64,000 nt of DNA from Halorubrum trapanicum (GTDB lineage: Archaea; Halobacteriota; Halobacteria; Halobacteriales; Haloferacaceae): NCBI RefSeq assembly GCF_002355655.1, contig NZ_AP017569.1:434001-498000 (forward strand). The letters run 5' to 3'. Below are positions 1-64,000 of this stretch, piece by piece. Below the pieces are notes generated by a model. The model ran no database searches, had not been told where the DNA came from, and worked only from the letters and a program-made list of their open reading frames with translations. The position numbers and the translations under genes were made by a program. Each line of letters begins with the position of its first letter. Position 1 is the stretch's first letter.

Positions 1-1986
1 AAGTTCGGCATCGTCGCGTCGATGCTGCCGGCGGTCCTCGACGGCGCGGTGTTCGAGTGGTCGGCCGGAGCGTTCCTCCCGGGCATCGGCGCGCCGATCG
101 AGTTCGCGCTCCGCGCGGACGCGCTCGGCATGCTGTTCGCGTTCCTCGCGAGCGGGCTGTGGATAATCACCTCTTTCTACAGCATCGGCTACATGCGCGG
201 GCTCGACGAGCCGAACCAGACCCGGTACTTCGCAGCGTTCGCGGTGTCGCTCGCCGCGACGATGGGGATCGCGTTCGCCGGCAACCTCGTGACGATCTTC
301 GTCTTCTACGAGCTGCTGTCGATCGCCACGTACCCGCTCGTCGCGCACGACGAGACGGCCGAGGCGCGCTCGGCCGGCCGAAAGTACCTCGCGTACACGA
401 TGTTCGGGGGCGGCGTGCTCGTCCTCGCCGGCACCGCGCTCGTCTACCTGATCGCCGGCTCCGTCGACTTCACCGCGGGCGGCATCGCGGAGCTCGCGAA
501 CGCCGACCCCGGGCTCGCGATGCTCGCCTTCTTCCTGCTCGCGATCGGGTTCGGCGTGAAGGCGGGGATCATGCCGCTCCACCGGTGGCTCCCCGAGGCG
601 ATGGTGGCGCCGACGCCGGTCTCCGGGCTGCTCCACGCGGTCGCGGTCGTCAAGTCGGGCGCGTTCGGCGTCGCCCGGGTCGTCCTCGACGTGTTCGGGC
701 CCGAGCTCGTCTACAACCTCTCGCTGCCGTTCGGGTTCTCTGCCGGGCTCGTCCTCTCGACCATCGGGGCGATCACGCTCACCGCGGCCTCCCTCATTGC
801 CCTGCGGAAGGACCACCTGAAGCGCCGGCTCGCCTACTCGACGATCAGCCAGCTGAGCTACATCATCCTCGGGCTCGGCCTCTTCGGCTGGTACGGGCTC
901 GTGGGCGCGCTGCTTCACATCCCGGCGCACGCGTTCATGAAGCTCACCCTGTTCTTCTGTGCGGGCAACATCCACGTGTCGACCCACACCGACTACATCT
1001 CGCAGATGGCCGGGATCGGCAAGCGGATGCCGCTGACGATGGGGGCGTTCACGATAGCCTCGCTGGGGATGGCCGGGATACCGCTGCTCGCCGGTTTCGT
1101 CAGCAAGTACTACATGCTGATCGGCGGGGTGCGGATGGGGATGAACTTCACCCCGGTCGCGTACTACCTCGCCGGCGCGCTGCTGCTCTCCGGCGTGCTC
1201 AACATCGCGTACTTCTGGCCCGTGATCTACACCGCCTTCTTCGAGGCGGAGGACGCCCACGACGCGAAACCCCTCGTCGACTTCCCGCTCGGCGGCGAGT
1301 CGCGGTCGATCGCCGCGGCGACAGACGGGGGCCGCGCGGGCGATGGTGAAGACGACAACCGTGACGACAGCGAGGACGTCGACGACATCGTCGCGGACGC
1401 GGGCGATGGCGACGACTCCACGCCCGACGCCGCCGAAGGCGTCGACGAGTCCGAGGTGCCCGACGCCGATCTCGACGACCTCCCGACCGACGAGGAGGGC
1501 GTCGTCCGGCCGGACTTCGCGGCGAGCGAGCGCGACTTCTCGGAGCCGGCCGAGCGCGTCGACACGGGCGACTACGCGGTCGACCAGCGCCCCTCCGACG
1601 CGGACGTGCCGTTCGGTCCCGGGCGCGGCGAGGCGGCCGACGACGCGGAGACCGCCGACGCCGACGAGGCCCCCCCGGAGCCGACCGAGTCGAGCCGCGG
1701 CCCCGACGACCCGCACGGCGACCACGACGACGAGCCGCACGGCGGGCACGACGCGGACACGCACGACGACGACCACCACGGCGGGCCGCCGGCGGGCGGC
1801 TGGGAGCACATCGCGGGGCTCGACGCGCTCCGCGGGCGCGAGTCGACGTGGTTCACGCTCGGGCCGATCCTCGCCGCGATGACGCTCGCGGTGCTGCTCG
1901 GCGTGATCCCCTACGAGATGGGCTTCCTGGAGCTGATCGAGCTCATCGTCGACACGCGGCTCCCCGAGGGGGTGGTTCGGCCGTGA
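1..1986 (+). CDS. Mrp-type cation/proton antiporter subunit D-like (5' end outside window)
   Basis: The reading frame is open from the first base, so the true start lies upstream. The product belongs to the NuoL/NuoM/MrpD proton-channel family and should exchange Na+ and H+ as part of a multisubunit Mrp complex in the membrane. Family signatures are present: the membrane glutamate in YELLS, the HRWLPEAMVAPTPVSGLLH stretch and the following conserved lysine in VVKSG. About 12 hydrophobic segments are followed by a roughly 170-residue insert rich in Asp, Glu and His (about nt 1240-1800), then one more hydrophobic helix. That insert is unusual for MrpD and carries a motif repeated in the PH-domain protein at 54605-56620. 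The stop overlaps a GTG at 1983, so it is an operon with the next gene. The family is clear; exact subunit naming (haloarchaea carry several MrpD-like genes) is less so. Confidence 0.88.
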   Translation, partial: KFGIVASMLPAVLDGAVFEWSAGAFLPGIGAPIEFALRADALGMLFAFLASGLWIITSFYSIGYMRGLDEPNQTRYFAAFAVSLAATMGIAFAGNLVTIFVFYELLSIATYPLVAHDETAEARSAGRKYLAYTMFGGGVLVLAGTALVYLIAGSVDFTAGGIAELANADPGLAMLAFFLLAIGFGVKAGIMPLHRWLPEAMVAPTPVSGLLHAVAVVKSGAFGVARVVLDVFGPELVYNLSLPFGFSAGLVLSTIGAITLTAASLIALRKDHLKRRLAYSTISQLSYIILGLGLFGWYGLVGALLHIPAHAFMKLTLFFCAGNIHVSTHTDYISQMAGIGKRMPLTMGAFTIASLGMAGIPLLAGFVSKYYMLIGGVRMGMNFTPVAYYLAGALLLSGVLNIAYFWPVIYTAFFEAEDAHDAKPLVDFPLGGESRSIAAATDGGRAGDGEDDNRDDSEDVDDIVADAGDGDDSTPDAAEGVDESEVPDADLDDLPTDEEGVVRPDFAASERDFSEPAERVDTGDYAVDQRPSDADVPFGPGRGEAADDAETADADEAPPEPTESSRGPDDPHGDHDDEPHGGHDADTHDDDHHGGPPAGGWEHIAGLDALRGRESTWFTLGPILAAMTLAVLLGVIPYEMGFLELIELIVDTRLPEGVVRP

Positions 1987-1988
1987 CT

Positions 1989-3761
1989 ATGTCGACCGAG
2001 CTCCTGACTTCGCTTCCGCCGTACGTCCTGCTCGCGTTCGCGGCGCTCGCGGTGCTTGCGCTGCCGCGGCGGTCGGGCCACGCGGTCGCCGCGCTGGCGA
2101 CGGCGTTCACGTTCGCGCAGGCGGTGCTGCTCGGCGACGGCGGCACGGGCGCGCACCTCGCGACGACGTTCCTCGGGTTCGACGTGGTGTTCTTCAACGT
2201 CGACCAGTTCTCCCTGCTGATGGGGGTCGTCGTCGGCTTCCTCGCGACGGCCGCAGTGCTGTACGCCTACGGCAGCGAGGCGCCGACGTGGGTGACCGCG
2301 TTCGCGCTGCTGTACGTCGCCACGACCTTCGGAACGATCTACGCCGGCGACTGGCTCACGCTGGTCTTCTTCTGGGAGCTGACGGCGGTCACCTCGACGC
2401 TGCTCGTCTGGCAGCACGGCGGCGAGGCGGTGCGGGCGGGCTACCGCTACGCGCTGTTCCACGGCACCGGCGGAACCATCCTGCTCGCCGCCGTGGTGGT
2501 TCACTTCGCGAACGCCGGCACGTTCCTGTTCTCGGCGACGAACGGGATCGACCCGGCCGCGACGGTGCTCGCGGCGGTCGGCATCGGGATCAACTGCGGG
2601 TTCATCTTCCTGCACAGCTGGCTGCCGGACACCTACCCGCGCCCGCACGTCGCGGCGTCGGTGTTCCTCTCGGTGTTCACGACGAAGACCGCCGCCTACG
2701 TGATGTACCGCGCGTTCCCCGAGGGCGGCATGTGGCTCGCCTACCTCGGCGGGTTCATGGCCGTCTACGGCGCGTTCTTCGCGCTGCTCCAGTACGACCC
2801 GCGGCGGCTGCTGTCGTACCACATCCAGGCCCAGCTCGGCTACATGCTCGCCGGGTTCGGCCTCGCCACGGCGGTCGGCGAGTTCGCCGTCGTCGGCGGC
2901 TTCGCGCACCTGTTCAACAACGTCCTCTACAAGAGCCTCCTGTTCATGGCAGTCGGCGTCGTGGTGTACCGGACCGGCGTCGAGGACATCCGCGAGATGG
3001 GCGGGCTCTGGCGCGTGATGCCGGTCACCTTCTTCGTCTACCTCGTCGGCGCGGCCTCGATTACGGCGGTGCCGGGGTTCAACGGGTTCATCTCGAAGGG
3101 GATGGTGCTCGACTCCGCCCACGAGATTCACAACTACGTCCTGCTCTTAGACAGCGGACTGCTCTGGTGGCTGCTCGTCCTCGGCGGCGTGGGGACGTTC
3201 ATGTCGTTCATCAAGCTCGGCTACTACGTGTTCTTCCACGGCTCGGCGACGCTGTCGCCGGACGACGCGACGCCGTTCCAGACCGCGGGGATGCTGCTGG
3301 CCGCGGGCGCGTGCGTCTTCTTCGGCGTCTTCTACACCCAGCTGATCGAGCTGATGCCGTTCACTGACCTCATCCTCAGCGACGAGGTGTACTTCAAGCC
3401 GTACAGTCGGAGCCACCTGACCGAGAGCGCGGCGCTGCTGGTCGCCGGCTTCGCCGGGTTCTTCGCGCTGAAGCGCCCGCTCGGCTGGCTCGCTCATCGG
3501 ATGCCCGACGTCGACGCCGTCCTCTTCCCGGCGGCGTTCTACCTCGGGCGGGGCTCAGTGTGGGGCGTCACGGAGCTGTGGGCCGCCGTCGACCGCGCGA
3601 CGATGGCGATCGCGGGCGCGATGATGCGGACGGCGAGCGACCCGCGGGAGGCGCTCTCGCGCGTCGGGATCGACGTCGAGATCCGCGCCGGTATCGGCCG
3701 GAGCGTGCTGTTCCTGACGCTCGCAGCCGGAACCGCGCTGTTCGCCGTCCTGCTGATCTGA
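1989..3761 (+). CDS. Mrp/NuoL-family antiporter subunit, last gene of the operon
   Basis: A 590-residue polytopic membrane protein of the NuoL/M/N and MrpA/D family. It shares the membrane glutamate (FFWELTAVTS) and a lysine (TTKTA) with the upstream subunit. The usual loop between helices 7 and 8 is changed to HSWLPDTYPRPHVAASVFLS, so the proline-rich discontinuous-helix motif is divergent. The ATG at 1989 was chosen; a GTG at 1983 that overlaps the upstream stop is an alternative. Haloarchaeal Mrp operons normally end with several consecutive MrpD-like genes, which fits this position, with no further gene on the same strand. It probably forms one proton-pumping unit of the complex. Confidence 0.87.
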   Translation: MSTELLTSLPPYVLLAFAALAVLALPRRSGHAVAALATAFTFAQAVLLGDGGTGAHLATTFLGFDVVFFNVDQFSLLMGVVVGFLATAAVLYAYGSEAPTWVTAFALLYVATTFGTIYAGDWLTLVFFWELTAVTSTLLVWQHGGEAVRAGYRYALFHGTGGTILLAAVVVHFANAGTFLFSATNGIDPAATVLAAVGIGINCGFIFLHSWLPDTYPRPHVAASVFLSVFTTKTAAYVMYRAFPEGGMWLAYLGGFMAVYGAFFALLQYDPRRLLSYHIQAQLGYMLAGFGLATAVGEFAVVGGFAHLFNNVLYKSLLFMAVGVVVYRTGVEDIREMGGLWRVMPVTFFVYLVGAASITAVPGFNGFISKGMVLDSAHEIHNYVLLLDSGLLWWLLVLGGVGTFMSFIKLGYYVFFHGSATLSPDDATPFQTAGMLLAAGACVFFGVFYTQLIELMPFTDLILSDEVYFKPYSRSHLTESAALLVAGFAGFFALKRPLGWLAHRMPDVDAVLFPAAFYLGRGSVWGVTELWAAVDRATMAIAGAMMRTASDPREALSRVGIDVEIRAGIGRSVLFLTLAAGTALFAVLLI

Positions 3762-3786
3762 GGGGCGGCGCTACTGCCTCGCCCGC

Positions 3787-4143
3787 TCACGCCGCCTCGT
3801 CGCCTTGTCGCCGCGCCTGCTCGCTGAGCGTGAGGAAGGCGACTGCCCCGAAGAACGCGACCACGAAGGCGAAGACCGCGGCGTCTCCGCCGGCGTAGTG
3901 GCCGAACAGAAGCGGCGTGACGCTCAGGCCGAAGAGGCCCAGTCCGTACCCGATCCGGTCGGTCCGGTCCTCGAACCGGGGAGCTTCCGCGAGCAGGGAC
4001 ACGTCGAACGCGAGGTGGAAGTAGGCGGCCCCGGCGTAGACGGCCGCCGTGCCGAGGGCGGTCGGGAGGTACGGGACGAGCCGGTAGACGCCCAGCGCGG
4101 CGAGGAGACCGACGCCGGCCGCGAGCGGGAGGGATCGGTTCAC
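3787..4143 (-). CDS. Small polytopic membrane protein of unknown function
   Basis: A 118-residue protein with about four hydrophobic segments and a short charged tail (EQARRQGDEAA). A TATA-like TTTTATC on the minus strand lies about 27 nt upstream of the ATG, so the transcript is probably leaderless. It is convergent with the Mrp operon, with only 25 nt between the ends. I do not recognise a named family; similar small membrane proteins are common in haloarchaea. No catalytic motif is visible. Confidence 0.7.
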   Translation of the reverse strand: MNRSLPLAAGVGLLAALGVYRLVPYLPTALGTAAVYAGAAYFHLAFDVSLLAEAPRFEDRTDRIGYGLGLFGLSVTPLLFGHYAGGDAAVFAFVVAFFGAVAFLTLSEQARRQGDEAA

Positions 4144-4191
4144 GAACGCCTGATCCGCGAGAAAACTGATAAAAGCCGCGACGGTCGCCGC

Positions 4192-4545
4192 TCAGTACTC
4201 CTCGTACGCGAGGTTCATCATCCACTGCGAGAAGGCGTCGGCCTGCGCGTCGACCTCCTCCTCGCCGATGAACGGCGAGAGCATGTCGTCGGCCATAAGC
4301 AGCGAGAAGTCGAGGTCGCGCGGCGCGGGCTCTAAGTAGTAGGTGTTGTGGCCGTCGTAGACGGTGTCTTCTCGCTGGATGACCCCGGCCTCCTCCAACG
4401 ACTCGGCGATGCGGCTCCCCTTCCGCGAGGAGACGTCGAGTTCCTTCCAGAAGTCGCTCTGGTGGATGCCGCCGGTCTCGCGGATGAGTTCGAGGCCGGC
4501 GCGCTCGTCCGCCGACAGGTCGGACTCGATTTCGGACGCGCTCAT
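4192..4545 (-). CDS. Winged-helix DNA-binding protein (MarR/HTH type)
   Basis: A 117-residue acidic protein. Residues about 12-65 form a winged helix: a helix around LSADERAGLELIRETGG, a likely recognition helix in ELDVSSRKGSRIAESLEEAG, and a wing around IQREDTVYDGHNTYYL. The C-terminal 50 residues are probably for dimerisation. It is likely a transcription regulator of unknown target. TTTAAG about 27 nt upstream on the minus strand supports the start. It stands alone between the membrane protein and the phosphoesterase. Confidence 0.75.
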   Translation of the reverse strand: MSASEIESDLSADERAGLELIRETGGIHQSDFWKELDVSSRKGSRIAESLEEAGVIQREDTVYDGHNTYYLEPAPRDLDFSLLMADDMLSPFIGEEEVDAQADAFSQWMMNLAYEEY

Positions 4546-4617
4546 ACTCTCTCACGCCTCCCGAATCGCTTAAAACTGGCTTTCCGGTCGGACGCTTCGC
4601 GCCGCGCGGCCGTCGTC

Positions 4618-5502
4618 TCACCGGCGAGTGAACGCGAACTCCCCGCGAGCCGGAGCGACCGTCACGACCCCGACGCCGCGGAAGCCGAGATTGAGCAGGT
4701 GCGGCCGGCCGTCTGCCGCCTCGCCGGCGTCGTATCCGAGCTCGTGCGAGTGGCCGCTGAACGCGGCGAACACGTCGTAGTCTCGGATTGCGAGGGCAAG
4801 CGCGATCGACCCGGTGTGGAGGTACTCCCGGTCCGTCTCGCGCGTGCCGACCGCGTGGTGGCGGTCGAACGACGCGCCGAACGGCGGTTGGTGGGTCGCG
4901 AGCAGCGCGTCGGAGCGACCGCGCAGGCGCTCCGACAGCCGCTCGTACGTCGCCTCGATCGCCTCGACGCCCCGGTGGAACGCGGCCGCCTCGTCGTCCG
5001 CGATCCCCAGCGACGCTGCGGCCTCCCGGACGGACGCGGACCCGCTGACGACGCGGTGACACGCGTCGAGCAGGTCCTCGGCGATCCGGTCGGCTTCGTA
5101 GCGGCGGTCCTCGTGGGGGACCGACCGGGGGTCGAGCGCGTCGAACTCGGTCTGCGGAAGCGGCGGGGTGAGCGACCGGCGCTCGCAGCCCCAGCCGACG
5201 ACAGCGAGGTCCCCGAGCGTCCGGGCGCTCAGGTGTTCCGCGGTGGCCCCGGAGACGGGCGCCACCACCTCGGCCGGCATCGGCGCGGGGTCGTGGTTCC
5301 CCGGCACGTAGACGACCGGAACGTCCGGGGCGAGCCGCTCGACGAACCGACGCGCCAAGTCGGCGTCGTCGTCGCCCGCGCGGTGCGTGAGATCGCCGAC
5401 GACCAGGGCGGCGTCGACGTCCTCGGGCGGCGACACCGCGTCGAGGTCGTAGTCGCCGGCCGCGGGCTTCAGGTGGAGGTCGCCGCAGACGAGGAGCCGC
5501 AT
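4618..5502 (-). CDS. Calcineurin-like metallophosphoesterase
   Basis: A 294-residue enzyme with the metallophosphatase fold. The metal-binding signature is in order: CGDLHLKP near the N terminus (D-x-H), VVGDLTHR (GD), YVPGNHD (GNH), ATHQPPFG, and the GHSH motif in FSGHSHELG. It should hydrolyse a phosphomono- or diester using two metal ions. The substrate cannot be read from sequence. The ATG at 5502 places the first motif at residue 7, as is usual. A TATA-like TTTTCACC lies about 28 nt upstream. Confidence 0.85.
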   Translation of the reverse strand: MRLLVCGDLHLKPAAGDYDLDAVSPPEDVDAALVVGDLTHRAGDDDADLARRFVERLAPDVPVVYVPGNHDPAPMPAEVVAPVSGATAEHLSARTLGDLAVVGWGCERRSLTPPLPQTEFDALDPRSVPHEDRRYEADRIAEDLLDACHRVVSGSASVREAAASLGIADDEAAAFHRGVEAIEATYERLSERLRGRSDALLATHQPPFGASFDRHHAVGTRETDREYLHTGSIALALAIRDYDVFAAFSGHSHELGYDAGEAADGRPHLLNLGFRGVGVVTVAPARGEFAFTRR

Positions 5503-5596
5503 CGTCTCCTCGTTCGCGTCCGGGGTGAAAACGTTCCGGACGACTTGGTACCGCGGCGCACGGCGGACCGACCGGGACGCGACCGCGTCCGACCCG

Positions 5597-6376
5597 TTAG
5601 GTCCCGCCGACCGCGAAGTTCTCGGGGAGCGACACCGGTTCCGCGGGCGTCTCGCAGGGCGGGCCGTCGGCGTACGCCATCTCGGGGTCCGAGCCGGTCC
5701 GGATCCGGGTGAACGACCGGGTTCCGAAGGCCTCGCCGTGGAGGCAGGCGCCGTACTCGTGGTCGGCGAGGACGCCGCTCGCGCGGTCGAGCCACGACGA
5801 CCCCGACTCGCCCGGCTCCGGGACGAGCGCGGCCGCGACCCGCCTGGCGCTGTCGGCGCGCTCCTCACCGAACTCCCGCCGTCGCTCGGGGACCGCGAAC
5901 CGCTCCGCGCCGTTGACCACGCCGCCGACGTTGCCGACGACCTGGACGCCCGGGTCGAGTCGGGTCACGACGAGGCCGCCGTCGTACGTCAGCAGGAACG
6001 CCGCGCGGTCGTCCGCGAGGACGAGGTTGAAGCCGTCGTACGCGCGCTCGTCGAGCTCGCGCTCGACCGCTCGCACCGCATCCTCGGCGGAGGCGGCCGT
6101 CAGGCAGTCGCGGACGAGCAGCCCCCGCGAGCGCTCGCCCTCGCGGTCGGCGTCGAGCCACCGGTTCGTGACGGCGACGACGAGGCCGCGCTCGGAGAGG
6201 CCGATCCACGTCCCGCCGGCCTCGGCGTCGCGCGGGGCGACGTACCGGACTCCGTCGCCGTCGGCCGTTCGGAGCGCCGGCGGTTCGCTCGGGCGGTCAA
6301 GGGCCTCGTCGCGGGTGGCCGCGAGCGCGACGGGGGCGTCGCCGAACGCCCGCCACGCGAGGGTCAGAGTACACAC
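5597..6376 (-). CDS. TANGO2/NRDE-family protein with N-terminal cysteine
   Basis: A 259-residue protein. The chosen GTG start gives a second residue Cys (V-C-T-L-T-L-A-W), followed by AATRDEALDRPS, the NRDE-type signature of the TANGO2 family. These proteins have an Ntn-hydrolase-like fold in which Cys2 becomes N-terminal after Met removal. The conserved GGTWIGLSERGLVVAVTNR segment is present. Biochemical function is debated; eukaryotic TANGO2 has been linked to lipid and haem trafficking. The start is supported by GTTTTCAG about 27 nt upstream, giving a leaderless transcript divergent from the glucose dehydrogenase gene. Confidence 0.83.
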   Translation of the reverse strand: MCTLTLAWRAFGDAPVALAATRDEALDRPSEPPALRTADGDGVRYVAPRDAEAGGTWIGLSERGLVVAVTNRWLDADREGERSRGLLVRDCLTAASAEDAVRAVERELDERAYDGFNLVLADDRAAFLLTYDGGLVVTRLDPGVQVVGNVGGVVNGAERFAVPERRREFGEERADSARRVAAALVPEPGESGSSWLDRASGVLADHEYGACLHGEAFGTRSFTRIRTGSDPEMAYADGPPCETPAEPVSLPENFAVGGT

Positions 6377-6481
6377 GCCCGCAGATACGCCCGAGCGACT
6401 GAAAACTCCACGGGGGATCCGCCGCACGTGTTTACTCACAATAAAAGAAATCTTTTGGTGACTGGCCGCTTTGGTCCGGAT
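6377..6481. promoter_or_regulatory. Divergent promoter region between the NRDE gene and glucose dehydrogenase
   Basis: Both genes read outward from this 105-bp gap. The central part (about 6430-6455) is AT-rich for this genome, with TTTACTCACAATAAAAG and a near-palindrome AAAAGAAATCTTTT. The minus-strand box GTTTTCAG near 6403 fits a leaderless NRDE transcript. The A-rich stretch near 6450 fits transcription towards 6482. A binding site for GfcR or another sugar-responsive regulator would be expected here, but I cannot assign one. Confidence 0.5.
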
Positions 6482-7552
6482 ATGAACGCGATTGCCGTCT
6501 ACGAGGGAGCCGACGAACCGGTCGTGACAGCGAAGCCGCGACCGGAGCCCGCGCCCGGCGAGGCGCTGGTCCGGACCCTGCGGGTCGGCGTCGACGGGAC
6601 GGACCACGAGGTTATCGCCGGCGGTCACGGAGGGTCTCCCGCGGGCGAGGACCACCTCGTGCTCGGCCACGAGGCCGTCGGCGTGGTCGAGGACCCGAAC
6701 GACACGCCGTTCGAGGCCGGCGACGTCGTCGTCCCGACGGTGCGCCGCCCGCCCAACGGCGCCAACGAGTACTTCGCGCGCGGCGAGCCGGACATGGCGC
6801 CGGACGGCGAGTACCACGAGCGCGGCATCGTCGGCGCGCACGGCTTCATGGCCGAGTACTTCACCAGCCCGGTGGAGTTCTTAGTCGAGATCCCGCCGGC
6901 GCTCGCGGAGTGGGGGTTCCTCGTCGAGCCGATCTCGATCGCGGAGAAGGCGATCGAGCACGCGTACGCCAGCCGGTCGGCGTTCAGCTGGGAGCCCGAG
7001 TCGGCGCTGGTGTTGGGCAACGGGTCGCTCGGTCTGCTGACGGTCGCGACCCTCGACGAGGAGTTCGACCGGATCTACTGTCTCGGGCGCCGCGAGCGCC
7101 CCGACCCGACGATCGAGATCATCGAGTCGCTGGGGGCGACGTACGTGAACTCCAACGAGACGTCGATCCCCGAGGTCCCGGAGGCGTACGAGCCGATGGA
7201 CTTCGTCTTCGAGGCGACCGGCTACGCGCCCCACGCCTTCGAGACGATCGAGGCGCTCGCGCCCAACGGCGTCGGCGCGCTCCTCGGCGTCCCCGGCGAC
7301 TGGGAGTTCGAGATCGACGGCGGGCGGCTCCACCGGGAGTTCGTCCTCCACAACAAGGCGCTCGTCGGCAGCGTCAACTCCGGCTACGGCCACTTCGAGT
7401 CGGCTGTCGAGTCACTCTCGGGGCTCTCGGGCGCGTTCTTAGGCGATCTCGTGACGGGAATCCACGGGCTCGACGAGTTCGAGGCCGCGTTCGCGGATGA
7501 CGACACGACTATTAAAACGGCGGTCGAATTCGGCGCATATGAAGAACGTTGA
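6482..7552 (+). CDS. gdh: Glucose 1-dehydrogenase (NAD(P)+)
   Basis: A 356-residue zinc-dependent medium-chain dehydrogenase that closely resembles haloarchaeal glucose dehydrogenase. It oxidises glucose to gluconolactone, the first step of the semi-phosphorylative Entner-Doudoroff pathway. Visible features are the substrate/zinc region with GVDGTDHEVIAGGHG, LVLGHEAVGVVEDPND (catalytic-domain His-Glu pair), TVRRPP, and the nucleotide-binding turn VLGNGSLGLLT near residue 180. C-terminal DDDTTIKTAVEF also matches the family. Its last 14 nt overlap gfcR, so the two are co-transcribed. Confidence 0.95.
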   Translation: MNAIAVYEGADEPVVTAKPRPEPAPGEALVRTLRVGVDGTDHEVIAGGHGGSPAGEDHLVLGHEAVGVVEDPNDTPFEAGDVVVPTVRRPPNGANEYFARGEPDMAPDGEYHERGIVGAHGFMAEYFTSPVEFLVEIPPALAEWGFLVEPISIAEKAIEHAYASRSAFSWEPESALVLGNGSLGLLTVATLDEEFDRIYCLGRRERPDPTIEIIESLGATYVNSNETSIPEVPEAYEPMDFVFEATGYAPHAFETIEALAPNGVGALLGVPGDWEFEIDGGRLHREFVLHNKALVGSVNSGYGHFESAVESLSGLSGAFLGDLVTGIHGLDEFEAAFADDDTTIKTAVEFGAYEER

Positions 7553-8171
7553 CGACCTCATCGACAGCGCGGCAGAGCTCGCGGAGCGGGGGCTCTCGAA
7601 GGGCGAAATCGCCGACGAGCTGAACGTCTCCCGCGAGACGGCGAGCTGGCTGGTCGAGCGCGGCGGCGGGGCGGAGAGCGCGGAGGCCGCGGACGCGACC
7701 GCCTCCGCCGACATCCACGTCGACTGGTCGGCGCTCGGGCGCGACTCGACCCGCCTCGGCTACGCGGCGAGCGCGATGGCGGACCTGCTCGCCAAGCAGG
7801 GCGAGGAAGTGGACCTGACCGTCGGCGTCGAGAAGGCGGGCGCGCCGCTCGCGACCGCCGTCGCCGACCGGCTCGACACCGACCTCGGCACGTACGCGCC
7901 CGCGAAACACCAGTGGGAGGAGGGAGACATCGACGAGCACGGCGGCGGCTTCTCGCGGAACTTCGCCGCGATCCGGAACCGCGACTGCTACGTCGTCGAC
8001 GACATCATCACCTCGGGGACGACGATGCGGGAGTCGATCGACGCGATCCGCGAGCAGGGCGGCGAGCCGGTCGCGTGCGTCGTCCTCGTCGACAAGATGG
8101 GGTACGACGACATCGACGGCGTCCCCGTCTACTCGCTCGTCGACGTCGTCCGCGTCGACCGCGACGAGTAG
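7539..8171 (+). CDS. gfcR: GfcR, PRTase-like transcription regulator of glucose catabolism
   Basis: A 210-residue protein with an N-terminal helix-turn-helix (about residues 12-38, ELAERGLSKGEIADELNVSR) joined to a phosphoribosyltransferase-like domain. The latter carries the phosphate-binding signature VVDDIITSGTT near residue 150. Haloarchaeal GfcR, first misnamed PyrE2, controls glycolytic genes and is encoded next to glucose dehydrogenase in Haloferax. The ATG at 7539 was preferred because it matches the usual N terminus MKNVDDLI. The 14-nt overlap with gdh indicates translational coupling of an enzyme with its pathway regulator. Confidence 0.92.
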   Translation: MKNVDDLIDSAAELAERGLSKGEIADELNVSRETASWLVERGGGAESAEAADATASADIHVDWSALGRDSTRLGYAASAMADLLAKQGEEVDLTVGVEKAGAPLATAVADRLDTDLGTYAPAKHQWEEGDIDEHGGGFSRNFAAIRNRDCYVVDDIITSGTTMRESIDAIREQGGEPVACVVLVDKMGYDDIDGVPVYSLVDVVRVDRDE

Positions 8172-8195
8172 GGTCGCGACGAGTTCTGGAATTCA

Positions 8196-8630
8196 CTTAT
8201 AAACATCGGCTTACAGAGCGACGCGCTGCGGCGACGCGTCGCGGCGGCGCGCCCCGGTGAGCGGCCGTCAGGCCGTGAACCGACGGTGCGAGGGAGTCGC
8301 TGGCGGCGCCAGCCGCCAGCGACGAGGCTGGGGAGGCGTGAGGTGCTGTGCGGTGCGGGGCGGGACTCAAAGGGGCAGTCGCGGGGCGGACGCAGGCGTT
8401 TACGAGAGCGAAGCTCTCGTGAGCCAATCAGAACGCTTCGCGTTCTGATGACGACGTAAGCACCGCAGGAGCGAGTGAAACGAGCGACGAGGAGCGTGGT
8501 TCGAGAGAGCGGAGCTCTCTCGTCATCCCGAAAATCGGAGATTTTCGGGCGACAGCGAGCGTGCGCCCGCCTCGCGGCTGGGGCTTTGGCGGTGTTCGTT
8601 GTCCGCCCTCACTTGATCGCTTATAAATAA
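8196..8630 (-). repeat. Structured intergenic repeat, copy A
   Basis: This fills most of the gap between gfcR and the glutaredoxin gene; no credible protein gene is present. It lies between CTTATAAA (8196) and TTATAAAT (8621-8628). Helices, listed in the minus-strand sense used for all copies, are: I, 8562-8580 with 8376-8394 (17 of 19 pairs); II, 8312-8322 with 8297-8307 (11 of 11); III, 8271-8275 with 8262-8266. The loop of helix I holds four further perfect hairpins with 3-nt loops (8402-8420, 8427-8449, 8502-8522, 8527-8549). Conserved unpaired blocks contain CTTTGAG and CCTCCCCAGCCTCG. The assigned strand is an inference from the TATA box position. Confidence 0.8.
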
Positions 8631-8771
8631 CACTCCGCCGCGTCGGGGGCGCTCTTCGTTTGTTCAGTCCTACCCTCCTCCGATTCGAGAAGTCTCGACC
8701 CCCGAACCGCCTCACGATCACCGCCCGTCCCGTGCGGAACCCATTTGCCTCGCCGTCGCGTACGCGTCCCC

Positions 8772-9116
8772 ATGACGTTCAGCCCCGAAACGGACGCCGA
8801 CCCCGAGGAGATCACCGAGCGCGTCGAGAACACCATCGCCGACAACGACGTGGTGCTGTTCATGAAGGGGAACCGCCTGATGCCGCAGTGCGGCTACTCG
8901 AAGCGCGCCGTCGAACTCATCTCCCAGCACGTCGAGGAGTTCGAGACGGTCGACGTGCTGCCCGCGCTGCCGCAGTACCGCGAGGCGCTCGAATCGCACA
9001 GCGGCTGGGAGACGATCCCGCAGACGTTCGTCGACGGCGAGTTCGTCGGCGGCAGCGACGTGCTCGCCGAACTCGACGAGCGCGGCGAGCTCGCCGCCGA
9101 ACTGGACGCGGAGTGA
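8772..9116 (+). CDS. Monothiol glutaredoxin (Grx4/GrxD type)
   Basis: A 114-residue thioredoxin-fold protein. The active site is C-G-Y-S in PQCGYSKRAVEL, a variant of the CGFS motif of monothiol glutaredoxins, preceded by VVLFMKGN as in that class. The glutathione-binding TIPQTFVDGEFVGGSD is present near residue 85. Such proteins carry or transfer Fe-S clusters with glutathione or another low-molecular-weight thiol; haloarchaea use gamma-glutamylcysteine. The ATG at 8772 gives a CATTTGCC box about 27 nt upstream. Confidence 0.88.
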   Translation: MTFSPETDADPEEITERVENTIADNDVVLFMKGNRLMPQCGYSKRAVELISQHVEEFETVDVLPALPQYREALESHSGWETIPQTFVDGEFVGGSDVLAELDERGELAAELDAE

Positions 9117-9205
9117 GCCCCGGCTCCGGTGCCGGATCCCCGCCTCGAAGCGTGAGACGCCGGACGAGCGCGTCGCGCCGATCTTCACATCTCGAAGGGC
9201 AGTCC

Positions 9206-9237
9206 ATATAAACCTACGGTGCCTACGTAGGGTAGGT
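9206..9237 (+). promoter_or_regulatory. TATA box followed by a four-fold CCTAC/GTAGG operator-like array
   Basis: ATATAAAC (9207-9214) is a strong TATA box. Directly after it come CCTAC (9213), CCTAC (9222), GTAGG (9227) and GTAGG (9232). These make a perfect palindrome CCTACGTAGG (9222-9231) flanked by ACCTAC (9212-9217) and its inverse GTAGGT (9232-9237). The array covers the expected transcription start near 9235, a position suited to a repressor that blocks polymerase. The downstream gene is at 9296. Confidence 0.55.
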
Positions 9238-9262
9238 GCAGCCGTTGCCGCTGCCGCCGTGA
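9236..9262 (+). CDS. Candidate 8-residue leader reading frame
   Basis: GTG at 9236 falls 27 nt after the centre of the TATA box, so it could open a leaderless transcript. The frame reads V-Q-P-L-P-L-P-P and stops at 9262, 33 nt before the main ATG at 9296. The start is predicted from spacing only. It may be an artefact of a GTG in the operator; a role in reaching the internal start is inference. Confidence 0.25.
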   Translation: MQPLPLPP

Positions 9263-9295
9263 CCACCGGTTCGATCCCACCGCATTCCACAAACA

Positions 9296-9865
9296 ATGAC
9301 AGGCCGCGTGTTCCGACTTCATTCGACGCTCGAACTGCCCCTCGAAGACGTAGAGACGTACTTCGACGAAGACCCCGATCTGCCGCAGGAGATCGACGAC
9401 ATCGACATCACGCGTCGAAACAACACACTCATCATCAAGGCCCTGTCCGACGACGAGTCGATCAGCAAGTACACGCCCACGGCGCAGCTGAAGGCGTCGG
9501 TCACGGAGACCCGCGTCTGGGAGGAGGAGCCGCCGCGCGCCGGCGGCCCGCAGTGGATGGACGACGAGGAGGAAGAGATCCCCTCCGAGCTCGTCGAGTT
9601 CGCCTGCTTCAAGGGCGACCGCGAGACCGTCCTCCAGAACTCCGCGCTCCAGTACCCCATGTTCCTCGTGCTCCGCAAGATCGCGACGCTCTCCGAGAAG
9701 GGGACGCTGACCGCGATCACCGAGGAGGACGGCGAGCTGGAGGCGACGCGGATCGTCGAGGGCGAGCCGCGCCCCGCCAGCATCGAGGTCGTCGAGAGCC
9801 CGCAGGGCGCCGGCGAGGGCGACGGCGGCGTCAACTGGCGCGACAACGAGTTCATCTCGGACTGA
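9296..9865 (+). CDS. Conserved haloarchaeal protein of unknown function
   Basis: A 189-residue, strongly acidic soluble protein with no signal peptide or membrane helix. It has an N-terminal alpha/beta segment (GRVFRLHSTLELPLEDVETY), a central acidic stretch (DDEEEEIPSE) and a conserved-looking segment LQYPMFLVLRKIATLSEKGT. I recognise it as a widespread haloarchaeal family of unknown function but cannot name it reliably. Its promoter carries the CCTAC operator array, so it is probably under dedicated control. Confidence 0.72.
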   Translation: MTGRVFRLHSTLELPLEDVETYFDEDPDLPQEIDDIDITRRNNTLIIKALSDDESISKYTPTAQLKASVTETRVWEEEPPRAGGPQWMDDEEEEIPSELVEFACFKGDRETVLQNSALQYPMFLVLRKIATLSEKGTLTAITEEDGELEATRIVEGEPRPASIEVVESPQGAGEGDGGVNWRDNEFISD

Positions 9866-9948
9866 CGCGGCGCGAGAGCCACCGAACGCGCCCGACCGAA
9901 CGCGGGCCGACCGCCGACCCTTTATCCGCGCGACTCCCTCCTCCGGCC

Positions 9949-10662
9949 ATGAGCAACTGGGTGAGCCTCTTCTCCGGCGGCAAGGACTCCTCGTGGGCGC
10001 TGTACCGCGCCTTGGAGGAGGGCCTCGACGTCTCGCGGCTCCTGACCGTCCACCCCGCCGGCGACTCGTACATGTACCACACGCCGGCGACGGAGCTCGC
10101 CTCGCTCGCGGCCGAGAGCGTCGGGATCGACCTCGTCGAGGTGTCGCCCGACGACTTCGGCGCGGACGACGTGGACGACGCGGGCGCGCAGGGTGACGCC
10201 GAGCTGGAGCCGATGGAGGCGGCGCTCCGGGAGGTCGCCGCCGCGGACGGCGTCGACCTCGCGGGCGTCACGGCCGGCGCCGTCGAGAGCGAGTTCCAGA
10301 CGAACCGGATCCAAGACATGTGCGACCGCCTCGGGATCGACCTGTTCGCGCCGCTGTGGCAGCGGGACCCGGTCGAACTGGCGGAGGAAATGCTCGACGC
10401 CGGCTTCGAGATCCGGATCGTCCAGGTGGCGGCGTACGGCCTCGACGAGTCGTGGCTCGGGCGACGCTTCGACGCCGACGCGCTCGACGACCTGCTCGCG
10501 CTCCGCGAGGAGTACGGCGTCCACCCGCTCGGCGAGGGCGGGGAGTTCGAGACGTACGTCGTCGACGGCCCGCACATGGAACGCCGCATCGACCTGACCT
10601 ACGACGCGGTGTGGGAGGGCGACCGCGGCCACGTCGAGATTCGGGACGCGGCGTTGGAGTGA
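9949..10662 (+). CDS. dph6: Diphthine--ammonia ligase (Dph6-type ATP pyrophosphatase)
   Basis: A 237-residue PP-loop ATPase. The N terminus has the pyrophosphatase P-loop SGGKDSSWALY at residues about 9-19. Later segments fit the family: TAGAVESEFQTNRI, DLFAPLWQRDP and GEGGEFETYVVDGP. The enzyme performs the last step of diphthamide synthesis, amidating diphthine on elongation factor aEF2 using ATP and ammonium. dph2, for the first step, is at 19655. TTTATCC about 27 nt upstream supports the start. Its 3' end is duplicated in tandem. Confidence 0.88.
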   Translation: MSNWVSLFSGGKDSSWALYRALEEGLDVSRLLTVHPAGDSYMYHTPATELASLAAESVGIDLVEVSPDDFGADDVDDAGAQGDAELEPMEAALREVAAADGVDLAGVTAGAVESEFQTNRIQDMCDRLGIDLFAPLWQRDPVELAEEMLDAGFEIRIVQVAAYGLDESWLGRRFDADALDDLLALREEYGVHPLGEGGEFETYVVDGPHMERRIDLTYDAVWEGDRGHVEIRDAALE

Positions 10663-10683
10663 TTCGGGATGCGGCGTTGGAGT
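10638..10683 (+). repeat. 23-bp tandem duplication of the dph6 3' end
   Basis: The last codons and stop of dph6 (10638-10660, from GATTCGGGACG to TTGGAGT) are copied directly behind at 10661-10683 with one change (C to T). Another 7 bases, GATTCGG, follow. The stop codon lies at the unit junction, so the protein is not extended. This looks like a recent slippage or unequal-crossover event. Confidence 0.9.
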
Positions 10684-10723
10684 GATTCGGAATCTTCTCT
10701 CGAAACGGATCGAAAACCCCTCG

Positions 10724-11977
10724 CTACGGCCAGCTGCCGGCCTGATCGTACGCGTCCACGATCCGACCGATGCCGACGACGTACGCCGCGGTGCGGAGGT
10801 TGGGGACGTCGTTCGACTCGTAGGTGTCGACCAGCGTGTCGAACGCGTCCGTGATCACGCGTTCCAGTTCCTCGTTGACGCGCTCCTCGGTCCAGCTGAA
10901 CCGCTGTCGGTTCTGGACCCACTCGAAGTAGGAGACGGTGACGCCGCCCGCGTTCGCGAGGATGTCGGGGACGACGTGCGTGTCGCGCTCGGCGAGCACG
11001 TCGTCGGCGTCGGGCGTGAGCGGCCCGTTGGCCGCCTCGACGACCAGCTTCGCGTCGACGTCCGCCGCGAGGTCCTCGTCGACCGCGTTCTCCAGCGCGG
11101 CCGGGACGAGGCAGTCGACGTCGAGCGTGAGCAGCTCGTCGTTGGTGAGCGGGTCCGTTTCGGGGTACTCGACCACCGAGCCGGTCTCGGCCTTGTGCGC
11201 CTTCACCTCTCGCGGGTCGAGCCCGTCGGGGTCGTGGATTCCGCCGGAGGAGTCGGACACCGCGACCACGCTCGCGCCGAGGTCGTCGAGCAGCGCGGCG
11301 GCGATCGAGCCGGCGTTGCCGTACCCCTGGACCGCGACCGTCGCGCCCGCGAGGTCGCGGTCGAGCCAGTCGAACGCCTCGCGGGCCGACAGCGCCACGG
11401 AGCGGCCGGTCGCCTCGACGCGGCCCTCGCTGCCGCCGGAGTCGAGCGCCTTCCCCGTGATGACGCCGGGCGCGGTGGTGTTCTCTAAGGTCTCGTAGGT
11501 GTCTTTGATCCAGTTCATCTCGCGCTGTCCGGTGTTGACGTCCGGCGCGGGGATGTCGCGGTCCTCGCCGATCAGCGGGCGGAGTTCGGTCGCGAACGCT
11601 CGGGTGAGCCGTTCAAGCTCGGTCTCCGAGTAGTCGGCCGGATCGATCGCGATTCCCCCTTTCCCGCCCCCGTAAGGGACGTCGACGACGGCGCACTTGT
11701 ACGCCATCCACCCGGACAGCGCCTTCACCTCGTCGCGGGTGACGCCCGGGTGATAGCGGATCCCGCCCTTGTACGGGCCCCGGTCGCCGTTGAACTGCGA
11801 GCGGTACGCGCGGACGGTCTCCAGCGAGCCGTCGTCGCGCTCGAACGTCAGGTTCGTCTCCAACACCCGCTCCGGGTTCTTCAGGCGCTCGATGACGCCC
11901 GGATCGGCGTCGACGACCGCCGCGGCGTCGTCCACCTGCTCTCGCAGACTCTCGAACGGGTTCGCCTCAGAAGACAT
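10724..11977 (-). CDS. gdhA: Glutamate dehydrogenase (paralogue 1)
   Basis: A 417-residue Glu/Leu/Phe/Val dehydrogenase that interconverts glutamate and 2-oxoglutarate plus ammonium. The catalytic lysine region is present ([12 protein letters not shown] and [15 protein letters not shown]), as is the Rossmann turn [14 protein letters not shown] near residue 215. The conserved [19 protein letters not shown] follows. AATTAACC about 27 nt upstream of the ATG indicates a leaderless transcript. A second, clearly diverged paralogue is at 57236-58552. Haloarchaea often have several with different cofactor use, which I cannot assign here. Confidence 0.93.
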
Positions 11978-12055
11978 ACCTCCACGTGCTGGGGGGCCGG
12001 GGTTAATTGTGACGGACGCCGCGAGTTCGCGCCGCCGCCGGGTCGGCGCCCGGCC

Positions 12056-12937
12056 TCAGCGGTCGGCCTCGGGCGCTCGGTCGAGGATCCGCTCCGCCTG
12101 CGCGATCAGCGGCGCGTCGATCATCTCGCCGTCGACCTGGAAGACAGCCCGGCCCTCCCGCTCTGCCTCGTCGCGCGCGTCGAGGACGGCCTCGGCCCAC
12201 TCGACGTCCGCCGAATCCGGCGTGAACGCCTCGTTGATCGGCGCCACCTGCGCCGGGTGGATCGCGAGCTTCCCGTCGTAGCCGAGCCGCCGCGCGAACG
12301 CCGCGTCCTCGCGGAGCCCCGCCTCGTCGGAGAAGTCCGTGTACACCGTGTCGATCGCGTCGACCTCGGCCGCGCTCGCCGCCAGCACGACGTGCTCGCG
12401 GGCGTACAGCACCTCCGTCCCCTCGTCGGACCGGGTCGCGCCCACGTCGGCGGCGAGGTCCTCGGCGCCGAAGACGAGCGCGTCGGTCGCGTCCGCGGCC
12501 GCGATCGACTGCGCAGCGAGAACCCCCGCCGCGGTCTCGACGAGCGCGAAGACGGCGAGGTCGCGCCCGCGCTCGGCGCACAGTTCGGCGACGCGCTCGA
12601 CCCGGTCGGCGGCCTCGACCTTCGGGAGCATCACCGCGTCGAGGCGGACCTCGTCGGTTCCCTCCTCCGGCCGGTCCCCGTCCTCGCCGCCTTCCCCCAA
12701 CACGCCGTCGAGGTCGGCCGCCGGCGACTCGGCGGTCAACCGCACGCAGACCTCCGCGTCGGGGTCGAAATCGGGGTCGGCGAGCACCTCGCGGACCGCC
12801 GCCCTCGCCTCGTCCTTCCGGCCGGGAGCGACGGCGTCTTCGAGGTCGAAGCAGATCACGTCGGCGCCGGCGTCGGGCGCCTTCCGCATGAGGTCGGGGC
12901 TGTCGCCGGGAGAGAACAGCAGGCTTCGTCTGGCCAT
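12056..12937 (-). CDS. HpcH/HpaI-citrate lyase beta-family lyase (CitE-like)
   Basis: A 293-residue TIM-barrel protein of the CitE family. The CoA-ester and metal-binding motifs are visible: ICFDLEDAVAPGRK near residue 30, the central VFALVETAAGV and VFGAEDLAADVG, and KLAIHPAQVAPINEAF. Relatives cleave or hydrolyse malyl-CoA, beta-methylmalyl-CoA or citramalyl-CoA; in haloarchaea such enzymes serve the methylaspartate cycle. The exact substrate is not readable. It is divergent from a MaoC-type hydratase at 13458, which would suit a shared acyl-CoA pathway. TTTATATC about 27 nt upstream supports the start. Confidence 0.85.
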   Translation of the reverse strand: MARRSLLFSPGDSPDLMRKAPDAGADVICFDLEDAVAPGRKDEARAAVREVLADPDFDPDAEVCVRLTAESPAADLDGVLGEGGEDGDRPEEGTDEVRLDAVMLPKVEAADRVERVAELCAERGRDLAVFALVETAAGVLAAQSIAAADATDALVFGAEDLAADVGATRSDEGTEVLYAREHVVLAASAAEVDAIDTVYTDFSDEAGLREDAAFARRLGYDGKLAIHPAQVAPINEAFTPDSADVEWAEAVLDARDEAEREGRAVFQVDGEMIDAPLIAQAERILDRAPEADR

Positions 12938-12989
12938 GTCGAGGCCTCCCCGGCGTCCGATATAAATCGTTGGCGTCTGCGGTGGACGA

Positions 12990-13368
12990 TTTATAAATAA
13001 CCGAGACGGTGCGGCGGCGCGCGCCGGTGAGCGGCCGACAGGCCGCGAACCGCACGCGCGAGGGAGTCGGGCGCGACGAGGGCGATCGAAGAGAGCCCGA
13101 AGACGCGCCCGACGAGGCTGGGGAGGTGTGAGGTGCGGTTGCGGTGCTGGGCGGGATTCAAAGGGGCAGTCGCGAGGACGAAGACGCGTGACGCAAGGAC
13201 CGCAAGGAGGGAGCGTTAGCGACCGACTGAGGACCGTAGCGAGCGCATCGAGTCCTCGCGACTGGGGCTTTGGCGGTGTTCGCCGCCGATCAACTAGCAG
13301 TTATTTATAAGCGAGCGGCTGGGGCTTTGGCGGTGTTCGCTGTCGATCCGCAGTCAGCTATTTATAAA
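12990..13368 (-). repeat. Structured intergenic repeat, copy B
   Basis: This occupies the gap between the divergent CitE and MaoC genes; no protein gene is credible. It has the same architecture as copy A, in the same orientation: helix I 13252-13264 with 13167-13179 (13 of 13), helix II 13104-13112 with 13067-13075 (9 of 9, a sequence unlike the other copies), helix III 13041-13046 with 13031-13036. The end near 13261 carries an extra direct copy of the module GGGGCTTTGGCGGTGTTCGC plus a TTTATAA box (boxes at 13304-13310 and 13361-13367). MaoC expression starts just beyond this end. Confidence 0.8.
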
Positions 13369-13457
13369 CGAGCGGCTGAACGCCGGACGGAATCACCACG
13401 AACGACACCCCGATAAAGAGCGGTACCGATTTCACGTCACCGAGTGACCGGGAAACC

Positions 13458-13934
13458 ATGACGGGACTGTACTACGAGGAGTTCGAGGTCGGCGAGACCA
13501 TCGAACACGCGAAGCGACGGACGATAAGCGAGGCGGACAACCAGCGCTTCTGCGACATGACGATGAACCAGCAGCCGCTCCACCTCGACGCCGACTTCGC
13601 CGGGGAGACCCAGTTCGGCGAACGGATCGTGAACGGGCTGTACACGATGTCGCTCGCGGTCGGCCTCACCATCCCGGAGACGACCGACGGGACCATCGTC
13701 GCGAACCTCTCGTACGACGACGTCGAACACCCGAACCCCGTCTTCCACGGCGACACGATCCGCGCGCGGTCGACGGTCACCGACAAGCGGGAGACGAGCG
13801 ACGGCGAGCGCGGCGTCGTCACCATGCGCGTGGAGGCGTTCAAGGTCGTCGACGGCGACGACGACGTCCTCGTCTGCGAGCTCGAGCGGACGGTGCTCTC
13901 GGAGAAGCGGCGGGCGGACGACGGGAGCGAATAG
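13458..13934 (+). CDS. MaoC-family (R)-specific enoyl-CoA hydratase
   Basis: A 158-residue hot-dog-fold protein. Near the N terminus it has YYEEFEVGETIEHAKRRTIS, then a hydratase-type segment with MNQQPLHLDADFAGETQFGE and VNGLYTMSLAVGL. Such proteins hydrate or dehydrate enoyl-CoA thioesters. It is divergent from the CitE-like gene, suggesting one CoA-ester route. The start is ATG 13458; CGATTTCAC 27 nt upstream would make it leaderless. GATAAAG near 13414 with a GTG at 13444 could instead give a 5-residue frame ending in the ATGA of this start. I cannot decide between them. Confidence 0.85.
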   Translation: MTGLYYEEFEVGETIEHAKRRTISEADNQRFCDMTMNQQPLHLDADFAGETQFGERIVNGLYTMSLAVGLTIPETTDGTIVANLSYDDVEHPNPVFHGDTIRARSTVTDKRETSDGERGVVTMRVEAFKVVDGDDDVLVCELERTVLSEKRRADDGSE

Positions 13935-13975
13935 GCCGGCCAGGCGGCGACCCGAGACCGCGGCGTCGGCCCCGG

Positions 13976-14578
13976 TCAGTCCTCGCTGGCCAACAGCAGC
14001 CCGAGGTAGGAGGTCCGGACCTGGTCGTCCGCGTCGAGGCCGAGGCGGCCGAGCGCCTCGACCGCCGCGTCGCGCGCCGCGTCGACCTCGCCCTCCGCCT
14101 CGACCTCCCGCTCGATCTCGACGTACTCGTCGAGCCCGCTCACGGCGTCGAGCGTCACCGTGAAGCCGTCGTACGACCAGAACTCGCGGCGCTTCTCGAC
14201 GGTCGCGGCCGGCTCGAAGCCGAGCCCCGAGAGGACCGCGGCGAGGGCCTCGCCGTCGTCGACGCCCGTCTCGTGTTCGGCGCGCGTCTTCGAGGCCGCC
14301 TCGAGGAGCGGTCCTTTATAAGTGACCGTCGCAGACGCGTCGGCGTCGGCTTCCGCAAACGCGTCGACGTCGGCTCCCGACGACGGTCCGTCCTCCGCCG
14401 CCAGCGGCGTCTCGCGCCGGATACGGAGCGCCTCGTCGGTCTCGGCGAACTCGCGGTGGGGCGCGTCGTAGTAGGTGTCGCGCTGGCGGCGCGCGTCGAC
14501 GCGCTCGGCGCCGGCCTCGCAGAGGCGCTCGCGAGTCGCGTCCAAGTCGGCCGGGACCTTGATCTCGACCTCGTACAT
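13976..14578 (-). CDS. CYTH-domain protein (class IV adenylate cyclase / thiamine triphosphatase-like)
   Basis: A 200-residue CYTH-superfamily protein. The signature E-x-E-x-K is at the N terminus (MYEVEIKV). Alternating charged strands follow, with R-x-R in LRIRRE, TYKGPLL, EKRREFWSY, TLDAVSGLDEYVEIE, and R-T-S-Y-L near the end, as in the triphosphate tunnel. Archaeal members are annotated as CyaB adenylate cyclases, but triphosphatase activity is equally possible. ATG 14578 was chosen because it places the E-x-E-x-K motif at residues 3-7. Confidence 0.84.
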   Translation of the reverse strand: MYEVEIKVPADLDATRERLCEAGAERVDARRQRDTYYDAPHREFAETDEALRIRRETPLAAEDGPSSGADVDAFAEADADASATVTYKGPLLEAASKTRAEHETGVDDGEALAAVLSGLGFEPAATVEKRREFWSYDGFTVTLDAVSGLDEYVEIEREVEAEGEVDAARDAAVEALGRLGLDADDQVRTSYLGLLLASED

Positions 14579-14754
14579 GCCCGAAGGTGCGGCCGGGGCG
14601 TTCATAAGCGGCGCGGGACTCTGCGGACTTTCGCGGCGGCCGCCGGGACCCGCTCGCCCGGCACCGCACACCCCGAACCGCCGCAGTCTCCCGTTCGCCG
14701 GCGGCCTTCGGGCCGAACCGTGCTTCTTAAGGGTGTAACAGGTGACGTTCGGGT

Positions 14755-15690
14755 ATGAGCGATCAGGAGCAAGCGGACGCGGCCGACGAGGCCGAGGAGA
14801 CCGAGACCGAGACTGACGCCGACGGACTCGAAGACGGCGACTTCGTCCGCGTCGCGTACACGATCCGCACGGCGGACGACGGCCGCGTCATCGACACGAC
14901 CGACGAGGAGACGGCCGAAGACGCCGAGATCGACGTCGAGGAGTACGAGTTCGAGCCCCGCATCATCGCGCTCGGCGCCGGCCACGTGTTCCCCACCGTC
15001 GAGGAGGCGTTCGTCGGCGGCGCCGTCGGCGACGAGGGCACGGTCGACGTCCCCGCCGAGGACGCCTTCGGCGAGTACGACCCCGACGAGGTCGAGACGG
15101 TCAAGGCCGACAAGATCCCCGAGGACGACCGCTACCCCGGCGCGCAGGTCCAGATCGACAACCAGCAGGGCCACCTCGAGACGATCATCGGCGGCCGCGC
15201 CCGCGTCGACTTCAACCACCCGCTGGCCGGCGAGGACCTCGAGTACGAGTACGAGATCCTCGAAGCGATCGACGACCGCGAGGAGCAGGCCGCCGGCATG
15301 CTCGGCATGTACCTCCAGGAGGCCCCTGAGGTCCGCATCGAGACGGAAACGGAGGAAGAGGAGACCGTCACCGAAGACGACGACGGCGAGGAGACCGTCG
15401 AGACCGAGGAAGTCGAGAAGGACGTCCTCTACGTCACGGCGACGCAGGCGATGCAGATGAACCAGCAGTGGATGTTCCAGAAACAGCAGATCGCGCAGGA
15501 CCTCATGGACCGCCTCGACCTCGACCGCGTGGTCATCGAGGAGGTCATCGAGGGCGGCGGCATGGGCGGTCTCGGCGGCATGATGGGCGGCATGGGCGGC
15601 GCCGGCGGCGGCGACGTCGACATCGAGGAGGCGCTCGAGGACGTCGACGTCGACGCCGACGAGATCGCCGACGAGATCGACGAAGAGTAG
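14755..15690 (+). CDS. FKBP-type peptidyl-prolyl isomerase (SlyD-like) with acidic extensions
   Basis: A 311-residue protein. After a 25-residue acidic N terminus, residues about 28-180 form an FKBP domain with the SlyD-type insert-in-flap arrangement (GDFVRVAYTIRT, VFPTVEEAFVGGAVGDEG, AFGEYDPDEVETV, NHPLAGEDLEYEYEI). It should catalyse cis/trans proline isomerisation and chaperone folding. The C-terminal half is unusual: acidic, then VTATQAMQMNQQWMFQKQQIAQDLMDRL, and a Gly/Met-rich segment with GGMGG repeats. A CTTCTTAAGG box about 27 nt upstream supports the start. Confidence 0.88.
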   Translation: MSDQEQADAADEAEETETETDADGLEDGDFVRVAYTIRTADDGRVIDTTDEETAEDAEIDVEEYEFEPRIIALGAGHVFPTVEEAFVGGAVGDEGTVDVPAEDAFGEYDPDEVETVKADKIPEDDRYPGAQVQIDNQQGHLETIIGGRARVDFNHPLAGEDLEYEYEILEAIDDREEQAAGMLGMYLQEAPEVRIETETEEEETVTEDDDGEETVETEEVEKDVLYVTATQAMQMNQQWMFQKQQIAQDLMDRLDLDRVVIEEVIEGGGMGGLGGMMGGMGGAGGGDVDIEEALEDVDVDADEIADEIDEE

Positions 15691-15798
15691 TCGACTCCGC
15701 TTCCCTCCCCCGCGATTCTACCGTTTTTGTTGGCCGGCGAGCGACCGCCCCGCCGGGCGAACGGATCCCTTTTGCCCGGCGGCGCGTCCACACCGAGT

Positions 15799-16059
15799 AT
15801 GGAGATCGAACGGGCACGCGAGGACGCGCTCGTCGCCGGGGTCGCGGGCGCGGCGACGGTCGCGATCGCGCTGCTGTCGAGTTTCACCGGCGTCGTCTCG
15901 GCCGCGACGCTCCCGACGCTGGCGCCGCTCGCCGTGTACGCGCTGTATCTCTTTTCGCGGAAGGGCGGCCCGTACGGGGCGCTCGATACCGCGCGCAACT
16001 GGGCGGTCGCGGCGGGCGTCGTCGGCGCGGTCGTCCTCCTCGGGTCCGCTGCGCTGTAG
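15799..16059 (+). CDS. Small two-helix membrane protein
   Basis: An 86-residue protein with a charged N terminus (EIERAREDALV) and about three hydrophobic stretches, the last ending close to the C terminus. No family is recognised. A CCCTTTTGCC box about 27 nt upstream supports ATG 15799. It is convergent with the RecA-like gene that follows. Confidence 0.65.
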   Translation: MEIERAREDALVAGVAGAATVAIALLSSFTGVVSAATLPTLAPLAVYALYLFSRKGGPYGALDTARNWAVAAGVVGAVVLLGSAAL

Positions 16060-16085
16060 GCTGGGAGCGCGACGGGTCGACCCCG

Positions 16086-16706
16086 TCAGGCGATGTCGCG
16101 GCTCGTGTCGACGGCGACCTCGTCGGTGAGCTTCAGCTTCAGCGGCTCTTCGAGGGCGGCGCCGCCCCGGAACTTGGGGACGACGAGGCGGTTCGCGATC
16201 TCGGTCCCGGTGACGGTGGTGCGCAGGTCGAACACCACGTCCGCGACCTGCTCCGTGACGCGTCGCGTCTGCGGGTCCTCGCCGCCGCGGAGCGCGTGGA
16301 GCAGGGCGACGCCGCCTGCGTCGACCACCCGTGACCGCACGCCGTCGAGGAACTCGGCGTACGCCGCCGGCGACGCGCTCTCTTCCAACGGCTCCACGGA
16401 GTCGACGATCAGCGTGCTCTCCTCGGGGAGGTCGCCGGTCAGCGACGCCACCTCGTCGAGGTCGCCGGCGTCGTCCGTGGCCTCGACGGTCGTCTCCTCG
16501 TCTCCGTCGCGGCTGAGCGCCGCCGCCACCGCGTCGGCGGACCGGACGGTCGTCAGGTAGCGGCACTCCCGGACCCGGGCGAACCGGTTCAAGATGAGTT
16601 CGGACTGGCTGTCGGGGTTCGCCTTCAACACGACGACGCTACCGCTCGGGAGCCCTCCGCCGAACTGTCGGTCCAGCACCGAGATCCCAGTCGGAAGCGT
16701 CTCCAT
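16086..16706 (-). CDS. RecA/Rad55-like P-loop protein with degenerate Walker A
   Basis: A 206-residue member of the RecA/KaiC superfamily by its opening LPTGISVLDRQFGGGLPSGSVVVL. The P-loop that should follow reads KANPDSQSELILNRF in place of G-x-x-x-x-G-K-T/S, so the Walker lysine is missing. A Walker B-like STLIVDSVEPL is near residue 115. It may not hydrolyse ATP and may instead be a scaffold or sensor. It is followed upstream on the same strand by a ParA-like gene. The start at ATG 16706 lacks a clear TATA box, so co-transcription with the ParA-like gene is possible. Confidence 0.72.
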   Translation of the reverse strand: METLPTGISVLDRQFGGGLPSGSVVVLKANPDSQSELILNRFARVRECRYLTTVRSADAVAAALSRDGDEETTVEATDDAGDLDEVASLTGDLPEESTLIVDSVEPLEESASPAAYAEFLDGVRSRVVDAGGVALLHALRGGEDPQTRRVTEQVADVVFDLRTTVTGTEIANRLVVPKFRGGAALEEPLKLKLTDEVAVDTSRDIA

Positions 16707-16810
16707 ACGATCGCTGCCGCCTGTGGACGCTTGGGTCTGTCGATGGCGGCCCTCTCGGCCGGTCGCGACCCCGTCGTCCGCCGTTTCGGTGCCGCCGGTG
16801 GGGGAGATCC

Positions 16811-17533
16811 TCACGCGATCTGCCACCCGCTCGCCGCCGCGGTCTCGCCGAGCCGCGAGGCGAGGCCGTCGTACGCGCTCCGGACGCCCGGATCGGACAG
16901 CGGAGCGGCCCCGCCGTCCGGAATCGCGCCGAGAACGGGACATCCGAGGAGCGTCGACACCCGGTCCGGCACGTCCGTCTCGCCGATCACGACCGCTCCG
17001 ACCGGCGGACAGTCCAGCCGGCGGGCGATCGCCGCCGTCTTCGCGGCGTCCCGGAGCGCTGCGCGCCTGAGCGGCGTCGCGATCAGCGCGTGGTCCGCCG
17101 CCCGCAGGGGCGCGGCCACGTCCGGAGACGCGCCCGCCGGACTGTCGAGCAACACCGGTGCGCCGTCGGGGGTCGCGCCGTCGAGCGCGTCGAACGTCGC
17201 GCCCGCGTCGACCGACCGCGGCGCGTCGGGCGCCGCGAGCACCGTCGGCGCCGAGCGATCGGGGCGGACCGGCTCCGTCCCGCGGACCGCGTCGAGGACG
17301 GTCCGCGTGTCTTCTCCGTCGGTGCGGGGGCGGGCGCCGACCGGCGAGCCCTCGGCTCCGGTCTCCGTCGGGGCCTCGGGCTTCGTCTCCGCGGCCAGCC
17401 GCGCGAGGTTCGGGAGGTCCCAGTCGGCGTCGGCCGCGACCACCGGCGCGCCGCGCCGCGAGAGCGCGCGGGCGAGCCCGAGGGTGGTCGTCGTCTTTCC
17501 GCTTCCGCCCTTGCCGCCGGCGACGGCTATCAC
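16811..17533 (-). CDS. ParA/MinD-family P-loop ATPase (orphan)
   Basis: A 240-residue SIMIBI ATPase. It starts with the deviant Walker A motif GGKGGSGKTTTT (residues about 6-17) and has the A' motif VVAADADWDLPN. The Walker B region is VLLDSPAGASPD. No ParB or Min partner is adjacent. The family positions cargo or regulates division or metal assembly. The start is a GTG at 17533 with CTTTATACC about 27 nt upstream, a typical leaderless haloarchaeal start. The central region around residues 45-85 is low-complexity. Confidence 0.82.
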   Translation of the reverse strand: MIAVAGGKGGSGKTTTTLGLARALSRRGAPVVAADADWDLPNLARLAAETKPEAPTETGAEGSPVGARPRTDGEDTRTVLDAVRGTEPVRPDRSAPTVLAAPDAPRSVDAGATFDALDGATPDGAPVLLDSPAGASPDVAAPLRAADHALIATPLRRAALRDAAKTAAIARRLDCPPVGAVVIGETDVPDRVSTLLGCPVLGAIPDGGAAPLSDPGVRSAYDGLASRLGETAAASGWQIA

Positions 17534-17627
17534 GGCGGGGATGGGTCGGTATTCGGTATAAAGAGTCGGCCGCGGTCGCAGCGCGGTACGGCGTTCAGCT
17601 CACCGTGACGGCGGGTTCGAGTCGCGG

Positions 17628-18002
17628 TCAGTCCTGACAGCAGCCGCCGGCCTCGCCGCCGAAGTCGACGGCGAGGGGATCGGAGATCGCCTCGTTGACC
17701 GCTTCGAGCGTGTCCTCCAGCTCCTCCTGCGCGTCGAGGTACTCGCTCATCACCGGCATCGAGTGGAGTTCGTCCTGCGCCTCCTGGACGCGCTGGAGGT
17801 CGTCGTTCGTCGCCTGTCCCGTCTGCCGGGCCTGCATGAACTCCGCGCGGAGCTGCTCGAACTCGTCGATCCGCTCTTGTACGTCCTCGTCGCGCTGGAC
17901 CGCGGCTCTCGCCTCCTCGAAGCGTTCGTACTCCGGGGTTTCGGCGATCCGCTCGCCGAGCTCTCGGCCGAGGTCCTCGATGGAGACCTGTTGGACGCTC
18001 AT
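17628..18002 (-). CDS. YlbF-family protein with C-terminal CC tail
   Basis: A 124-residue, almost all-helical acidic protein resembling the YlbF/YmcA family (EDLGRELGERIAETPEYERFEEARAAV, QRIDEFEQ-type coiled-coil heptads, DELHSMPVMSEYLDAQEEL). In Bacillus these proteins form a complex that affects mRNA processing by RNase Y. The archaeal role is unknown. The last residues GGEAGGCCQD give an adjacent cysteine pair after a Gly-rich linker, resembling the tail that binds Fe-S clusters in the Bacillus complex. Confidence 0.8.
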   Translation of the reverse strand: MSVQQVSIEDLGRELGERIAETPEYERFEEARAAVQRDEDVQERIDEFEQLRAEFMQARQTGQATNDDLQRVQEAQDELHSMPVMSEYLDAQEELEDTLEAVNEAISDPLAVDFGGEAGGCCQD

Positions 18003-18071
18003 ATCCGGACATCGTGGCCGAGCGGTTTGAACCTGCCGGAGCCGGGTCTCGGCGTCGGCTTCTGACGCCCG

Positions 18072-18731
18072 TTACGCCGTCTGCGACGCGACGAACTCGA
18101 CCACCGCTTCGAGCTCCTGCGGGCCGATACCGTGGCCGCCCGGGAAGCTCCCGCTCGTGACGTCGGCGCCGACGGCTTCGAGCCGCTCGACGGCCGCGCT
18201 CGTCCGCGACTCCGGGATCACGCGGTCGCCGGCGCCGGCGCCGACGAAGACCGGTTTGCCCTCGATCCCGTCCGGGTCGAGGTCCGCGTGTGACTCCGCG
18301 AGGTAGCCGTGGAGCGCGACGACCCACGCGTAGCGGTCGGGGTCTTCGAAGAGGAGCGAGAGGCTCGTGATCGCGCCCTGGCTGAACCCGAGCAGGCCGA
18401 TCCGGTCGGCGTCGAGCCCGTAGGCGCCGACCGCGGCCTCGACGCTCTCGACTATCAGGTCGAGGCTCCGGCGGAAGTCGTCGGCGTCGGGCTGGCTCGA
18501 CTCCAGTCCCCCCGCCGAGAGGTCGAGCTCGTACCACGTGTACCCGCCCTGGAGCGGGTCGGGCGCGCGGAGGCTGACGACGTGGTGGTCGTCGGGCAGT
18601 TCGGCGGCGACCGGGAGCAGATCCTCCTCGTCGGCGCCGCGGCCGTGGAGGACGAAGACGGCGGGCGCGGGCTCGCCGTCGGCTCCCTCGTCGGGCGCGA
18701 CGTGAACGTGTTCGAGCGGAATATCGGTCAT
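18072..18731 (-). CDS. Phospholipase/carboxylesterase family alpha/beta hydrolase
   Basis: A 219-residue esterase. The oxyanion segment is VFVLHGRGADEEDLLP. The nucleophile serine is in LLGFSQGAITS near residue 113, the acid probably Asp in GAGAGDRVIPES and the base His in FPGGHGIGP. Members hydrolyse carboxylic esters or lysophospholipids. ATG 18731 has CCTAACCC about 27 nt upstream. It is transcribed divergently from the secreted protein at 18860. Confidence 0.86.
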   Translation of the reverse strand: MTDIPLEHVHVAPDEGADGEPAPAVFVLHGRGADEEDLLPVAAELPDDHHVVSLRAPDPLQGGYTWYELDLSAGGLESSQPDADDFRRSLDLIVESVEAAVGAYGLDADRIGLLGFSQGAITSLSLLFEDPDRYAWVVALHGYLAESHADLDPDGIEGKPVFVGAGAGDRVIPESRTSAAVERLEAVGADVTSGSFPGGHGIGPQELEAVVEFVASQTA

Positions 18732-18859
18732 CGGTCCGCGGTTGGCGAGGGCGGGGGTTAGGTCCGTCGGCCGCGGCAGCGCGTCGTCACGGGGGTCGGC
18801 GGGGATACGGTCGAGTCGACGCCGTGAATTTATAGTTCGATCGCACGAACGGTCCGCGT

Positions 18860-19561
18860 ATGCGTCCCCGCACCCTCCCCCTGCTGGTCGCACTGCTCCT
18901 CTCCGTGACCGTCTTGGCCGCCGCGCCGCCGGTCGACGCGCGCGCGCCGCCGACGCCCGTCTGCGGCGTCTGCGAACTCGATCGGACGACGCCGGACGGC
19001 GACTCCGTGGTCGCCGGCGAGAGCTCGCTCACCGTCACACTCCACGGTAACGGGTCGTCGACGTGGGAGGCGCGGGTCGATCTCGCGGCCGGCGGCGACG
19101 CGCTCGCGGCGAACGGGTCGCTCCGTCGCGCGGTCGTCACCGACGCGGTGCGCGACGGGATCGCGGACCCGAAGGATGTCGACGTCCGAGTTGACGGCGA
19201 CGTACTGGCCGTCGATTACCGCGATCCCAACGCCACGGAACGATACCTCGGCGCCGTGGTGTTCACGCCGCTGACGCCCGCGTCTCCGCGGGTTCCGTTC
19301 GTCATCGGCGGCGAGGGGACGCGGTACCTCGGCGCCGATCGACTCACCGTCCGCGGCGAGCCCGGGTGGGAGGTCCGGGGCGACGCGCCCGGCGGCGGAA
19401 CCGGAGACGAGTTGGTCTGGTCCCGCGAGGACGCCGAGCGCGGCGACGCGGAGCGGGTGCCCCTCGACGTCGACCGCGATCCCGTCGCAGTCGAAGCGGG
19501 CGCGATGCTGCCCGGCGTTCGGGCGTGGATCGCCCGACTGCTCACCGGAAACGGCTTCTGA
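18860..19561 (+). CDS. Secreted haloarchaeal protein with a CxxC motif
   Basis: A 233-residue protein with a Sec-type signal peptide (MRPRTLPLLVALLLSVTVLA, cleavage near residue 27). The mature region begins with PVCGVCELDRTTPDG, a Cys-x-x-Cys close to the new N terminus. Several N-glycosylation-type sites are visible (NGSS, NGSL, NATE). No catalytic motif is recognised; the predicted fold is beta-rich. A second hydrophobic region near the C terminus (VEAGAMLPGVRAWIARLL) could anchor it to the membrane. TTTATAG lies about 28 nt upstream. Confidence 0.7.
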   Translation: MRPRTLPLLVALLLSVTVLAAAPPVDARAPPTPVCGVCELDRTTPDGDSVVAGESSLTVTLHGNGSSTWEARVDLAAGGDALAANGSLRRAVVTDAVRDGIADPKDVDVRVDGDVLAVDYRDPNATERYLGAVVFTPLTPASPRVPFVIGGEGTRYLGADRLTVRGEPGWEVRGDAPGGGTGDELVWSREDAERGDAERVPLDVDRDPVAVEAGAMLPGVRAWIARLLTGNGF

Positions 19562-19654
19562 GACGGCGGCCGAGCGGCGACGATCACGAACGTCGGGGAC
19601 GGATCTCGGGGTCGAACGCGCCGTTTAACCGTCCTGCCGCACAATTCGTTCGAT

Positions 19655-20698
19655 ATGAGCGGCTCCACGGAGGGCGACCTCACGAAGACGGGGATGGCCC
19701 TGAAGCACGACCGCGAGTGGGACTACGAACTCGACCGAATCCTCGAGGCCATCGAGGAGCGCGACGCCTCGAAGGTCGGTCTTCAATTTCCCGAGGGGCT
19801 CAAGCGCCGCGGCCCGAAGGTCGCCGACGACCTCCGCGAGGTCGCCCCCGACGACGTCACCTTCATGCTGTCCGGGCAGCCCTGCTACGGCGCCTGCGAC
19901 CTCGACACCTACCTGATGCGCCGGACGGACGTGTTCGTCCACTTCGGCCACACGCCGATGAAGGAGTCCGACAGCATCGTCTACGTCCCGCTGTTCTCGA
20001 ACGTCGACCCCTTCCCGATCATGGAGGACGCGCTCGAAGAAGAGCTGACCTCACCGGAGGAGGACGCCGACGTGGGCCTCGTCACGACGGCCCAGCACAT
20101 GAACCGCTTCGAGGAGATGACGGACTGGCTGGAGGAGCGCGGCTACGAGGTCCACACCCGCCGGGGCGACGACCGCCTCACGAAGGAGGGGCAGGTGCTC
20201 GGCTGCAACTACGCCTCCGCGGACATCGACGCAGAGCAGGTGCTGTACGTCGGCGGCGGGAAGTTCCACCCGGTCGGGCTCGCGATGGAACACCCCGACA
20301 AGCGCGTCGTCATCGCGGACCCGGTCAACAACGCGGTGTCGGTCGCCGAACACGACCAGTTCCTCAAGCAGCGCTACGCCGCGGTCCACAAGGCGATGGA
20401 CGCCGAGAAGTGGGGCGTCATCTTCTGTACGAAGATCGGCCAGGGCCGCTGGGAGACGGCCCAGGAGATCGTCGACAACAACGAGAACGCCTACCTGATC
20501 ACGATGGACGAGGTGACGCCGGACCGCCTGCGCAACTTCGACATGGACGCGTTCGTCAACACGGGCTGCCCCCGGATCACGACCGACGACGGTCCGCGCT
20601 TCCACAAGCCGATGTTAACGCCCGGCGAGTACGAGGCCGCAATCGGCGAGAAGCCGCTCGACTCGATCGAGTTCGACACGTTCCACGACACCTGGTAG
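19655..20698 (+). CDS. dph2: Diphthamide biosynthesis enzyme Dph2 (radical SAM-like 4Fe-4S)
   Basis: A 347-residue enzyme of the Dph1/Dph2 family that transfers the 3-amino-3-carboxypropyl group of S-adenosylmethionine to a histidine of elongation factor aEF2. Three widely spaced cysteines, one per domain, can bind the cluster: GQPCYGACD near residue 77, VLGCNYAS near 185 and NTGCPRI near 305. This pattern is typical of archaeal Dph2. It works with dph6 found at 9949. TTTAACC about 30 nt upstream suggests little or no leader. Confidence 0.93.
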   Translation: MSGSTEGDLTKTGMALKHDREWDYELDRILEAIEERDASKVGLQFPEGLKRRGPKVADDLREVAPDDVTFMLSGQPCYGACDLDTYLMRRTDVFVHFGHTPMKESDSIVYVPLFSNVDPFPIMEDALEEELTSPEEDADVGLVTTAQHMNRFEEMTDWLEERGYEVHTRRGDDRLTKEGQVLGCNYASADIDAEQVLYVGGGKFHPVGLAMEHPDKRVVIADPVNNAVSVAEHDQFLKQRYAAVHKAMDAEKWGVIFCTKIGQGRWETAQEIVDNNENAYLITMDEVTPDRLRNFDMDAFVNTGCPRITTDDGPRFHKPMLTPGEYEAAIGEKPLDSIEFDTFHDTW

Positions 20699-20796
20699 GG
20701 CCGCGCGGAGCGCGAGGTTCGCTTTTCAGAGTCCGACGAACTCTTCCGACGGTGGGATCGCTTTTTGAAGATGATTTCTCCGTTCATCGATCGCCT

Positions 20797-21283
20797 AGCA
20801 CAGAGGTAGCGGCGAGTGATAACGGGAGTGAGTGTTGTACGTCGTGAGTGAGGCCGTTTATAAGGGGAGTTGGAGTGTTGTTGTCGGCTATTTATAAGTG
20901 ACTGACGCTGCTGCGGTGAGTACCTCCAAAGCCCCAGTCGCGAGGCGGACGCACGCTCGCTGTGCTCCTCGCTCAGTCGCTGGCGCTCCTTCGCTGCGGT
21001 GCTTACGTCGCCTGCGTCCGCCTCGCGACTGCCCCTTTGAGTCCCGCCCCAGACAGCCCCGCACGGCACCTCACACCTCCCCAGCCTCGCCGCTCACGCC
21101 CTGCGGGCGTTCGCGGCGTCCCTCGCGGGCTGGCTCGCGGCCGCCAATGGCGGCCGCTCGCAGGCGCGCCGACCGCAGCCTGATTTATAAGCGATCGTCG
21201 GCATCGCTCTCGGTCATTTAAATACTACCTCGCGGCCGCCGATCTGCGATACCCACTCCCGCTACCGATCGGGAAGCAGCATC
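20797..21283 (+). repeat. Structured intergenic repeat, copy C (long form)
   Basis: This fills the gap between the converging dph2 and 21372-21587 genes; no protein gene is credible. Helix I is 20935-20953 with 21013-21031, 19 of 19 pairs. Helix II is 21088-21093 with 21113-21118, extended inside by ACGCCC/GGGCGT. Helix III is 21137-21145 with 21149-21157 (9 pairs, AAT loop). TTTATAA boxes are at 20860, 20891 and 21184, and ATTTAAATA at 21216-21224. The outer ends carry an imperfect inverted repeat, CGGGAGTGAGT (20823) and ACCCACTCCCG (21251). The ends also match copy D. Confidence 0.85.
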
Positions 21284-21371
21284 CCTCTGCCGGCTGATTC
21301 ACTCGGTATGACTCTTAAAAGTGGAATTTCACGGAATCCGCTTGCTGATCTGATTCCGTCCCGACCGGCCG

Positions 21372-21587
21372 TCACGCCTCGCCCGGCGGGTTCACGAACA
21401 GTCCGTCGACCACGAGGACGCCGGCCGCGAGCGATCCCCCGGCGACCGGAAGCGTGTAACCCCGAGCGAGGAGCGACGCGGCCGTGTACACGGCGCAGAA
21501 CGCGAGGGGGATCGCGAGCAGAATGATGTCGGCGCGCTCGATCCCGCCGGAACCGATCGACGCAACCTCCCCGTCCCGCCCGCTCAT
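21372..21587 (-). CDS. Small membrane protein in operon with an RHH protein
   Basis: A 71-residue protein with two hydrophobic helices (IILLAIPLAFCAVYTAASLLA and a second around AGGSLAAGVLVVDGLFV). Its ATG overlaps the stop of the upstream ribbon-helix-helix gene by ATGA, so the two are translationally coupled. No family is recognised. Confidence 0.65.
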   Translation of the reverse strand: MSGRDGEVASIGSGGIERADIILLAIPLAFCAVYTAASLLARGYTLPVAGGSLAAGVLVVDGLFVNPPGEA

Positions 21588-21784
21588 TCCATGTACCCCA
21601 GGTCTCGGAGCTTCTGCGCCATCTGTTTGGCCTCGGTTTCGGAGACCCCCTCGTCGGACTCCATCTCCTGGACGACGACGTGTTTCACGAACTCCTTCAC
21701 CGAGCCGAACGGCTCGTCCTCGATGTACTCCTCGACGTCCGCGACGAACTCCTTCCGCAGCGAGATGGTGGTGTAGTCGCTCAT
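21584..21784 (-). CDS. Ribbon-helix-helix (CopG-like) protein
   Basis: A 66-residue protein with the CopG-type N terminus: strand YTTISLRKEFV, then two helices (ADVEEYIEDEPFGSVKEFVKHVVV). It probably dimerises and binds DNA, or acts as an antitoxin-like regulator. No toxin is adjacent; the coupled partner is a small membrane protein. TTTATCA about 27 nt upstream on the minus strand supports a leaderless start. Confidence 0.8.
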   Translation of the reverse strand: MSDYTTISLRKEFVADVEEYIEDEPFGSVKEFVKHVVVQEMESDEGVSETEAKQMAQKLRDLGYME

Positions 21785-21969
21785 TGCCGGATTCCTCTCG
21801 CCGTGGCCTGATAAATCTTAATTACATCTAATTACCGTCCGTTGCGCTCCGCGGACCTCGGTCCGCCGACGGACGATGGGTGTGAGAGGACCGCCGTGCC
21901 GCGGCGCCGAACGTGCCGATTCCGCCGGATCCTCCGCCCTTTTGGGGGCGCATCACGTCGATCGGATCG

Positions 21970-23124
21970 ATGACGACGAACGACGGCCACATCTCCACCA
22001 CGCACATCGGTAGCCTGCCGCGACCGCCGGAACTGCTCGACCTGCTCACCCGCCGTCAGGACGGCGAGGCGGTCGACCCCGACGAGTGGGACGAGACGGT
22101 CGCGGACGCGACCCGCGACGTCGTCGACCGGCAGGACGAGGTCGGCCTCGATTCGATCAACAACGGCGAGCAGTCCCGCGTCTCGTTCAACTGGTACGTC
22201 GCCGACCGGCTGAGCGGCATCGACGGGAAGCGGGAGACGGAGCTGTGGGCCGACCTCCAGGAGTTCCCCTCCTACGCCGAGGAGACGTTCAAGACCGACG
22301 TGATCGACCTCTCGATGCACCCGGTCGTCAGCGAGGCTGTCGAGTACACGGGCCGCGAGGAGGCAGCGGCCGAAATCGACGAGTTCACCGACGCGCTCGC
22401 GGCCGCCGACCGCGACGTCGACGACGCGTTCATGACCGCGGCGTCGCCGAGCGTCGTCACCGCCACGCACGTCGACGATCACTACGGGGATTACGAGGAG
22501 TACCTGTTCGCGGTCGCGGAGGCGATGAAGACGGAGTACGAGCTCGTCGCCGACGCGGGCCTCACGCTCCAGATCGACGCCCCGGAGCTGCTGACGGTCG
22601 GCCACACCGCGGCGTACGCGGACGAGCCCCTCGAAGCCGCCAAGGACGCGACGCGCCTCCACGTCGAGGCGCTCAACGAGGCGCTCGCGGACGTGCCCGC
22701 CGAGCAGGTCCGGCTCCACACCTGCTGGGGCAGCTACGAGGGCCCGCACCACCTCGACACCGACCTCGCGGAGATGCTGCCGCTGATCTACGAGGCCGAC
22801 ATCACCGGGCTCAGCGTCGAGCAGGCGAACCCGCGTCACCAGCACGAGTATCGCGCGTTCGACGAGCACCCGGTGCCCGACGGCTGGACGCTCATCCCCG
22901 GCGTCGTCGACGTGAAGACGAACGTCATCGACCACCCGGAGACGGTCGCGGACCGCTTGGAGCGCGTCGCGGGCGCGGTCGACGACGGCACGCCGCTGAC
23001 GGCCGCGCCCGACTGCGGGTTCGGGACGCAGGCCGGCCTCGGCATGGTCGACCCCGAGATCGCGTGGGCGAAGCTCGAAGCGCTCGTCGAGGGCGCCGAG
23101 ATCGCGAGCGAGCGGCTCGCCTGA
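21970..23124 (+). CDS. Cobalamin-independent methionine synthase-like methyltransferase (MetE C-terminal domain)
   Basis: A 384-residue TIM-barrel enzyme equal to the catalytic half of MetE, without the N-terminal domain of the 750-residue bacterial enzyme. The homocysteine and zinc-binding elements are visible: STTHIGSLPRP, QIDAPELL, VRLHTCWGSYEGPHH (His-x-Cys zinc ligands) and APDCGFGTQ (last Cys ligand). It probably transfers a methyl group to homocysteine, in archaea from a donor other than polyglutamylated folate. The epoxyalkane:CoM transferase branch is an alternative. A CCCTTTTGG box about 28 nt upstream supports ATG 21970. Confidence 0.87.
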   Translation: MTTNDGHISTTHIGSLPRPPELLDLLTRRQDGEAVDPDEWDETVADATRDVVDRQDEVGLDSINNGEQSRVSFNWYVADRLSGIDGKRETELWADLQEFPSYAEETFKTDVIDLSMHPVVSEAVEYTGREEAAAEIDEFTDALAAADRDVDDAFMTAASPSVVTATHVDDHYGDYEEYLFAVAEAMKTEYELVADAGLTLQIDAPELLTVGHTAAYADEPLEAAKDATRLHVEALNEALADVPAEQVRLHTCWGSYEGPHHLDTDLAEMLPLIYEADITGLSVEQANPRHQHEYRAFDEHPVPDGWTLIPGVVDVKTNVIDHPETVADRLERVAGAVDDGTPLTAAPDCGFGTQAGLGMVDPEIAWAKLEALVEGAEIASERLA

Positions 23125-23142
23125 GCCGGCGCGCGCCGGGGG

Positions 23143-23592
23143 TCACTCGCGGCCGACGACTCGCTCGACGTACGCGACCGCCTCCGCCGGCGACGCCGCC
23201 GCCTCCACGCCGTCGACGTCGTGGGTGTCGAGCCCCGCGACCGGGCGCCCCTGCGCGATCGCGAGCCCGATCTCCGAGAGCGTCCCCGGACCGCCGTCGA
23301 CCGCGATCGCGGCGTCGCCGTTCATGACGACGAGCGCGTTTCGCGCGTGACCCATCCCGGTCGCGATCGGCACCGTGACGTGCGGGTTCGCGTCCCCGCG
23401 GTCGTCCGTCGGCAGGATCCCGATCGTCTCGCCGCCGGCCGCGCGGGCGCCGCGGCAGACCGCCTCCATGACGCCGCCGAGGCCGCCGCAGACGACGACG
23501 TGGCCGCGCTCCGCGAGCCGCTCGCCGAGCGCCGCCGCGACCGCCGCCGTCTCCCCGTCGATCGAACTGCCGCCGATGACGCTGACGCGCAT
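23143..23592 (-). CDS. TIGR00725/LOG-like Rossmann protein
   Basis: A 149-residue protein related to the LOG/lysine-decarboxylase-like family. It begins MRVSVIGGSSIDGE, has CGGLGGVMEAVCRGARAAGG (nucleotide-binding region) and DGGPGTLSEIG, which matches the P-G-G-x-G-T-x-x-E signature. Relatives release cytokinin-type bases from nucleotides or bind molybdenum cofactor; the role here is unknown. CTTTACC about 27 nt upstream supports ATG 23592. Confidence 0.82.
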   Translation of the reverse strand: MRVSVIGGSSIDGETAAVAAALGERLAERGHVVVCGGLGGVMEAVCRGARAAGGETIGILPTDDRGDANPHVTVPIATGMGHARNALVVMNGDAAIAVDGGPGTLSEIGLAIAQGRPVAGLDTHDVDGVEAAASPAEAVAYVERVVGRE

Positions 23593-23727
23593 GGTTCGAT
23601 CCTGAGCGCGGGCGACGGTAAAGCCGCCCGGTTACGCCGCATTCGGGTCCGAACCGACGTTTCGTCCGATTCTCGTCGTCGAGACGGCCACTGAAACCCT
23701 TATCCCCCCTCGCCGTGAATGAAGGCT

Positions 23728-24384
23728 ATGACGTACGATACCGTCGTGTTCGACAACGACGGTGTCCTCGTGGGCCGCACGCGCTTCGACGTGCTCCGGG
23801 AGGCGACCCGGGACGCGTTCGAGGAGTGCGGCGTCGAGGAGCCCGATCCGGACGACGTAGAGCAGATGACTATCGGTGCGACACCCGGCAGCGTCGGCAC
23901 GGTCTGTCAGACGTACGACCTCGATCCGGGGTCGTTCTGGCGGACGCGCGACGACGTGGTGTCGCGGGCGCAACAGCAGGAGGCCCGCGAGGGGCGAAAG
24001 ACCCCCTACGACGACCTCGACGAGCTCCAGGACCTCGACGTCCAGATGGGGATCGTCTCGTCGAACCAGCAGGCGACCGTCGACTTCCTCGTCGACCACT
24101 TCGACGGCTTCGACCGCATGGGCGCCGCCTACGGCCGCGAGCCCACGATCCACTCGCTCCAGCTCCGCAAGCCGAATCCGCACTACATCGAGCAGGCGCT
24201 CGGCGACCTCGACGCGGGCAACGCCTTGTTCGTCGGCGACAACGAGTCCGACGTCCGCGCGGCCGAGAACGCCGGCATCGACTCGGCGTTCATCCGCCGA
24301 CCCCACCGCCGCGACTGGGAGCTGAACGTCTGGCCAACCTGGGAGATCGAGCGGCTCTCCGACCTCCACGACATCGTGGAGTGA
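23728..24384 (+). CDS. HAD-superfamily hydrolase
   Basis: A 218-residue phosphatase of the HAD superfamily. Motif I is VVFDNDGVLVG (nucleophile Asp, then D-x-D), motif II is GIVSSNQQ, motif III lysine is in LRKPNPHYIEQAL, and motif IV is FVGDNESDVRAAENAGI. The substrate is unknown; relatives dephosphorylate phosphoglycolate or sugar phosphates. ATG 23728 was chosen over 23719 because the CTTATCC box is centred 26 nt before it. Confidence 0.87.
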   Translation: MTYDTVVFDNDGVLVGRTRFDVLREATRDAFEECGVEEPDPDDVEQMTIGATPGSVGTVCQTYDLDPGSFWRTRDDVVSRAQQQEAREGRKTPYDDLDELQDLDVQMGIVSSNQQATVDFLVDHFDGFDRMGAAYGREPTIHSLQLRKPNPHYIEQALGDLDAGNALFVGDNESDVRAAENAGIDSAFIRRPHRRDWELNVWPTWEIERLSDLHDIVE

Positions 24385-24499
24385 GGCCGCGTTCCTCCCG
24401 CGCACTCCGCGTCTCGGCAGCGACGCGTCGACCCCGTCGGCAGCGACCCGGCGCGCCGCCGATGAAGCGTTTAAATCGCATGGCGCGTAACTCGCGCTC

Positions 24500-26914
24500 G
24501 TGACCGACTCGCCCCCGTGGGCCGACCTCTTCGGCCACCCCGAACCCTACCCCGAGCAGGCCGACGGCATCGACGCCGCCGTCGACGCCGCCGACGACGG
24601 CGGCTTCCTCGCGCTGGAGGGCGCCTGCGGGACGGGGAAGACGATGCTCGCGCTCACCGCCGGGCTCGACCGCGTCCGCGACCCGGACTCCGAGTTCGAG
24701 CGCGTCTTCGTCCTCACCAGCGTCAAACAGCAGCTGCGCCAGTTCGAGACGGACCTGCGGACGATAAACGACGACCTCCCGGACGAGTACGACCCCGTCT
24801 CGGGACTCACCCTCGTCGGCAAGGCGGACGTCTGCCCGTACGCGCGCGAGAACCGCGGCGGGATCGACCGCGAGAACGTGTACGAGCGCTGCGAGGGGCT
24901 CCGCGAGCGAACCCGGAATCTCGTCGGCGACGGCGGCGCGACGACGACCTCCAACCTCGTGAGCGAGGCGCGGAGCCAGCAGGTGGGACTGATGGACTCC
25001 GGATCGGTGGCAACCGCCGGAGGCGCCGCGGGCGGCGCGTCCGGGCCGGGCGACGCGTCCGACGAGGGCGGCGCGCCGGCCGCCGACTACCTCTCCGTCG
25101 ACGGCGAGCCGACCCCGTACCGCCCCGACACCGAGGAGTACGACGACGTCGAGTTCTGTCCCTTCTACGCCGGGTTCCTCGACGATCTCCCCGACGACGG
25201 TGATCAGGCGGAGGCGGTCCCGTTCGACGTCACCGAGCTCGGCCACGTCGACGCCGACGAGCTCGTCCGGCTCGCCGCGGGCCACGGCTCCTGTCCCCAC
25301 TCGGTCATGGGCGCGCTCGTCCCCGAGGTCGAGGTCGTCATCGGCAACTACTACCACGCGTTCGACCCCGTGACGACCGGGACGTTCACCGGCGCGCTGC
25401 TCGACGACTCGACGTTCGTCGTCTGCGACGAGGCGCACATGCTCGAACCGCGCGTGCGCGACCTCGTGAGCGACGCGGTCGCGGACGCCAGCCTCCGCGA
25501 CGCGGAGAACGAGCTCACCCGGGTCGTCCAGCCGCTCTCGTTCGAGAGCGCGGGCGCGGAGTCGGACGACGCCGCCTTGGTCCGCGGCGAACTGGAGGAC
25601 GCGGACGTGGCGGTCGAGGAGATCGAGGCGGTCCGGGAGTTCTACGCGGACCTCCGCGGCGAGCTCGACCGCCGCGTGACCGCGCACCTCGACCGCGAGC
25701 GCCCGGACTGGCGGGCGTCGATGCGCGAGCTCGACGACGAGGAGATCCCGCTCCGCGACCCCGAGGAGCCGGGCGAAGACGAGATCACGGCGTGGGCGGA
25801 CGGCGAGGGGTACGGGGAGCGCGTCTGGGCGCGCGCCGAGCAGGTCGGCGCGGTGGTCAAGCGCGTCCTCGACTCGCTGGAAGACGAGGACAAGCAGCGC
25901 GCGGCGCCCGGCGTCGGCCGCACCCTCAACGCCTGGTACCGCGAGGGTCACACCGACTTCTTCCGGGCGATCGAGCTCGAACGCACCTTCGACGAGACGG
26001 AGCCGCCGGACTCGTGGCGCCGGGCGTACAACGCGCGCCTCGCGCTCCACAACTGCCTCCCGAGCGAGCCGATCGGCGATCGCCTCGCGGAGTTCGGCGG
26101 CGGCGTCCTCATGAGCGCGACGCTGGAGCCGATGGACCTGTTCCGGGAGGTGACCGGGCTCGACCACCTCGCGGAGCGCGGGCGCCCGGTCGTCGAGCGA
26201 ACCTACGGGCTCTCCTTCCCCGAGGAGAACCGGGCGAGCCTCGCGGTGGACGCCCCGAAGTTCACCCATCAGAACCGCGGCGCGCCGGGCGAGGAGAACC
26301 CGACCCGGCTCGCGCACCTCGACGCGACGGCGGCGGTCGCGCGCCGCGAGGGGAACGTCCTCGTGGGTACCCCGAGCTACGCGGAGGCCACGTGGATGGC
26401 GGAGTCCCTCTCGGAGCGGCTCGACAAGCCGGTCCTCTTGGACGAGTCCTCCGGCGACCGCGAGACGGAGTCGCTGAAGGACGACTTCTTCGCCGGCGAC
26501 GGGAAGGTGTTGGTGACGAGCCTCCGCGGGACGCTCACGGAGGGCGTCGACTACCGCGGCGACCGGCTCTCCGCCGCCGTCGTCTGCGGCGTCCCGATCA
26601 TCAACACGGCGCGGCCGCAGACGCGGGCGGTGATCACCGCCTACGACCGCCGGTTCGAGTCGGGCTTCGAGACGGCGCTCACCGTCCCCGCCGTGCGGAA
26701 GGCCCGGCAGGCGGTCGGCCGCGTCATCCGCGGTCCGGACGAGCGCGGCGTCCGCGTGCTGCTCGACGCCCGCTACGCGCGCGACTCGTGGAACGGCGTC
26801 CGAGAGTACCTGCCCGAACACGAGCGCGAGGAGTACCAGCCCGTCAGTCCCGACATGCTGGAGGTCGCGCTCGACCGGTTCGAGTCGACGCCGCAGGCGA
26901 ACGGAGGCGGCTGA
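24500..26914 (+). CDS. XPD/Rad3-like Fe-S DNA helicase
   Basis: An 804-residue superfamily 2 helicase of the XPD/DinG group, probably unwinding DNA 5' to 3' in repair. Motif I is ACGTGKTML near residue 45. Four cysteines that would hold a 4Fe-4S cluster follow (ADVCPYAR, YERCEGL, EFCPFYAG, HGSCPHSV). Motif II is VVCDEAHML and motif VI is KARQAVGRVIRGPDERG. The spacing between the second and third cysteines is widened by a roughly 90-residue acidic, Gly/Ala-rich insert. The start is GTG. It lies 115 nt after the HAD gene. Confidence 0.9.
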   Translation: MTDSPPWADLFGHPEPYPEQADGIDAAVDAADDGGFLALEGACGTGKTMLALTAGLDRVRDPDSEFERVFVLTSVKQQLRQFETDLRTINDDLPDEYDPVSGLTLVGKADVCPYARENRGGIDRENVYERCEGLRERTRNLVGDGGATTTSNLVSEARSQQVGLMDSGSVATAGGAAGGASGPGDASDEGGAPAADYLSVDGEPTPYRPDTEEYDDVEFCPFYAGFLDDLPDDGDQAEAVPFDVTELGHVDADELVRLAAGHGSCPHSVMGALVPEVEVVIGNYYHAFDPVTTGTFTGALLDDSTFVVCDEAHMLEPRVRDLVSDAVADASLRDAENELTRVVQPLSFESAGAESDDAALVRGELEDADVAVEEIEAVREFYADLRGELDRRVTAHLDRERPDWRASMRELDDEEIPLRDPEEPGEDEITAWADGEGYGERVWARAEQVGAVVKRVLDSLEDEDKQRAAPGVGRTLNAWYREGHTDFFRAIELERTFDETEPPDSWRRAYNARLALHNCLPSEPIGDRLAEFGGGVLMSATLEPMDLFREVTGLDHLAERGRPVVERTYGLSFPEENRASLAVDAPKFTHQNRGAPGEENPTRLAHLDATAAVARREGNVLVGTPSYAEATWMAESLSERLDKPVLLDESSGDRETESLKDDFFAGDGKVLVTSLRGTLTEGVDYRGDRLSAAVVCGVPIINTARPQTRAVITAYDRRFESGFETALTVPAVRKARQAVGRVIRGPDERGVRVLLDARYARDSWNGVREYLPEHEREEYQPVSPDMLEVALDRFESTPQANGGG

Positions 26915-27020
26915 CCCGGCGGCTTCGTTCGGGGAAGAGGGTCGATACCACGCGGCTAACGTGCCGTTCGACGCGAGTAGGAGGCGCGTAACTAGGGTCT
27001 CGGGGGACGTGTGTCGAGGT

Positions 27021-27173
27021 ATGGAACCCCCCTCTCCCGGCGAGCTGTACCACGTCGTCTGTCGCGAGTGCCCCTTCGAGCGGCTGATCGGTCTCGCCGG
27101 CGACGCCGACGCCTACGGCCGGGACCACGCCGCGGACACCGGTCACCGGGTGGCGGTCGACCGGATCGAGTGA
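27021..27173 (+). CDS. Tiny zinc-finger protein
   Basis: A 50-residue protein with a Cys-x-x-Cys pair (VVCRECPFE) and a later His pair (YGRDHAADTGHR), the arrangement of a short C2H2-like zinc finger. Haloarchaea encode many such one-domain proteins, some with roles in stress or biofilm control. The function here is unknown. An AACTAG box about 30 nt upstream and acidic codon use support it as a real gene. Confidence 0.72.
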   Translation: MEPPSPGELYHVVCRECPFERLIGLAGDADAYGRDHAADTGHRVAVDRIE

Positions 27174-27210
27174 CCGGGGTTCTCCGGGAGCCGAGCGACG
27201 TCCGGTCCGC

Positions 27211-28386
27211 TCAGACGACGTTCGAGTCGATGTCGCGCGGGAAGTTCGTGAGTCGTTCGGTCCCCGACTCGGTGATCGCGACCGTGTCGGAGTGGCGGTA
27301 CCCGTACTCGTCGGTGTAGATCCCGGGTTCGATCGTGTACACGTGGCCGGGCGCCATCACGGCGTCGTCGCCGTCGTAGCGCTCGCCCCAGCCCCGGTCG
27401 ATGTACGGCGGCTCGTGGGCGCCGAGCCCGATGTTGTGGCCGACGTGGTGCTGCGCGAGGTCGGTCACGCCCTGCTCCTCGAAGTACTCCCAGACGACCT
27501 CGTCGACCTCGGCGACCGGCACGCCCGGGCCGAGGGCGTCGATCGCGAGCGTCTGCGCCTCCAGCATGAGCTCGAAGTAGTGCGCCTGCTCGTCCGAGTA
27601 GCCGCCGACGAACATCGTCCGCTCTAACTCCGAGCGGTACCCGTCGACGTTCGCCGTCGCGCCCGTGACCAGCACGTCGCCCTCGGAGAGCCGTTCGTTC
27701 GGGGTGTGTCCGTGGGGGAGCGCGGTCTCCTCGCCGGAGATGTAGCCCGCGTGGACCGGTCCGTCGCCGCGGACGCGGACGCTGTACGCGTCGCCGAGCG
27801 CGTCGAGCATGGCGCGGGAGGCCTCGGTCGACGCGCGCTGCGAGACGGTCGCCGGGTGCGCGCCCGGCTCGGAGAAATCGGCGAGGTAGCGGTGCCCGAG
27901 GTTGGCCCACTTGGCCGACTCGCGGATCAGGTCCACCTCCGCGTCGGACTTCGCCCAGCGCATCCGGTCGACCCACGACTGCGTCTCGACGTCGAGGGAC
28001 TCGGAGAATGCGGGCCCTTCGTACCCCATCACGCCCGGCGGCCCGTCGGCGTCGGCGGCGATCGCGTCGGCGCCGAGGTCGTTCAGCATCTCGACGGCGA
28101 CCGCGACCGGCTCGCCGCCCGGGTAGTCGAAGTAGTCGTGGACGGCGTCGATCCGCGGGTTGGGATCGACGCGCTCGACCTCCAGCCGCGGCACGGTGAC
28201 CTCGACGCGGTCGTCGGTGACCGCGAGGACGACCGGGCGCTCCGTCTGGATGTGGTGGAAGCCGGTGAGGTACTCTATCGCCGTCGCGCCGACCCACGTC
28301 GCGGCGTCGGCGTCGGTCTCGGCGAGCCGGTCCCGGACCGCGGCGAGCCGGTCCGCGAACGCCGACTCGGGGAGTCGCGTGGCCAT
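27211..28386 (-). CDS. M24-family (Xaa-Pro aminopeptidase/creatinase-like) protein lacking metal ligands
   Basis: A 391-residue protein with the two-domain layout of creatinase and prolidase. The pita-bread core is clear: GHTPNERLSEGDVLV, HHVGHNIGLGAHEPP and YTIEPGIYTDEYG. Three of five usual metal ligands look replaced. The first Asp falls in VTGATANVDGY, where Gly aligns. The second Asp is Glu in YRSELERT. The last Glu is Ser in YRHSDTVAI. The His and one Glu remain. It may be a metal-free creatinase-like hydrolase or a non-catalytic homologue. GTTTATC lies about 27 nt upstream. Confidence 0.82.
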   Translation of the reverse strand: MATRLPESAFADRLAAVRDRLAETDADAATWVGATAIEYLTGFHHIQTERPVVLAVTDDRVEVTVPRLEVERVDPNPRIDAVHDYFDYPGGEPVAVAVEMLNDLGADAIAADADGPPGVMGYEGPAFSESLDVETQSWVDRMRWAKSDAEVDLIRESAKWANLGHRYLADFSEPGAHPATVSQRASTEASRAMLDALGDAYSVRVRGDGPVHAGYISGEETALPHGHTPNERLSEGDVLVTGATANVDGYRSELERTMFVGGYSDEQAHYFELMLEAQTLAIDALGPGVPVAEVDEVVWEYFEEQGVTDLAQHHVGHNIGLGAHEPPYIDRGWGERYDGDDAVMAPGHVYTIEPGIYTDEYGYRHSDTVAITESGTERLTNFPRDIDSNVV

Positions 28387-28485
28387 GGCTCAGGATACGC
28401 GAACGCGCTGATAAACGGTCGGGTAGCGGAACGGCGGTGCCGACGGCGTCGGTCCGGTGCCGGCGCCGTCGGCACCCCGGCCGCC

Positions 28486-29097
28486 TCAGCTCTCGCGGCG
28501 GGCGAACGCGAGGTTGCCGGAGACGTTCTTGATGTAGGCGGTCACGGTCTCGCCCTCCTGCGCGCCGGGGACGAAGATGGTGTACTCGCCGCGCTCGGCG
28601 ACGCCGTCGCCCTTGCGGCCGGTGCCGACGATTTCGAGCTCGTACGTGTTGCCCGACTCGACGGCGTCCTCCTGCCGCTGGGTGTCGGAAGTGTTCTGCT
28701 TCGCCACCGGGCGGAACGCCCCGCAGGCCTCACAGCGGAGCATCGGCGTCCGGTTCTCGGTCTCCAGTCGTGTGTCCGGGAGGCCGCACTCGGAGCAGGT
28801 GACGAACGACTCGATGTACGAGTCGATCGCGGCCTGGAAGTCGCGCTCGCGGAAGTTCCCGCTGTAGCGCGCGCGGCCGTCCTCGTACTGGCCCGCGGTC
28901 CCCAGCTCCTGCTGGATCTTCGAGTGGACGTGTTCTGGCTCGCGGCTCAGGGCGTCGGCGATCGCGGAGAGGTTCGTCAGGCGGGTGAACGCGCCGTCCT
29001 TCTGCCATTCCGGATCGGGAACCGACAGTCGCTCGTCGGAGCCGCCGAGGTCCGGTACCTCATCCATCGCGCGGTCGAGGCTCGATTCGTAATCCAT
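28486..29097 (-). CDS. Translation initiation factor aIF2 subunit beta fused to a TRAM domain
   Basis: A 203-residue protein. Residues about 1-135 match aIF2-beta: N-terminal helix, a central domain with RYSGNFRERDFQAAIDSYI, and a zinc ribbon with C-x2-C pairs in VTCSECGLP and LRCEACGAF. Residues about 140-203 form a TRAM domain (GNTYELEIVGTGRKGDGVA to VSGNLAFARRES), an RNA-binding module. aIF2 brings initiator tRNA to the small ribosomal subunit. The initiator tRNA gene is 121 nt upstream on the same strand. The C-terminal TRAM is a haloarchaeal trait, absent from most aIF2-beta. Confidence 0.92.
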   Translation of the reverse strand: MDYESSLDRAMDEVPDLGGSDERLSVPDPEWQKDGAFTRLTNLSAIADALSREPEHVHSKIQQELGTAGQYEDGRARYSGNFRERDFQAAIDSYIESFVTCSECGLPDTRLETENRTPMLRCEACGAFRPVAKQNTSDTQRQEDAVESGNTYELEIVGTGRKGDGVAERGEYTIFVPGAQEGETVTAYIKNVSGNLAFARRES

Positions 29098-29218
29098 ACG
29101 CGAGGAAACGACAGCGCGACGGAAATCGCTTCCGGGTTCGGTGGCGGCGGCTCTGGAAGGCAGAGACCGTGTTAGGAAGGGAGCAGTCGGCCAGGAGTTG
29201 GTCGCCTTCGAAAGAAAA

Positions 29219-29293
29219 TAGCGGGAGGTAGATTTGAACTACCGATCTCCGGGTTATGAGCCCGGCGGAATCTCCTGGCTATCCCATCCCGCT
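29219..29293 (-). tRNA. Initiator tRNA-Met (CAU)
   Basis: A 75-nt cloverleaf. The acceptor stem AGCGGGA pairs with TCCCGCT, followed by discriminator A; CCA is not encoded. The anticodon loop is CTCATAA with anticodon CAT. Initiator marks are present: an A1:U72 first pair and three consecutive G:C pairs at the foot of the anticodon stem (GGG with CCC). There is no intron. It sits directly upstream of aIF2-beta on the same strand. Confidence 0.95.
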
Positions 29294-29450
29294 ATCGTAG
29301 CACAATCGGGTGCGACTGTTAAGGGTTCTGATCCCGACGCCGGTGTGCGATTCGTCCACGCGTCCGCGGCGGTCGCGCACCCTCGCGCGGGCGCTCGAAT
29401 CGCTCCGTCAGACCGCACCGAGCGGCCGCGTCGCGGCCCGCGGCTCGCGG

Positions 29451-29693
29451 TCACTCCTCGCTCGCGTTCCCGTCGTCGCCCGCCGACTGCGCCGCGACGG
29501 CCTTCATCCGGATCCGGAGCGCGAGGACCGCCACGAGGGCGAAGCCGACTGTCACGGCGACGTCGGCAGGGTCGCCCGAAAGCGCCCGCTGCGCGGTGAG
29601 CCCCGCCATCAGCGCGAACATGAACGACAGCAGTCCCGCGATCGGAATCACGTACCCCTCGTCGAACGCCGACCCCTCGGACCCGTCGCTCAT
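29451..29693 (-). CDS. Small two-helix membrane protein
   Basis: An 80-residue protein with two hydrophobic segments (VIPIAGLLSFMFALMAGL and VAVTVGFALVAVLAL) and acidic ends. CCTTTTCAC lies about 28 nt upstream of ATG 29693. No family is recognised. It is divergent from the acyl-CoA ligase gene. Confidence 0.65.
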   Translation of the reverse strand: MSDGSEGSAFDEGYVIPIAGLLSFMFALMAGLTAQRALSGDPADVAVTVGFALVAVLALRIRMKAVAAQSAGDDGNASEE

Positions 29694-29792
29694 TTCCCAC
29701 TCCTCCGCGGCCGACCGTGAAAAGGCTCCCGCGACCGTCCCTCCCTTGCGTCGGCCGCAAACCATTTTACTCATCATCGATAGTGACAGACG

Positions 29793-31409
29793 ATGCACAA
29801 GCCGCTGTTGACGACGGACTTTCTGGACCGGGCGCGGCGCCACTACGCCGACGAGGAGGCGGTCCTCGCGGTCGACGGGACGCGGTACACGTACGCGGAG
29901 CTCGGCGAGCGCGCCGACCGCTTCTCCGCCGCGCTTCAGGAGCGCGGGATCGAGAAGGGCGATCGGGTCGCGGTGCTGGACCCGAACACGCACTACCACT
30001 TGGAGGCCGCCTACGGCGCGATGCAGGTCGGCGCGGTCCACGCGCCGCTGAACTACCGGCTCACGCCGGACGACTTCTCGTACATGCTCTCGGACGCCGG
30101 CGTCGACGCCATCTACGCCGACGCGGAGTACGCGGAGAACGTCGAGGCGGTTCGCGACGAGGTGCCCACGGAGACGTTCCTCACGAACGACGCCGACGCG
30201 GTCGAGGGCGACTGGGAGTCGTTCGACGCCGCGCTCGACGACGCGGACCCCGACGCCTACGAGCGCCCGGAGATGGACGAGGACGACGTGATCACGATCA
30301 ACTACACCTCGGGGACGACCGGCGACCCGAAGGGAGTCTGCCGGACCCACCGCGCCGAGACGCTCCACGCGTACCTCATCTCGATCCACCAGGAGATCAC
30401 CGACGACGACGTGTACCTGTGGACGCTGCCGATGTTCCACGTCAACGGGTGGGGCCACATCTACGCGATCACCGGCGCGGGCGCGCGGCACGTCTGTACC
30501 CGCGGGGTCGACGTCGCGGAGGCGTTCGAGCGGATTCGCGAGGAGAACGTCTCGTACTTCTGTGCGGCCCCCACGGTGCTCAACATGCTCGGCGACCACC
30601 ACGCCGAACACGGCGGCGAGACGACCGGCGACAACGACGTGCGGGTCGCCACCGCGGGCGCGGCGCCGCCGGAGGCGACGATCCGGACCGTCGAGGAGGA
30701 GTTCGGCTGGGACCTCAAACACGTGTACGGCGCGACCGAGACGGGCCCGCTGATCACCACCTCGGACGCGAAGCGCCACTTCGACGCCGACGCCGACGAC
30801 CGCTTCGCGGTGAAGAAGACGCAGGGCATCGGCTACCTCGGCACCGACGTGCGCGTCGTCGACGAGGACGGCGAGGACGTGGCCGCCGACGGCGAGACGA
30901 TCGGCGAGATCGTCGTCCGCGGGAACCAGGTGATGGACCGGTACTGGAACAAGCCCGAGGCTACCGAGGAGGCGTTCTCGGAGCGGCTGGAGGGGTACTA
31001 CCACATGGGCGACCTGGCCGTCGTCGACGAGGACGGCTTCGTCTCGATCCAAGATCGGAAAAAGGACATCATCATCTCCGGCGGGGAGAACATCTCCTCG
31101 ATCGAGTTGGAGGACACCCTCTTCGAACACGACGCGGTCTCCGACGCCGCCGTCATCCCGGCGCCCGACGAGCGCTGGGGCGAGACGCCGAAGGCGTTCG
31201 TCGTCCCCGAGGGCGGCGACCCCGACGACGCGGGCGCGACGCCCGAGGAGCTGAAGACGTTCGTCCGCGAGCGCGTCGCCGACTACAAGACGCCCGGCGA
31301 GGTGGAGTTCGTCGAGGAGCTCCCAACCACCGCGACCGGGAAGATACAGAAGTACGAGCTGCGCGAGCGCGAGTGGGACGACGAGGAGCGGATGGTCGGC
31401 GAGGGGTAG
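29793..31409 (+). CDS. AMP-forming acyl-CoA ligase
   Basis: A 538-residue member of the ANL superfamily, which activates a carboxylic acid as acyl-AMP and then forms the CoA thioester. Signatures: YTSGTTGDPKGV near residue 170 (phosphate loop), VYGATETGP (A5), YYHMGDLAVVDEDGF, the hinge DRKKDIIISGGENISS and the C-terminal lysine in PTTATGKIQKYEL. The length and the HVNGWGHIYA region resemble medium- to long-chain ligases; chain length is not readable. CATTTTACTC about 28 nt upstream supports the start. Confidence 0.9.
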   Translation: MHKPLLTTDFLDRARRHYADEEAVLAVDGTRYTYAELGERADRFSAALQERGIEKGDRVAVLDPNTHYHLEAAYGAMQVGAVHAPLNYRLTPDDFSYMLSDAGVDAIYADAEYAENVEAVRDEVPTETFLTNDADAVEGDWESFDAALDDADPDAYERPEMDEDDVITINYTSGTTGDPKGVCRTHRAETLHAYLISIHQEITDDDVYLWTLPMFHVNGWGHIYAITGAGARHVCTRGVDVAEAFERIREENVSYFCAAPTVLNMLGDHHAEHGGETTGDNDVRVATAGAAPPEATIRTVEEEFGWDLKHVYGATETGPLITTSDAKRHFDADADDRFAVKKTQGIGYLGTDVRVVDEDGEDVAADGETIGEIVVRGNQVMDRYWNKPEATEEAFSERLEGYYHMGDLAVVDEDGFVSIQDRKKDIIISGGENISSIELEDTLFEHDAVSDAAVIPAPDERWGETPKAFVVPEGGDPDDAGATPEELKTFVRERVADYKTPGEVEFVEELPTTATGKIQKYELREREWDDEERMVGEG

Positions 31410-31473
31410 CGAACCCCGGACGAGTTCGCGAGGCGACTCGGGCGGTCAGCGGCTCCGTCTTTCAGCAAGCCGC

Positions 31474-31884
31474 TCAGTTCTGGCCGGCATCCGTGTCGCT
31501 CCGGTCCGCGCCGGTGTCCTCCTCGTCTGCGTCGCTGGCACCGTCGTCCCGGTCGGCGCCCCGGTCGCCGCGGCCGTCACCGCCGCCGGAGTCGCTCAGC
31601 CGGTCGGCCTCGATGCTCACGCCCGGCGGAGTCACGACGAGGAAGCCGCGGAAGTGCATCAGCTCGCCGTCCATCTCCTTCACGTCCCGCGCGAAGGGGG
31701 CGGCGAGCTCGTTGAGGTCGCCCTCGATCGACAGCACCAGCGTGTTCCCGTAGTCGACGCTGCGGACCCACTCTTCCGGGTCCGTCGTGCCGTCCAGCAC
31801 GCCGAGGACGACGTCGCCGGCGGCCGCGAACGCCTCGTCCATCTTCTCCTCGGCGTCCCGCAGGTCGAGGTCCCAGTCGCTCAT
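31474..31884 (-). CDS. Conserved haloarchaeal protein with acidic tail
   Basis: A 136-residue protein. Residues 1-95 form a compact acidic alpha/beta domain (MSDWDLDLRDAEEKMDEAF, WVRSVDYGNTLVLSIEG, GFLVVTPPGVSIEA). The last 40 residues are low-complexity Asp/Gly/Ser. It resembles a haloarchaea-only family of unknown function. GCTTTTGCC lies about 27 nt upstream. No enzymatic motif is visible. Confidence 0.68.
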   Translation of the reverse strand: MSDWDLDLRDAEEKMDEAFAAAGDVVLGVLDGTTDPEEWVRSVDYGNTLVLSIEGDLNELAAPFARDVKEMDGELMHFRGFLVVTPPGVSIEADRLSDSGGGDGRGDRGADRDDGASDADEEDTGADRSDTDAGQN

Positions 31885-32002
31885 ACCTTGGGGTCGACAG
31901 GCGGCGGCAAAAGCGTTCGGGACCGGAACCCCGTCGGCGGGGCCGCCGTCGCGCTCGCCGGTTCACGGTGTGATTAAGTGCGTCCCCGCCCGATCGCAGG
32001 GC

Positions 32003-32683
32003 ATGGAACGCACGCGGCGGTCCCTGCTCGCGGCGGGTGCGACGGTCGGCGTCGTCGGCGCGGCGGGGTGTCTCGGCGGTGGCGGCGGCACCGACCTCGA
32101 CCTCAGCGGCGTCGAGCTCGACACGGGCGAGTACGACTGCGAGCTGACGGAGCCGTCGGACCCGAACCTCGACTACCGGCCGACCCTCGGCGACCCCGAG
32201 TCGGACGTGGTCGTTCAGGCGTTCGAGGACTTCACCTGCGGGCACTGCGCGAGCTACAAGCTCAACCACTTCCCGATCATCCGCGACGAGTACATCGAAC
32301 CGGGCGAGATTCGGTACGAACACTGGGACTGGCCGATCCCGGTCGACGAGACGTGGGCGGTCCCCGTCGCGAGCGCGGCCCGCGGCGTCGGCGCGCGCAA
32401 CGGCGACGAGGCGTTCTTCGAGTTCGCCACGGCCGCCTACGAGTCGCAGGGGAGCTACAGCGGCGAGGCGATCGGCGCCGCTGCGGAGGCCGCGGGCGCC
32501 GACCCCTGCGCGGTGCTGTCGGACGCGCGGTACGCGGCGTACGGAGAGGCGACCGCGGACGACAGGTCGGAGGGCGCGTCGATGGGCGTCGAGGGGACGC
32601 CGACGATCTTCGTGAACGGAAGCCCCGTCGAGGAGGGGTACGGCGCCCAGTCGATCGCGGCTGCGATAGACGCCGAGCTCTGA
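32003..32683 (+). CDS. Tat-exported DsbA-like thioredoxin-fold lipoprotein
   Basis: A 226-residue exported protein. The N terminus has a twin arginine (ERTRRSLLAAG) and a lipobox-like AAGC, so it is probably exported folded and lipid-anchored outside the cell. The thioredoxin-fold domain has the active site FEDFTCGHCASYK (C-G-H-C) near residue 80 and the cis-proline loop GVEGTPTIFVNG near residue 195. It likely oxidises or isomerises disulfides of secreted proteins. GATTAAG about 30 nt upstream fits the start. Confidence 0.86.
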   Translation: MERTRRSLLAAGATVGVVGAAGCLGGGGGTDLDLSGVELDTGEYDCELTEPSDPNLDYRPTLGDPESDVVVQAFEDFTCGHCASYKLNHFPIIRDEYIEPGEIRYEHWDWPIPVDETWAVPVASAARGVGARNGDEAFFEFATAAYESQGSYSGEAIGAAAEAAGADPCAVLSDARYAAYGEATADDRSEGASMGVEGTPTIFVNGSPVEEGYGAQSIAAAIDAEL

Positions 32684-32790
32684 GACGCGCGCGACGAGCC
32701 CGGTGGGAACCGAACGGGCACAGTCGCGACCGCCGAGCGAATATTCCCGGAACGTCGATCTTTTGGCCGTTCGCCCCGTTTTATAAGTAG

Positions 32791-34119
32791 ATGAGCGACG
32801 CCGATCCCTCCGTCGAAGCCGACGACTCCGGCCGCGTCGACGCCTCGGTCGACGGCGACCCGTCCGCCGCGGCCGAGGCCGACGCCGGCGAACGCCGTCG
32901 CCTCGGCGCGGTCGTCCTCGCGGTGCTGATCTCGCAGGTCCTCCTCTACCCCGGCGTGCCGGACCTCGTCGTCGCGCTCGGCGCCCCCGCCGGCATCGAC
33001 GCCGGAATGTGGTTCCTCGTGGCGGAGTTCGGTGCGTTCGTGACGTTCGCGGTCGTCTGGGGCGCGCTCTCGGACGCGCTCGGGCGTCGGGTCCCGCTGA
33101 TCGTCGTCGGTGCGCTCGGGGGCGCGACGTCGTACGTCGCGCTCGCGTCGCTACCGGGACTCGGACTTGGCTTCGAGGCCGCACTCCTCGTCAGGGTGGT
33201 CGGGGGCGCGCTCACCATCGGCGCGTTCTCGCTGTCGATCACCCTCCTCATGGACCTCCGCGGCGGCAACGGCCGCAACATGGGAGCCGCGGGACTCGCG
33301 ATCGGGCTCGGGGCCGCGGTGGGCTCGGTCGTCGGCGGGACGCTCGCCGATCTGGGCGCGCTGTACCCGGTGTACGCCGGCGCGGTCGTGCTGGCCGCGG
33401 CGGGCCTGCTCGCGGCGACGGTCGACGACCGGGCGGTGACGTCGGCGACGGTATCGGGAGTCGACGCCGAAGCGACCGAGACCGACGAGGTCGGCTTCCG
33501 CGACGTGCTCGCCCGCGCGCGGACGACGCCCGGACTTCTCGTGCCCCTGGCGTTCGGCTTCGTCGACCGGCTGACTGCGGGCTTTTTCGCCTTGGTCGGC
33601 GTCTACTACTTTCAGGACCCGGCGACGTTCGGGCTCTCGTCGGCCGGCGCGGGCGCGACGCTCGCCCTCTTTTTCGTCCCGTTCGCGCTGCTTCAGTCGC
33701 CGTTCGGAGCGCTCTCGGACCGGATCGGGCGCTTCCTCCCCGTGGTAGCCGGCTCGCTCGCGTACGGCGTCGTCACGATCGGCGTCGGCGTCGCGCCGGC
33801 GTACCCGATCGCCGCGGGGCTGATGGTCCTCGTCGGCGCCTGCGGCGCGCTGATGGCGCCCGCGACGATGGCGCTCGTCACCGACCTCGTCGAGCCGGAG
33901 GTCCGCGGCGCGGCGATGGGGCTGTTCAACGTGTTCGGCTCGCTCGGCTTCCTCACCGGCTTCCTCATCGGCGGGGGCGCCACCGACGCGTTCGGCTACA
34001 CGCCCGCGTTCCTCGCGGTCGGCGGGCTGGAGCTCGCCATCGCTATCGCGCTACTCCCGGCGGTCCGGTCGATATCGCCCGGCGCGGGCGTCGTCGGCCG
34101 GCTCGGGGCCGAAGGGTAG
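32791..34119 (+). CDS. MFS transporter
   Basis: A 442-residue protein with a roughly 45-residue acidic cytoplasmic N terminus followed by 12 hydrophobic helices in two bundles. The motif-A region between helices 2 and 3 reads GALSDALGRRVPL and its repeat between helices 8 and 9 reads GALSDRIGRFLPV, both typical of drug/metabolite efflux MFS. The substrate is unknown. TTTATAAG at 32780-32787 is too close to the ATG to serve it; CTTTTGG near 32761 has better spacing. Confidence 0.86.
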   Translation: MSDADPSVEADDSGRVDASVDGDPSAAAEADAGERRRLGAVVLAVLISQVLLYPGVPDLVVALGAPAGIDAGMWFLVAEFGAFVTFAVVWGALSDALGRRVPLIVVGALGGATSYVALASLPGLGLGFEAALLVRVVGGALTIGAFSLSITLLMDLRGGNGRNMGAAGLAIGLGAAVGSVVGGTLADLGALYPVYAGAVVLAAAGLLAATVDDRAVTSATVSGVDAEATETDEVGFRDVLARARTTPGLLVPLAFGFVDRLTAGFFALVGVYYFQDPATFGLSSAGAGATLALFFVPFALLQSPFGALSDRIGRFLPVVAGSLAYGVVTIGVGVAPAYPIAAGLMVLVGACGALMAPATMALVTDLVEPEVRGAAMGLFNVFGSLGFLTGFLIGGGATDAFGYTPAFLAVGGLELAIAIALLPAVRSISPGAGVVGRLGAEG

Positions 34120-34213
34120 GAGGCCGGCGGATGACACGAGGTCTCTCCCCGAGCTGCCGGCCGCCCCGAGGCGAGGCCTTTTAACCGGCGCAACACCTCG
34201 GATCCCGTAACCG

Positions 34214-34987
34214 ATGGACCTCCTCGTCGTCGGCGCGGGCGAGATCGGGCGCTGGGTCGCCGACACCGTCTCGGCCGACGCCGCGCCGGTCGACGCGAGC
34301 GTCGCGTTCGCCGACCGCGACCCGTCCGTGGCAGCCGACGCCGCGGCGAGTCGCGACGCGCGGACGGTCGACGCGGACGGCGATTCGACCCACGACGCGG
34401 TCTGCCTCGCGGTGCCGATGTCGGCGGTGCCCGCGGCCGTCGAGGCGTACGCGCCCCGCGCGGAGGAGGCGATCGTCGACGTCTCCGGCGAGATGACCGA
34501 CGCGGTCGCGGCGATGCGCGAGCACGCTCCCGGCCTCGAACGCGCGAGCTACCACCCGCTGTTCGCGCCGCCGCGGGTCCCGGGGAACGTCGCGGTCGTC
34601 GTCGACGAGGGCGGGCCGGCCGTCGAGGGGCTCACCGCGTCGATCGAGGCCGGCGGCAACGACGCCTTCGAGACGACCGCCGCCGAACACGACGAGGCGA
34701 TGGAGACGGTCCAGGCCGGGGCCCACGCCGCGGTGCTGGCGTGGCGGCTCGCGGCGGAGCCGGTCCGCGAGGAGTTCCACACCCCCGTGTCGGCCGCGCT
34801 GGAGGAGGTCGCCGACACCGTCACCGAGGGGTCGCCCGGGGTGTACGCCGAGATCCAGCGGGCGTTCGACGGCGCCGAGGACGTGGCCGACGCCGCGGCG
34901 GCGATCGCCGAGGCGGACGACGAAGCGTTCGCCGACCTGTACGAGCGCGCCCGCGGCGACCGCGAGGGGCGGGACCGGCTGGAGTGA
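34214..34987 (+). CDS. tyrA: Prephenate dehydrogenase
   Basis: A 257-residue enzyme that oxidatively decarboxylates prephenate to 4-hydroxyphenylpyruvate in tyrosine synthesis. It has the NAD(P)-binding turn VVGAGEIGRWVAD at the N terminus, CLAVPMSAVPAAV, VDVSGEMTDAV, and the catalytic His region ASYHPLFAPP. It is shorter than bacterial TyrA and has no chorismate mutase or ACT domain. TTTTAACC lies about 33 nt upstream. The methyltransferase gene follows after 21 nt and is probably in the same operon. Confidence 0.85.
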   Translation: MDLLVVGAGEIGRWVADTVSADAAPVDASVAFADRDPSVAADAAASRDARTVDADGDSTHDAVCLAVPMSAVPAAVEAYAPRAEEAIVDVSGEMTDAVAAMREHAPGLERASYHPLFAPPRVPGNVAVVVDEGGPAVEGLTASIEAGGNDAFETTAAEHDEAMETVQAGAHAAVLAWRLAAEPVREEFHTPVSAALEEVADTVTEGSPGVYAEIQRAFDGAEDVADAAAAIAEADDEAFADLYERARGDREGRDRLE

Positions 34988-35008
34988 GACGAGGCAGACG
35001 AGACACCA

Positions 35009-36484
35009 ATGATCGACAGAACAGCGGTCCGGAACAACGCGAACTACCTGCGCAACGTCAGACCGATCGACCCCGAGGAGATCGCCGAGTACATCGAGGG
35101 GAGCCCGCACCCGGCGGTCGTCCGCGAGACGCTCCGCGAGGAGGCGTTCGACCTCCGGCTTCGCGAGCGGGAGGACGGGACCTTCGTTCCGGTCGAGGAG
35201 ACCCCAATCGACCCGCCGGGCTGGGCGCCCGAGGCGCTCCCGGAGGCGTACGCGTTCGCGGTCGAGGACCTGCTGGTCCGCGAGTACGGCGCGAACTGGC
35301 ACCGCGGGGAGTCCGGCGACGCGCTCCGCGAGCGCGTCCGCCGGCTGAAGACCGACTACCTCTACGAGAACGAGGTCGAGTACGACCGCGTCGCGGCGCT
35401 CGGCTACGCGGTATACCACCTGCCGGCGTACTACGCGACGGTCGGCTACGTCCTCGACGACCTGACCGAGAACGGGCTGCTCGACCGAACGCTCCGCGTC
35501 CTCGACGTGGGCGCGGGCGTCGGGGGGCCCGCGCTCGGGCTCCACGACTACCTCCCCGACGACGCCGTCGTCGACTACCACGCCGTCGAGCCGAGCGCGG
35601 CCACCGAGGTCCTCGACCGAATGTTAGAGGAGACCGGCCGCAACTTCCGGACGACGGTCCACGAGACGACCGCCGAGGCGTTCCTCGGGCTCGAAGGGGG
35701 CGGCGAGGGCGGCGACGCCGGGGGGGCGGATCCCGCGACGGACGACCCCTTCGACCTCGTTCTCTTCGGCAACGTCCTCTCGGAGCTGGCCGACCCGGTC
35801 GCGGTCGCGGACGCCGCGCTCGACGCGCTCGCGCCCGACGGGAGCTTCGTCGCGTTCGCGCCCGCGGACCGGAACACCGCGATCGGACTCCGTCGGGTCG
35901 AGCGCGAGCTCGTCGCGTCCGGCGGCGACCCGGGGCGCGACGCCGAGATCTACTCGCCGGCGCTGCGGCTGTGGCCCGACGCCGTGCCGAGCGACCGCGG
36001 CTGGTCGTTCGACGTCGCGCCCGACCTCGCGGTCCCGCCGTTCCAGCGCCGGCTCGACGAGGCGACGGCGCGGGGCGAGACCGACGAGCCGGGCGAGTTC
36101 GTCAACGTCGACGTCCAGTTCGCCTACTCGATCCTCCGCCGCGACGGCAAGCGCCGGGTCGACGTCGAGGCGAGCGCGGAGCGGTGTGCGCGCATGGCCG
36201 AGTCGGAGCGCCACGTCACCGACCGGGTGAACCTGCTCGCGGTGAAGCTGAGCCACGACTTGAGCGAGGGGGACAACGCCCTCTACCGCGTCGGCGACGG
36301 CTCGCAGGCGACCGACCACTACCTCGTCTGTACCCGCGAGACGGCGCTGAACCGCGACCTCCGAGAGGCCGGCTACGGGTCGGTCGTCTTCGTGGAGAAC
36401 GGGCTCGTCCTCTGGAACGAGGACGAGGGGGCGTACAACGTCGTCGTCGACGACGAGACGGTCGTCGACCTGGTCGCGCCCTGA
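35009..36484 (+). CDS. Rsm22-like SAM-dependent methyltransferase
   Basis: A 491-residue protein. The central region holds a class I methyltransferase core: VLDVGAGVGGPALGLHD (motif I), a loop with AVEPSAA, and DLVLFGNVLSELAD. The preceding YHLPAYYATVGYVLDDL resembles the Rsm22/METTL17 family, which acts in small ribosomal subunit assembly. The last third has only a few cysteines, so the Fe-S site of yeast Rsm22 is not evident. A Gly-rich insert is near residue 230. It lies 21 nt after tyrA and is likely co-transcribed, though the functions do not obviously relate. Confidence 0.75.
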   Translation: MIDRTAVRNNANYLRNVRPIDPEEIAEYIEGSPHPAVVRETLREEAFDLRLREREDGTFVPVEETPIDPPGWAPEALPEAYAFAVEDLLVREYGANWHRGESGDALRERVRRLKTDYLYENEVEYDRVAALGYAVYHLPAYYATVGYVLDDLTENGLLDRTLRVLDVGAGVGGPALGLHDYLPDDAVVDYHAVEPSAATEVLDRMLEETGRNFRTTVHETTAEAFLGLEGGGEGGDAGGADPATDDPFDLVLFGNVLSELADPVAVADAALDALAPDGSFVAFAPADRNTAIGLRRVERELVASGGDPGRDAEIYSPALRLWPDAVPSDRGWSFDVAPDLAVPPFQRRLDEATARGETDEPGEFVNVDVQFAYSILRRDGKRRVDVEASAERCARMAESERHVTDRVNLLAVKLSHDLSEGDNALYRVGDGSQATDHYLVCTRETALNRDLREAGYGSVVFVENGLVLWNEDEGAYNVVVDDETVVDLVAP

Positions 36485-36517
36485 GCGGTCGCGAACGCTG
36501 CGACCCTTCTCTGTCGC

Positions 36518-37252
36518 TCAGTCCCCCGCGACGGGCTCGATCAGCTCCGGCGCGTCGACGCTCGGCGAGTTCACCCGCGTCGACACCGGGTGCGCGGCCA
36601 GCTCGTCGCTCGGGTAGGGATCGAGCAGGGCGGCCGCCTCGTCCGCGTCGCCCCCGAGCCACGTCTCCTCCTCGCCGGCGTCGGGGTCGAGTATCACCGC
36701 CATCCGGTGGTGGAGGTCCGCGACGAGGTCGTTCGGCTCGGTGGTCACGATCGCGAACGTCTCGACGACGCCGTCGTCGTCCCCCTCGCTTCTCTCACCG
36801 CCCGCGCTCCCGCCGCCGAACGCGCCGAGGCCGGTCTGCGTCGTCTCCGGTTCGGGCGGCTCCCACCGCTCGTAGATGCCGGCCATCGCGAACGGGCGGT
36901 CGTCCTCGAAGGCGACGCGGTAGGGGGTCTTGCCCGACCCCCGCTCGCCGTCGACCCACTCGTAGAAGCCGTCGGCGGGGACGAGGCAGCGCCGCCGCTC
37001 GAAGGCGTCCGCGAAGCTCCGCTTCTCCCGGACCGTCTCGGCGCGGGCGTTGATGAGATCGAACGACTCGTCGGCCCACGAGGGCGTCAGTCCCCACTCC
37101 ATCCGCGTCGCTTCGGACGGGTCCTCCTCGGCGATCACCGGGAGCGACTGGCCGGGCGCGCAGTTGTAACTGGGTTCGTGGTCGCCGAAGTCGGCGCCGA
37201 ACCGCGCTTCGAGGTCGGCGGTCGGGGTGAAGAGGGTGTAGCGGCCGCACAT
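36518..37252 (-). CDS. SRAP/HMCES-family abasic-site DNA-protein crosslinker
   Basis: A 244-residue protein of the YedK/HMCES family, which shields abasic sites in single-stranded DNA by covalent linkage. Catalytic Cys2 follows the initiator Met (MCGRYTLF). The other active-site elements are INARAET (Asn), PADGFYEW (Glu) and LHHRMAVIL (His). A low-complexity insert (GGGSAGGERSEGDDDG) lies near residue 150. GATTAAG about 27 nt upstream supports the start. Confidence 0.92.
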   Translation of the reverse strand: MCGRYTLFTPTADLEARFGADFGDHEPSYNCAPGQSLPVIAEEDPSEATRMEWGLTPSWADESFDLINARAETVREKRSFADAFERRRCLVPADGFYEWVDGERGSGKTPYRVAFEDDRPFAMAGIYERWEPPEPETTQTGLGAFGGGSAGGERSEGDDDGVVETFAIVTTEPNDLVADLHHRMAVILDPDAGEEETWLGGDADEAAALLDPYPSDELAAHPVSTRVNSPSVDAPELIEPVAGD

Positions 37253-37278
37253 GTCGACGAGCTTGGGGCGGGACTCAC

Positions 37279-38037
37279 TTAATCTCGCGACGTTTCCCTC
37301 GCTCCCGGCAGCAGGTCCCACCGATCCGCGATCACTCCGTCGACCCCGGCCGCGAGGAGCCGCTCCGCGTCCCCGCGGTCGCGCGCGGTCCACGCGTTCA
37401 CCGCGAGCCCGGCCTCTTGCGCCGCGTCGACGAACCCCGGTCCGGTCGCGAGGTCGATCGGGGGATGGACCGCGACGCACCCGAGGTTCGTCGCCGCTTC
37501 GACCGCGCGCTCCGGCGGTCCGTCCGCGACGAGCAGCGCGCGGTCCGTCGACGGGTCGCGGTCCCGAAGCGACGCCAGCGCCTCGGGATGAAACGACGAG
37601 AACAGCACGTCGTTTGCCGCCCGTCGAGCGGCGTCGACCGCGTCGACCGCGATCCCCGACTCCTTGAGTTCGACGTTGAGGAGTAGACCGTCGGGCGCGG
37701 CGTCGAACGCTTCTTCGAGTCGCGGGATCGGCTCGCCGGAGTCGAGGACCGTCAGTTCGCGGAGCTCGTCCCAGTCGGCGTCCGCGACGCGCCCGGCGGC
37801 GTCGGTCAGCCGATCCAGTTCCGCGTCGTGGAAGACGACGAGTTCGCCGCTCGCGCACCGGCGCACGTCGACCTCGACGGCGTCGACGCGCGGGGACGCG
37901 CGCTCGACGGCCGCGACCGTGTTTTCCGGGTACTGCCCGGCGCAGCCGCGGTGACCGATCAGGGTGACGTCGGACGGCTCCGTCCGGTCGGCTTCGGCGT
38001 TCGCGTCTTCTCCTCGTCTGTTCGCGCGGTCGGTCAC
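37279..38037 (-). CDS. Glycerophosphodiester phosphodiesterase
   Basis: A 252-residue GDPD-family TIM-barrel enzyme that releases glycerol 3-phosphate (or the archaeal sn-1 isomer) from deacylated phospholipid head groups. Catalytic motifs: LIGHRGCAGQYPENT (His-Arg and Glu), VEVDVRRCASGELVVFHD (E-x-D and His), and VELKES. The GTG at 38037 was chosen because CTAACAC lies about 27 nt upstream; about 30 acidic residues precede the catalytic domain. Its end is 26 nt from the SRAP start on the same strand. Confidence 0.86.
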   Translation of the reverse strand: MTDRANRRGEDANAEADRTEPSDVTLIGHRGCAGQYPENTVAAVERASPRVDAVEVDVRRCASGELVVFHDAELDRLTDAAGRVADADWDELRELTVLDSGEPIPRLEEAFDAAPDGLLLNVELKESGIAVDAVDAARRAANDVLFSSFHPEALASLRDRDPSTDRALLVADGPPERAVEAATNLGCVAVHPPIDLATGPGFVDAAQEAGLAVNAWTARDRGDAERLLAAGVDGVIADRWDLLPGARETSRD

Positions 38038-38134
38038 GCGTCCCTGTCGGACTCGGACCGTGTTAGCTCTTCGTCGTCCGGGACCCGCGGACGTTCCCGT
38101 CGGCTTTTTGCCCGCGCGTCGCTCCGGGACGGAC

Positions 38135-38902
38135 ATGCGCATCGAGAACAGCTTCATCCCCGTCGAGGGGGTGGGCGAGACGACCGAACGGCGCCTCTGG
38201 GAGCGAGGGGTCACGAGGTGGGAGGAGTTTGACCCCGCGGTCGACGTCGCGGGCGTGGGGGCGACGACCGCCGATCGGATCGAGTCGTTCATCGCGGAGG
38301 CGCTCGCGCGACTCGACGACGGCGATGCCGCCTACTTCGACCGGGAGTTTCCCTCGGGGGAGCGCTGGCGGCTCTACGAGAACTTCCGCGAGGAGACCTG
38401 CTTCTTCGACATCGAGACCACCGGCCTCGACGAGCGGCGCGACCGGGTGACGACCGTCAGCTTCCACCAGGGCGGCGAGACGACGACGCTCGTCGCCGAC
38501 GAGGACCTCACCGCGCGGCGCCTCCGTGAGCAGTTCGCCGACGCGAGCCTGCTCGCGACGTTCAACGGCGCGCGCTTCGACGTCCCCTTCTTAGAGACCT
38601 CCTTCGACGTCGAGATCGACACCCCCCACCTCGACCTGATGTACCCCGCGAAGCGGATCGGGCTCTCGGGCGGGCTGAAACCGATCGAGAAACGGCTCGG
38701 CATCGACCGCGACCGCCCGGACATCTCCGGGCGCGACGCGGTCCGTCTCTGGCGCGAGTACGAGCGCGGCGACGAGGCGGCGCTGGAGACGCTCGTCTCG
38801 TACAACCGCGAGGACACCGTGAACCTCCGGGCGCTCGCCGACGAGGTCTGCGCACGGCTCGACGACGAGGTGTTCGTCGCTCCCGACGGAGACGGCGACT
38901 GA
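38135..38902 (+). CDS. DEDD-type 3'-5' exonuclease with N-terminal helix-hairpin-helix
   Basis: A 255-residue protein. Residues about 8-55 look like a helix-hairpin-helix DNA-binding segment (VEGVGETTERRLWERGV and VAGVGATTADRIESF). The RNase H-like domain has Exo I CFFDIETTGLDE near residue 89, Exo II FNGARFDVPFLE, and Exo III YNREDTVNL near the end. It resembles the YprB/RNase_H_2 family and probably trims DNA or RNA ends. CTTTTTGCC about 28 nt upstream supports the start. Confidence 0.84.
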   Translation: MRIENSFIPVEGVGETTERRLWERGVTRWEEFDPAVDVAGVGATTADRIESFIAEALARLDDGDAAYFDREFPSGERWRLYENFREETCFFDIETTGLDERRDRVTTVSFHQGGETTTLVADEDLTARRLREQFADASLLATFNGARFDVPFLETSFDVEIDTPHLDLMYPAKRIGLSGGLKPIEKRLGIDRDRPDISGRDAVRLWREYERGDEAALETLVSYNREDTVNLRALADEVCARLDDEVFVAPDGDGD

Positions 38903-39009
38903 GAGGGACCTGACAGCCGGCGGACGCCGAGTACGGCCTCATGACGGGTAGCCGAGGTCGTCAGCGCGCAGGAGAATTCCGCGAAACCCGACGCCTGACC
39001 CGTCCGCGC

Positions 39010-40209
39010 TCAGGACTCGTCTTCGGCTGTCGCCGCGTCGGCGGTCACCGGCGCGGCCTCCTCGGCGGTCTCGTCGTCGGCCTTTTCGTCAATTTCGGCG
39101 GTTTCGTCGCCGTCGGCGGTCTCGTCGTCGGCAGCCTCCCGTCCATCTACGTCGCCGGACGCCGACGGTTCGTTCTCGGCCGACTCGTCGTTTGTCTCGG
39201 ATTCGTCGCCGTTGGTATCGGCGCCGCCGTCGACGTCGTCGGTGTCCGCCTCGTCCGGGTCGGGAGCGTCGGTCTCGCTCGCGTCGGGAGTGTTCGCTTC
39301 GTCCGCGTCGGGAGTGTCCGCTTCGTCCGCGTCGTCAGCGTCGGTCTCATTCGCGCCGTCGGCCTCTCCGTCCGTCTCTTGGATCAGTTTCATCTCGCCG
39401 CGGGCCCGGAGGGTGCCCTGGATCTCCGCGCCGTCGTACACCACGAGGTCGCCCGCGGAGACGTCGCCGAGGACGCGCGCGCCGCTCTCGACGGTCACGG
39501 TCCCGCCGCGGGTCGTCACGTCGCCGTGGATGACCGTGTCGGCGCCGACGGTGACGTCCTCGCGGGCGCGCAGCGAGCCGAACACCTCGTTGCGCTCGCC
39601 GACGCGGATCGACGCCGCGCGGAGGTTGCCGTGGAGGCGGCAGTCGTCGCCGACCGTGGCAGGCGTCGACACGCGCCAGGCGTCGTCGGAGATCTCGGCG
39701 CTCCGCGGGACCAGCAGGGGATCCCGGACGTCGTCGCCGTCGGCGAGCGCCTCGGCCAGCTCGTCGGCGGCGTCTGTCTCGCCGACGCGCAGCAGCTGCG
39801 AGAGGACGATGAAGTAGAAGACGATCGTCGGCACCGGGTTCCGGATGACGATCCAGCCGTTGGCCTCGAACCCCTCCTCGATCGTCACGTCGTCGCCGAT
39901 GTCGAGGTCGCCGGACACCATCAGGCGGCCGGTGACAGTCACCCGCTCGCCGAGGTACGCGTCCTCGCCGACCAGCACGTTGCCGTCGACGGAACACCAG
40001 GTGTCGAGCCGGCAGTCGCCCTCGGCCTCGATGTCGTCGCCGACGCGCACGCGCTCGCCGATCGCGACGTTGCGGCCGCGGACGCCGAGCTCGACGGTCG
40101 ACTGGCCGCCCACGAGCACGTCGCCGTCGACGACGACGTCGTGCTCCTCGACGGTCGTCCCCGAGGGGATCGCGAGCTCCTCTATCGGACCGTCTCCTCG
40201 CAGCGACAC
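39010..40209 (-). CDS. Bactofilin-like polymer-forming protein with internal hydrophobic segment and acidic tail
   Basis: A 399-residue protein. Two blocks of short beta repeats (residues about 10-115 and 195-270) have the spacing of bactofilin or left-handed beta-helix proteins (VDGDVLVGG, VDGNVLVGED, GDLDIGDDV, VHGNL- and VLGDV-type rungs). Between them is a hydrophobic stretch, RNPVPTIVFYFIVLSQLL, that could sit in a membrane. The last 120 residues are an extremely acidic repeat with PDADE, PDASE and PDPDE units. It may form cytoskeletal or membrane-associated filaments. The GTG start lies 27 nt after TTTATAC. Confidence 0.82.
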   Translation of the reverse strand: MSLRGDGPIEELAIPSGTTVEEHDVVVDGDVLVGGQSTVELGVRGRNVAIGERVRVGDDIEAEGDCRLDTWCSVDGNVLVGEDAYLGERVTVTGRLMVSGDLDIGDDVTIEEGFEANGWIVIRNPVPTIVFYFIVLSQLLRVGETDAADELAEALADGDDVRDPLLVPRSAEISDDAWRVSTPATVGDDCRLHGNLRAASIRVGERNEVFGSLRAREDVTVGADTVIHGDVTTRGGTVTVESGARVLGDVSAGDLVVYDGAEIQGTLRARGEMKLIQETDGEADGANETDADDADEADTPDADEANTPDASETDAPDPDEADTDDVDGGADTNGDESETNDESAENEPSASGDVDGREAADDETADGDETAEIDEKADDETAEEAAPVTADAATAEDES

Positions 40210-40232
40210 ACCGGGAGCAGTCGCCCCGCCCG

Positions 40233-40239
40233 TATAAAC
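40233..40239 (-). promoter_or_regulatory. TATA box that fixes the GTG start of the bactofilin-like gene
   Basis: TTTATAC on the minus strand is centred 27 nt before the GTG at 40209, the standard distance for a leaderless haloarchaeal transcript. No ATG in frame gives comparable spacing. Confidence 0.7.
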
Positions 40240-40434
40240 GGTACGGGGCGTCGGACGGGCGTCGGACGCGGGCGCACGGCGTCGCGTCTCCGCCGACCTC
40301 CGCCGCACCTCCCCCGCACCTCCGCGGCGCCTCCGCTGTACTTCCGCCGCGGCCTCGCCCGAGATGGGACGTGAATCCCTACCGCGGCGGATCACGGTCG
40401 CTGCGCTTTTCAGTGCGCCGCCGAAGAGGCACCT

Positions 40435-40614
40435 ATGGGATTCGGATCGTACGACGAGAGCGAACAGAAGGACCAGGACGTCGACACCGACGAGGACGAC
40501 GCGGTGAACGTCCACGAGAACGACCACGACGGCGACGTCTCCATCGAGGGCGACGCCGACACCGACGACCTCGTCGGCCGCCTCTCCGAGATGCGCGACG
40601 ACGACGAGGAGTAG
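40435..40614 (+). CDS. Tiny acidic haloarchaeal protein (MGFGSYDESEQ family)
   Basis: A 59-residue, extremely acidic protein with the opening MGFGSYDESEQKDQDVDTDE and C-terminal DDLVGRLSEMRDDDEE. I recognise the opening as a conserved haloarchaeal family, probably DUF5786, of unknown function. GCTTTTCAG is centred about 27 nt upstream. It is easily missed because of its length. It is divergent from the bactofilin-like gene. Confidence 0.78.
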   Translation: MGFGSYDESEQKDQDVDTDEDDAVNVHENDHDGDVSIEGDADTDDLVGRLSEMRDDDEE

Positions 40615-40705
40615 CCGCCGTCGAGAGACCCTCGCACCCGATAGCCCTCAGCGGGCCCCGACCAGTGTCGCGCTCCTTTTACAGATACGCCGCCTACGCC
40701 GACGC

Positions 40706-40903
40706 ATGAGTACCGACCTGACGTTCACCGACCGCGGGGTCGACGTCGTCTACGAGGGGACCGAGTTCGAGCTAGAGAAGACGCTGATCGAGGATGCGAC
40801 CGGGAAGTCGTACCGCGACGTCACCGACCACGAGGTCCTGACGATCGTCGCCGAGGACCCGGATCTGGACGGCGAGCCGGTCCGGATCGGGGACGTGCTG
40901 TAA
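40706..40903 (+). CDS. Tiny conserved haloarchaeal protein
   Basis: A 65-residue acidic protein with conserved-looking segments (GVDVVYEGTEFELEKTLIEDATGKSY, DHEVLTIV). It resembles a short haloarchaeal family of unknown function (possibly DUF5800). TTTTACAG about 27 nt upstream supports a leaderless start. No motif indicates activity. Confidence 0.75.
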   Translation: MSTDLTFTDRGVDVVYEGTEFELEKTLIEDATGKSYRDVTDHEVLTIVAEDPDLDGEPVRIGDVL

Positions 40904-41071
40904 CGGGCGACTGCCGCCCGTTCGCCGGCCGTTCCTCTGACGACCCCGACTCGGTACCGCCCCGTCGAATCCGCTCTCGTTGTGCGATCTGACCTGCCCC
41001 TCGCGAGCGACGGTGCCCCGCCTCACCGATCGGAGTAAGAAATATATAACGTTAGATTGAATTAACACACA

Positions 41072-41078
41072 GAGGTGA
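41072..41078 (+). promoter_or_regulatory. Shine-Dalgarno site with upstream TATA box
   Basis: GAGGTGA, a strong match to the 16S rRNA 3' end, lies 7 nt before ATG 41086. AATATATAAC at 41041-41050 is the likely TATA box, giving a short leader. Shine-Dalgarno sites are rare in this window, where most genes look leaderless. Confidence 0.65.
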
Positions 41079-41085
41079 CAACCGC

Positions 41086-41511
41086 ATGCGACCTCGCACG
41101 AAGTACCGCATCGGACGGGCCGTTCACATGCTCGTCACGGTGCTGACGCTCAACCTCGGACTGGCCCGGGAGTCGGCCCCGCTCATCGCCAGCGGCGCGG
41201 TGCTGTTCGTCGCGTTCTTCCCCGTGAGCCGTACGCTCGCCGACCGCGTCGGCTACACGCCGACCGACGAGCGTACCCGAGCGCTCACGCGGACCGCCGC
41301 GAGCCGCGCTGCGGTGCTGCTGTTCGGGGCCTCGCTCGCCGTCTTCCTCGTCGGGTCCGCGCTCCAAGCGACGGGCGGGATCGACGGCGTCGCACAGACC
41401 GCCTACGCGCAGGCCCGCGTCGTGGTCGTCTGGGCCGCTGCCGCGATCTGCGTCTCCTCCGTCGCCCACGGCACGCGCGCCTGGGTGCGGCGGCGGGGCG
41501 TGGAGGCGTGA
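41086..41511 (+). CDS. Membrane protein coupled to an HTH regulator (DUF2178-like)
   Basis: A 141-residue protein with about four hydrophobic helices in pairs (RAVHMLVTVLTLNLGLA, LIASGAVLFVAFF, AAVLLFGASLAVFLVGSAL, VVVVWAAAAICVSSVA). It resembles the small membrane partners often encoded with Xre-type regulators. Its stop overlaps the GTG of the following HTH gene by 4 nt. The membrane protein may sequester or sense for that regulator; this is inference. It uses a Shine-Dalgarno site. Confidence 0.72.
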   Translation: MRPRTKYRIGRAVHMLVTVLTLNLGLARESAPLIASGAVLFVAFFPVSRTLADRVGYTPTDERTRALTRTAASRAAVLLFGASLAVFLVGSALQATGGIDGVAQTAYAQARVVVVWAAAAICVSSVAHGTRAWVRRRGVEA

Positions 41512-41726
41512 TCGTGGAGTTCGACACTCGCATCCGCGAGCTCCGCGAGGAGGCGGGGCTGACCCAGGCCGAGCTTGCCGACCGCGTCGACGTGACTCGA
41601 CAGACCGTCCTCTACGTCGAGAAGGGCGAGTACAACCCCTCGCTGGAGCTGGCCTGGCGCATCGCGCGCGAGTTCGACGCGCGCGTCGAGGACGTGTTCG
41701 ACCTGCCCGACGAGCCGCGCTCGTAG
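41508..41726 (+). CDS. Xre/Cro-type HTH regulator
   Basis: A 72-residue protein that is essentially one HTH_3 domain: TRIRELREEAGLTQAELADR (helices 1-2) and VTRQTVLYVEKGEYNPSLEL (recognition helix), then FDARVEDVFDLPD. Such short Xre proteins coupled to small membrane proteins are widespread in archaea and Firmicutes. The GTG start overlaps the upstream stop (GTGA), so it is translationally coupled. Confidence 0.9.
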   Translation: MIVEFDTRIRELREEAGLTQAELADRVDVTRQTVLYVEKGEYNPSLELAWRIAREFDARVEDVFDLPDEPRS

Positions 41727-41785
41727 CGCCGCTGTCGCGCGGTCCGACCGGACGACTTTTTCCGACGCCCGCCGAAGCGAACGGC

Positions 41786-41986
41786 ATGGACATCGGATTC
41801 GACCTCGGAGCGAACGTCCCGTCCGGCGTGCTCGCGCTCCACGCCGTCATCGCCGTCGTGTTCCTGGGCCTCGCGGGCGTGAACGGCGCGAACGGCGAAC
41901 TGATCGGGCTGGGAATCTACCTCGCGATGGCGGGGATGATCGCGCTCGTCGGCGTGATGGCCGCGCGGATCGTGGCTCGTCGGTAG
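41786..41986 (+). CDS. Small membrane protein
   Basis: A 66-residue protein with two hydrophobic helices (VLALHAVIAVVFLGLAGV and LIGLGIYLAMAGMIALVGVM) and a basic end (AARIVARR). ACTTTTTCC is about 28 nt upstream of ATG 41786. No family is recognised. It is the last core-like gene before the accessory island. Confidence 0.66.
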   Translation: MDIGFDLGANVPSGVLALHAVIAVVFLGLAGVNGANGELIGLGIYLAMAGMIALVGVMAARIVARR

Positions 41987-42248
41987 TTGGAAGCCAAATC
42001 GAATTTTCGACGCCGACGACCGGCCGACGAGCCTGTTCCTGTCCGTCGAGTACGTCTCTATTCCCTACTCCGTTAGGGGCCGATCACGATTCAGACCAAC
42101 CTTGGGCTGAACGGCTCTGTTGAAATCCTTCGGAAGTGATACATTCTGACCGGGGCGTGGTCAGTACAGAGGAAGAGATGAGCGAGAACGGGAGTAGGTG
42201 TAGTACGTCGTGAGTGAGTCCATTTATAAGTCGGTTCGGGGTGCTGCC

Positions 42249-42935
42249 TCGCGTTAAGTTTGACGTGAATTGTGGTAGACGGCGAAGGCTTCGAGCCAGT
42301 TTTGAGCTGTCTCTAACGCGACATTGCTAAAACTATTCGCAAACGATGATGTTCGTCGTTCTATCTCCCAAAAGACACGTTCGATAGCGTTCCGATTTCC
42401 ATGTTGAATGACTTGAAATCGATAGCCGTCTTCAGCGAGTACTGATCCGAGGTAGTCTGCGTCATCGACGAGAAATTCGACGTTATCGAGCTGATAGCGC
42501 CGGTGGAGCTCAATGAGAAACCATCGCGTCGTCTGTTTATTTGCGGTAGGATAGAGGCTCACGTGGAGGATTTCGTTCGTCTGTGGATCAACCGCGCCGT
42601 ACAGCCAGAACTGCTGGCCGTGGAGGCGGATCATCTTTTCATCAACCGCGAGTTGATCCTCTGAGACGGTCGAGATCGGCTGTAAATCGGCTTTATGAAC
42701 CCAATTATGGATCGCAACATGACTCCGCTTGATCCCAAATAATTCAAGATGTTTACTTACCTCACGTAGTGACATGCCGGCCAAGTGAGAGCGGATCCCT
42801 ATTTCAATCGCCCAGCGTGGAGTTCGATCTCGCTCCACAAACGACAAGTCGATCCACGCGATACGTTCGCTGAGGCGGTCGAATTCTGCCATAGACACTC
42901 AGAACTCGTCCGCCTCATCCTCTAACTTAACGCGA
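42249..42935 (-). mobile_element. IS6-family insertion sequence
   Basis: A roughly 690-bp element with one transposase gene. Ends are related inverted repeats: TCGCGTTAAGTTTGA on the left and, inverted, TCGCGTTAAGTTAGA on the right. GTGCTG occurs on both sides (42241-42246 and 42940-42945), a few bases outside the repeats, and is probably a remnant of the target duplication. Comparison with copy C shows GTGTTG once at the matching place. Confidence 0.82.
42254..42898 (-). CDS. IS6-family transposase
   Basis: A 214-residue DDE transposase of the IS6/IS26 group as found in haloarchaea. An N-terminal HTH-like region (GMSLREVSKHLELFGIKRSHVAIHNW) precedes the catalytic core. Catalytic residues are visible: Asp in QLAVDEKMI, Asp in FLVDDADYLG and Glu in NAIERVFWEIERR. 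The reading frame is intact, so the element may still be active. A second ATG 6 nt inside is also possible. Codon use is less GC-biased than in the flanking core genes. Confidence 0.9.
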   Translation of the reverse strand: MSMAEFDRLSERIAWIDLSFVERDRTPRWAIEIGIRSHLAGMSLREVSKHLELFGIKRSHVAIHNWVHKADLQPISTVSEDQLAVDEKMIRLHGQQFWLYGAVDPQTNEILHVSLYPTANKQTTRWFLIELHRRYQLDNVEFLVDDADYLGSVLAEDGYRFQVIQHGNRNAIERVFWEIERRTSSFANSFSNVALETAQNWLEAFAVYHNSRQT

Positions 42936-43351
42936 TCTCGTGCTGATGTCGACTGTTTATAAGTGATTTACGCTGCCGGAATGACGAGCTCCAAAGCCCC
43001 AGTCGCGACGGCTCGCGCGCCTTGTTGTGCTCCTCGCTCGGTCGCTGTCGCTCCCTCGCTGCGGTGCTTGCTGCGGCGTGCTTCGCCCTCGCGACTGCCC
43101 CTTTGAGTCCCGCCCCGCCCCGCACGGCACCGCACCTCACGCCTCCCCAACCTCGTCAGTCGCCTCCGCTTCGCTCCGGCGACTGACTCCCTCGCGGGCT
43201 GGCTCGCGGCCGCCGGTGGCGGCCGCTCGCAGGCGCGCCGACCGCAGCCGAATTTATAAGCGATCCTCGGCATCGCTCTCGGTTATTTAAATACGATATC
43301 ACGGCCGGCGTTCTGCGATACCCACTCCCGCTACCGATCGAGAAGCACCAT

Positions 43352-43529
43352 TCAGCGACCGGGTGTTTCATCCTAATTTATATTTGAAGAATAGGGTTTC
43401 AACTGAAGCGATAGCGCGGAGTCCCCTTCCTCAAGGAGCGACCGAGGGGAGCGAGTAGGGAGAGGAGGAGCGCGTTCGTATCTGTAACAAACACCAGCTT
43501 ATAAATTGCCGCTCACACACATTGAATAC
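43352..43529 (+). promoter_or_regulatory. Left end and promoter of the TnpB element
   Basis: A hairpin-forming left end lies at 43423-43465, from CCCCTTCCT to AGGGAGAGG, and resembles the right-end hairpin at 44754-44802. The phrase TCAA-GAGCGA occurs in both. TTATAAAT at 43499-43506 is a TATA box centred about 27 nt before the GTG at 43530. The exact left boundary is not determined; TTTCAAC near 43398 is a candidate flank. Confidence 0.5.
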
Positions 43530-44810
43530 GTGGCAGACGACTACGTGCGTCGGACGGCAATCACTCGCCTCTCGGTAGACGATGAGCAACGCGAGTTGCT
43601 TGAGGAAACTATCTCCGAGTGGAAGCGTGGGTGCCAACTCGCCACGGACATGGCGTGGGGGAAGTGTAACGCCAAGAGCGACGTACAACCCCTCGCTTAC
43701 GACGACGTGCGCGAAGAAACCGACCTCGGGAGTCAGCACGCGATCCTCGCCACCCATCAAGCCGCACAAGCCATCACCGGCTGTCTCGAACGCCACTCGA
43801 ACGGCAAGCAGGCCAGTAAACCCACGTTCACCGCACCCACGGTAACGTACGACACTCGAACGATGACGCTGTTCGATGACGATACAGTGTCACTCTCCAC
43901 GACGGAGAGTCGCGTCCGATGTGAACTTGCGCTCCCTGAAGCCGAGGATGGCTACCAACGGCAGTACCTCGACTCCGACCACTGGAGCGTCACGGAAAGC
44001 ACACTCACCGCTCGTGACGGCGATTACTTTTTACACATCGGCTTCCGCCGACCCAAGACCGACACTGAGCGAGACACCGCCGAGGACGGAACGGTTCTCG
44101 GGGTCGACCTCGGTATTGAAAACCTCGCCGTCACCAGCACAGCACGATTCATCAGTGGGCGCGAACTCTCACACAACCTCCGCGAGTTCGAGAAAGTCCG
44201 TGCGGGACTCCAACAGACAGGCACGCGAAGCGCCCACAGAACGCTCGAACAATCAAGTGGACGCGAACGGCGAAACGTTCGTGACGTTGTTCACCAAGCA
44301 TCGAACGCCATCGTAGACGAAGCACTCCGATACGAGTGCGACGTGATCGCGTTCGAGGACTTGACTGACATCCGCGACCGAACGGGTGCGTCGTGGGGGC
44401 ACAAGTGGGCGTTCCGAACGCTGTACGAGCAAGTGGCGTACAAAGCCGAAGCAGTCGGCATCTCTGTGAAGCAAGTGGGTTCGGCGTACACGTCGCAACG
44501 GTGCGCCGAGTGTGGATTCACGGCAGACGAGAATCGCCGAACTCGCACGGAGTTCCGGTGCGTGAAGTGCGAATCGGAAGCGAACGCGGACTACAATGCG
44601 GCGAAGAACATCGGGATGCGGTATGTCCGTCGAGGCCAACAGTCGTCTCGGCGGACGGGCGACAGTCAACTCGCCCTCAAGTCTGGAACAGTGACGCCAA
44701 GTGGCGGATTCACCGCCCACCCGGACGGGTTTGAGGCTGAGTTCACGGACAAGCCCCTCCCTCAACGAGCGAACCCGTCAGGGTGAGCGAAGTAGGGTGG
44801 GGTTGTTGAC
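43400..44810 (+). mobile_element. IS200/IS605-group element with TnpB only (IS1341 type)
   Basis: One intact tnpB gene is bounded by related imperfect hairpins on both sides (43423-43465 and 44754-44802). No TnpA (Y1 transposase) is present in the window, so mobility would need a helper in trans. The stop codon of tnpB lies inside the right-end hairpin, as in other IS605-type elements. Ends are approximate. Confidence 0.78.
43530..44786 (+). CDS. tnpB: TnpB RNA-guided nuclease homologue
   Basis: A 418-residue TnpB, the IS200/IS605 protein related to Cas12. The RuvC residues are all present: Asp in GVDLGIENLAV, Glu in VIAFEDLTDIR and Asp in ANADYNAAKNIG. The zinc ribbon has C-x2-C pairs in RCAECGFT and RCVKCESE. 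An N-terminal HTH-like region and basic residues fit RNA binding. The GTG start at 43530 (VADDYVR) lies 27 nt after TTATAAAT, so the transcript is probably leaderless. TnpB proteins cut DNA next to a short motif using an RNA made from the element's right end. Confidence 0.92.
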   Translation: MADDYVRRTAITRLSVDDEQRELLEETISEWKRGCQLATDMAWGKCNAKSDVQPLAYDDVREETDLGSQHAILATHQAAQAITGCLERHSNGKQASKPTFTAPTVTYDTRTMTLFDDDTVSLSTTESRVRCELALPEAEDGYQRQYLDSDHWSVTESTLTARDGDYFLHIGFRRPKTDTERDTAEDGTVLGVDLGIENLAVTSTARFISGRELSHNLREFEKVRAGLQQTGTRSAHRTLEQSSGRERRNVRDVVHQASNAIVDEALRYECDVIAFEDLTDIRDRTGASWGHKWAFRTLYEQVAYKAEAVGISVKQVGSAYTSQRCAECGFTADENRRTRTEFRCVKCESEANADYNAAKNIGMRYVRRGQQSSRRTGDSQLALKSGTVTPSGGFTAHPDGFEAEFTDKPLPQRANPSG

Positions 44811-44830
44811 GGCTGTGAATTATTTCGATG
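44680..44830 (+). ncRNA. Predicted omega-RNA / sense-overlapping RNA of TnpB
   Basis: The position is predicted from known TnpB systems, where the guide RNA overlaps the 3' end of tnpB and ends just beyond the right end. Here a 9-bp helix with one mismatch, CCCCTCCCT (44754-44762) with AGGGTGGGG (44794-44802), straddles the tnpB stop. A guide would be the flanking DNA after about 44805-44812. Sense-overlapping RNAs at tnpB 3' ends are known in Halobacterium. The 5' end is not defined. Confidence 0.5.
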
Positions 44831-45027
44831 ACCGAATGATCGCGTTCGATTCGTTCCATGCCGCTACTGCCGAAACTCGTGGCATCCCATCTTAAGCTCT
44901 GACAAACCATACGAGGATGTCGATCCCGAGCGTCTTCCGTTGGAACCGACTGGCGAGGAGTGAGCCATGCCTCAGACAGACTGAGCACACCGAACCTATC
45001 CGCTCCCATCGAAGTCCAAGCGGAATG

Positions 45028-45243
45028 TCACCGCTCTCTGAATTTGACCGTGTAGCCGTTATTGCGGAGTGCTTCAACGAGTTCGTCTCCACGCTCGATT
45101 GTGAACTCGTGGAACGAGTTAGTGGGGCTATCTGCCGAATACAGCTCTGAGTCGATATTCTCCGGAATTTCGTTTTGATGGGTATCTTCTTGGACAACAA
45201 CGGGCTGGCTGGGTACGTGGGTAGAACTGCTATCTTCTGACAT
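45028..45243 (-). CDS. Small acidic protein of the accessory island
   Basis: A 71-residue protein, MSEDSSSTHVPSQPVVVQED to a basic end TVKFRER. The middle and end (FHEFTIERGDELVEALRNNG) look like a small folded domain. The GC content is well below that of the core genes, but the protein is still acidic, so it appears to be a haloarchaeal gene from a mobile source. No family is recognised. Another frame on the same strand (44892-45251) is longer but has basic, non-haloarchaeal composition. Confidence 0.6.
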   Translation of the reverse strand: MSEDSSSTHVPSQPVVVQEDTHQNEIPENIDSELYSADSPTNSFHEFTIERGDELVEALRNNGYTVKFRER

Positions 45244-45537
45244 TCGGACATCCTGTGTTACAACCATTCGGTCATTTGAATTCCGATTCTGATTTCTGTT
45301 GAGAGGGCTATCTGTTTTCTATACCTCTCACGGTGTTTTTGCCAGAATAGGGTGGAGAGATTAGGCGCATTGAGGACGCTCAAGATAGTCTACTTTCGCT
45401 TTACATCATCTTTCCAAATTGTATCATGTCGCGTGTCATTATTCCCTGATCGAATGAATACCATTATCCTTGGAGGCGGAGAACTTAATGAACAGAGCCT
45501 CTGCTGCCAATTACGAAGCGTTTCGGAGTAATATGGA
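45244..45537. other. Lower-GC intergenic stretch without a recognisable gene
   Basis: No convincing gene is seen. The sequence is clearly AT-richer than the rest of the window. ATGAACAGAGCC at 45488-45499 is roughly the inverse of GGCTCTGTTGAAA at 42111-42123, at the other side of the island. The pair could be remnants of an older element's ends, but the match is only about 10 bases. Confidence 0.4.
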
Positions 45538-45605
45538 GCCGGAGGGATTGTGAACCACGCGGACTTCGCTCCGCTCGTCCGCTGGGTTCAAATCCCACCT
45601 CAGCA
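45538..45605. repeat. tRNA-derived inverted repeat (possible integration scar)
   Basis: GCCGGAGGGATTGTGAACC at the left looks like a tRNA 3' end on the minus strand, and GGGTTCAAATCCCACCTCAGCA at the right looks like one on the plus strand. Together with GCGGAC/GTCCGC they can form a long hairpin. The left part repeats GCCGGAGGGATT of the true tRNA-Trp end at 45650-45661. No complete cloverleaf is present. It may be an attachment-site remnant at the island border. Confidence 0.5.
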
Positions 45606-45645
45606 CGTCGCCGTCGCTCGCGGTGTTGCTCGCGACGGCTGGAAG

Positions 45646-45820
45646 TGGGGCCGGAGGGATTTGAACCCCCGATCGACTGATATCTCCGGTGCGCCTCGGA
45701 ACTCCAGAGGGTCGTCAACACGACCGATGATCAGTCGGCCGCTCGGTATATCAGTCTGGAGTGTCGTCCCGGGCGCAAGCCTCTGGAGTCAGTCGCCATG
45801 CCTGGCTTGGCCACAGCCCC
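45646..45820 (-). tRNA. tRNA-Trp (CCA) with a 101-nt intron
   Basis: Exon 1 is 45783-45820 and exon 2 is 45646-45681; the intron (45682-45782) follows the base 3' of the anticodon. Acceptor GGGGCTG pairs with CGGCCCC, discriminator A; anticodon CCA in loop CTCCAGA with stem ACTGA/TCAGT. The gene matches the well-known haloarchaeal tRNA-Trp, whose intron acts as a box C/D guide RNA for 2'-O-methylation of the tRNA itself. Box-D-like CTGA occurs in the intron. Confidence 0.95.
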
Positions 45821-45853
45821 GCGTGATCTCGCATGAGACCGTTGCCGAAACGC

Positions 45854-45860
45854 GGATAAA
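45854..45860 (-). promoter_or_regulatory. TATA box of tRNA-Trp
   Basis: TTTATCC on the minus strand lies about 37 nt before the mature 5' end, leaving a roughly 10-nt leader to be removed by RNase P. Confidence 0.65.
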
Positions 45861-45937
45861 GGGGTTTCGATCGAGGGCGTTCGCGGGCGCGACGGCGGCG
45901 ACCGAAAACGCGTGACGCCTCGGCGATCCGACCGACG

Positions 45938-46162
45938 CTACTCCCGGTCGTCGGCGCTCCAGTCGCAGTCTTGGCACTTGTAGCCGGTGACGAACTCGGT
46001 CACGCTCGGCATGTACCCGACCGAGATGACGTCGCCGCCGCACTCCGGACAGTCGCGGTCGGCGTCCGCGATCGACTCGGCCTCCAGGACCGACTCCCCT
46101 TCGACCAGCTCTGCGAGCTTCTCGGGCGTCACCATCCGCCCCTGAACGACGCGGTTCGACAT
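45938..46162 (-). CDS. Small zinc-ribbon haloarchaeal protein
   Basis: A 74-residue protein. The N-terminal half (VVQGRMVTPEKLAELVEGES) is helical and the C-terminal half is a zinc ribbon with C-x2-C pairs in DRDCPECGGDV and GYKCQDCDWSA. It resembles a conserved haloarchaeal family (probably DUF5795) of unknown function. GTTTAGG about 26 nt upstream supports the start. The next gene upstream on the same strand is the membrane protein at 46271. Confidence 0.8.
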   Translation of the reverse strand: MSNRVVQGRMVTPEKLAELVEGESVLEAESIADADRDCPECGGDVISVGYMPSVTEFVTGYKCQDCDWSADDRE

Positions 46163-46270
46163 ACCTGCCGTTCGGGGTCGAGTACCTAAACCCCGGCGAC
46201 ACGCGCGGGACGCGGATCGACGACCGACGCGGGTCGAACGCGCCGGGGTCCGCGACCGATTATCCCGGAA

Positions 46271-47278
46271 CTACAGCCAGGGCGCCCGCGAGTCGTCGTC
46301 CGTGAAGGGGTCCGGGTCGTCGTCGGTCTCGCGCCCCTCGCCGCCGTTCGCGAGGACCGCGACGTCGTCGTCGACGACGGGGGAGGGTCCCTCCGGGGGC
46401 GCGTCGAGCGGCGGGTCGCTCGGCGGCTCCTCGTCCGCGCCCTCGTCGTCGGTCGCGTCTCCGTCTTCCCCGGCGACGCCCTCGTCCGTCGACTCGTCAC
46501 CGTCGGGCGCGTCACCGTCGCCGGTGGGGCCCGCCACGCCGTCAGTGTTCGGGTCGTACGCGAACAGGGTCGTCACGGCGAGTACCGCGAGCGCGATGGG
46601 CGCGTCCGTCTGCATGAGGTCGAACGGGCCGAGCAGGATCGGCAGCGCGAGCACTCCCAGCGCGACCGCGGAGCCGAACCGGAACCGGTCGATGTCGACG
46701 CGACCGCGGAGGTGCGGTGACAGCAGCGCGATCGACAGGGCGAACGCGACGCCCACGGCGGCGGCCGCGGTGCCGTTGACCACGTACTCGGTCGAGGTCC
46801 GTAAGGCGAACCCCGACGGGTCGAAGCTCGCGACGAGGCCGAGCCCGATGATCACGCCCGGGCTCGGCAGGTACTCGCCGACCTCCGAGCTGGCGGTCTT
46901 GGCGGCGACGGTCAGGATGACGAGCCCGGCGAACCGCTCGAAGACGGGCAGATCGAGGAGCCCCTGGAGCGTCGGCGCCAGGGCGGCCTCGACGGCGGCG
47001 ACCGGGATGATCACCGCGCCGATAAGCAGCACCGAGGTCGCCATCTCCCGGCGCGAGCCGTCCATCTCCGCGAGGATCACCGCGGCGGTCGCGGAGCCGC
47101 CGAAGATGAGGATGCCGGTCTCGACGACGCCCGTGGCCGAGCCGAGGACGCCGGCGACGACGAGGGCGGGGAAGATGCCGTCGACGAGCGGCAGGGCCAT
47201 GACGGTCGCGAGCAGCTTCGTCGCGCTCCCGACCTGCTGTTCGAGCCGCAGGGCGACCGGGTGGCGTGACGTGCTCAT
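46271..47278 (-). CDS. Haloarchaeal membrane protein with acidic tail (DUF5794-like)
   Basis: A 335-residue protein with about seven hydrophobic helices in residues 15-240, including LLATVMALPLVDGIFPALVVAGVL and VGVAFALSIALLS. It is followed by a roughly 95-residue low-complexity acidic tail with Pro-rich patches that ends in DDDSRAPWL. It resembles a haloarchaea-only membrane family of unknown function. Its ATG follows directly after the stop of a small upstream frame (TAA then ATG). The nearest good TATA box is about 235 nt upstream. Confidence 0.78.
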   Translation of the reverse strand: MSTSRHPVALRLEQQVGSATKLLATVMALPLVDGIFPALVVAGVLGSATGVVETGILIFGGSATAAVILAEMDGSRREMATSVLLIGAVIIPVAAVEAALAPTLQGLLDLPVFERFAGLVILTVAAKTASSEVGEYLPSPGVIIGLGLVASFDPSGFALRTSTEYVVNGTAAAAVGVAFALSIALLSPHLRGRVDIDRFRFGSAVALGVLALPILLGPFDLMQTDAPIALAVLAVTTLFAYDPNTDGVAGPTGDGDAPDGDESTDEGVAGEDGDATDDEGADEEPPSDPPLDAPPEGPSPVVDDDVAVLANGGEGRETDDDPDPFTDDDSRAPWL

Positions 47279-47485
47279 TTAGGGACGATAGCCCTGACCG
47301 GCGGGGTGGCGGTGGGACGCGTGCGACTCGCGGTGGTCTGGGGACCGGCACGCGGAGTCCACGCCGCGGGAGGCCCGACGAGCCCATGTGAAGCGTTTGC
47401 GCGGATTGCCGGCTGTAAAGCGGACGCCGAGGTCGGCGTTCGGCTGGCCGGCGATGCGCACGTTCACGGGACTGTCGGAGTCCAT
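47279..47485 (-). CDS. Candidate 68-residue upstream reading frame
   Basis: The frame starts MDSDSPVNVRIAG and stops exactly one base before the ATG of the downstream membrane protein. TTTAAC at about 47511-47516 is centred 28 nt before its ATG, so it could be translated from a leaderless mRNA. The first half has normal haloarchaeal composition, while the second half is basic and rich in Ser and His and looks less like a protein. It could be a leader cistron or simply a long 5' leader. Confidence 0.35.
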   Translation of the reverse strand: MDSDSPVNVRIAGQPNADLGVRFTAGNPRKRFTWARRASRGVDSACRSPDHRESHASHRHPAGQGYRP

Positions 47486-47801
47486 ATCTGATATACGTGT
47501 TTCGGTCGCGTTAAAGGTTGTGTGAGACGTGTCCGCACGACACGATGGATCGACGGAGAAAAATCGCCTTCGATGACGATACGTCGACATACACGGGGTT
47601 TCTCCGATCATCTCTCGGCTCTCTCCCGCTCCGTGAGCGGCGATCTCCGTCGGACGACGAGCCGCGTCCGACGGGTCACGTGTGAGCGCGCTCCGCGGTT
47701 GAATACACATAATCGTGTATACAACACGGATTCGAATGTGACTAACCACCACGTCCGTGCCGTCTCGCAACGCTTTTCATCGGCCGTTCATGACGCATTA
47801 T
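47486..47801. other. Divergent intergenic region upstream of guaB
   Basis: No gene is seen. It holds the minus-strand TTTAAC promoter at its left edge and, near 47771-47780, CGCTTTTCAT for guaB. The middle (47690-47750) is AT-rich for this genome, with ACACATAATCGTGTATACAACACG, which contains ACACATAATCGTGT, an imperfect palindrome that could be a regulator site. Confidence 0.4.
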
Positions 47802-49289
47802 ATGGCGACAGATTCTGGCCGGTTCTCGGCGAAGCTCGAGGTTCCGGAAGCGCTGACGTTCGACGACGTACTGCTCCGCCCCAAGGAGAGTCGGGTCGAG
47901 CCCGACGACGCCGACCTCAGCACGCGGGTGTCGAAGAACGTCGAACTCAACGTCCCCGTGCTGTCGGCGGCGATGGACACCGTCACCGAGAGCGACCTCG
48001 CGATCGCGATGGCCCGCGAGGGCGGCCTCGGCGTCCTCCACCGCAACATGACCGTCGAGGAGACGGCCGCCGAGGTCGAGCGCGTCAAGCGCGCGCACGA
48101 GCTCGTCATCCGCCGCGAGAACGTCGTCACCGTCTCGCCGGACGACACCGTCAGCGAGGCGGACGCCGTGATGGAGCGACAGGGCGTCTCCGGGGCTCCC
48201 GTCGTCGACGAGGACGACGCCGTCCTCGGGATCATCTCCGGCACCGACATCCGCCCGTACCTCGAGGTCGGCGAGGAAGACGCCGTCCGCGAGGCGATGA
48301 CCGACGAGGTCATCACGGCGCCCGAGGACGTCGAGGCCCGCGAGGCGCTGGAGCTGATGTACGACCACAAGATCGAGCGCGTCCCGGTCGTCGACGGCGA
48401 CGACCGGCTCGTCGGCCTCGTCACGATGCAGGGCATCCTCCAGCGCCGCGAGCACGAGGAGGCCGCCCGCGACGAGACCGGGCGCCTGCTCGCCGGCGTC
48501 GCCGTCGGCCCCTTCGAGGAGGAGCGCGCCGTCGCGGCCGACGAGGCCGGCGTCGACGTCATCTTCATCGACTGCGCGCACGCGCACAACCTCAACGTGC
48601 TCGACTCCGCCGAGGCGATCAAGGGGACCGTCGACGCCGACGTCGTCGTCGGCAACGTCGGGACGCGCGAGGCCGCCGAGGCCGCGGTCGACTTCGCCGA
48701 CGGGCTGAAGGTCGGCATCGGGCCGGGGTCGATCTGTACCACGCGCGTGGTCAGCGGCGCGGGGATGCCCCAGATGACCGCGGTCGCGGAGGTCGCGGAC
48801 GTCGCCGCCGGTCACGGCGTGCCCGTCATCGCCGACGGCGGCATCCGCTACTCCGGCGACGCGATCAAGGCGCTCGCGGCTGGCGCCGACGCGGTGATGC
48901 TCGGCTCCTACTTCGCCGGCACCGACGAGGCGCCGGGCCGCGTCATCACGATGCAGGGGAAAAAGTACAAGCAGTACCGCGGGATGGGCTCGGTCGGCGC
49001 GATGAAGTCCGGCGGCGGCGACCGCTACCTCAAGGAGGAGGACGAAGACGAGGAGTTCGTCCCCGAAGGCGTCGAGGCGGCGACCCCGTACAAGGGGAGC
49101 CTCGCCTCCGAGCTCCACCAGCTCACCGGCGGGATGCGCTCCGGGATGGGGTACGTCGGCGCGGAGACCGTCCCCGACCTCCACGAGCGCGCGGAGTTCG
49201 TCCGCGTCTCGACCGCGGGCCAGAGCGAGAGCCACCCGCACGACGTGATGATCACGGACGAGGCGCCCAACTACAGCCCGGACGAGTAG
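47802..49289 (+). CDS. guaB: IMP dehydrogenase
   Basis: A 495-residue enzyme that oxidises IMP to XMP, the committed step to GMP. The TIM-barrel catalytic core has the loop [20 protein letters not shown] with the catalytic Cys, and [16 protein letters not shown] near the flap. Two CBS domains are inserted at residues about 95-205 ([38 protein letters not shown]), which bind adenine nucleotides and tune activity. ATG 47802 was chosen because CTTTTCAT is centred about 27 nt upstream. Confidence 0.95.
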
Positions 49290-49438
49290 CCCGGACGGAT
49301 AACCCAGGCAAGTAATCTGGCCGAGTAACCCGGACGGCCGGCTCGGGCGGACGCGACCGGACCCGAGCGCGACGGCGGGACCGGTTTCCCGGCGCGTCGA
49401 AGAGGTATTTTAATATAGCCAGCGGCGAGACGAAACGT

Positions 49439-49477
49439 GTGAGCGAACACCCCCTCGCTCCCGTCATCCATGAGTGA
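49439..49477 (+). CDS. Candidate 12-residue leader frame overlapping the HalX gene start
   Basis: TTTTAATAT at about 49409-49417 puts transcription start near 49439, where a GTG opens the frame V-S-E-H-P-L-A-P-V-I-H-E. Its stop at 49475-49477 lies just inside the main gene, whose ATG is 49470, overlapping by 8 nt. Translation of the mini-frame could deliver ribosomes to the main start. This is inference from spacing. Confidence 0.3.
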   Translation: MSEHPLAPVIHE

Positions 49478-50057
49478 GCAACCGCCGCTGGTCCTCGTGG
49501 TCGAGGACGAACCCGACTTGGCCGACCTGTACGCCGCCTGGCTCGGCGACGAGTATCGCGTCCGAACCGCGTACGGCGGCCGCGAGGCGCTCGATCAGCT
49601 CGACGAGGCCGACGACGAGGTCGACGCGATCCTCCTCGACCGCCGGATGCCCGGCCTCTCCGGCGACGAGGTCCTCACGGCCGTTCGCGACCGCGGCATC
49701 GACTGCCGGGTCGCGATGGTCACCGCCGTCGAGCCCGACTTCGACATCCTGGAGATGGGGTTCGACGACTACCTCGTCAAGCCCGTCACGAGCGAGACGC
49801 TCAGAGAGACCGTCGAGGGACTGCTGCGGCGCGGCGAGTACGACTCCGAGGTCCAAGAGCTGTTCTCGCTGACCTCGAAGAAGGCGATGCTGGAGTCGGA
49901 GAAGAGCGCGAGCGACCTCGCCGACAACGAGGAGTACCAGCGGCTCACCGAGCGGATCGAAGAGCTCCGCGAGCGGGCCGACGAGTCGCGCGACGCGGTC
50001 GCGACCGACGACGAGGACTACGAGAAGCTCTTCCAGGACTTCGACGCCGACGAGTAG
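49470..50057 (+). CDS. HalX-type response regulator
   Basis: A 195-residue protein. Residues about 6-118 are a receiver domain: acidic pair in VVEDEPDL, phospho-acceptor Asp in ILLDRRMPGLSG, Thr in MVTAVE, and Lys in YLVKPVTSE. The C-terminal part is the helical HalX domain (SLTSKKAMLESEKSASDLAD), a haloarchaeal output module of unknown action. No histidine kinase is adjacent, so the partner is elsewhere. A roughly 30-nt leader separates the promoter from this ATG. Confidence 0.92.
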   Translation: MSEQPPLVLVVEDEPDLADLYAAWLGDEYRVRTAYGGREALDQLDEADDEVDAILLDRRMPGLSGDEVLTAVRDRGIDCRVAMVTAVEPDFDILEMGFDDYLVKPVTSETLRETVEGLLRRGEYDSEVQELFSLTSKKAMLESEKSASDLADNEEYQRLTERIEELRERADESRDAVATDDEDYEKLFQDFDADE

Positions 50058-50128
50058 CCCGCGACCGAACCGGACCGAGGGGGACGCCGCCGACTCTTTA
50101 TCACCGATCGAGCCGAAGCCGTGTTCAC

Positions 50129-52117
50129 ATGCGCGTCCGGGACCTGCCGCTGTCTCAGCCCGTCGTCGACCACTTCGCCGAGCGCGGCGTGCGCGAGCTG
50201 TACCCGCCGCAGCGCGCGGCGGTCGACGCGGGCGTCTGCGAGGGCGCCGACGTCGTCGCCGCGGTGCCGACCGCGTCGGGCAAGACGTTCGTCGCCCAGC
50301 TCGCGCTCCTGACCGCGGACGGTCCCGGGCTGTACGTCTGTCCGCTCCGCGCGCTCGCCCGCGAGAAGTACGAGACGTTCGCGGCGCTACCCGGGGTCGA
50401 CGTTGGCATCTCCACCGGCGACTTCGACGCGACGGGCGAGGCGCTCGCGGGCAACGACGTCGTCGTCGCCACGAGCGAGAAGGTGGACTCCGCGATCCGC
50501 AACGGCGCCTCGTGGGTCGACGAACTCGCGTGCGTCGTCGTCGACGAGGTCCACCTGCTCGGCGCGGAGCGGCGCGGACCGACCCTCGAAGTGACGCTGG
50601 CGACGCTCCGGCGCCGGAATCCCGACCTCCAGACGGTGGCGCTGTCGGCGACGGTCGACAACCCGGAGGCGATCGCGGACTGGCTCGACGCCGCCCTCGT
50701 CGAGTCCGACTGGCGCCCCGTCGAGCTTCGGACCGGCGTCGCCGTCGGCGGCGAGGTCGCGTTCGACGACGGCACGGGCCTCTCGGTCGACGTCGACACC
50801 GACGGGATCGGAGGTGTCGGCGACGACGGCGACGAGACCGACGCCGACGATGATGACGCCGAGATCGACCCGACCGAGGTCACGGCCGCCCTGGTCGCCG
50901 ACGCGGTCGCCGACGGCGGCCAGTGCCTCGCGTTCGTCCGCTCCCGCCGCGAGGCGGTCGACCTCGCGGAGCGGCTCGCGGACGAGGGGCTCGCGGCGGC
51001 GCTGGGGGTCGAGGGAGCGGCCGCGGCGGCGGCCGAGGACGCGACCGACGTGGACGGCACGCTGACCGGCCGGCAGCTCGCGGACTGCCTGCGCGCAGGG
51101 GTCGCGTTCCACCACGCTGGCCTCCGCTCGGGGCACCGCGCGGTCGTCGAGTCGGCGTTCCGCGAGCGCGACGTGGCCTGTATCTGCGCCACCCCGACGC
51201 TGGCGGCCGGCGTCAACGTCCCCGCCCGCCGCGTCGTCGTTCGGGACCAGCGACGGTACGGGGAGGGCGGCATGGCGTGGATCCCGACGCTGGAGGTCCA
51301 CCAGATGTGCGGCCGCGCGGGGCGTCCGGGGCTCGACCCCCACGGCGAGGCGGTCCTCGTCGCCGACGCGGACACGCGCGACGAGGTCCGCGAGCGGTAC
51401 GTCGAGGGCGAGCCCGAGGCGGTCGAGTCGCAGCTCGCCGACCCGGGGGCGCTCCGGACCCACGTCCTCGCGGCGGTCGCGACCGGGTTCGCGGCGACCG
51501 AGTCGGAGATCCTCGACGTGTTCGAGGGGACGTTCTACGCCCGCGAGACGGGGGCGGGCGGCCTCGCGGACGCCGTCGCCGTCGCGGTCGACGACCTCGT
51601 CGCGGCCGGGATGGTCGCCCGGGAGACGGGCGGCGTCGAGGACTACCGGCTCGTCGCGACCGCGGTCGGCGAGACGACCTCGAAGCAGTACGTCCGTCCC
51701 GAGACGGGCGAGCGGATCGTCGCCGGGCTCCGCGCGGCCGCCGACATGTCGGCGACGACGCTCACCGCCTTCGAGGTGATCTGCGACACGCCGGACATGC
51801 AGGACACGTACCTCGGGAACGCCGAGCGCGCCGACGTCTACCAGTTCGCCCGGACGAACGCCGCGCACCTCACCACGGACATGACCGAGCCGGAGGACTT
51901 CGAGGCGTGGCTGGAGTCGGTGAAGACGGCGCGCATCCTCGACGAGTGGATCGGCGGTGCGACCGTCGAGGAGCTGGTCGAGCGCTACCGGATCGGGCCC
52001 GGCGACCTCGACTCGCGGGTCGAGCGCGCGGAGTGGCTCCTGAGCGCGGCCGAGGCGCTCGGGGAGACGATCGGGGTCAGCGTCCCCGCGGTGTCGCGGG
52101 CGCGGTCGCGGCTGTGA
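50129..52117 (+). CDS. Hel308-like superfamily 2 DNA helicase
   Basis: A 662-residue helicase of the Ski2/Hel308 group. Motifs: PTASGKTFV (I), VCPLRALAREKY (Ia), VVVDEVHLLG (II), ALSATVDNPE (III), AFVRSR (IV), VAFHHAGL, ATPTLAAGVNVPARRVV (V) and QMCGRAGRPG (VI). It is shorter than full Hel308 (about 700-830 residues) and has an acidic insert (GDDGDETDADDDDAE) near residue 235. The C-terminal winged helix and ratchet regions can be recognised. It likely acts at stalled replication forks or in recombination. CTTTATC lies about 28 nt upstream. Confidence 0.88.
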   Translation: MRVRDLPLSQPVVDHFAERGVRELYPPQRAAVDAGVCEGADVVAAVPTASGKTFVAQLALLTADGPGLYVCPLRALAREKYETFAALPGVDVGISTGDFDATGEALAGNDVVVATSEKVDSAIRNGASWVDELACVVVDEVHLLGAERRGPTLEVTLATLRRRNPDLQTVALSATVDNPEAIADWLDAALVESDWRPVELRTGVAVGGEVAFDDGTGLSVDVDTDGIGGVGDDGDETDADDDDAEIDPTEVTAALVADAVADGGQCLAFVRSRREAVDLAERLADEGLAAALGVEGAAAAAAEDATDVDGTLTGRQLADCLRAGVAFHHAGLRSGHRAVVESAFRERDVACICATPTLAAGVNVPARRVVVRDQRRYGEGGMAWIPTLEVHQMCGRAGRPGLDPHGEAVLVADADTRDEVRERYVEGEPEAVESQLADPGALRTHVLAAVATGFAATESEILDVFEGTFYARETGAGGLADAVAVAVDDLVAAGMVARETGGVEDYRLVATAVGETTSKQYVRPETGERIVAGLRAAADMSATTLTAFEVICDTPDMQDTYLGNAERADVYQFARTNAAHLTTDMTEPEDFEAWLESVKTARILDEWIGGATVEELVERYRIGPGDLDSRVERAEWLLSAAEALGETIGVSVPAVSRARSRL

Positions 52118-52156
52118 GAAACGGACGAGGAGAACCGTTGCCCCCGGCGTCGACGC

Positions 52157-53218
52157 TCAGTCGGCCGACCCGACCGCGCGGTGGAACGGGGTCCGGGCGA
52201 TGGTCTGTCGCAGCTCCGCGAGCGAGTCGCGGCCAACGTCGCTCGCGGCCGACATCACCGCGAACACCTCCTGTCTGGACACCTTCACGCCGGTCTCGGT
52301 GAGCGCGTCCTCCGGGCGGCTCCCGAGCTCGCGGAGGGTGCCGACCGCGAGCAGGTACGGGACGGTCCACGCCTCCATCGTGTTCCCGTTCGAGAGCGGC
52401 ATCGTCTCCAGGTACGCCTGCGCGTCGTCGAGGAACGAGCGGGCGTAGTCGGCGGTGCGGTCAACGACGCGCGCGGACGACTCGCGGTTCTCGGGGTGGA
52501 CGACGCGCTCCTGGTCGACCCCCTCGGCCTCCAGCCACTCGGCGGGGAGGTAGACGTTGTTCTCCTCGGTGTAGTCGTCGTAGACGTCCTTCGAGACGTT
52601 GACGAGCTGGAGGAGGAGCCCGAACTCTTCGGCGGTCTCCCGCAGGCGCTCCGCGCGCTCCTCGCCGATGTCGCCGCGGGTGAGGAGGTTCGTGATGAGG
52701 TTGCCGACGGTGCCGGCCGCGTAGTAGCAGTACTGCTCTAGCTCGTCGCGGTCGTCGATGCGGAGCCCGCCCTCGGTGGCGTGGCGGTCGACGAACATCG
52801 CCATCCCGTCGACCATCTCCAGTACGGGCGGCACGATGGCCTCCTGCGCCTCGGGGTCGAGCTCCTCGAACGTCGCGGCGATGGTGGGCGCCTCGGCGAC
52901 GACGGTCCAGTCGTCGTCGCGCTCCTCGGGCAGCCACTCGTCGACCGCCTCGCGGAACTCGCCGATGTCGGTCCCGTCGTCCGGATCGATCGCTCGCCGA
53001 TAGGTCCGCAACACGTCGCTCTGGGCGTCCGGCGGGATGTGCCCGGCGTCCTCGACCGTGTCGGCGACGCGACAGAGGAGGTAGCCGACGCAGATCTGCG
53101 ACGCCATCGGTTCCTCCAACACGTCGACCGTCAGCGCGAAGGTCCGCGAGACCCCCTGGACCGCCTCGTGACACCACGCGAGGTCGGCCTCCGCGGGGCC
53201 GTGTTCTCGTCCGCTCAT
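52157..53218 (-). CDS. Squalene/phytoene synthase family enzyme, probably squalene synthase
   Basis: A 353-residue all-helical prenyl synthase. The two aspartate-rich sites are CRVADTVEDAGH near residue 50 and VNVSKDVYDDYTE near residue 210. The D-T-V-E-D form of the first motif is typical of squalene synthase and less so of phytoene synthase. It would join two farnesyl diphosphates to squalene for membrane lipids, but the phytoene alternative is not excluded. GTTTTTATG lies about 28 nt upstream. Confidence 0.85.
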   Translation of the reverse strand: MSGREHGPAEADLAWCHEAVQGVSRTFALTVDVLEEPMASQICVGYLLCRVADTVEDAGHIPPDAQSDVLRTYRRAIDPDDGTDIGEFREAVDEWLPEERDDDWTVVAEAPTIAATFEELDPEAQEAIVPPVLEMVDGMAMFVDRHATEGGLRIDDRDELEQYCYYAAGTVGNLITNLLTRGDIGEERAERLRETAEEFGLLLQLVNVSKDVYDDYTEENNVYLPAEWLEAEGVDQERVVHPENRESSARVVDRTADYARSFLDDAQAYLETMPLSNGNTMEAWTVPYLLAVGTLRELGSRPEDALTETGVKVSRQEVFAVMSAASDVGRDSLAELRQTIARTPFHRAVGSAD

Positions 53219-53395
53219 TCAGTTGCCAGCCTTTACGGCACAACGCATAAAAACCCTCGTGGAACGTCCGTCGGGCGCCGCCCGCGGGACGACCGGACGA
53301 AACCGCACGACTCGGTCCCCGCCCGCGCCGACGAACCGCCGACCCGTGTACAACCGTGTGGAAACGGCTAAGTCCGCCCGGCCGAACGCCACGGC

Positions 53396-54586
53396 ATGGA
53401 GTTCACGCTCACCGAAGAGCAGCGTCAGATCCGCGACACGGTCGCGGCGTTCGTCGACGAGGAGGTCGTCCCCCGCGCGGCCGAGATCGACGAGACCGAC
53501 GAGTTCCCCGCGGACCTGGTCGAGGAGATGGCCGACCTCGGCCTCATGGGGATGCCGTTCCCGGTCGAGTACGAGGGCGCCGGCCTCGACTACCACAGCT
53601 ACGCGATCGGGCTCGAAGAGATATCCCGCGGCTCGGGCGGGCTCGGGACCGTCGTCGCGGCCCACACGTCGCTGGCCGGCAACATGATCTACGAGTTCGG
53701 CGACGAGGCGCAGAAGGAGGAGTACCTCACCGCCCTGAACACGGCCGAGGACATCGGTGCGTTCGCGCTCTCGGAGGCCGAGGCCGGCTCGGACGTGCCG
53801 GCGATGTCGACCACGGCCGAGCGCGAGGCGCGGAGCGCCTCGGAACGGAGCGGCGTCGCCGCGGAGCGCGACGGCGACGGCTACGTCGTCAACGGCGGCA
53901 AGCTCTGGATCTCGAACGGCTCCGTCGCCGACACGGTCACGCTGTTCGCCAAGACCGACCCCGACGCCGGCCGGAAGGGTATCTCGTCGTTCGTCGTGCG
54001 CCCCGAGGAGGACGACGGGTTCGTCGTCGAGGGGACGGAGGACAAGCTCGGCGACAAGGGGTGTCCGACCGCCGAGCTGCGGTTCGACGACATGTGGATC
54101 CCCGAAGACCGGCTGCTCGGCGAGGAGGGCGAGGGGTTCGTCCAGGCCCTGAAGACGCTCAACGGCGGCCGGATCACGATCGCGGCCCGGTCGGTCGGCA
54201 TCGCGCGCGCCGCGCTCGACGAGGCGAAGGAGTACGCGCAACAGCGCGAGCAGTTCGACCGCCCGATCTCCGACTTCCAGGCCATCCAGCACAAGCTCGC
54301 GGACATGGACACGAAGGCCCGCGCCGCGGAGCTGCTGATGCACGAGGCGGCCGACCTGAAGATGCGCGACGAGGAGTACATCAAGGAGGCCGCGCAGGCG
54401 AAGCTGTACGCCTCCGAGATCGCTCGCGAGGTCGCCAACGAGGGGATCCAGATCCACGGCGGCTACGGCTACACCAAGGACTTCCCCGCCGAGCGCTTCT
54501 ACCGCGACGCGAAGCTCTCGGAGATCTACGAAGGCACGAGCGAGGTCCTGCGCAACACGATCGCTCAGCAGCTGCTCGAAGAGTAG
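53396..54586 (+). CDS. Acyl-CoA dehydrogenase
   Basis: A 396-residue flavoenzyme that introduces a trans-2 double bond in acyl-CoA. It has FAD and substrate motifs FALSEAEAGSDVPAM and LWISNGSVADTVTLFAKT, and the C-terminal signature IQIHGGYGYTKDFPAERFYRD followed by SEIYEGTSEV. The catalytic Glu is in the YEGT position as in short-chain enzymes. A small insert (EREARSASERSGVAAERDGD) lies near residue 150. GGCTAAG about 27 nt upstream supports the start. Confidence 0.93.
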   Translation: MEFTLTEEQRQIRDTVAAFVDEEVVPRAAEIDETDEFPADLVEEMADLGLMGMPFPVEYEGAGLDYHSYAIGLEEISRGSGGLGTVVAAHTSLAGNMIYEFGDEAQKEEYLTALNTAEDIGAFALSEAEAGSDVPAMSTTAEREARSASERSGVAAERDGDGYVVNGGKLWISNGSVADTVTLFAKTDPDAGRKGISSFVVRPEEDDGFVVEGTEDKLGDKGCPTAELRFDDMWIPEDRLLGEEGEGFVQALKTLNGGRITIAARSVGIARAALDEAKEYAQQREQFDRPISDFQAIQHKLADMDTKARAAELLMHEAADLKMRDEEYIKEAAQAKLYASEIAREVANEGIQIHGGYGYTKDFPAERFYRDAKLSEIYEGTSEVLRNTIAQQLLEE

Positions 54587-54604
54587 CGTCGCCCGCTGCG
54601 CCGC

Positions 54605-56620
54605 TCAGGGCCGCGAGTCGGAGTCGCCGTTCTCGGGGCCTTCGTCGCCGTTCTCGGGATAGTCGTCAGCGTCGTCGGCGTCCGCCCGTTCGTCATCGTT
54701 GCGGTCGCCGTTCGTCTCGTCTCCGTCCCGGTCGTCCTCGGTCTCGCTTCCGTCCCGCTCATCGTCCGCGTTCGGGCCGTGCGCGACGTCGGCGTCTGAG
54801 GGGTTCTGGTCGACCGCGTAGCCGCCCGTGTCGATCCGCTCCGCGGGCTCCGAGTAGTCGCGGTCGCTCGGCGAGAAATCCGGACGGACGACGCCGTCGT
54901 CGGGTATCTCGGGCTCGTCGTCCGCAGGCGCCTCGGTCGTCGCGTCGTCCGCTTCCGCGTCGACGACCGCGTCCTCGACGGGACCGTCGCTGCCGGTCTG
55001 GTCGCCTTCGGGCTCCTCGTCGCCTTCGACGCTCTCCGTCGCTCCGGTCCGTTCGTCGCCTTCGACGGCCTCGTCCGCTCCGACGCTGCCGTCTCCCTCC
55101 GCGCCGTCGTCGATCCACTCGAAGGAGTCGGTCCCCTCGCTCCGGCGCTCCGCGACGGCGGTCGCGAGGCGCTCTGTGAGCGTCTCCTTCAGCGTCTCGG
55201 CCTCGTCGACCTCGAAGTCGACGGCCGCGGCGTCGCTGCCGGTCAGCGAACTGGTCCCCGCCGTGTCGGCGACGATCGTCGCGACGCCCCACCGCCGCTG
55301 GAACACGGTGCGGCTGTCGATCACGTTCTGGATCCGGTAGTACGGGACGACGGCGACGGTCCGGCTCCAGAACCCGTTCCGCGTGAGGAGGTGGTCCTCG
55401 CCGACCCAGTAGCCGCGGTGCTTCCACTTCAGGTGCGCCGCGGGCGGAACGACGACGAGGATCCCGGCGACGCCGTACCACGGGAGCGACGGCGAGACGT
55501 ACCAGTTCACGCCGTACGCGACGGCCGTGAGCACCCCGACGATCATCGCGTACCGGATGACGTACCGCCACCGGATCCGCTTGGGCGGCCGGTTGAAATC
55601 CGGCGTTCCGAACGACTCGATCTCGTGTGCGAGCCGGTAGACGCGCTCCGTCGCGGCGATCGGCACGGCGGACTGGTTCCCGGAATTCGCGTCCTGTCCG
55701 GGCGCGTACCCCGCGGTCTCGATGGAGAGGCTCGCGTAGCCGAGCGCGCGCTTGGCGGGGTTGTCCGTGATCCGCAGCGTCTGGACCTTCTCGGTGGGGA
55801 TAGACCCGCTGTACCGGCGGAACAGCCCGCGCTCGTAGCGGAGCTCGTCGCCGGCGCGTGAGAGCCGGAACCCGTAGTAGTTCGAGAAGGCGACGCCCGC
55901 GCCGATCAGCCACGACGCGATGAAAAGCGCCGCGACGCCAACGAACGCCGTCGCGGTGAGCGCGGCGGCCGACGTCTCCGGGAGGAAGCTCGATAACACC
56001 GGGAACGACCCGGAGCTCAGGAAGGCGAGGAGGCCGATCAGGCGCCCGTCGAACGACAGCGCCCCGACCAAGGCCAGCTCGCTCGGCGAGATGGCGAACA
56101 GCTCCTCCTCGTCGGGCGCGAACGCGTCGTCGCGGCCGCCCCCGACCGCGTCCGGGTCCGTCGCCGCCCCGTCGCCAGCGTCCTCGGCCCGCGAGTTCGC
56201 CGACTTCCGGCGCTGAACCTCGCGCTGGAGCCGCGTCGCCTCCGCGGGCGTGACGAAGCGGATCGACCCCTCCGTGCTGGAGCCGCCGGCGGTCTCTAAG
56301 TCGACCGCGGCGACGCCGATCGCGCGCTGGAGCACGCCGCGGCTCACGTCGACGTTCTGGATCCGCCGGTAGGGGATCTCCCGCTCGCGCCGGGAGATGA
56401 CGCCGGAGGAGATGTCGAGCGTGTCCTCCGTGAGGACGTACTCGAACCGGCGGTAGTACGCCACCTCGTAGGCGAGCATCACGAGGAGGATCGCGGCCCC
56501 GCCGCCGACCGCGAGCGGGAGGCCGAACCCGCCGCTGTTCACGATCACGAACAGCGCGACGGCGGTCCCGGCCGCCTTCTGGAGCGCGCGGTACGGGACC
56601 GACTGCGGCGCTAACTTCAC
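54605..56620 (-). CDS. Membrane protein with repeated bacterial-PH (YdbT-like) domains and acidic tail
   Basis: A 671-residue membrane protein. Three bPH2-type domains can be seen by their repeated core: REREIPYRRIQNVDVSRGVLQRAIG, SIPTEKVQTLRITDNPAKRALG and VAVVPYYRIQNVIDSRTVFQRRWG. Each is linked to a pair of hydrophobic helices. The last 150 residues are an acidic, repetitive tail that contains a 41-residue motif also present in the antiporter at 1-1986. The GTG start overlaps the stop of the preceding PH gene (GTGA). YdbS/YdbT-like pairs are widespread but their function is poorly known. Confidence 0.85.
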   Translation of the reverse strand: MKLAPQSVPYRALQKAAGTAVALFVIVNSGGFGLPLAVGGGAAILLVMLAYEVAYYRRFEYVLTEDTLDISSGVISRREREIPYRRIQNVDVSRGVLQRAIGVAAVDLETAGGSSTEGSIRFVTPAEATRLQREVQRRKSANSRAEDAGDGAATDPDAVGGGRDDAFAPDEEELFAISPSELALVGALSFDGRLIGLLAFLSSGSFPVLSSFLPETSAAALTATAFVGVAALFIASWLIGAGVAFSNYYGFRLSRAGDELRYERGLFRRYSGSIPTEKVQTLRITDNPAKRALGYASLSIETAGYAPGQDANSGNQSAVPIAATERVYRLAHEIESFGTPDFNRPPKRIRWRYVIRYAMIVGVLTAVAYGVNWYVSPSLPWYGVAGILVVVPPAAHLKWKHRGYWVGEDHLLTRNGFWSRTVAVVPYYRIQNVIDSRTVFQRRWGVATIVADTAGTSSLTGSDAAAVDFEVDEAETLKETLTERLATAVAERRSEGTDSFEWIDDGAEGDGSVGADEAVEGDERTGATESVEGDEEPEGDQTGSDGPVEDAVVDAEADDATTEAPADDEPEIPDDGVVRPDFSPSDRDYSEPAERIDTGGYAVDQNPSDADVAHGPNADDERDGSETEDDRDGDETNGDRNDDERADADDADDYPENGDEGPENGDSDSRP

Positions 56621-57081
56621 ACCGCGTCCTCCCCGTCGGCGCGGATCGCCAGCCGCTTCAGCTCCTCGCGGAGGTCGCTCGCGCCGTCCGGCGTCAGCCC
56701 GGGGATCCGCACGTCCGCGCCGCGCGATCCCGCGGTGTACACCACGCAGGAGGCGAGCCCGACCGTCCGCTCGATCGGGCCGCGGCGGGAGTCGACGTGC
56801 TGGATCCGGACCAGCGGCACCGTCGTCCGCACCTGCGTGATCACGCCGCGGTCGAGGTAGATCGCGTCCTCGCGGATCTCGTAGCTCCAGCGGCGGTAGC
56901 GGAGCAGCGCGTGCGCGACGGTGAGCGTCAGGACGACGGCCCCGACGGCGACCGGGGCCCACCGCGGGAGGTATTCGAGGTACGCGCCGCCGGCGAACGG
57001 CGCGGTGACGAGCGCCGAGAGCAGCACCGCGCGGAGGACCCACACGACTTGGACTCGGGGGTGAAGCGTCTGTGCCGTCAT
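56617..57081 (-). CDS. PH-domain membrane protein (YdbS-like)
   Basis: A 154-residue protein with two hydrophobic helices (VVWVLRAVLLSALVTAPFAGG and VAVGAVVLTLTVAHALL) followed by one bPH2 domain (AIYLDRGVITQVRTTVPLVRIQHVDSRRGPIERTVG). It is the first of a two-gene operon with the larger PH protein, overlapping it by 4 nt. Upstream, a TATA box TTATACG is centred about 57 nt before this ATG, and an 11-residue mini-frame ends in its ATGA. Confidence 0.86.
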   Translation of the reverse strand: MTAQTLHPRVQVVWVLRAVLLSALVTAPFAGGAYLEYLPRWAPVAVGAVVLTLTVAHALLRYRRWSYEIREDAIYLDRGVITQVRTTVPLVRIQHVDSRRGPIERTVGLASCVVYTAGSRGADVRIPGLTPDGASDLREELKRLAIRADGEDAV

Positions 57082-57113
57082 CGACGGTCCCCCGTCGCGT
57101 GTCCGTGTGTCAT
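57078..57113 (-). CDS. Candidate 11-residue leader frame coupled to the PH operon
   Basis: ATG at 57113 is 26 nt after the centre of ACTTATACG (about 57135-57143), the distance expected for a leaderless mRNA. It encodes M-T-H-G-H-A-T-G-D-R-R and its TGA overlaps the ATG of the PH gene as ATGA. GGGGGAC inside it could act as a weak Shine-Dalgarno site. The frame probably loads ribosomes for re-initiation; this is inference. Confidence 0.4.
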   Translation of the reverse strand: MTHGHATGDRR

Positions 57114-57235
57114 GACCGGCGATTGACGGTCCCGACGTATAAGTCCGGTCGGAAGCGGCCGAGAAGAACGGCCGGCAAATTGTGTGTTCGAATGCGTGTT
57201 ATTCTCTCTCGAAGGCGATACTTGCCGAAACCGAT

Positions 57236-58552
57236 ATGCCGGGCGACGGAGTCGTCCCGGCCATGGCCGACGACCCGTTCGAGAACATGCTCGCCCAGAT
57301 GGACCGCGCCGAGGAGTACGCAGACGTGGATCACGGGGTGTTCGAGCGGCTCAAACACCCGGAGCGCACGCTGAAGGTGACGCTCCCGGTCAGGTTAGAG
57401 TCCGGCGAGGTCGAGGTGTTCGAGGGGTACCGCTGTCAGTTCGACAGCGCCCGCGGGCCGTTCAAGGGCGGCGTCCGGTTCCACCCCTCGGTCACCCAGC
57501 GCGAGGTCGAGGCGCTCGCCGGGTGGATGACCTGGAAGACGGCGCTGGTCGATCTCCCCTACGGCGGCGCGAAGGGCGGCGTGATCTGCGAGCCGAAGGA
57601 GCTCACCGACCAGGACCTCGAACGGCTCACGCGGCGGTACACCGAGGGGATCCGCCGGATGATCGGCCCCGAGACCGACGTGCCGGCCCCGGACATGAAC
57701 ACGAACCCGCAGACGATGGCGTGGATGATGGACACCTACTCGATGTACGAGGGCCACTCCATCCCGCAGGTCGTCACGGGGAAGCCGCTGGAGATCGGCG
57801 GGACGCCGGGTCGCGTGGAGGCGACCGGCCGCGGCGTCTCGCTCGTCACCGAGCGGCTCTTCGAGTACCTCGACCGCGACCTCTCCGACGCCTCCGTCGC
57901 GATCCAGGGGTTCGGCAACGTCGGGTCGAACGCGGCCCGGCTCCTCGACGAGTCCGGCGCCAACGTGGTCGCCACCTCCGACGTGTCGGGCGCGGCGTAC
58001 GACCCGGACGGCCTCGACGTGGCGGCGCTCGGCGCGCACGTCGACGCCGGCGGGCTGATCGAGGAGTACGTCGCGGGCGAGTACCGCGGGAACGCGGACG
58101 GCTCCGGCTGGGACGACCCGGACGCGATCACCAACGCGGAGCTTCTGACCCTCGACGTCGACATCCTCATCCCGGCCGCCGTCGAGGGCGTGATCACCGC
58201 CGACAACGTCGACGACCTCCGCGCGTCGGCGGTCGTCGAGGCCGCGAACGGGCCGACGACGGTCGCCGCCGACGAGGCGCTCTCCGAGCGCGACATCCAG
58301 GTCGTGCCGGACATCCTCGCGAACGCGGGCGGCGTCATCGTCTCGTACCTGGAGTGGGTCCAGAACGCACAGGAGTTCTCCTGGCCGCTGGAGACGGTTA
58401 ACGCCGAGCTGGAGCGCCGCATCGGTACGGCGTTCGACGAGACGATCGAGCAGTACGACACGAAGGACCTCCCCGACCTGCGGACCGCGGCGTACACGCT
58501 CGCGCTGGAGCGCACGGCGAGGGCCCACGAGTACCGCGGCCTGTTCCCGTAG
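57236..58552 (+). CDS. gdhB: Glutamate dehydrogenase (paralogue 2)
   Basis: A 438-residue Glu/Leu/Phe/Val dehydrogenase, only moderately similar to the one at 10724. The catalytic lysine region is GPFKGGVRFHPS and KTALVDLPYGGAKGG. The Rossmann turn is VAIQGFGNVGSNAA. The C-terminal half has [21 protein letters not shown]. The start is uncertain: ATG 57236 has TTATTCT about 31 nt upstream, while ATG 57263 (MADDPFENML) matches the usual N terminus of relatives. It catalyses interconversion of glutamate and 2-oxoglutarate. Confidence 0.92.
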   Translation: MPGDGVVPAMADDPFENMLAQMDRAEEYADVDHGVFERLKHPERTLKVTLPVRLESGEVEVFEGYRCQFDSARGPFKGGVRFHPSVTQREVEALAGWMTWKTALVDLPYGGAKGGVICEPKELTDQDLERLTRRYTEGIRRMIGPETDVPAPDMNTNPQTMAWMMDTYSMYEGHSIPQVVTGKPLEIGGTPGRVEATGRGVSLVTERLFEYLDRDLSDASVAIQGFGNVGSNAARLLDESGANVVATSDVSGAAYDPDGLDVAALGAHVDAGGLIEEYVAGEYRGNADGSGWDDPDAITNAELLTLDVDILIPAAVEGVITADNVDDLRASAVVEAANGPTTVAADEALSERDIQVVPDILANAGGVIVSYLEWVQNAQEFSWPLETVNAELERRIGTAFDETIEQYDTKDLPDLRTAAYTLALERTARAHEYRGLFP

Positions 58553-58607
58553 CCGGCGAGCGACGAGCGTTAGCGAGGGTTATCGAATCGGGGTAGTCGC
58601 GTGGTTG

Positions 58608-59084
58608 TTTATAACCAGACTCTCGGTTCCGTTGCCGGCCGTTTATAAGTGATAGACGAAGCGGTGAATGCCTCCAAAGCCCCAGCCACTCGTTTATAAC
58701 TGAGTCACCTTGGATCGGCGGTGAACGCCTCCAAAGCCCCAGTCGCGAGGACTCGCGCGGCTCGGTGCGCTCCTCGCTCGTTCGCTCCGCTCACTCGCTG
58801 CGGTGCTTCCGTCGCCGTGCTTCGTCCTCGCGACTGCCCCTTTGAGTCCCACCCCGCACCGCTCCGCACAGCACCTCACGCCTCCCCAGCCTCGTCGGTC
58901 GCCCTCCGCTTCGCTCCGGACGACCGACTCCCTCGCACCGGCGTCGCCGGCGCTACGCGCCGGCTGCCAGAGGGACCTTCGGTCCCTCGCGGTTCGCGGC
59001 CGCCGGTGGCGGCCGCTCACCGGGGCGCGCCACCGCACCGCTCTTTATAAGTAATCGCCGTCGTCGCTCGTGATCATTTAAATA
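58608..59084 (+). repeat. Structured intergenic repeat, copy E
   Basis: This fills the gap between the converging gdhB and DUF2071-type genes; no protein gene is credible. Helix I is 58740-58752 with 58824-58836 (13 of 13), helix II 58894-58901 with 58921-58928 (8 of 8), helix III 58996-59004 with 59008-59016 (loop GGT). Two further perfect hairpins with 3-nt loops are at 58946-58964 and 58970-58988. The leading module, TATA box plus CCTCCAAAGCCCCAG, is present twice (58642 and 58692). TTTATAA at 59044 and ATTTAAATA at 59076-59084 close the element. Confidence 0.82.
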
Positions 59085-59091
59085 CCGTTCG

Positions 59092-59802
59092 TCAGACCGA
59101 TCGGATCCGGTCCGCGCCCACCTCGATCGGCTCCGCGTAGCGGACGATCGGGTCGCCGTCGGGCCGGTCGAACCCGTTCGCCTCGAACAGGGTGTTCGCC
59201 CGGAGGTCGACGGTCGCCTCCCGGAGCCGCCACGGGTCGTGAGCGATCTCCCCGCGGTACAGTCGGTTCCCCGCGGCGTAGAACCGGTAGTTCTCGGCGA
59301 GGAACTCGTCGGGCGACCCCGGCTCGGCCGCGAACGCCTCGCCCGTCGGCTCGTAGGTCGCGTCGAACCGCGCGTGGGGCACGCCGGGGTGGGTCCGGCG
59401 GCTGGTGAACCGAACGGGGGCGCTCGCGCGCTCCGAGCGATCGGGGGCTTCGGGGCGAGACACGTCCATCGCCGCGCGGTAGTACGGGAGCGCGAACAGA
59501 CGCCGCGCGGCCGCGACGCCGATCCGGTCGGCCGCGTCGAGGTTGTAGAAGTAGACGCCCGGACCGTCGGGGCCCCCGACGTAGGTCCGGAGGTTGAGCT
59601 CCGGGAACGAGAGCCCGACGGGCGCCCCGCGCGGACGGATGTCGTCCATCACGAAGGCGACGACGCTCAGGTACGCGTCGCCTCGGTGGGTGGCGACCGA
59701 GAGCCGGTCGGGGAGCGTGGCGGAGACGACGGCGGGATCGACGGGCCAGTGACAGAACAGCGCGTCGCGCCACGTCATCTCCAGCAAGCGGCGGCCGAGC
59801 AT
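59092..59802 (-). CDS. DUF2071/YqjF-family protein
   Basis: A 236-residue protein matching the YqjF/DUF2071 family, which has an acetoacetate-decarboxylase-like fold. Visible family segments: FCHWPVDPAVVSATLPDRLSV, FPELNLRTYVGGPDGPGVYF, ARRLFALPYYRAAMDV and NYRFYA. The catalytic activity of the family is unknown. ATG 59802 was chosen because TTTTGCTCC lies about 28 nt upstream. Its end is 8 nt from repeat copy E. Confidence 0.85.
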   Translation of the reverse strand: MLGRRLLEMTWRDALFCHWPVDPAVVSATLPDRLSVATHRGDAYLSVVAFVMDDIRPRGAPVGLSFPELNLRTYVGGPDGPGVYFYNLDAADRIGVAAARRLFALPYYRAAMDVSRPEAPDRSERASAPVRFTSRRTHPGVPHARFDATYEPTGEAFAAEPGSPDEFLAENYRFYAAGNRLYRGEIAHDPWRLREATVDLRANTLFEANGFDRPDGDPIVRYAEPIEVGADRIRSV

Positions 59803-59871
59803 GTCGGATCGTAGGGACCGAAGGAGCAAAACCCGCACGCCGCTGGCGGTTTCAGTGCAGTTCGCGCGGGC

Positions 59872-60798
59872 TCACTCCACGACGTCCGGCCCCTCCGGCG
59901 CGTCCTTCCACTCGCCCAGCCCCGAGGGGTCGAGGTGGACATGGACGTCGCCGACGTCCTCCAGCGCGCGCAGGCTCGTGACGAGGTCCGTCTCCACGTC
60001 GTGGGCCTCTCGGAGCGTCATCTCGCCGTCGACCTCGACGTGGACCTCGACCTCCAGGTCGGTCCCGTCGTAGAACACGGTGAGGTCGTGGACCCCCTCG
60101 ACCGCGGGGTGATCGCGGAGCGCGGCGACGACGCGCTCGCGGTCGCCCGGCGGCGGCGCGGCGCCCACGAGGTAGGTGACGTTCTCGCGGCCGATCTCGA
60201 CCCCCTGGTAGACGACGAGGACGCTGACGAGCGCGCCCGCGACCGGGTCGAGGATCGGGACGTCGAGGAACACGCCGAACACGCCGACGAGCGCGGCGAT
60301 CGTGGTGTAGATATCGTTGAGGCAGTCGACCGCGAGGGCGGCGAGCGCCGTCGAGCCGAGGTCGGCGTTCACCAGCTCCGTGTACCAGTACAGCAGGTAC
60401 ATGTCCGCCATCGCGAACAGCAGCGCGGCGACGAGGAGGAGGCTCTTCCGGGGCGGGCTGTGCGTCCCGAGCAGCCCGAGGACCGACTCGCGCAACAGGA
60501 GGAGCCCGAGGACGAGGATGGTCGCGCCGACGAGCAGCGCCGTCAGCGGCTCGATCCGCTGGTGGCCGTGCGGGTGCGTCTCGTCGGCGCTCTCGTACCG
60601 CGAGCCCCCCCAGACGAACACGACCGCGCTCGCGACGAGGTCGGCGACGGAGTGGGCGGCGTCGGCCACCAGCGCGACGCTGCCGAACGTGAGCCCCACA
60701 GCCCCCTCGACGGCGATCTTCACCGCGTTGCCGGCGACGTTCACCGCCGCCGCCCGCTGGAACCGAGCGCGGTCGCCGCTCCCGAAGGGGCTCGACAT
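59872..60798 (-). CDS. Cation diffusion facilitator (CDF) transporter
   Basis: A 308-residue efflux transporter for divalent cations. Six hydrophobic helices span residues 20-205. The metal site in helix 2 is H-x3-D (DAAHSVADL) and in helix 5 D-x3-D (VDCLNDIYT). The cytoplasmic domain after residue 215 has VEGVHDLTVFYDGTDLEVEVHVEVD as in the CDF C-terminal dimer domain. It exchanges Zn2+, Mn2+, Fe2+ or Co2+ for protons; the D-x3-D in helix 5 differs from the common zinc form. CTTAACAG lies about 27 nt upstream. Confidence 0.9.
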   Translation of the reverse strand: MSSPFGSGDRARFQRAAAVNVAGNAVKIAVEGAVGLTFGSVALVADAAHSVADLVASAVVFVWGGSRYESADETHPHGHQRIEPLTALLVGATILVLGLLLLRESVLGLLGTHSPPRKSLLLVAALLFAMADMYLLYWYTELVNADLGSTALAALAVDCLNDIYTTIAALVGVFGVFLDVPILDPVAGALVSVLVVYQGVEIGRENVTYLVGAAPPPGDRERVVAALRDHPAVEGVHDLTVFYDGTDLEVEVHVEVDGEMTLREAHDVETDLVTSLRALEDVGDVHVHLDPSGLGEWKDAPEGPDVVE

Positions 60799-60987
60799 AG
60801 AGGTCGATGCGCCCGCGACCCTGTTAAGCGTCCCGCGTCGCGTCGACGCACTCCGATCGGCCGACGGCCGCTTCCCTCGACGGCCGTCCGCCGACGCATC
60901 GGCGCGAGACTCCGTCGTAACGCCTAAGACCGAAACGCTCCTCGGTGACGGTAATGAATCACGATCTTTTCGCCCGAGGTGGTCCCG

Positions 60988-61680
60988 GTGGGCGTCGAAA
61001 TTAAGGAAACGGAGGTGAGCGACGAGGATTTCGAGGAGATGAAGGGGTTCGTCCGCGACTACCTCGCGGCCAGCGTCGAGGGCGAGGACGACGGCGGACG
61101 GATGCGCTGGTACCCGTGGCACTCGGCGTCGTACCGGTTCAACCACATCCTCAACGTCGTCGACCTCGCGACGGAAATCGCCGAGGCCGAGGGCGCCGAC
61201 GTGGACGTCGTGCGGGTCGCGGCCGTCTTCCACGATGTCGCGAAGCTGGAGGCCGAACAGGACGTCCACGCGGAGGCCGGCGCGCGCGTCACCCGCGAGT
61301 ACCTCCAGAGCCGCGGCAACTACCCCGAGTCGTTCATCGAGGAGGTGTGCGGGGCGGTCGTCGACCACTCGTACACGGGCGACCTCGACGACGTGCCCTT
61401 GGAGAGCCGGTGTCTGATCGAGGCCGACGTGCTCGACAAGGTCGGCGCCAACGGCGCCGTCCTCATGCTGTTGCGGATGGGGTACGAGTCGCGCACGCAC
61501 ATGGACGCCGCGAAGATGGTCGACCGCGTGCTCCAGCGCGCCCACGACCACACCGAGCGCGTCGTCTCCGACACCGCCGAGAGCATCGCGCACCAGCGCA
61601 TCAAGCGCGTGAAGTGGCTCCGCGAGTGGCTCGAAGAGGAGGTCTCGCGAATGGACGCCGAAGGCGTTACCGACCGCTGA
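60988..61680 (+). CDS. HD-domain phosphohydrolase
   Basis: A 230-residue metal-dependent HD protein. Metal ligands: His in YRFNHILNVVDLA, the H-D pair in AAVFHDVAKLEAE, then His in VVDHSYTG and Asp in LIEADVLDKVGANG. Relatives hydrolyse nucleotides or cyclic dinucleotides; the substrate is unknown. GTG 60988 was chosen, as GATCTTTTCG lies about 25 nt upstream; a GTG 9 nt earlier is also possible. It is divergent from the CDF gene. Confidence 0.84.
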   Translation: MGVEIKETEVSDEDFEEMKGFVRDYLAASVEGEDDGGRMRWYPWHSASYRFNHILNVVDLATEIAEAEGADVDVVRVAAVFHDVAKLEAEQDVHAEAGARVTREYLQSRGNYPESFIEEVCGAVVDHSYTGDLDDVPLESRCLIEADVLDKVGANGAVLMLLRMGYESRTHMDAAKMVDRVLQRAHDHTERVVSDTAESIAHQRIKRVKWLREWLEEEVSRMDAEGVTDR

Positions 61681-61713
61681 GCGCGTCTCGGCCCCGAAAC
61701 GACGCTTCCGGCC

Positions 61714-62466
61714 CTACTCGCCCGAAGCGCTGGTTTCGACGAGCGGGAGCATCGCCTCCAAGTACCGGTCGATCCCGGCGCGGGAGCCCGCGATCCACGC
61801 CTCGTCGTTCGTCGTCGCCCAGCGGAACATCCCGCCGGTCGCGAACGTCTGGAGCGTCGCGGCCACCTCCGACGCGGTGACGGCGTCGGGCGAGGCATCG
61901 GACGCGTCGTCGTCCGCCACTCCGGCGCCGCCGCCGGCGACCTCGGCCGCCGCCTCGCGCACGAGCCGTTCGAGGTACTCTCCGAATACGCGGTCGCTGC
62001 GGTCGAAGTGGTCGCGGTACGCCTCGTCGCTCGCGGCCTGCGAGCGGAGTTCGGTCATCACCGTGACGAACCGCTCGTCGGGCGCGTACGCGTCGTCGAG
62101 CGACGCGGGGTCGACGGCGGCCGTGAGGTAGCCGTCGAGCTGCTCCCGCGCAGAGCGCTCGAAGGCCTCCTCGGGGGCCATCTCCGGCGCGTCCTCCTCC
62201 GCGGCAGCCGCATCCGCTCCCGACGGGTCCGCGACGGCCCCGTCCGCGACGGACGCCTCGAACTCGTCGAGCAGGAAGCCGAGGAGGTCGATCAGCAGGT
62301 CGTCTTTCCCGTCGTAGTGGTGGTAGACGAGCGAGGGGCTCTTGTCGAACTCGTCGCCGATCCGCTGGATCGTGACGTTCGCGTACCCGTGTTCACAGAG
62401 CGCGCGGAACGCCGCGCCGAGGATCGCCTGTCGAGTGTCCGACGGCTCCGCGAACGGGTCGTTCAT
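61714..62466 (-). CDS. TetR-family transcription regulator
   Basis: A 250-residue repressor-type regulator. The N-terminal HTH is RQAILGAAFRALCEHGYANV to RIGDEFDKSPSLVYHHYDGKDDLL. The larger C-terminal ligand domain has two low-complexity acidic stretches. ATG 62466 has TATATA centred 26 nt upstream. The divergent gene at 62633 encodes an exported protein, a layout in which TetR proteins often control an export system. An operator-like palindrome lies between the two promoters. Confidence 0.88.
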   Translation of the reverse strand: MNDPFAEPSDTRQAILGAAFRALCEHGYANVTIQRIGDEFDKSPSLVYHHYDGKDDLLIDLLGFLLDEFEASVADGAVADPSGADAAAAEEDAPEMAPEEAFERSAREQLDGYLTAAVDPASLDDAYAPDERFVTVMTELRSQAASDEAYRDHFDRSDRVFGEYLERLVREAAAEVAGGGAGVADDDASDASPDAVTASEVAATLQTFATGGMFRWATTNDEAWIAGSRAGIDRYLEAMLPLVETSASGE

Positions 62467-62486
62467 ACGACGCATAGAGGGGTCCG

Positions 62487-62528
62487 GTATATATCGGTCC
62501 TGATTGAACGTTCATTCAACACGCTTAT
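62487..62528. promoter_or_regulatory. Divergent promoter with a TetR operator-like palindrome
   Basis: GGTATATATC (62487-62496) is the minus-strand TATA box for tetR; ACGCTTATGC (62521-62530) fits a plus-strand box. Between them lies the perfect 10-bp palindrome TGAACGTTCA (62505-62514), extended by ATTCAA. A dimer bound here would cover the upstream elements of both promoters, so TetR could repress both genes at once. Confidence 0.6.
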
Positions 62529-62552
62529 GCCGCGGGCCCCTGACAGCAACGT

Positions 62553-62636
62553 ATGACTCGACCCGACGCGTCACGGTACGACCGATCGCCGCGCGCGACC
62601 AGACCCTCCCACCGGTCCGGCGGAGGGAATCGATGA
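62553..62636 (+). CDS. Candidate 27-residue leader frame coupled to the exported protein
   Basis: ATG at 62553 is 27 nt after the centre of CTTATG, so it could be the first codon of a leaderless mRNA. The frame, M-T-R-P-D-A-S-R-Y-D-R-S and on to G-G-G-N-R, is basic and its TGA overlaps the next ATG as ATGA. GGAGGG 5 nt before that ATG is a good Shine-Dalgarno site. Ribosomes finishing the mini-frame could restart on the main gene. Confidence 0.4.
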   Translation: MTRPDASRYDRSPRATRPSHRSGGGNR

Positions 62637-64000
62637 GTCGGTCGACGCGGCTCGCGACCGCCGCGCTCGCCGCCGTCGCGGTGAGCGCGTTACTCGTCGG
62701 CGTCTCGCTCGCGGGCGCCGCGGCCCCGAGCGCGGGGACGGCGGGCGGCGGCGACGCCGCGGCGCTCTCCGGGATCGACGGCCCGAACGCGGAGGGCTCC
62801 GTCGCGCAGACGAGCGATCCCACTCCCCGACAGGTCCGCGGGTCGCCCGTGTTGGAGCTGTTCCTCTCCCGGGGGTCGGTGCCCAGCGGCGCGGAGTCGA
62901 CCGTGACGGTCGACATCGTCAACACCGGCGAGATGGAGATCGGCAACCAGCTCGACTCACGGGTCACGACCGCTCGCGGGCTCACCCTCGAGATCGACGA
63001 CAGTGACGTGCCGATCGACGTCGAGGACGGCGAGATCCCGGTCGGCGACGTTTCGACCGCCGCGAGCCCGGTCCCCGTCGAGCTAGACGTGACCGTGCCC
63101 GACGACGTGCCCGACGGCAGGTACGAGGTGGAGGCGACCGCCCGCTACCGGTACACCTTCGAGATAATCCCCGAGTTCAACGACCACAAGGACCGGCGCG
63201 GCATCGACGACTTCGACCTGACCATCGTGGTCGACGACGGCGCGCGGTTCGCGGTGTTGGAGACCGACACCGACGCGCAGGTCGGCGGGAGCGGCGACGT
63301 GACGGTCACGATGGCGAACGTCGGCGACGAGACCGCGCGCGACGCCGTCGTCTCCGGAACGACGACCAGCCCGGGCGTCCGGCTCGGGGCCGGCGAGGGC
63401 GGCGGCCAGTCCTTCGTCGGCGACTGGGCGCCCGGCGAGAACCGGACGGTGACGTTCGACTCGTCGGTCAGCGAGGCGTTCGGCGGCGGCGCGTACGCGC
63501 TCTCCTCGACCGTCGACTACCGGAATCCGAACGGGATCGACGAGGCCGCGGCGCCCGCGCGCGCCGGCGTCGTCCCGCTCCGCGAGCAGGCGTTCTCGCT
63601 GGACGACGTCTCCGGGACGCTCGAGGTCGGGTACTCGGGGACGGTCTCCGGCACGATCACGAACGAGGGACCGCTCGACGTCGAGAACGCGGTCCTCGTC
63701 GCCGACTCCGGGAGCAACCGCGTGAGCCTCGGCGAGAGCCGGTACGCGCTTCCGACGATCCCGGCCGGCGAGTCTGCGAACTTCACCTTCGACGTCGACG
63801 TGAGCGGGAGCGCCGACCCCGGCCCGCGACAGTTCCGGTTCACGACCGAGTACGAGAGCGGCGACGCGACGCTCGCGGCCGAGGAGACCCGCCGCGTCGA
63901 GGTGGCGCCCCGCCAGCCCGAGTTTGACCTCGCGGTCGACAACGCCACGATTCCGGCCGGCGAGACCCGGCGGATCAACGCCACGATCACGAACCAGCGC
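62633..64000 (+). CDS. Exported protein with repeated CARDB/NEW3-like beta domains (3' end outside window)
   Basis: The frame is open to the window end (456 codons visible). A signal peptide (RLATAALAAVAVSALLVGVSLAGAAA) is followed by extracellular beta-sandwich repeats: VTVDIVNTGEMEIGNQ, VTVTMANVGDETARDAVV, SGTITNEGPLDVENAVL, RRINATITNQR. These resemble COG1361-type proteins, often encoded next to RND/MMPL exporters with a TetR regulator. An exporter would be expected just past the window. It is divergent from tetR and probably under its control. Confidence 0.82.
   Translation, partial: MSRSTRLATAALAAVAVSALLVGVSLAGAAAPSAGTAGGGDAAALSGIDGPNAEGSVAQTSDPTPRQVRGSPVLELFLSRGSVPSGAESTVTVDIVNTGEMEIGNQLDSRVTTARGLTLEIDDSDVPIDVEDGEIPVGDVSTAASPVPVELDVTVPDDVPDGRYEVEATARYRYTFEIIPEFNDHKDRRGIDDFDLTIVVDDGARFAVLETDTDAQVGGSGDVTVTMANVGDETARDAVVSGTTTSPGVRLGAGEGGGQSFVGDWAPGENRTVTFDSSVSEAFGGGAYALSSTVDYRNPNGIDEAAAPARAGVVPLREQAFSLDDVSGTLEVGYSGTVSGTITNEGPLDVENAVLVADSGSNRVSLGESRYALPTIPAGESANFTFDVDVSGSADPGPRQFRFTTEYESGDATLAAEETRRVEVAPRQPEFDLAVDNATIPAGETRRINATITNQR

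Follow-up and report, generated by a model that had tools for sequence, protein, structure and literature searches.

The four perfect hairpins crowded into copy A of a repeat in the genome of Halorubrum trapanicum make up two insertion-like double-hairpin units, a reading that is well supported by comparison with other copies of the same repeat. As to how such units come to be there, we lean slightly towards mobility at the level of DNA, with further spread by gene conversion between the repeat copies that host them. Present in some copies and species and absent from others, twin-hairpin units of this kind seem to rank among the smallest mobile DNA known in archaea. If the reading is right, archaeal chromosomes would join the places where tiny double-hairpin units move, and these units would be linked to a known physical motif, the GNA mini-hairpin. 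They would also offer a natural system, with many filled and empty sites, for the long-open question of how hairpin units that carry no protein spread. The analysis further brings out the host itself, a structured repeat distributed across Halobacteria that is absent from Rfam and of which many Halorubrum genomes hold 100-150 copies or more.

Hairpin pairs in the window and their enrichment

Copies of the host repeat in the window, by which we mean the whole 64-kb stretch of DNA analysed, were located with a profile of the repeat core. Copy A (8245..8600, plus strand; nhmmer match) carries both of its units in the P3 arm, and all four hairpins that a sequence-only reading had pointed out there were recovered. 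Unit 1 (8399..8453, plus strand, 55 bp) reads ttt-ACGAGAGC-GAA-GCTCTCGT-gagcca-ATCAGAACGC-TTC-GCGTTCTGAT-gacg. Its first hairpin (8402..8420, plus strand) has a stem of 8 bp and a GAA loop, its second (8427..8449, plus strand) a stem of 10 bp and a TTC loop that is GAA on the other strand, and the exact empty site, CGCAGGCG joined directly to ACGTAAGC, occurs in 22 other copies. Unit 2 (8497..8552, plus strand, 56 bp) reads tggtt-CGAGAGAGC-GGA-GCTCTCTCG-tcat-CCCGAAAATC-GGA-GATTTTCGGG-cga, with hairpins of 9 bp (8502..8522) and 10 bp (8527..8549), both on the plus strand and both with a GGA loop; its exact empty site, GAGGAGCG joined to CAGCGAGC, is found in 36 other copies. The predicted DNA folds have energies of -18.4 kcal/mol (z -5.2) for unit 1 and -19.3 kcal/mol (z -5.5) for unit 2, and as single-stranded DNA the units of the window are predicted to form the two-hairpin fold on either strand (z about -5 to -6).

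Copy E (58719..59021, minus strand) holds one unit at 58941..58988 (minus strand), GAGGGACC-GAA-GGTCCCTC-tggca-GCCGGCGC-GTA-GCGCCGGC-gacgc, whose ends are uncertain by a few nucleotides and whose empty site is present in one other copy; the two hairpins claimed earlier for this copy, at 58946-58964 and 58970-58988, were both found. Copies B (13015..13285, plus strand), C (20914..21169, minus strand) and D (42981..43238, minus strand) are without a unit. The same three-nucleotide-loop build had also been ascribed to helix III (P1a) of copies C, D and E. It is indeed present in D (43206-43226) and E (58996-59016), whereas copy C reads GCGGCCGCC-ATT-GGCGGCCGC, in which the A and T are able to pair too, and helix III turned out to belong to the element's own structure and not to be a gained unit.

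When a 3-nt loop and arms of 8 bp or longer were required, the window yielded 11 perfect palindromes, compared with 2.6-4.4 in Markov controls, and four of the 11 are packed within 150 bp. A larger sample of 864 kb combined the window with C1:500001-1300000 of the same Halorubrum genome (G000, 3.08 Mb). Here the elements, 22 kb in all, hold 44 perfect palindromes that have a 3-nt loop and arms no shorter than 9 bp (19.8 per 10 kb), and the remaining 842 kb hold 21 (0.25 per 10 kb); a Markov-4 control gave 0.19 per 10 kb. The count against controls proposed by the sequence-only reading, which would have given up the idea had random or coding DNA been equally dense in such palindromes, accordingly returned an enrichment of about 80-fold inside the repeat and chance level outside. 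Chance and base composition are ruled out as the source of the hairpins by the Markov controls, and a general, genome-wide tendency to form palindromes is rejected because the density outside the elements equals the Markov level. Among loop sizes from 0 to 14 scanned in the 864 kb, none but 3 was comparably enriched; the 7.2 per 10 kb at loop size 13 corresponds to the element's own helix P2.

The 3-nt loop is closed by a C-G pair in 280 of 286 hairpins (98%), while C holds this place in 137 of 318 palindromes outside the repeat. Of 186 unit loops, 164 (88%) read GNA or its complement, against 39 of 318 loops (12%) outside. On the element strand the unit loops comprise 91 GNA, 73 TNC and 22 others, and this near balance indicates that both strands are used and that the preference is not strand-bound; in the units' own frame TNC outnumbers GNA (77 vs 40), and strand use is not perfectly even. 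A GNA turn closed by C-G, as in d(GCGNAGC), forms an extraordinarily stable DNA mini-hairpin (Hirao 1994 and Yoshizawa 1997, via PMC4686876). The units share the C-GNA-G turn with these mini-hairpins, which the literature searched treats as a motif of physical chemistry and a tool for aptamers; no account of them as the hallmark of a genomic element was found.

Types, positions and confinement of the units

The earlier claim that small palindromic units were gained inside the element was borne out as regards the gain, by empty sites, presence and absence at orthologous loci and one clear nested insertion, but not as regards the unit. A single hairpin had to be dropped as the unit because the hairpins come in twos; what is gained is a hairpin pair with short flanks, about 45-60 bp in all, with perfect stems of 7-10 bp, 3-nt loops and a linker of mostly 4-6 nt. 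We counted 93 such pairs, carried by 71 of 257 distinct host copies, a set that is partly biased in that 120 stretches were retrieved by exact core sequence. In 1.66 Mb of long stretches from three genomes, 30 pairs lay within 58 kb of element DNA and none in the 1.6 Mb outside the host repeat.

The commonest type has the form TC-HPA-TGCCA-HPB-GCTG after a G, or its reverse complement, with HPA usually built on the words GCCGGCGC, GCCGGCGGC, GCCGGAC, ACCGGAC or ACCGGGC and HPB on GAGGGACC, GAGAATC, GAGGCGC, CGTGGCGC or GCGAGAGC. Across all perfect stems there are 38 different words, and the feet are TC.../...CTG and others. The main (GCCGG/GAGGGACC) type was found in forward orientation at core positions of about 12, 56 and 154 and in reverse orientation at about 43-47, 90 and 181. 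At one locus (L063) a unit is nested within another, in its TG^CCA linker, and two further loci (L067, L107) look similar. Copy A's units represent two additional types, located at core positions 170 and 219, and at position 219 the two hairpins mix freely from a few words. Because these two types have linkers of their own, we only infer that they share descent with the GCCGG/GAGGGACC type, and with it that all unit types are of one descent. Most units sit at a few recurrent core positions (56, 90, 154, 170, 181 and 219), which is what the spread of one old insertion by gene conversion would give.

The pattern GAGGGACCnnnGGTCCCTC was present in 13 of 14 Halorubrum genomes sampled, with no match to the reversed-pattern control in any of those, and among the sampled genomes outside Halorubrum it appeared only now and then; a search with GCCGGCGnnnCGCCGGC had the wrong spacing and was uninformative. 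A set of 2.9 million viral contigs gave 31 exact matches to a 15-base pattern, which may be due to chance, and plasmids gave partial matches only, all on haloarchaeal replicons.

The host repeat and a possible role in RNA

The host repeat has a core of about 270 nt with helices P1, P1a, P2 and P3. Extrapolation from 62 matches in the 864 kb gives about 220 copies for the genome studied, and a covariance-model search found at least 150. In a sample spanning Halobacteria, the P3 model had matches in 115 of 145 genomes, representing 47 of 58 genera; in genera other than Halorubrum the host often consists of nothing but a P3 arm, and some of these arms form head-to-head pairs. Inverted head-to-head P3 arms about 30-350 bp apart were seen at L313 and at further loci of genomes G128, G215 and G217. 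Above the gathering score, Rfam models matched only tRNAs in the window, the best sub-threshold match to copy B having an E-value of 0.78, and we found no description of the host repeat in the literature on haloarchaeal repeat families, MITEs and its core sequence. Judged by the covariation of its sequences, the host is a previously undescribed element of predicted structure that extends across Halobacteria.

This covariation bears on an alternative in which the units are optional domains at the periphery of a structured RNA. The host would be transcribed, the hairpin pairs would be expansion segments in its loops, tolerated or useful, their stems would be kept perfect by selection on the RNA fold, and gene conversion of the entire repeat would be their sole means of movement. 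Double changes were found in 18 of 32 P3 pairs, with a covariation score of 0.375 against 0.141 in shuffled alignments (0 of 500) and below 0.06 in slid controls. Moreover, when P3 is read on the strand of copy A, G-U pairs are commoner than A-C pairs (92 vs 18), an excess that points to this strand as the folded one, TATA-like boxes lie upstream of the host repeat, and most units occupy its loops or junctions. Yet one unit type occurs in both orientations, and GNA and its complement are nearly balanced on the presumed RNA strand, neither of which a function of the RNA strand would predict, and some units lie inside helices P1 and P3. On this evidence we consider the RNA-domain explanation unlikely, while giving it real weight. 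With respect to a terminator or promoter role, host orientation relative to genes showed no bias among 30 classifiable copies, a weak test given that 63 were unclear. If host copies were the ends of a transposon or MITE, a transposase gene would be expected between paired ones; inspection by eye of three pairs of close inverted host copies revealed ordinary metabolic genes or no clear gene between them.

Several other features of the host were observed. Downstream of the core in most copies, as at 13258-13371 in the window, comes a tandem array of units (GCGGCTGGGGCTTTGGCGGTGTTCG...TTTATAAGCGA), each about 57 bp long with TTTATAA at its end, and the number of these units varies. Some copies (L137:1625-1734; C1:758061 of the genome studied) have the inner part of the P3 arm in inverted orientation, as if it had flipped between the stem arms, which parallels the occurrence of loops in both orientations. 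The apical part of P3 (alignment A2, columns 40-87) forms a ladder of 2-bp steps and mostly symmetric GA/GA internal loops with a small end loop, and it looks like tandem sheared G-A pairs. A module of about 80 nt (GTTCCCGCGAGCGAAGCGAGCGGGAGCACGGAAGTCGCAG...GGAACGTCTTCCGG) is optional at the same place in C1:579247, C1:794405 and their G022 orthologues, and in another genome (G015) the site of copy A holds a truncated host (L158) that keeps P1 and P2 and is missing P3.

Gain and spread of the units

Empty sites were identified by joining the flanks of each pair, with ends at most 6 nt from the hairpins, and searching other copies for the exact 16-nt junction. Such sites were found for 71 of the 93 pairs, compared with 111 of 1234 random excisions (9%). 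The comparison of orthologous sites that the sequence-only reading had suggested was made between species (G000, G010 and G022). One 56-bp unit is present in the sister species G022 (G022_370911) and absent from C1:770371 of the genome studied (OC_270371), where the flanks are near-identical and P3 identity is 0.99; presence and absence differ at other loci too, and the unit of copy E is missing from its G010 orthologue. At single sites the difference may reflect loss instead of gain. No target-site duplication that defines the unit ends was found, and several ends are ambiguous by 1-5 nt.

In these three genomes nearly all testable host copies lie at the same loci, with flanks 84-100% identical. 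Mean P3 identity is nevertheless 0.88 between orthologous copies against 0.86 between random paralogues in one genome, and every tested copy has a close paralogue (P3 identity 0.91-0.99), as expected from ectopic gene conversion. Many unit gains probably go back to gene conversion with another host copy as the source and are not fresh insertions.

An improbable explanation is that the palindromes were made on the spot when replication forks switched template, and were perfected there by strand switches inside quasi-palindromes, with no unit inserted. Such local birth would account for the excess of perfect stems over stems with one mismatch (221 vs 13) and for loops in both orientations, which template switching or spacer inversion would give. 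However, identical stem words, linkers and exact junctions turn up repeatedly, whether at one site or at several, whereas stems born independently would be unrelated; the empty sites are exact, and no palindrome enrichment was seen elsewhere in the genome (864 kb).

Movement of the units themselves as DNA is the best, though not the sole, reading of these sequence comparisons. It is favoured by the occurrence of units at several sites, in both orientations and once nested in another unit, and caution is advised by the few recurrent positions, the lack of target duplication and the lack of an enzyme tied to the units. Under our preferred explanation of mobile units further spread by gene conversion, the host repeat would become single-stranded and one strand of each hairpin would fold as a very stable C-GNA-G mini-hairpin. 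The unit might then insert beside a G, with no evident target duplication, through some recombinase or through strand switching, after which ectopic gene conversion among the 150-220 host copies would spread it; stem perfection and loop flipping could be upheld by arm-to-arm copying or spacer inversion. More tentatively, the units may represent a new class of minimal mobile DNA, namely GNA-turn double hairpins of 45-60 bp that insert after a G in either orientation, even into each other, only within the host repeat and via a single-stranded DNA step.

In REP sequences both the stems and the GTAG/CGTC feet are conserved; they lie scattered and have a dedicated RAYT. REP, BIME and REPIN resemble the units in being high-copy short palindromes with a doublet as the unit (PMC3116915, PMC2817692, PMC3733652). 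That the units are REPIN-like doublets moved by a Y1 (RAYT-type) transposase, as their short conserved single-stranded flanks and the presence of a Y1 gene in all six Halorubrum genomes tested might suggest, is very improbable, since unit stems are variable (38 words, with no conserved stem and GTAG/CGTC foot), the units are locked to one host repeat and not scattered intergenically, and Y1 genes are few, while G038, with two of these genes, has 10 host copies but no GAGGGACC hairpin. Y1_Tnp (PF01797) genes number 1-4 per genome, mostly as open frames of 126-140 aa; the genome studied has a single Y1 transposase, and no enzyme could be tied to the units.

A close likeness is to the double-hairpin elements (DHE) of fungal mitochondrial DNA, reported from Allomyces by Paquin, Laforest and Lang (2000), which are said to be mobile on the basis of comparison. 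Like DHE, as these are reportedly built, the units are tiny, consist of two adjacent hairpins with variable stems (93 pairs), and are optional between relatives at otherwise identical sites, mobility again being inferred by comparison. They differ in residing in an archaeal chromosome, locked in one structured host repeat and not spread over many unrelated sites (0 pairs in 1.6 Mb outside the host), and in having C-G-closed GNA triloops and a recurrent stem vocabulary. We therefore call the units DHE-like by their features and claim no common descent with the mitochondrial elements. DHE of fungal mitochondrial DNA are cited in PMC2670323, which describes short palindromic repeats in Volvox organelle DNA that occur in both orientations, have loops of 3-5 nt in the plastid and are thought to be selfish. 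The units share with them the short hairpins in both orientations, but the Volvox repeats make up the bulk of the noncoding DNA, with a common sequence motif in most of those from the plastid (PMC2670323), whereas the units are confined to one repeat family.

Units of another design were found at two loci (L342, L350) of genome G215, which belongs to another family, so double-hairpin units are not peculiar to Halorubrum. A second double-hairpin design with the linker ACCCTC was observed in two families, with differing stems, at L350:287-340 (G215) and L329 (G128), where it sits in a conserved GGGACTGA/AAGGGG stretch.
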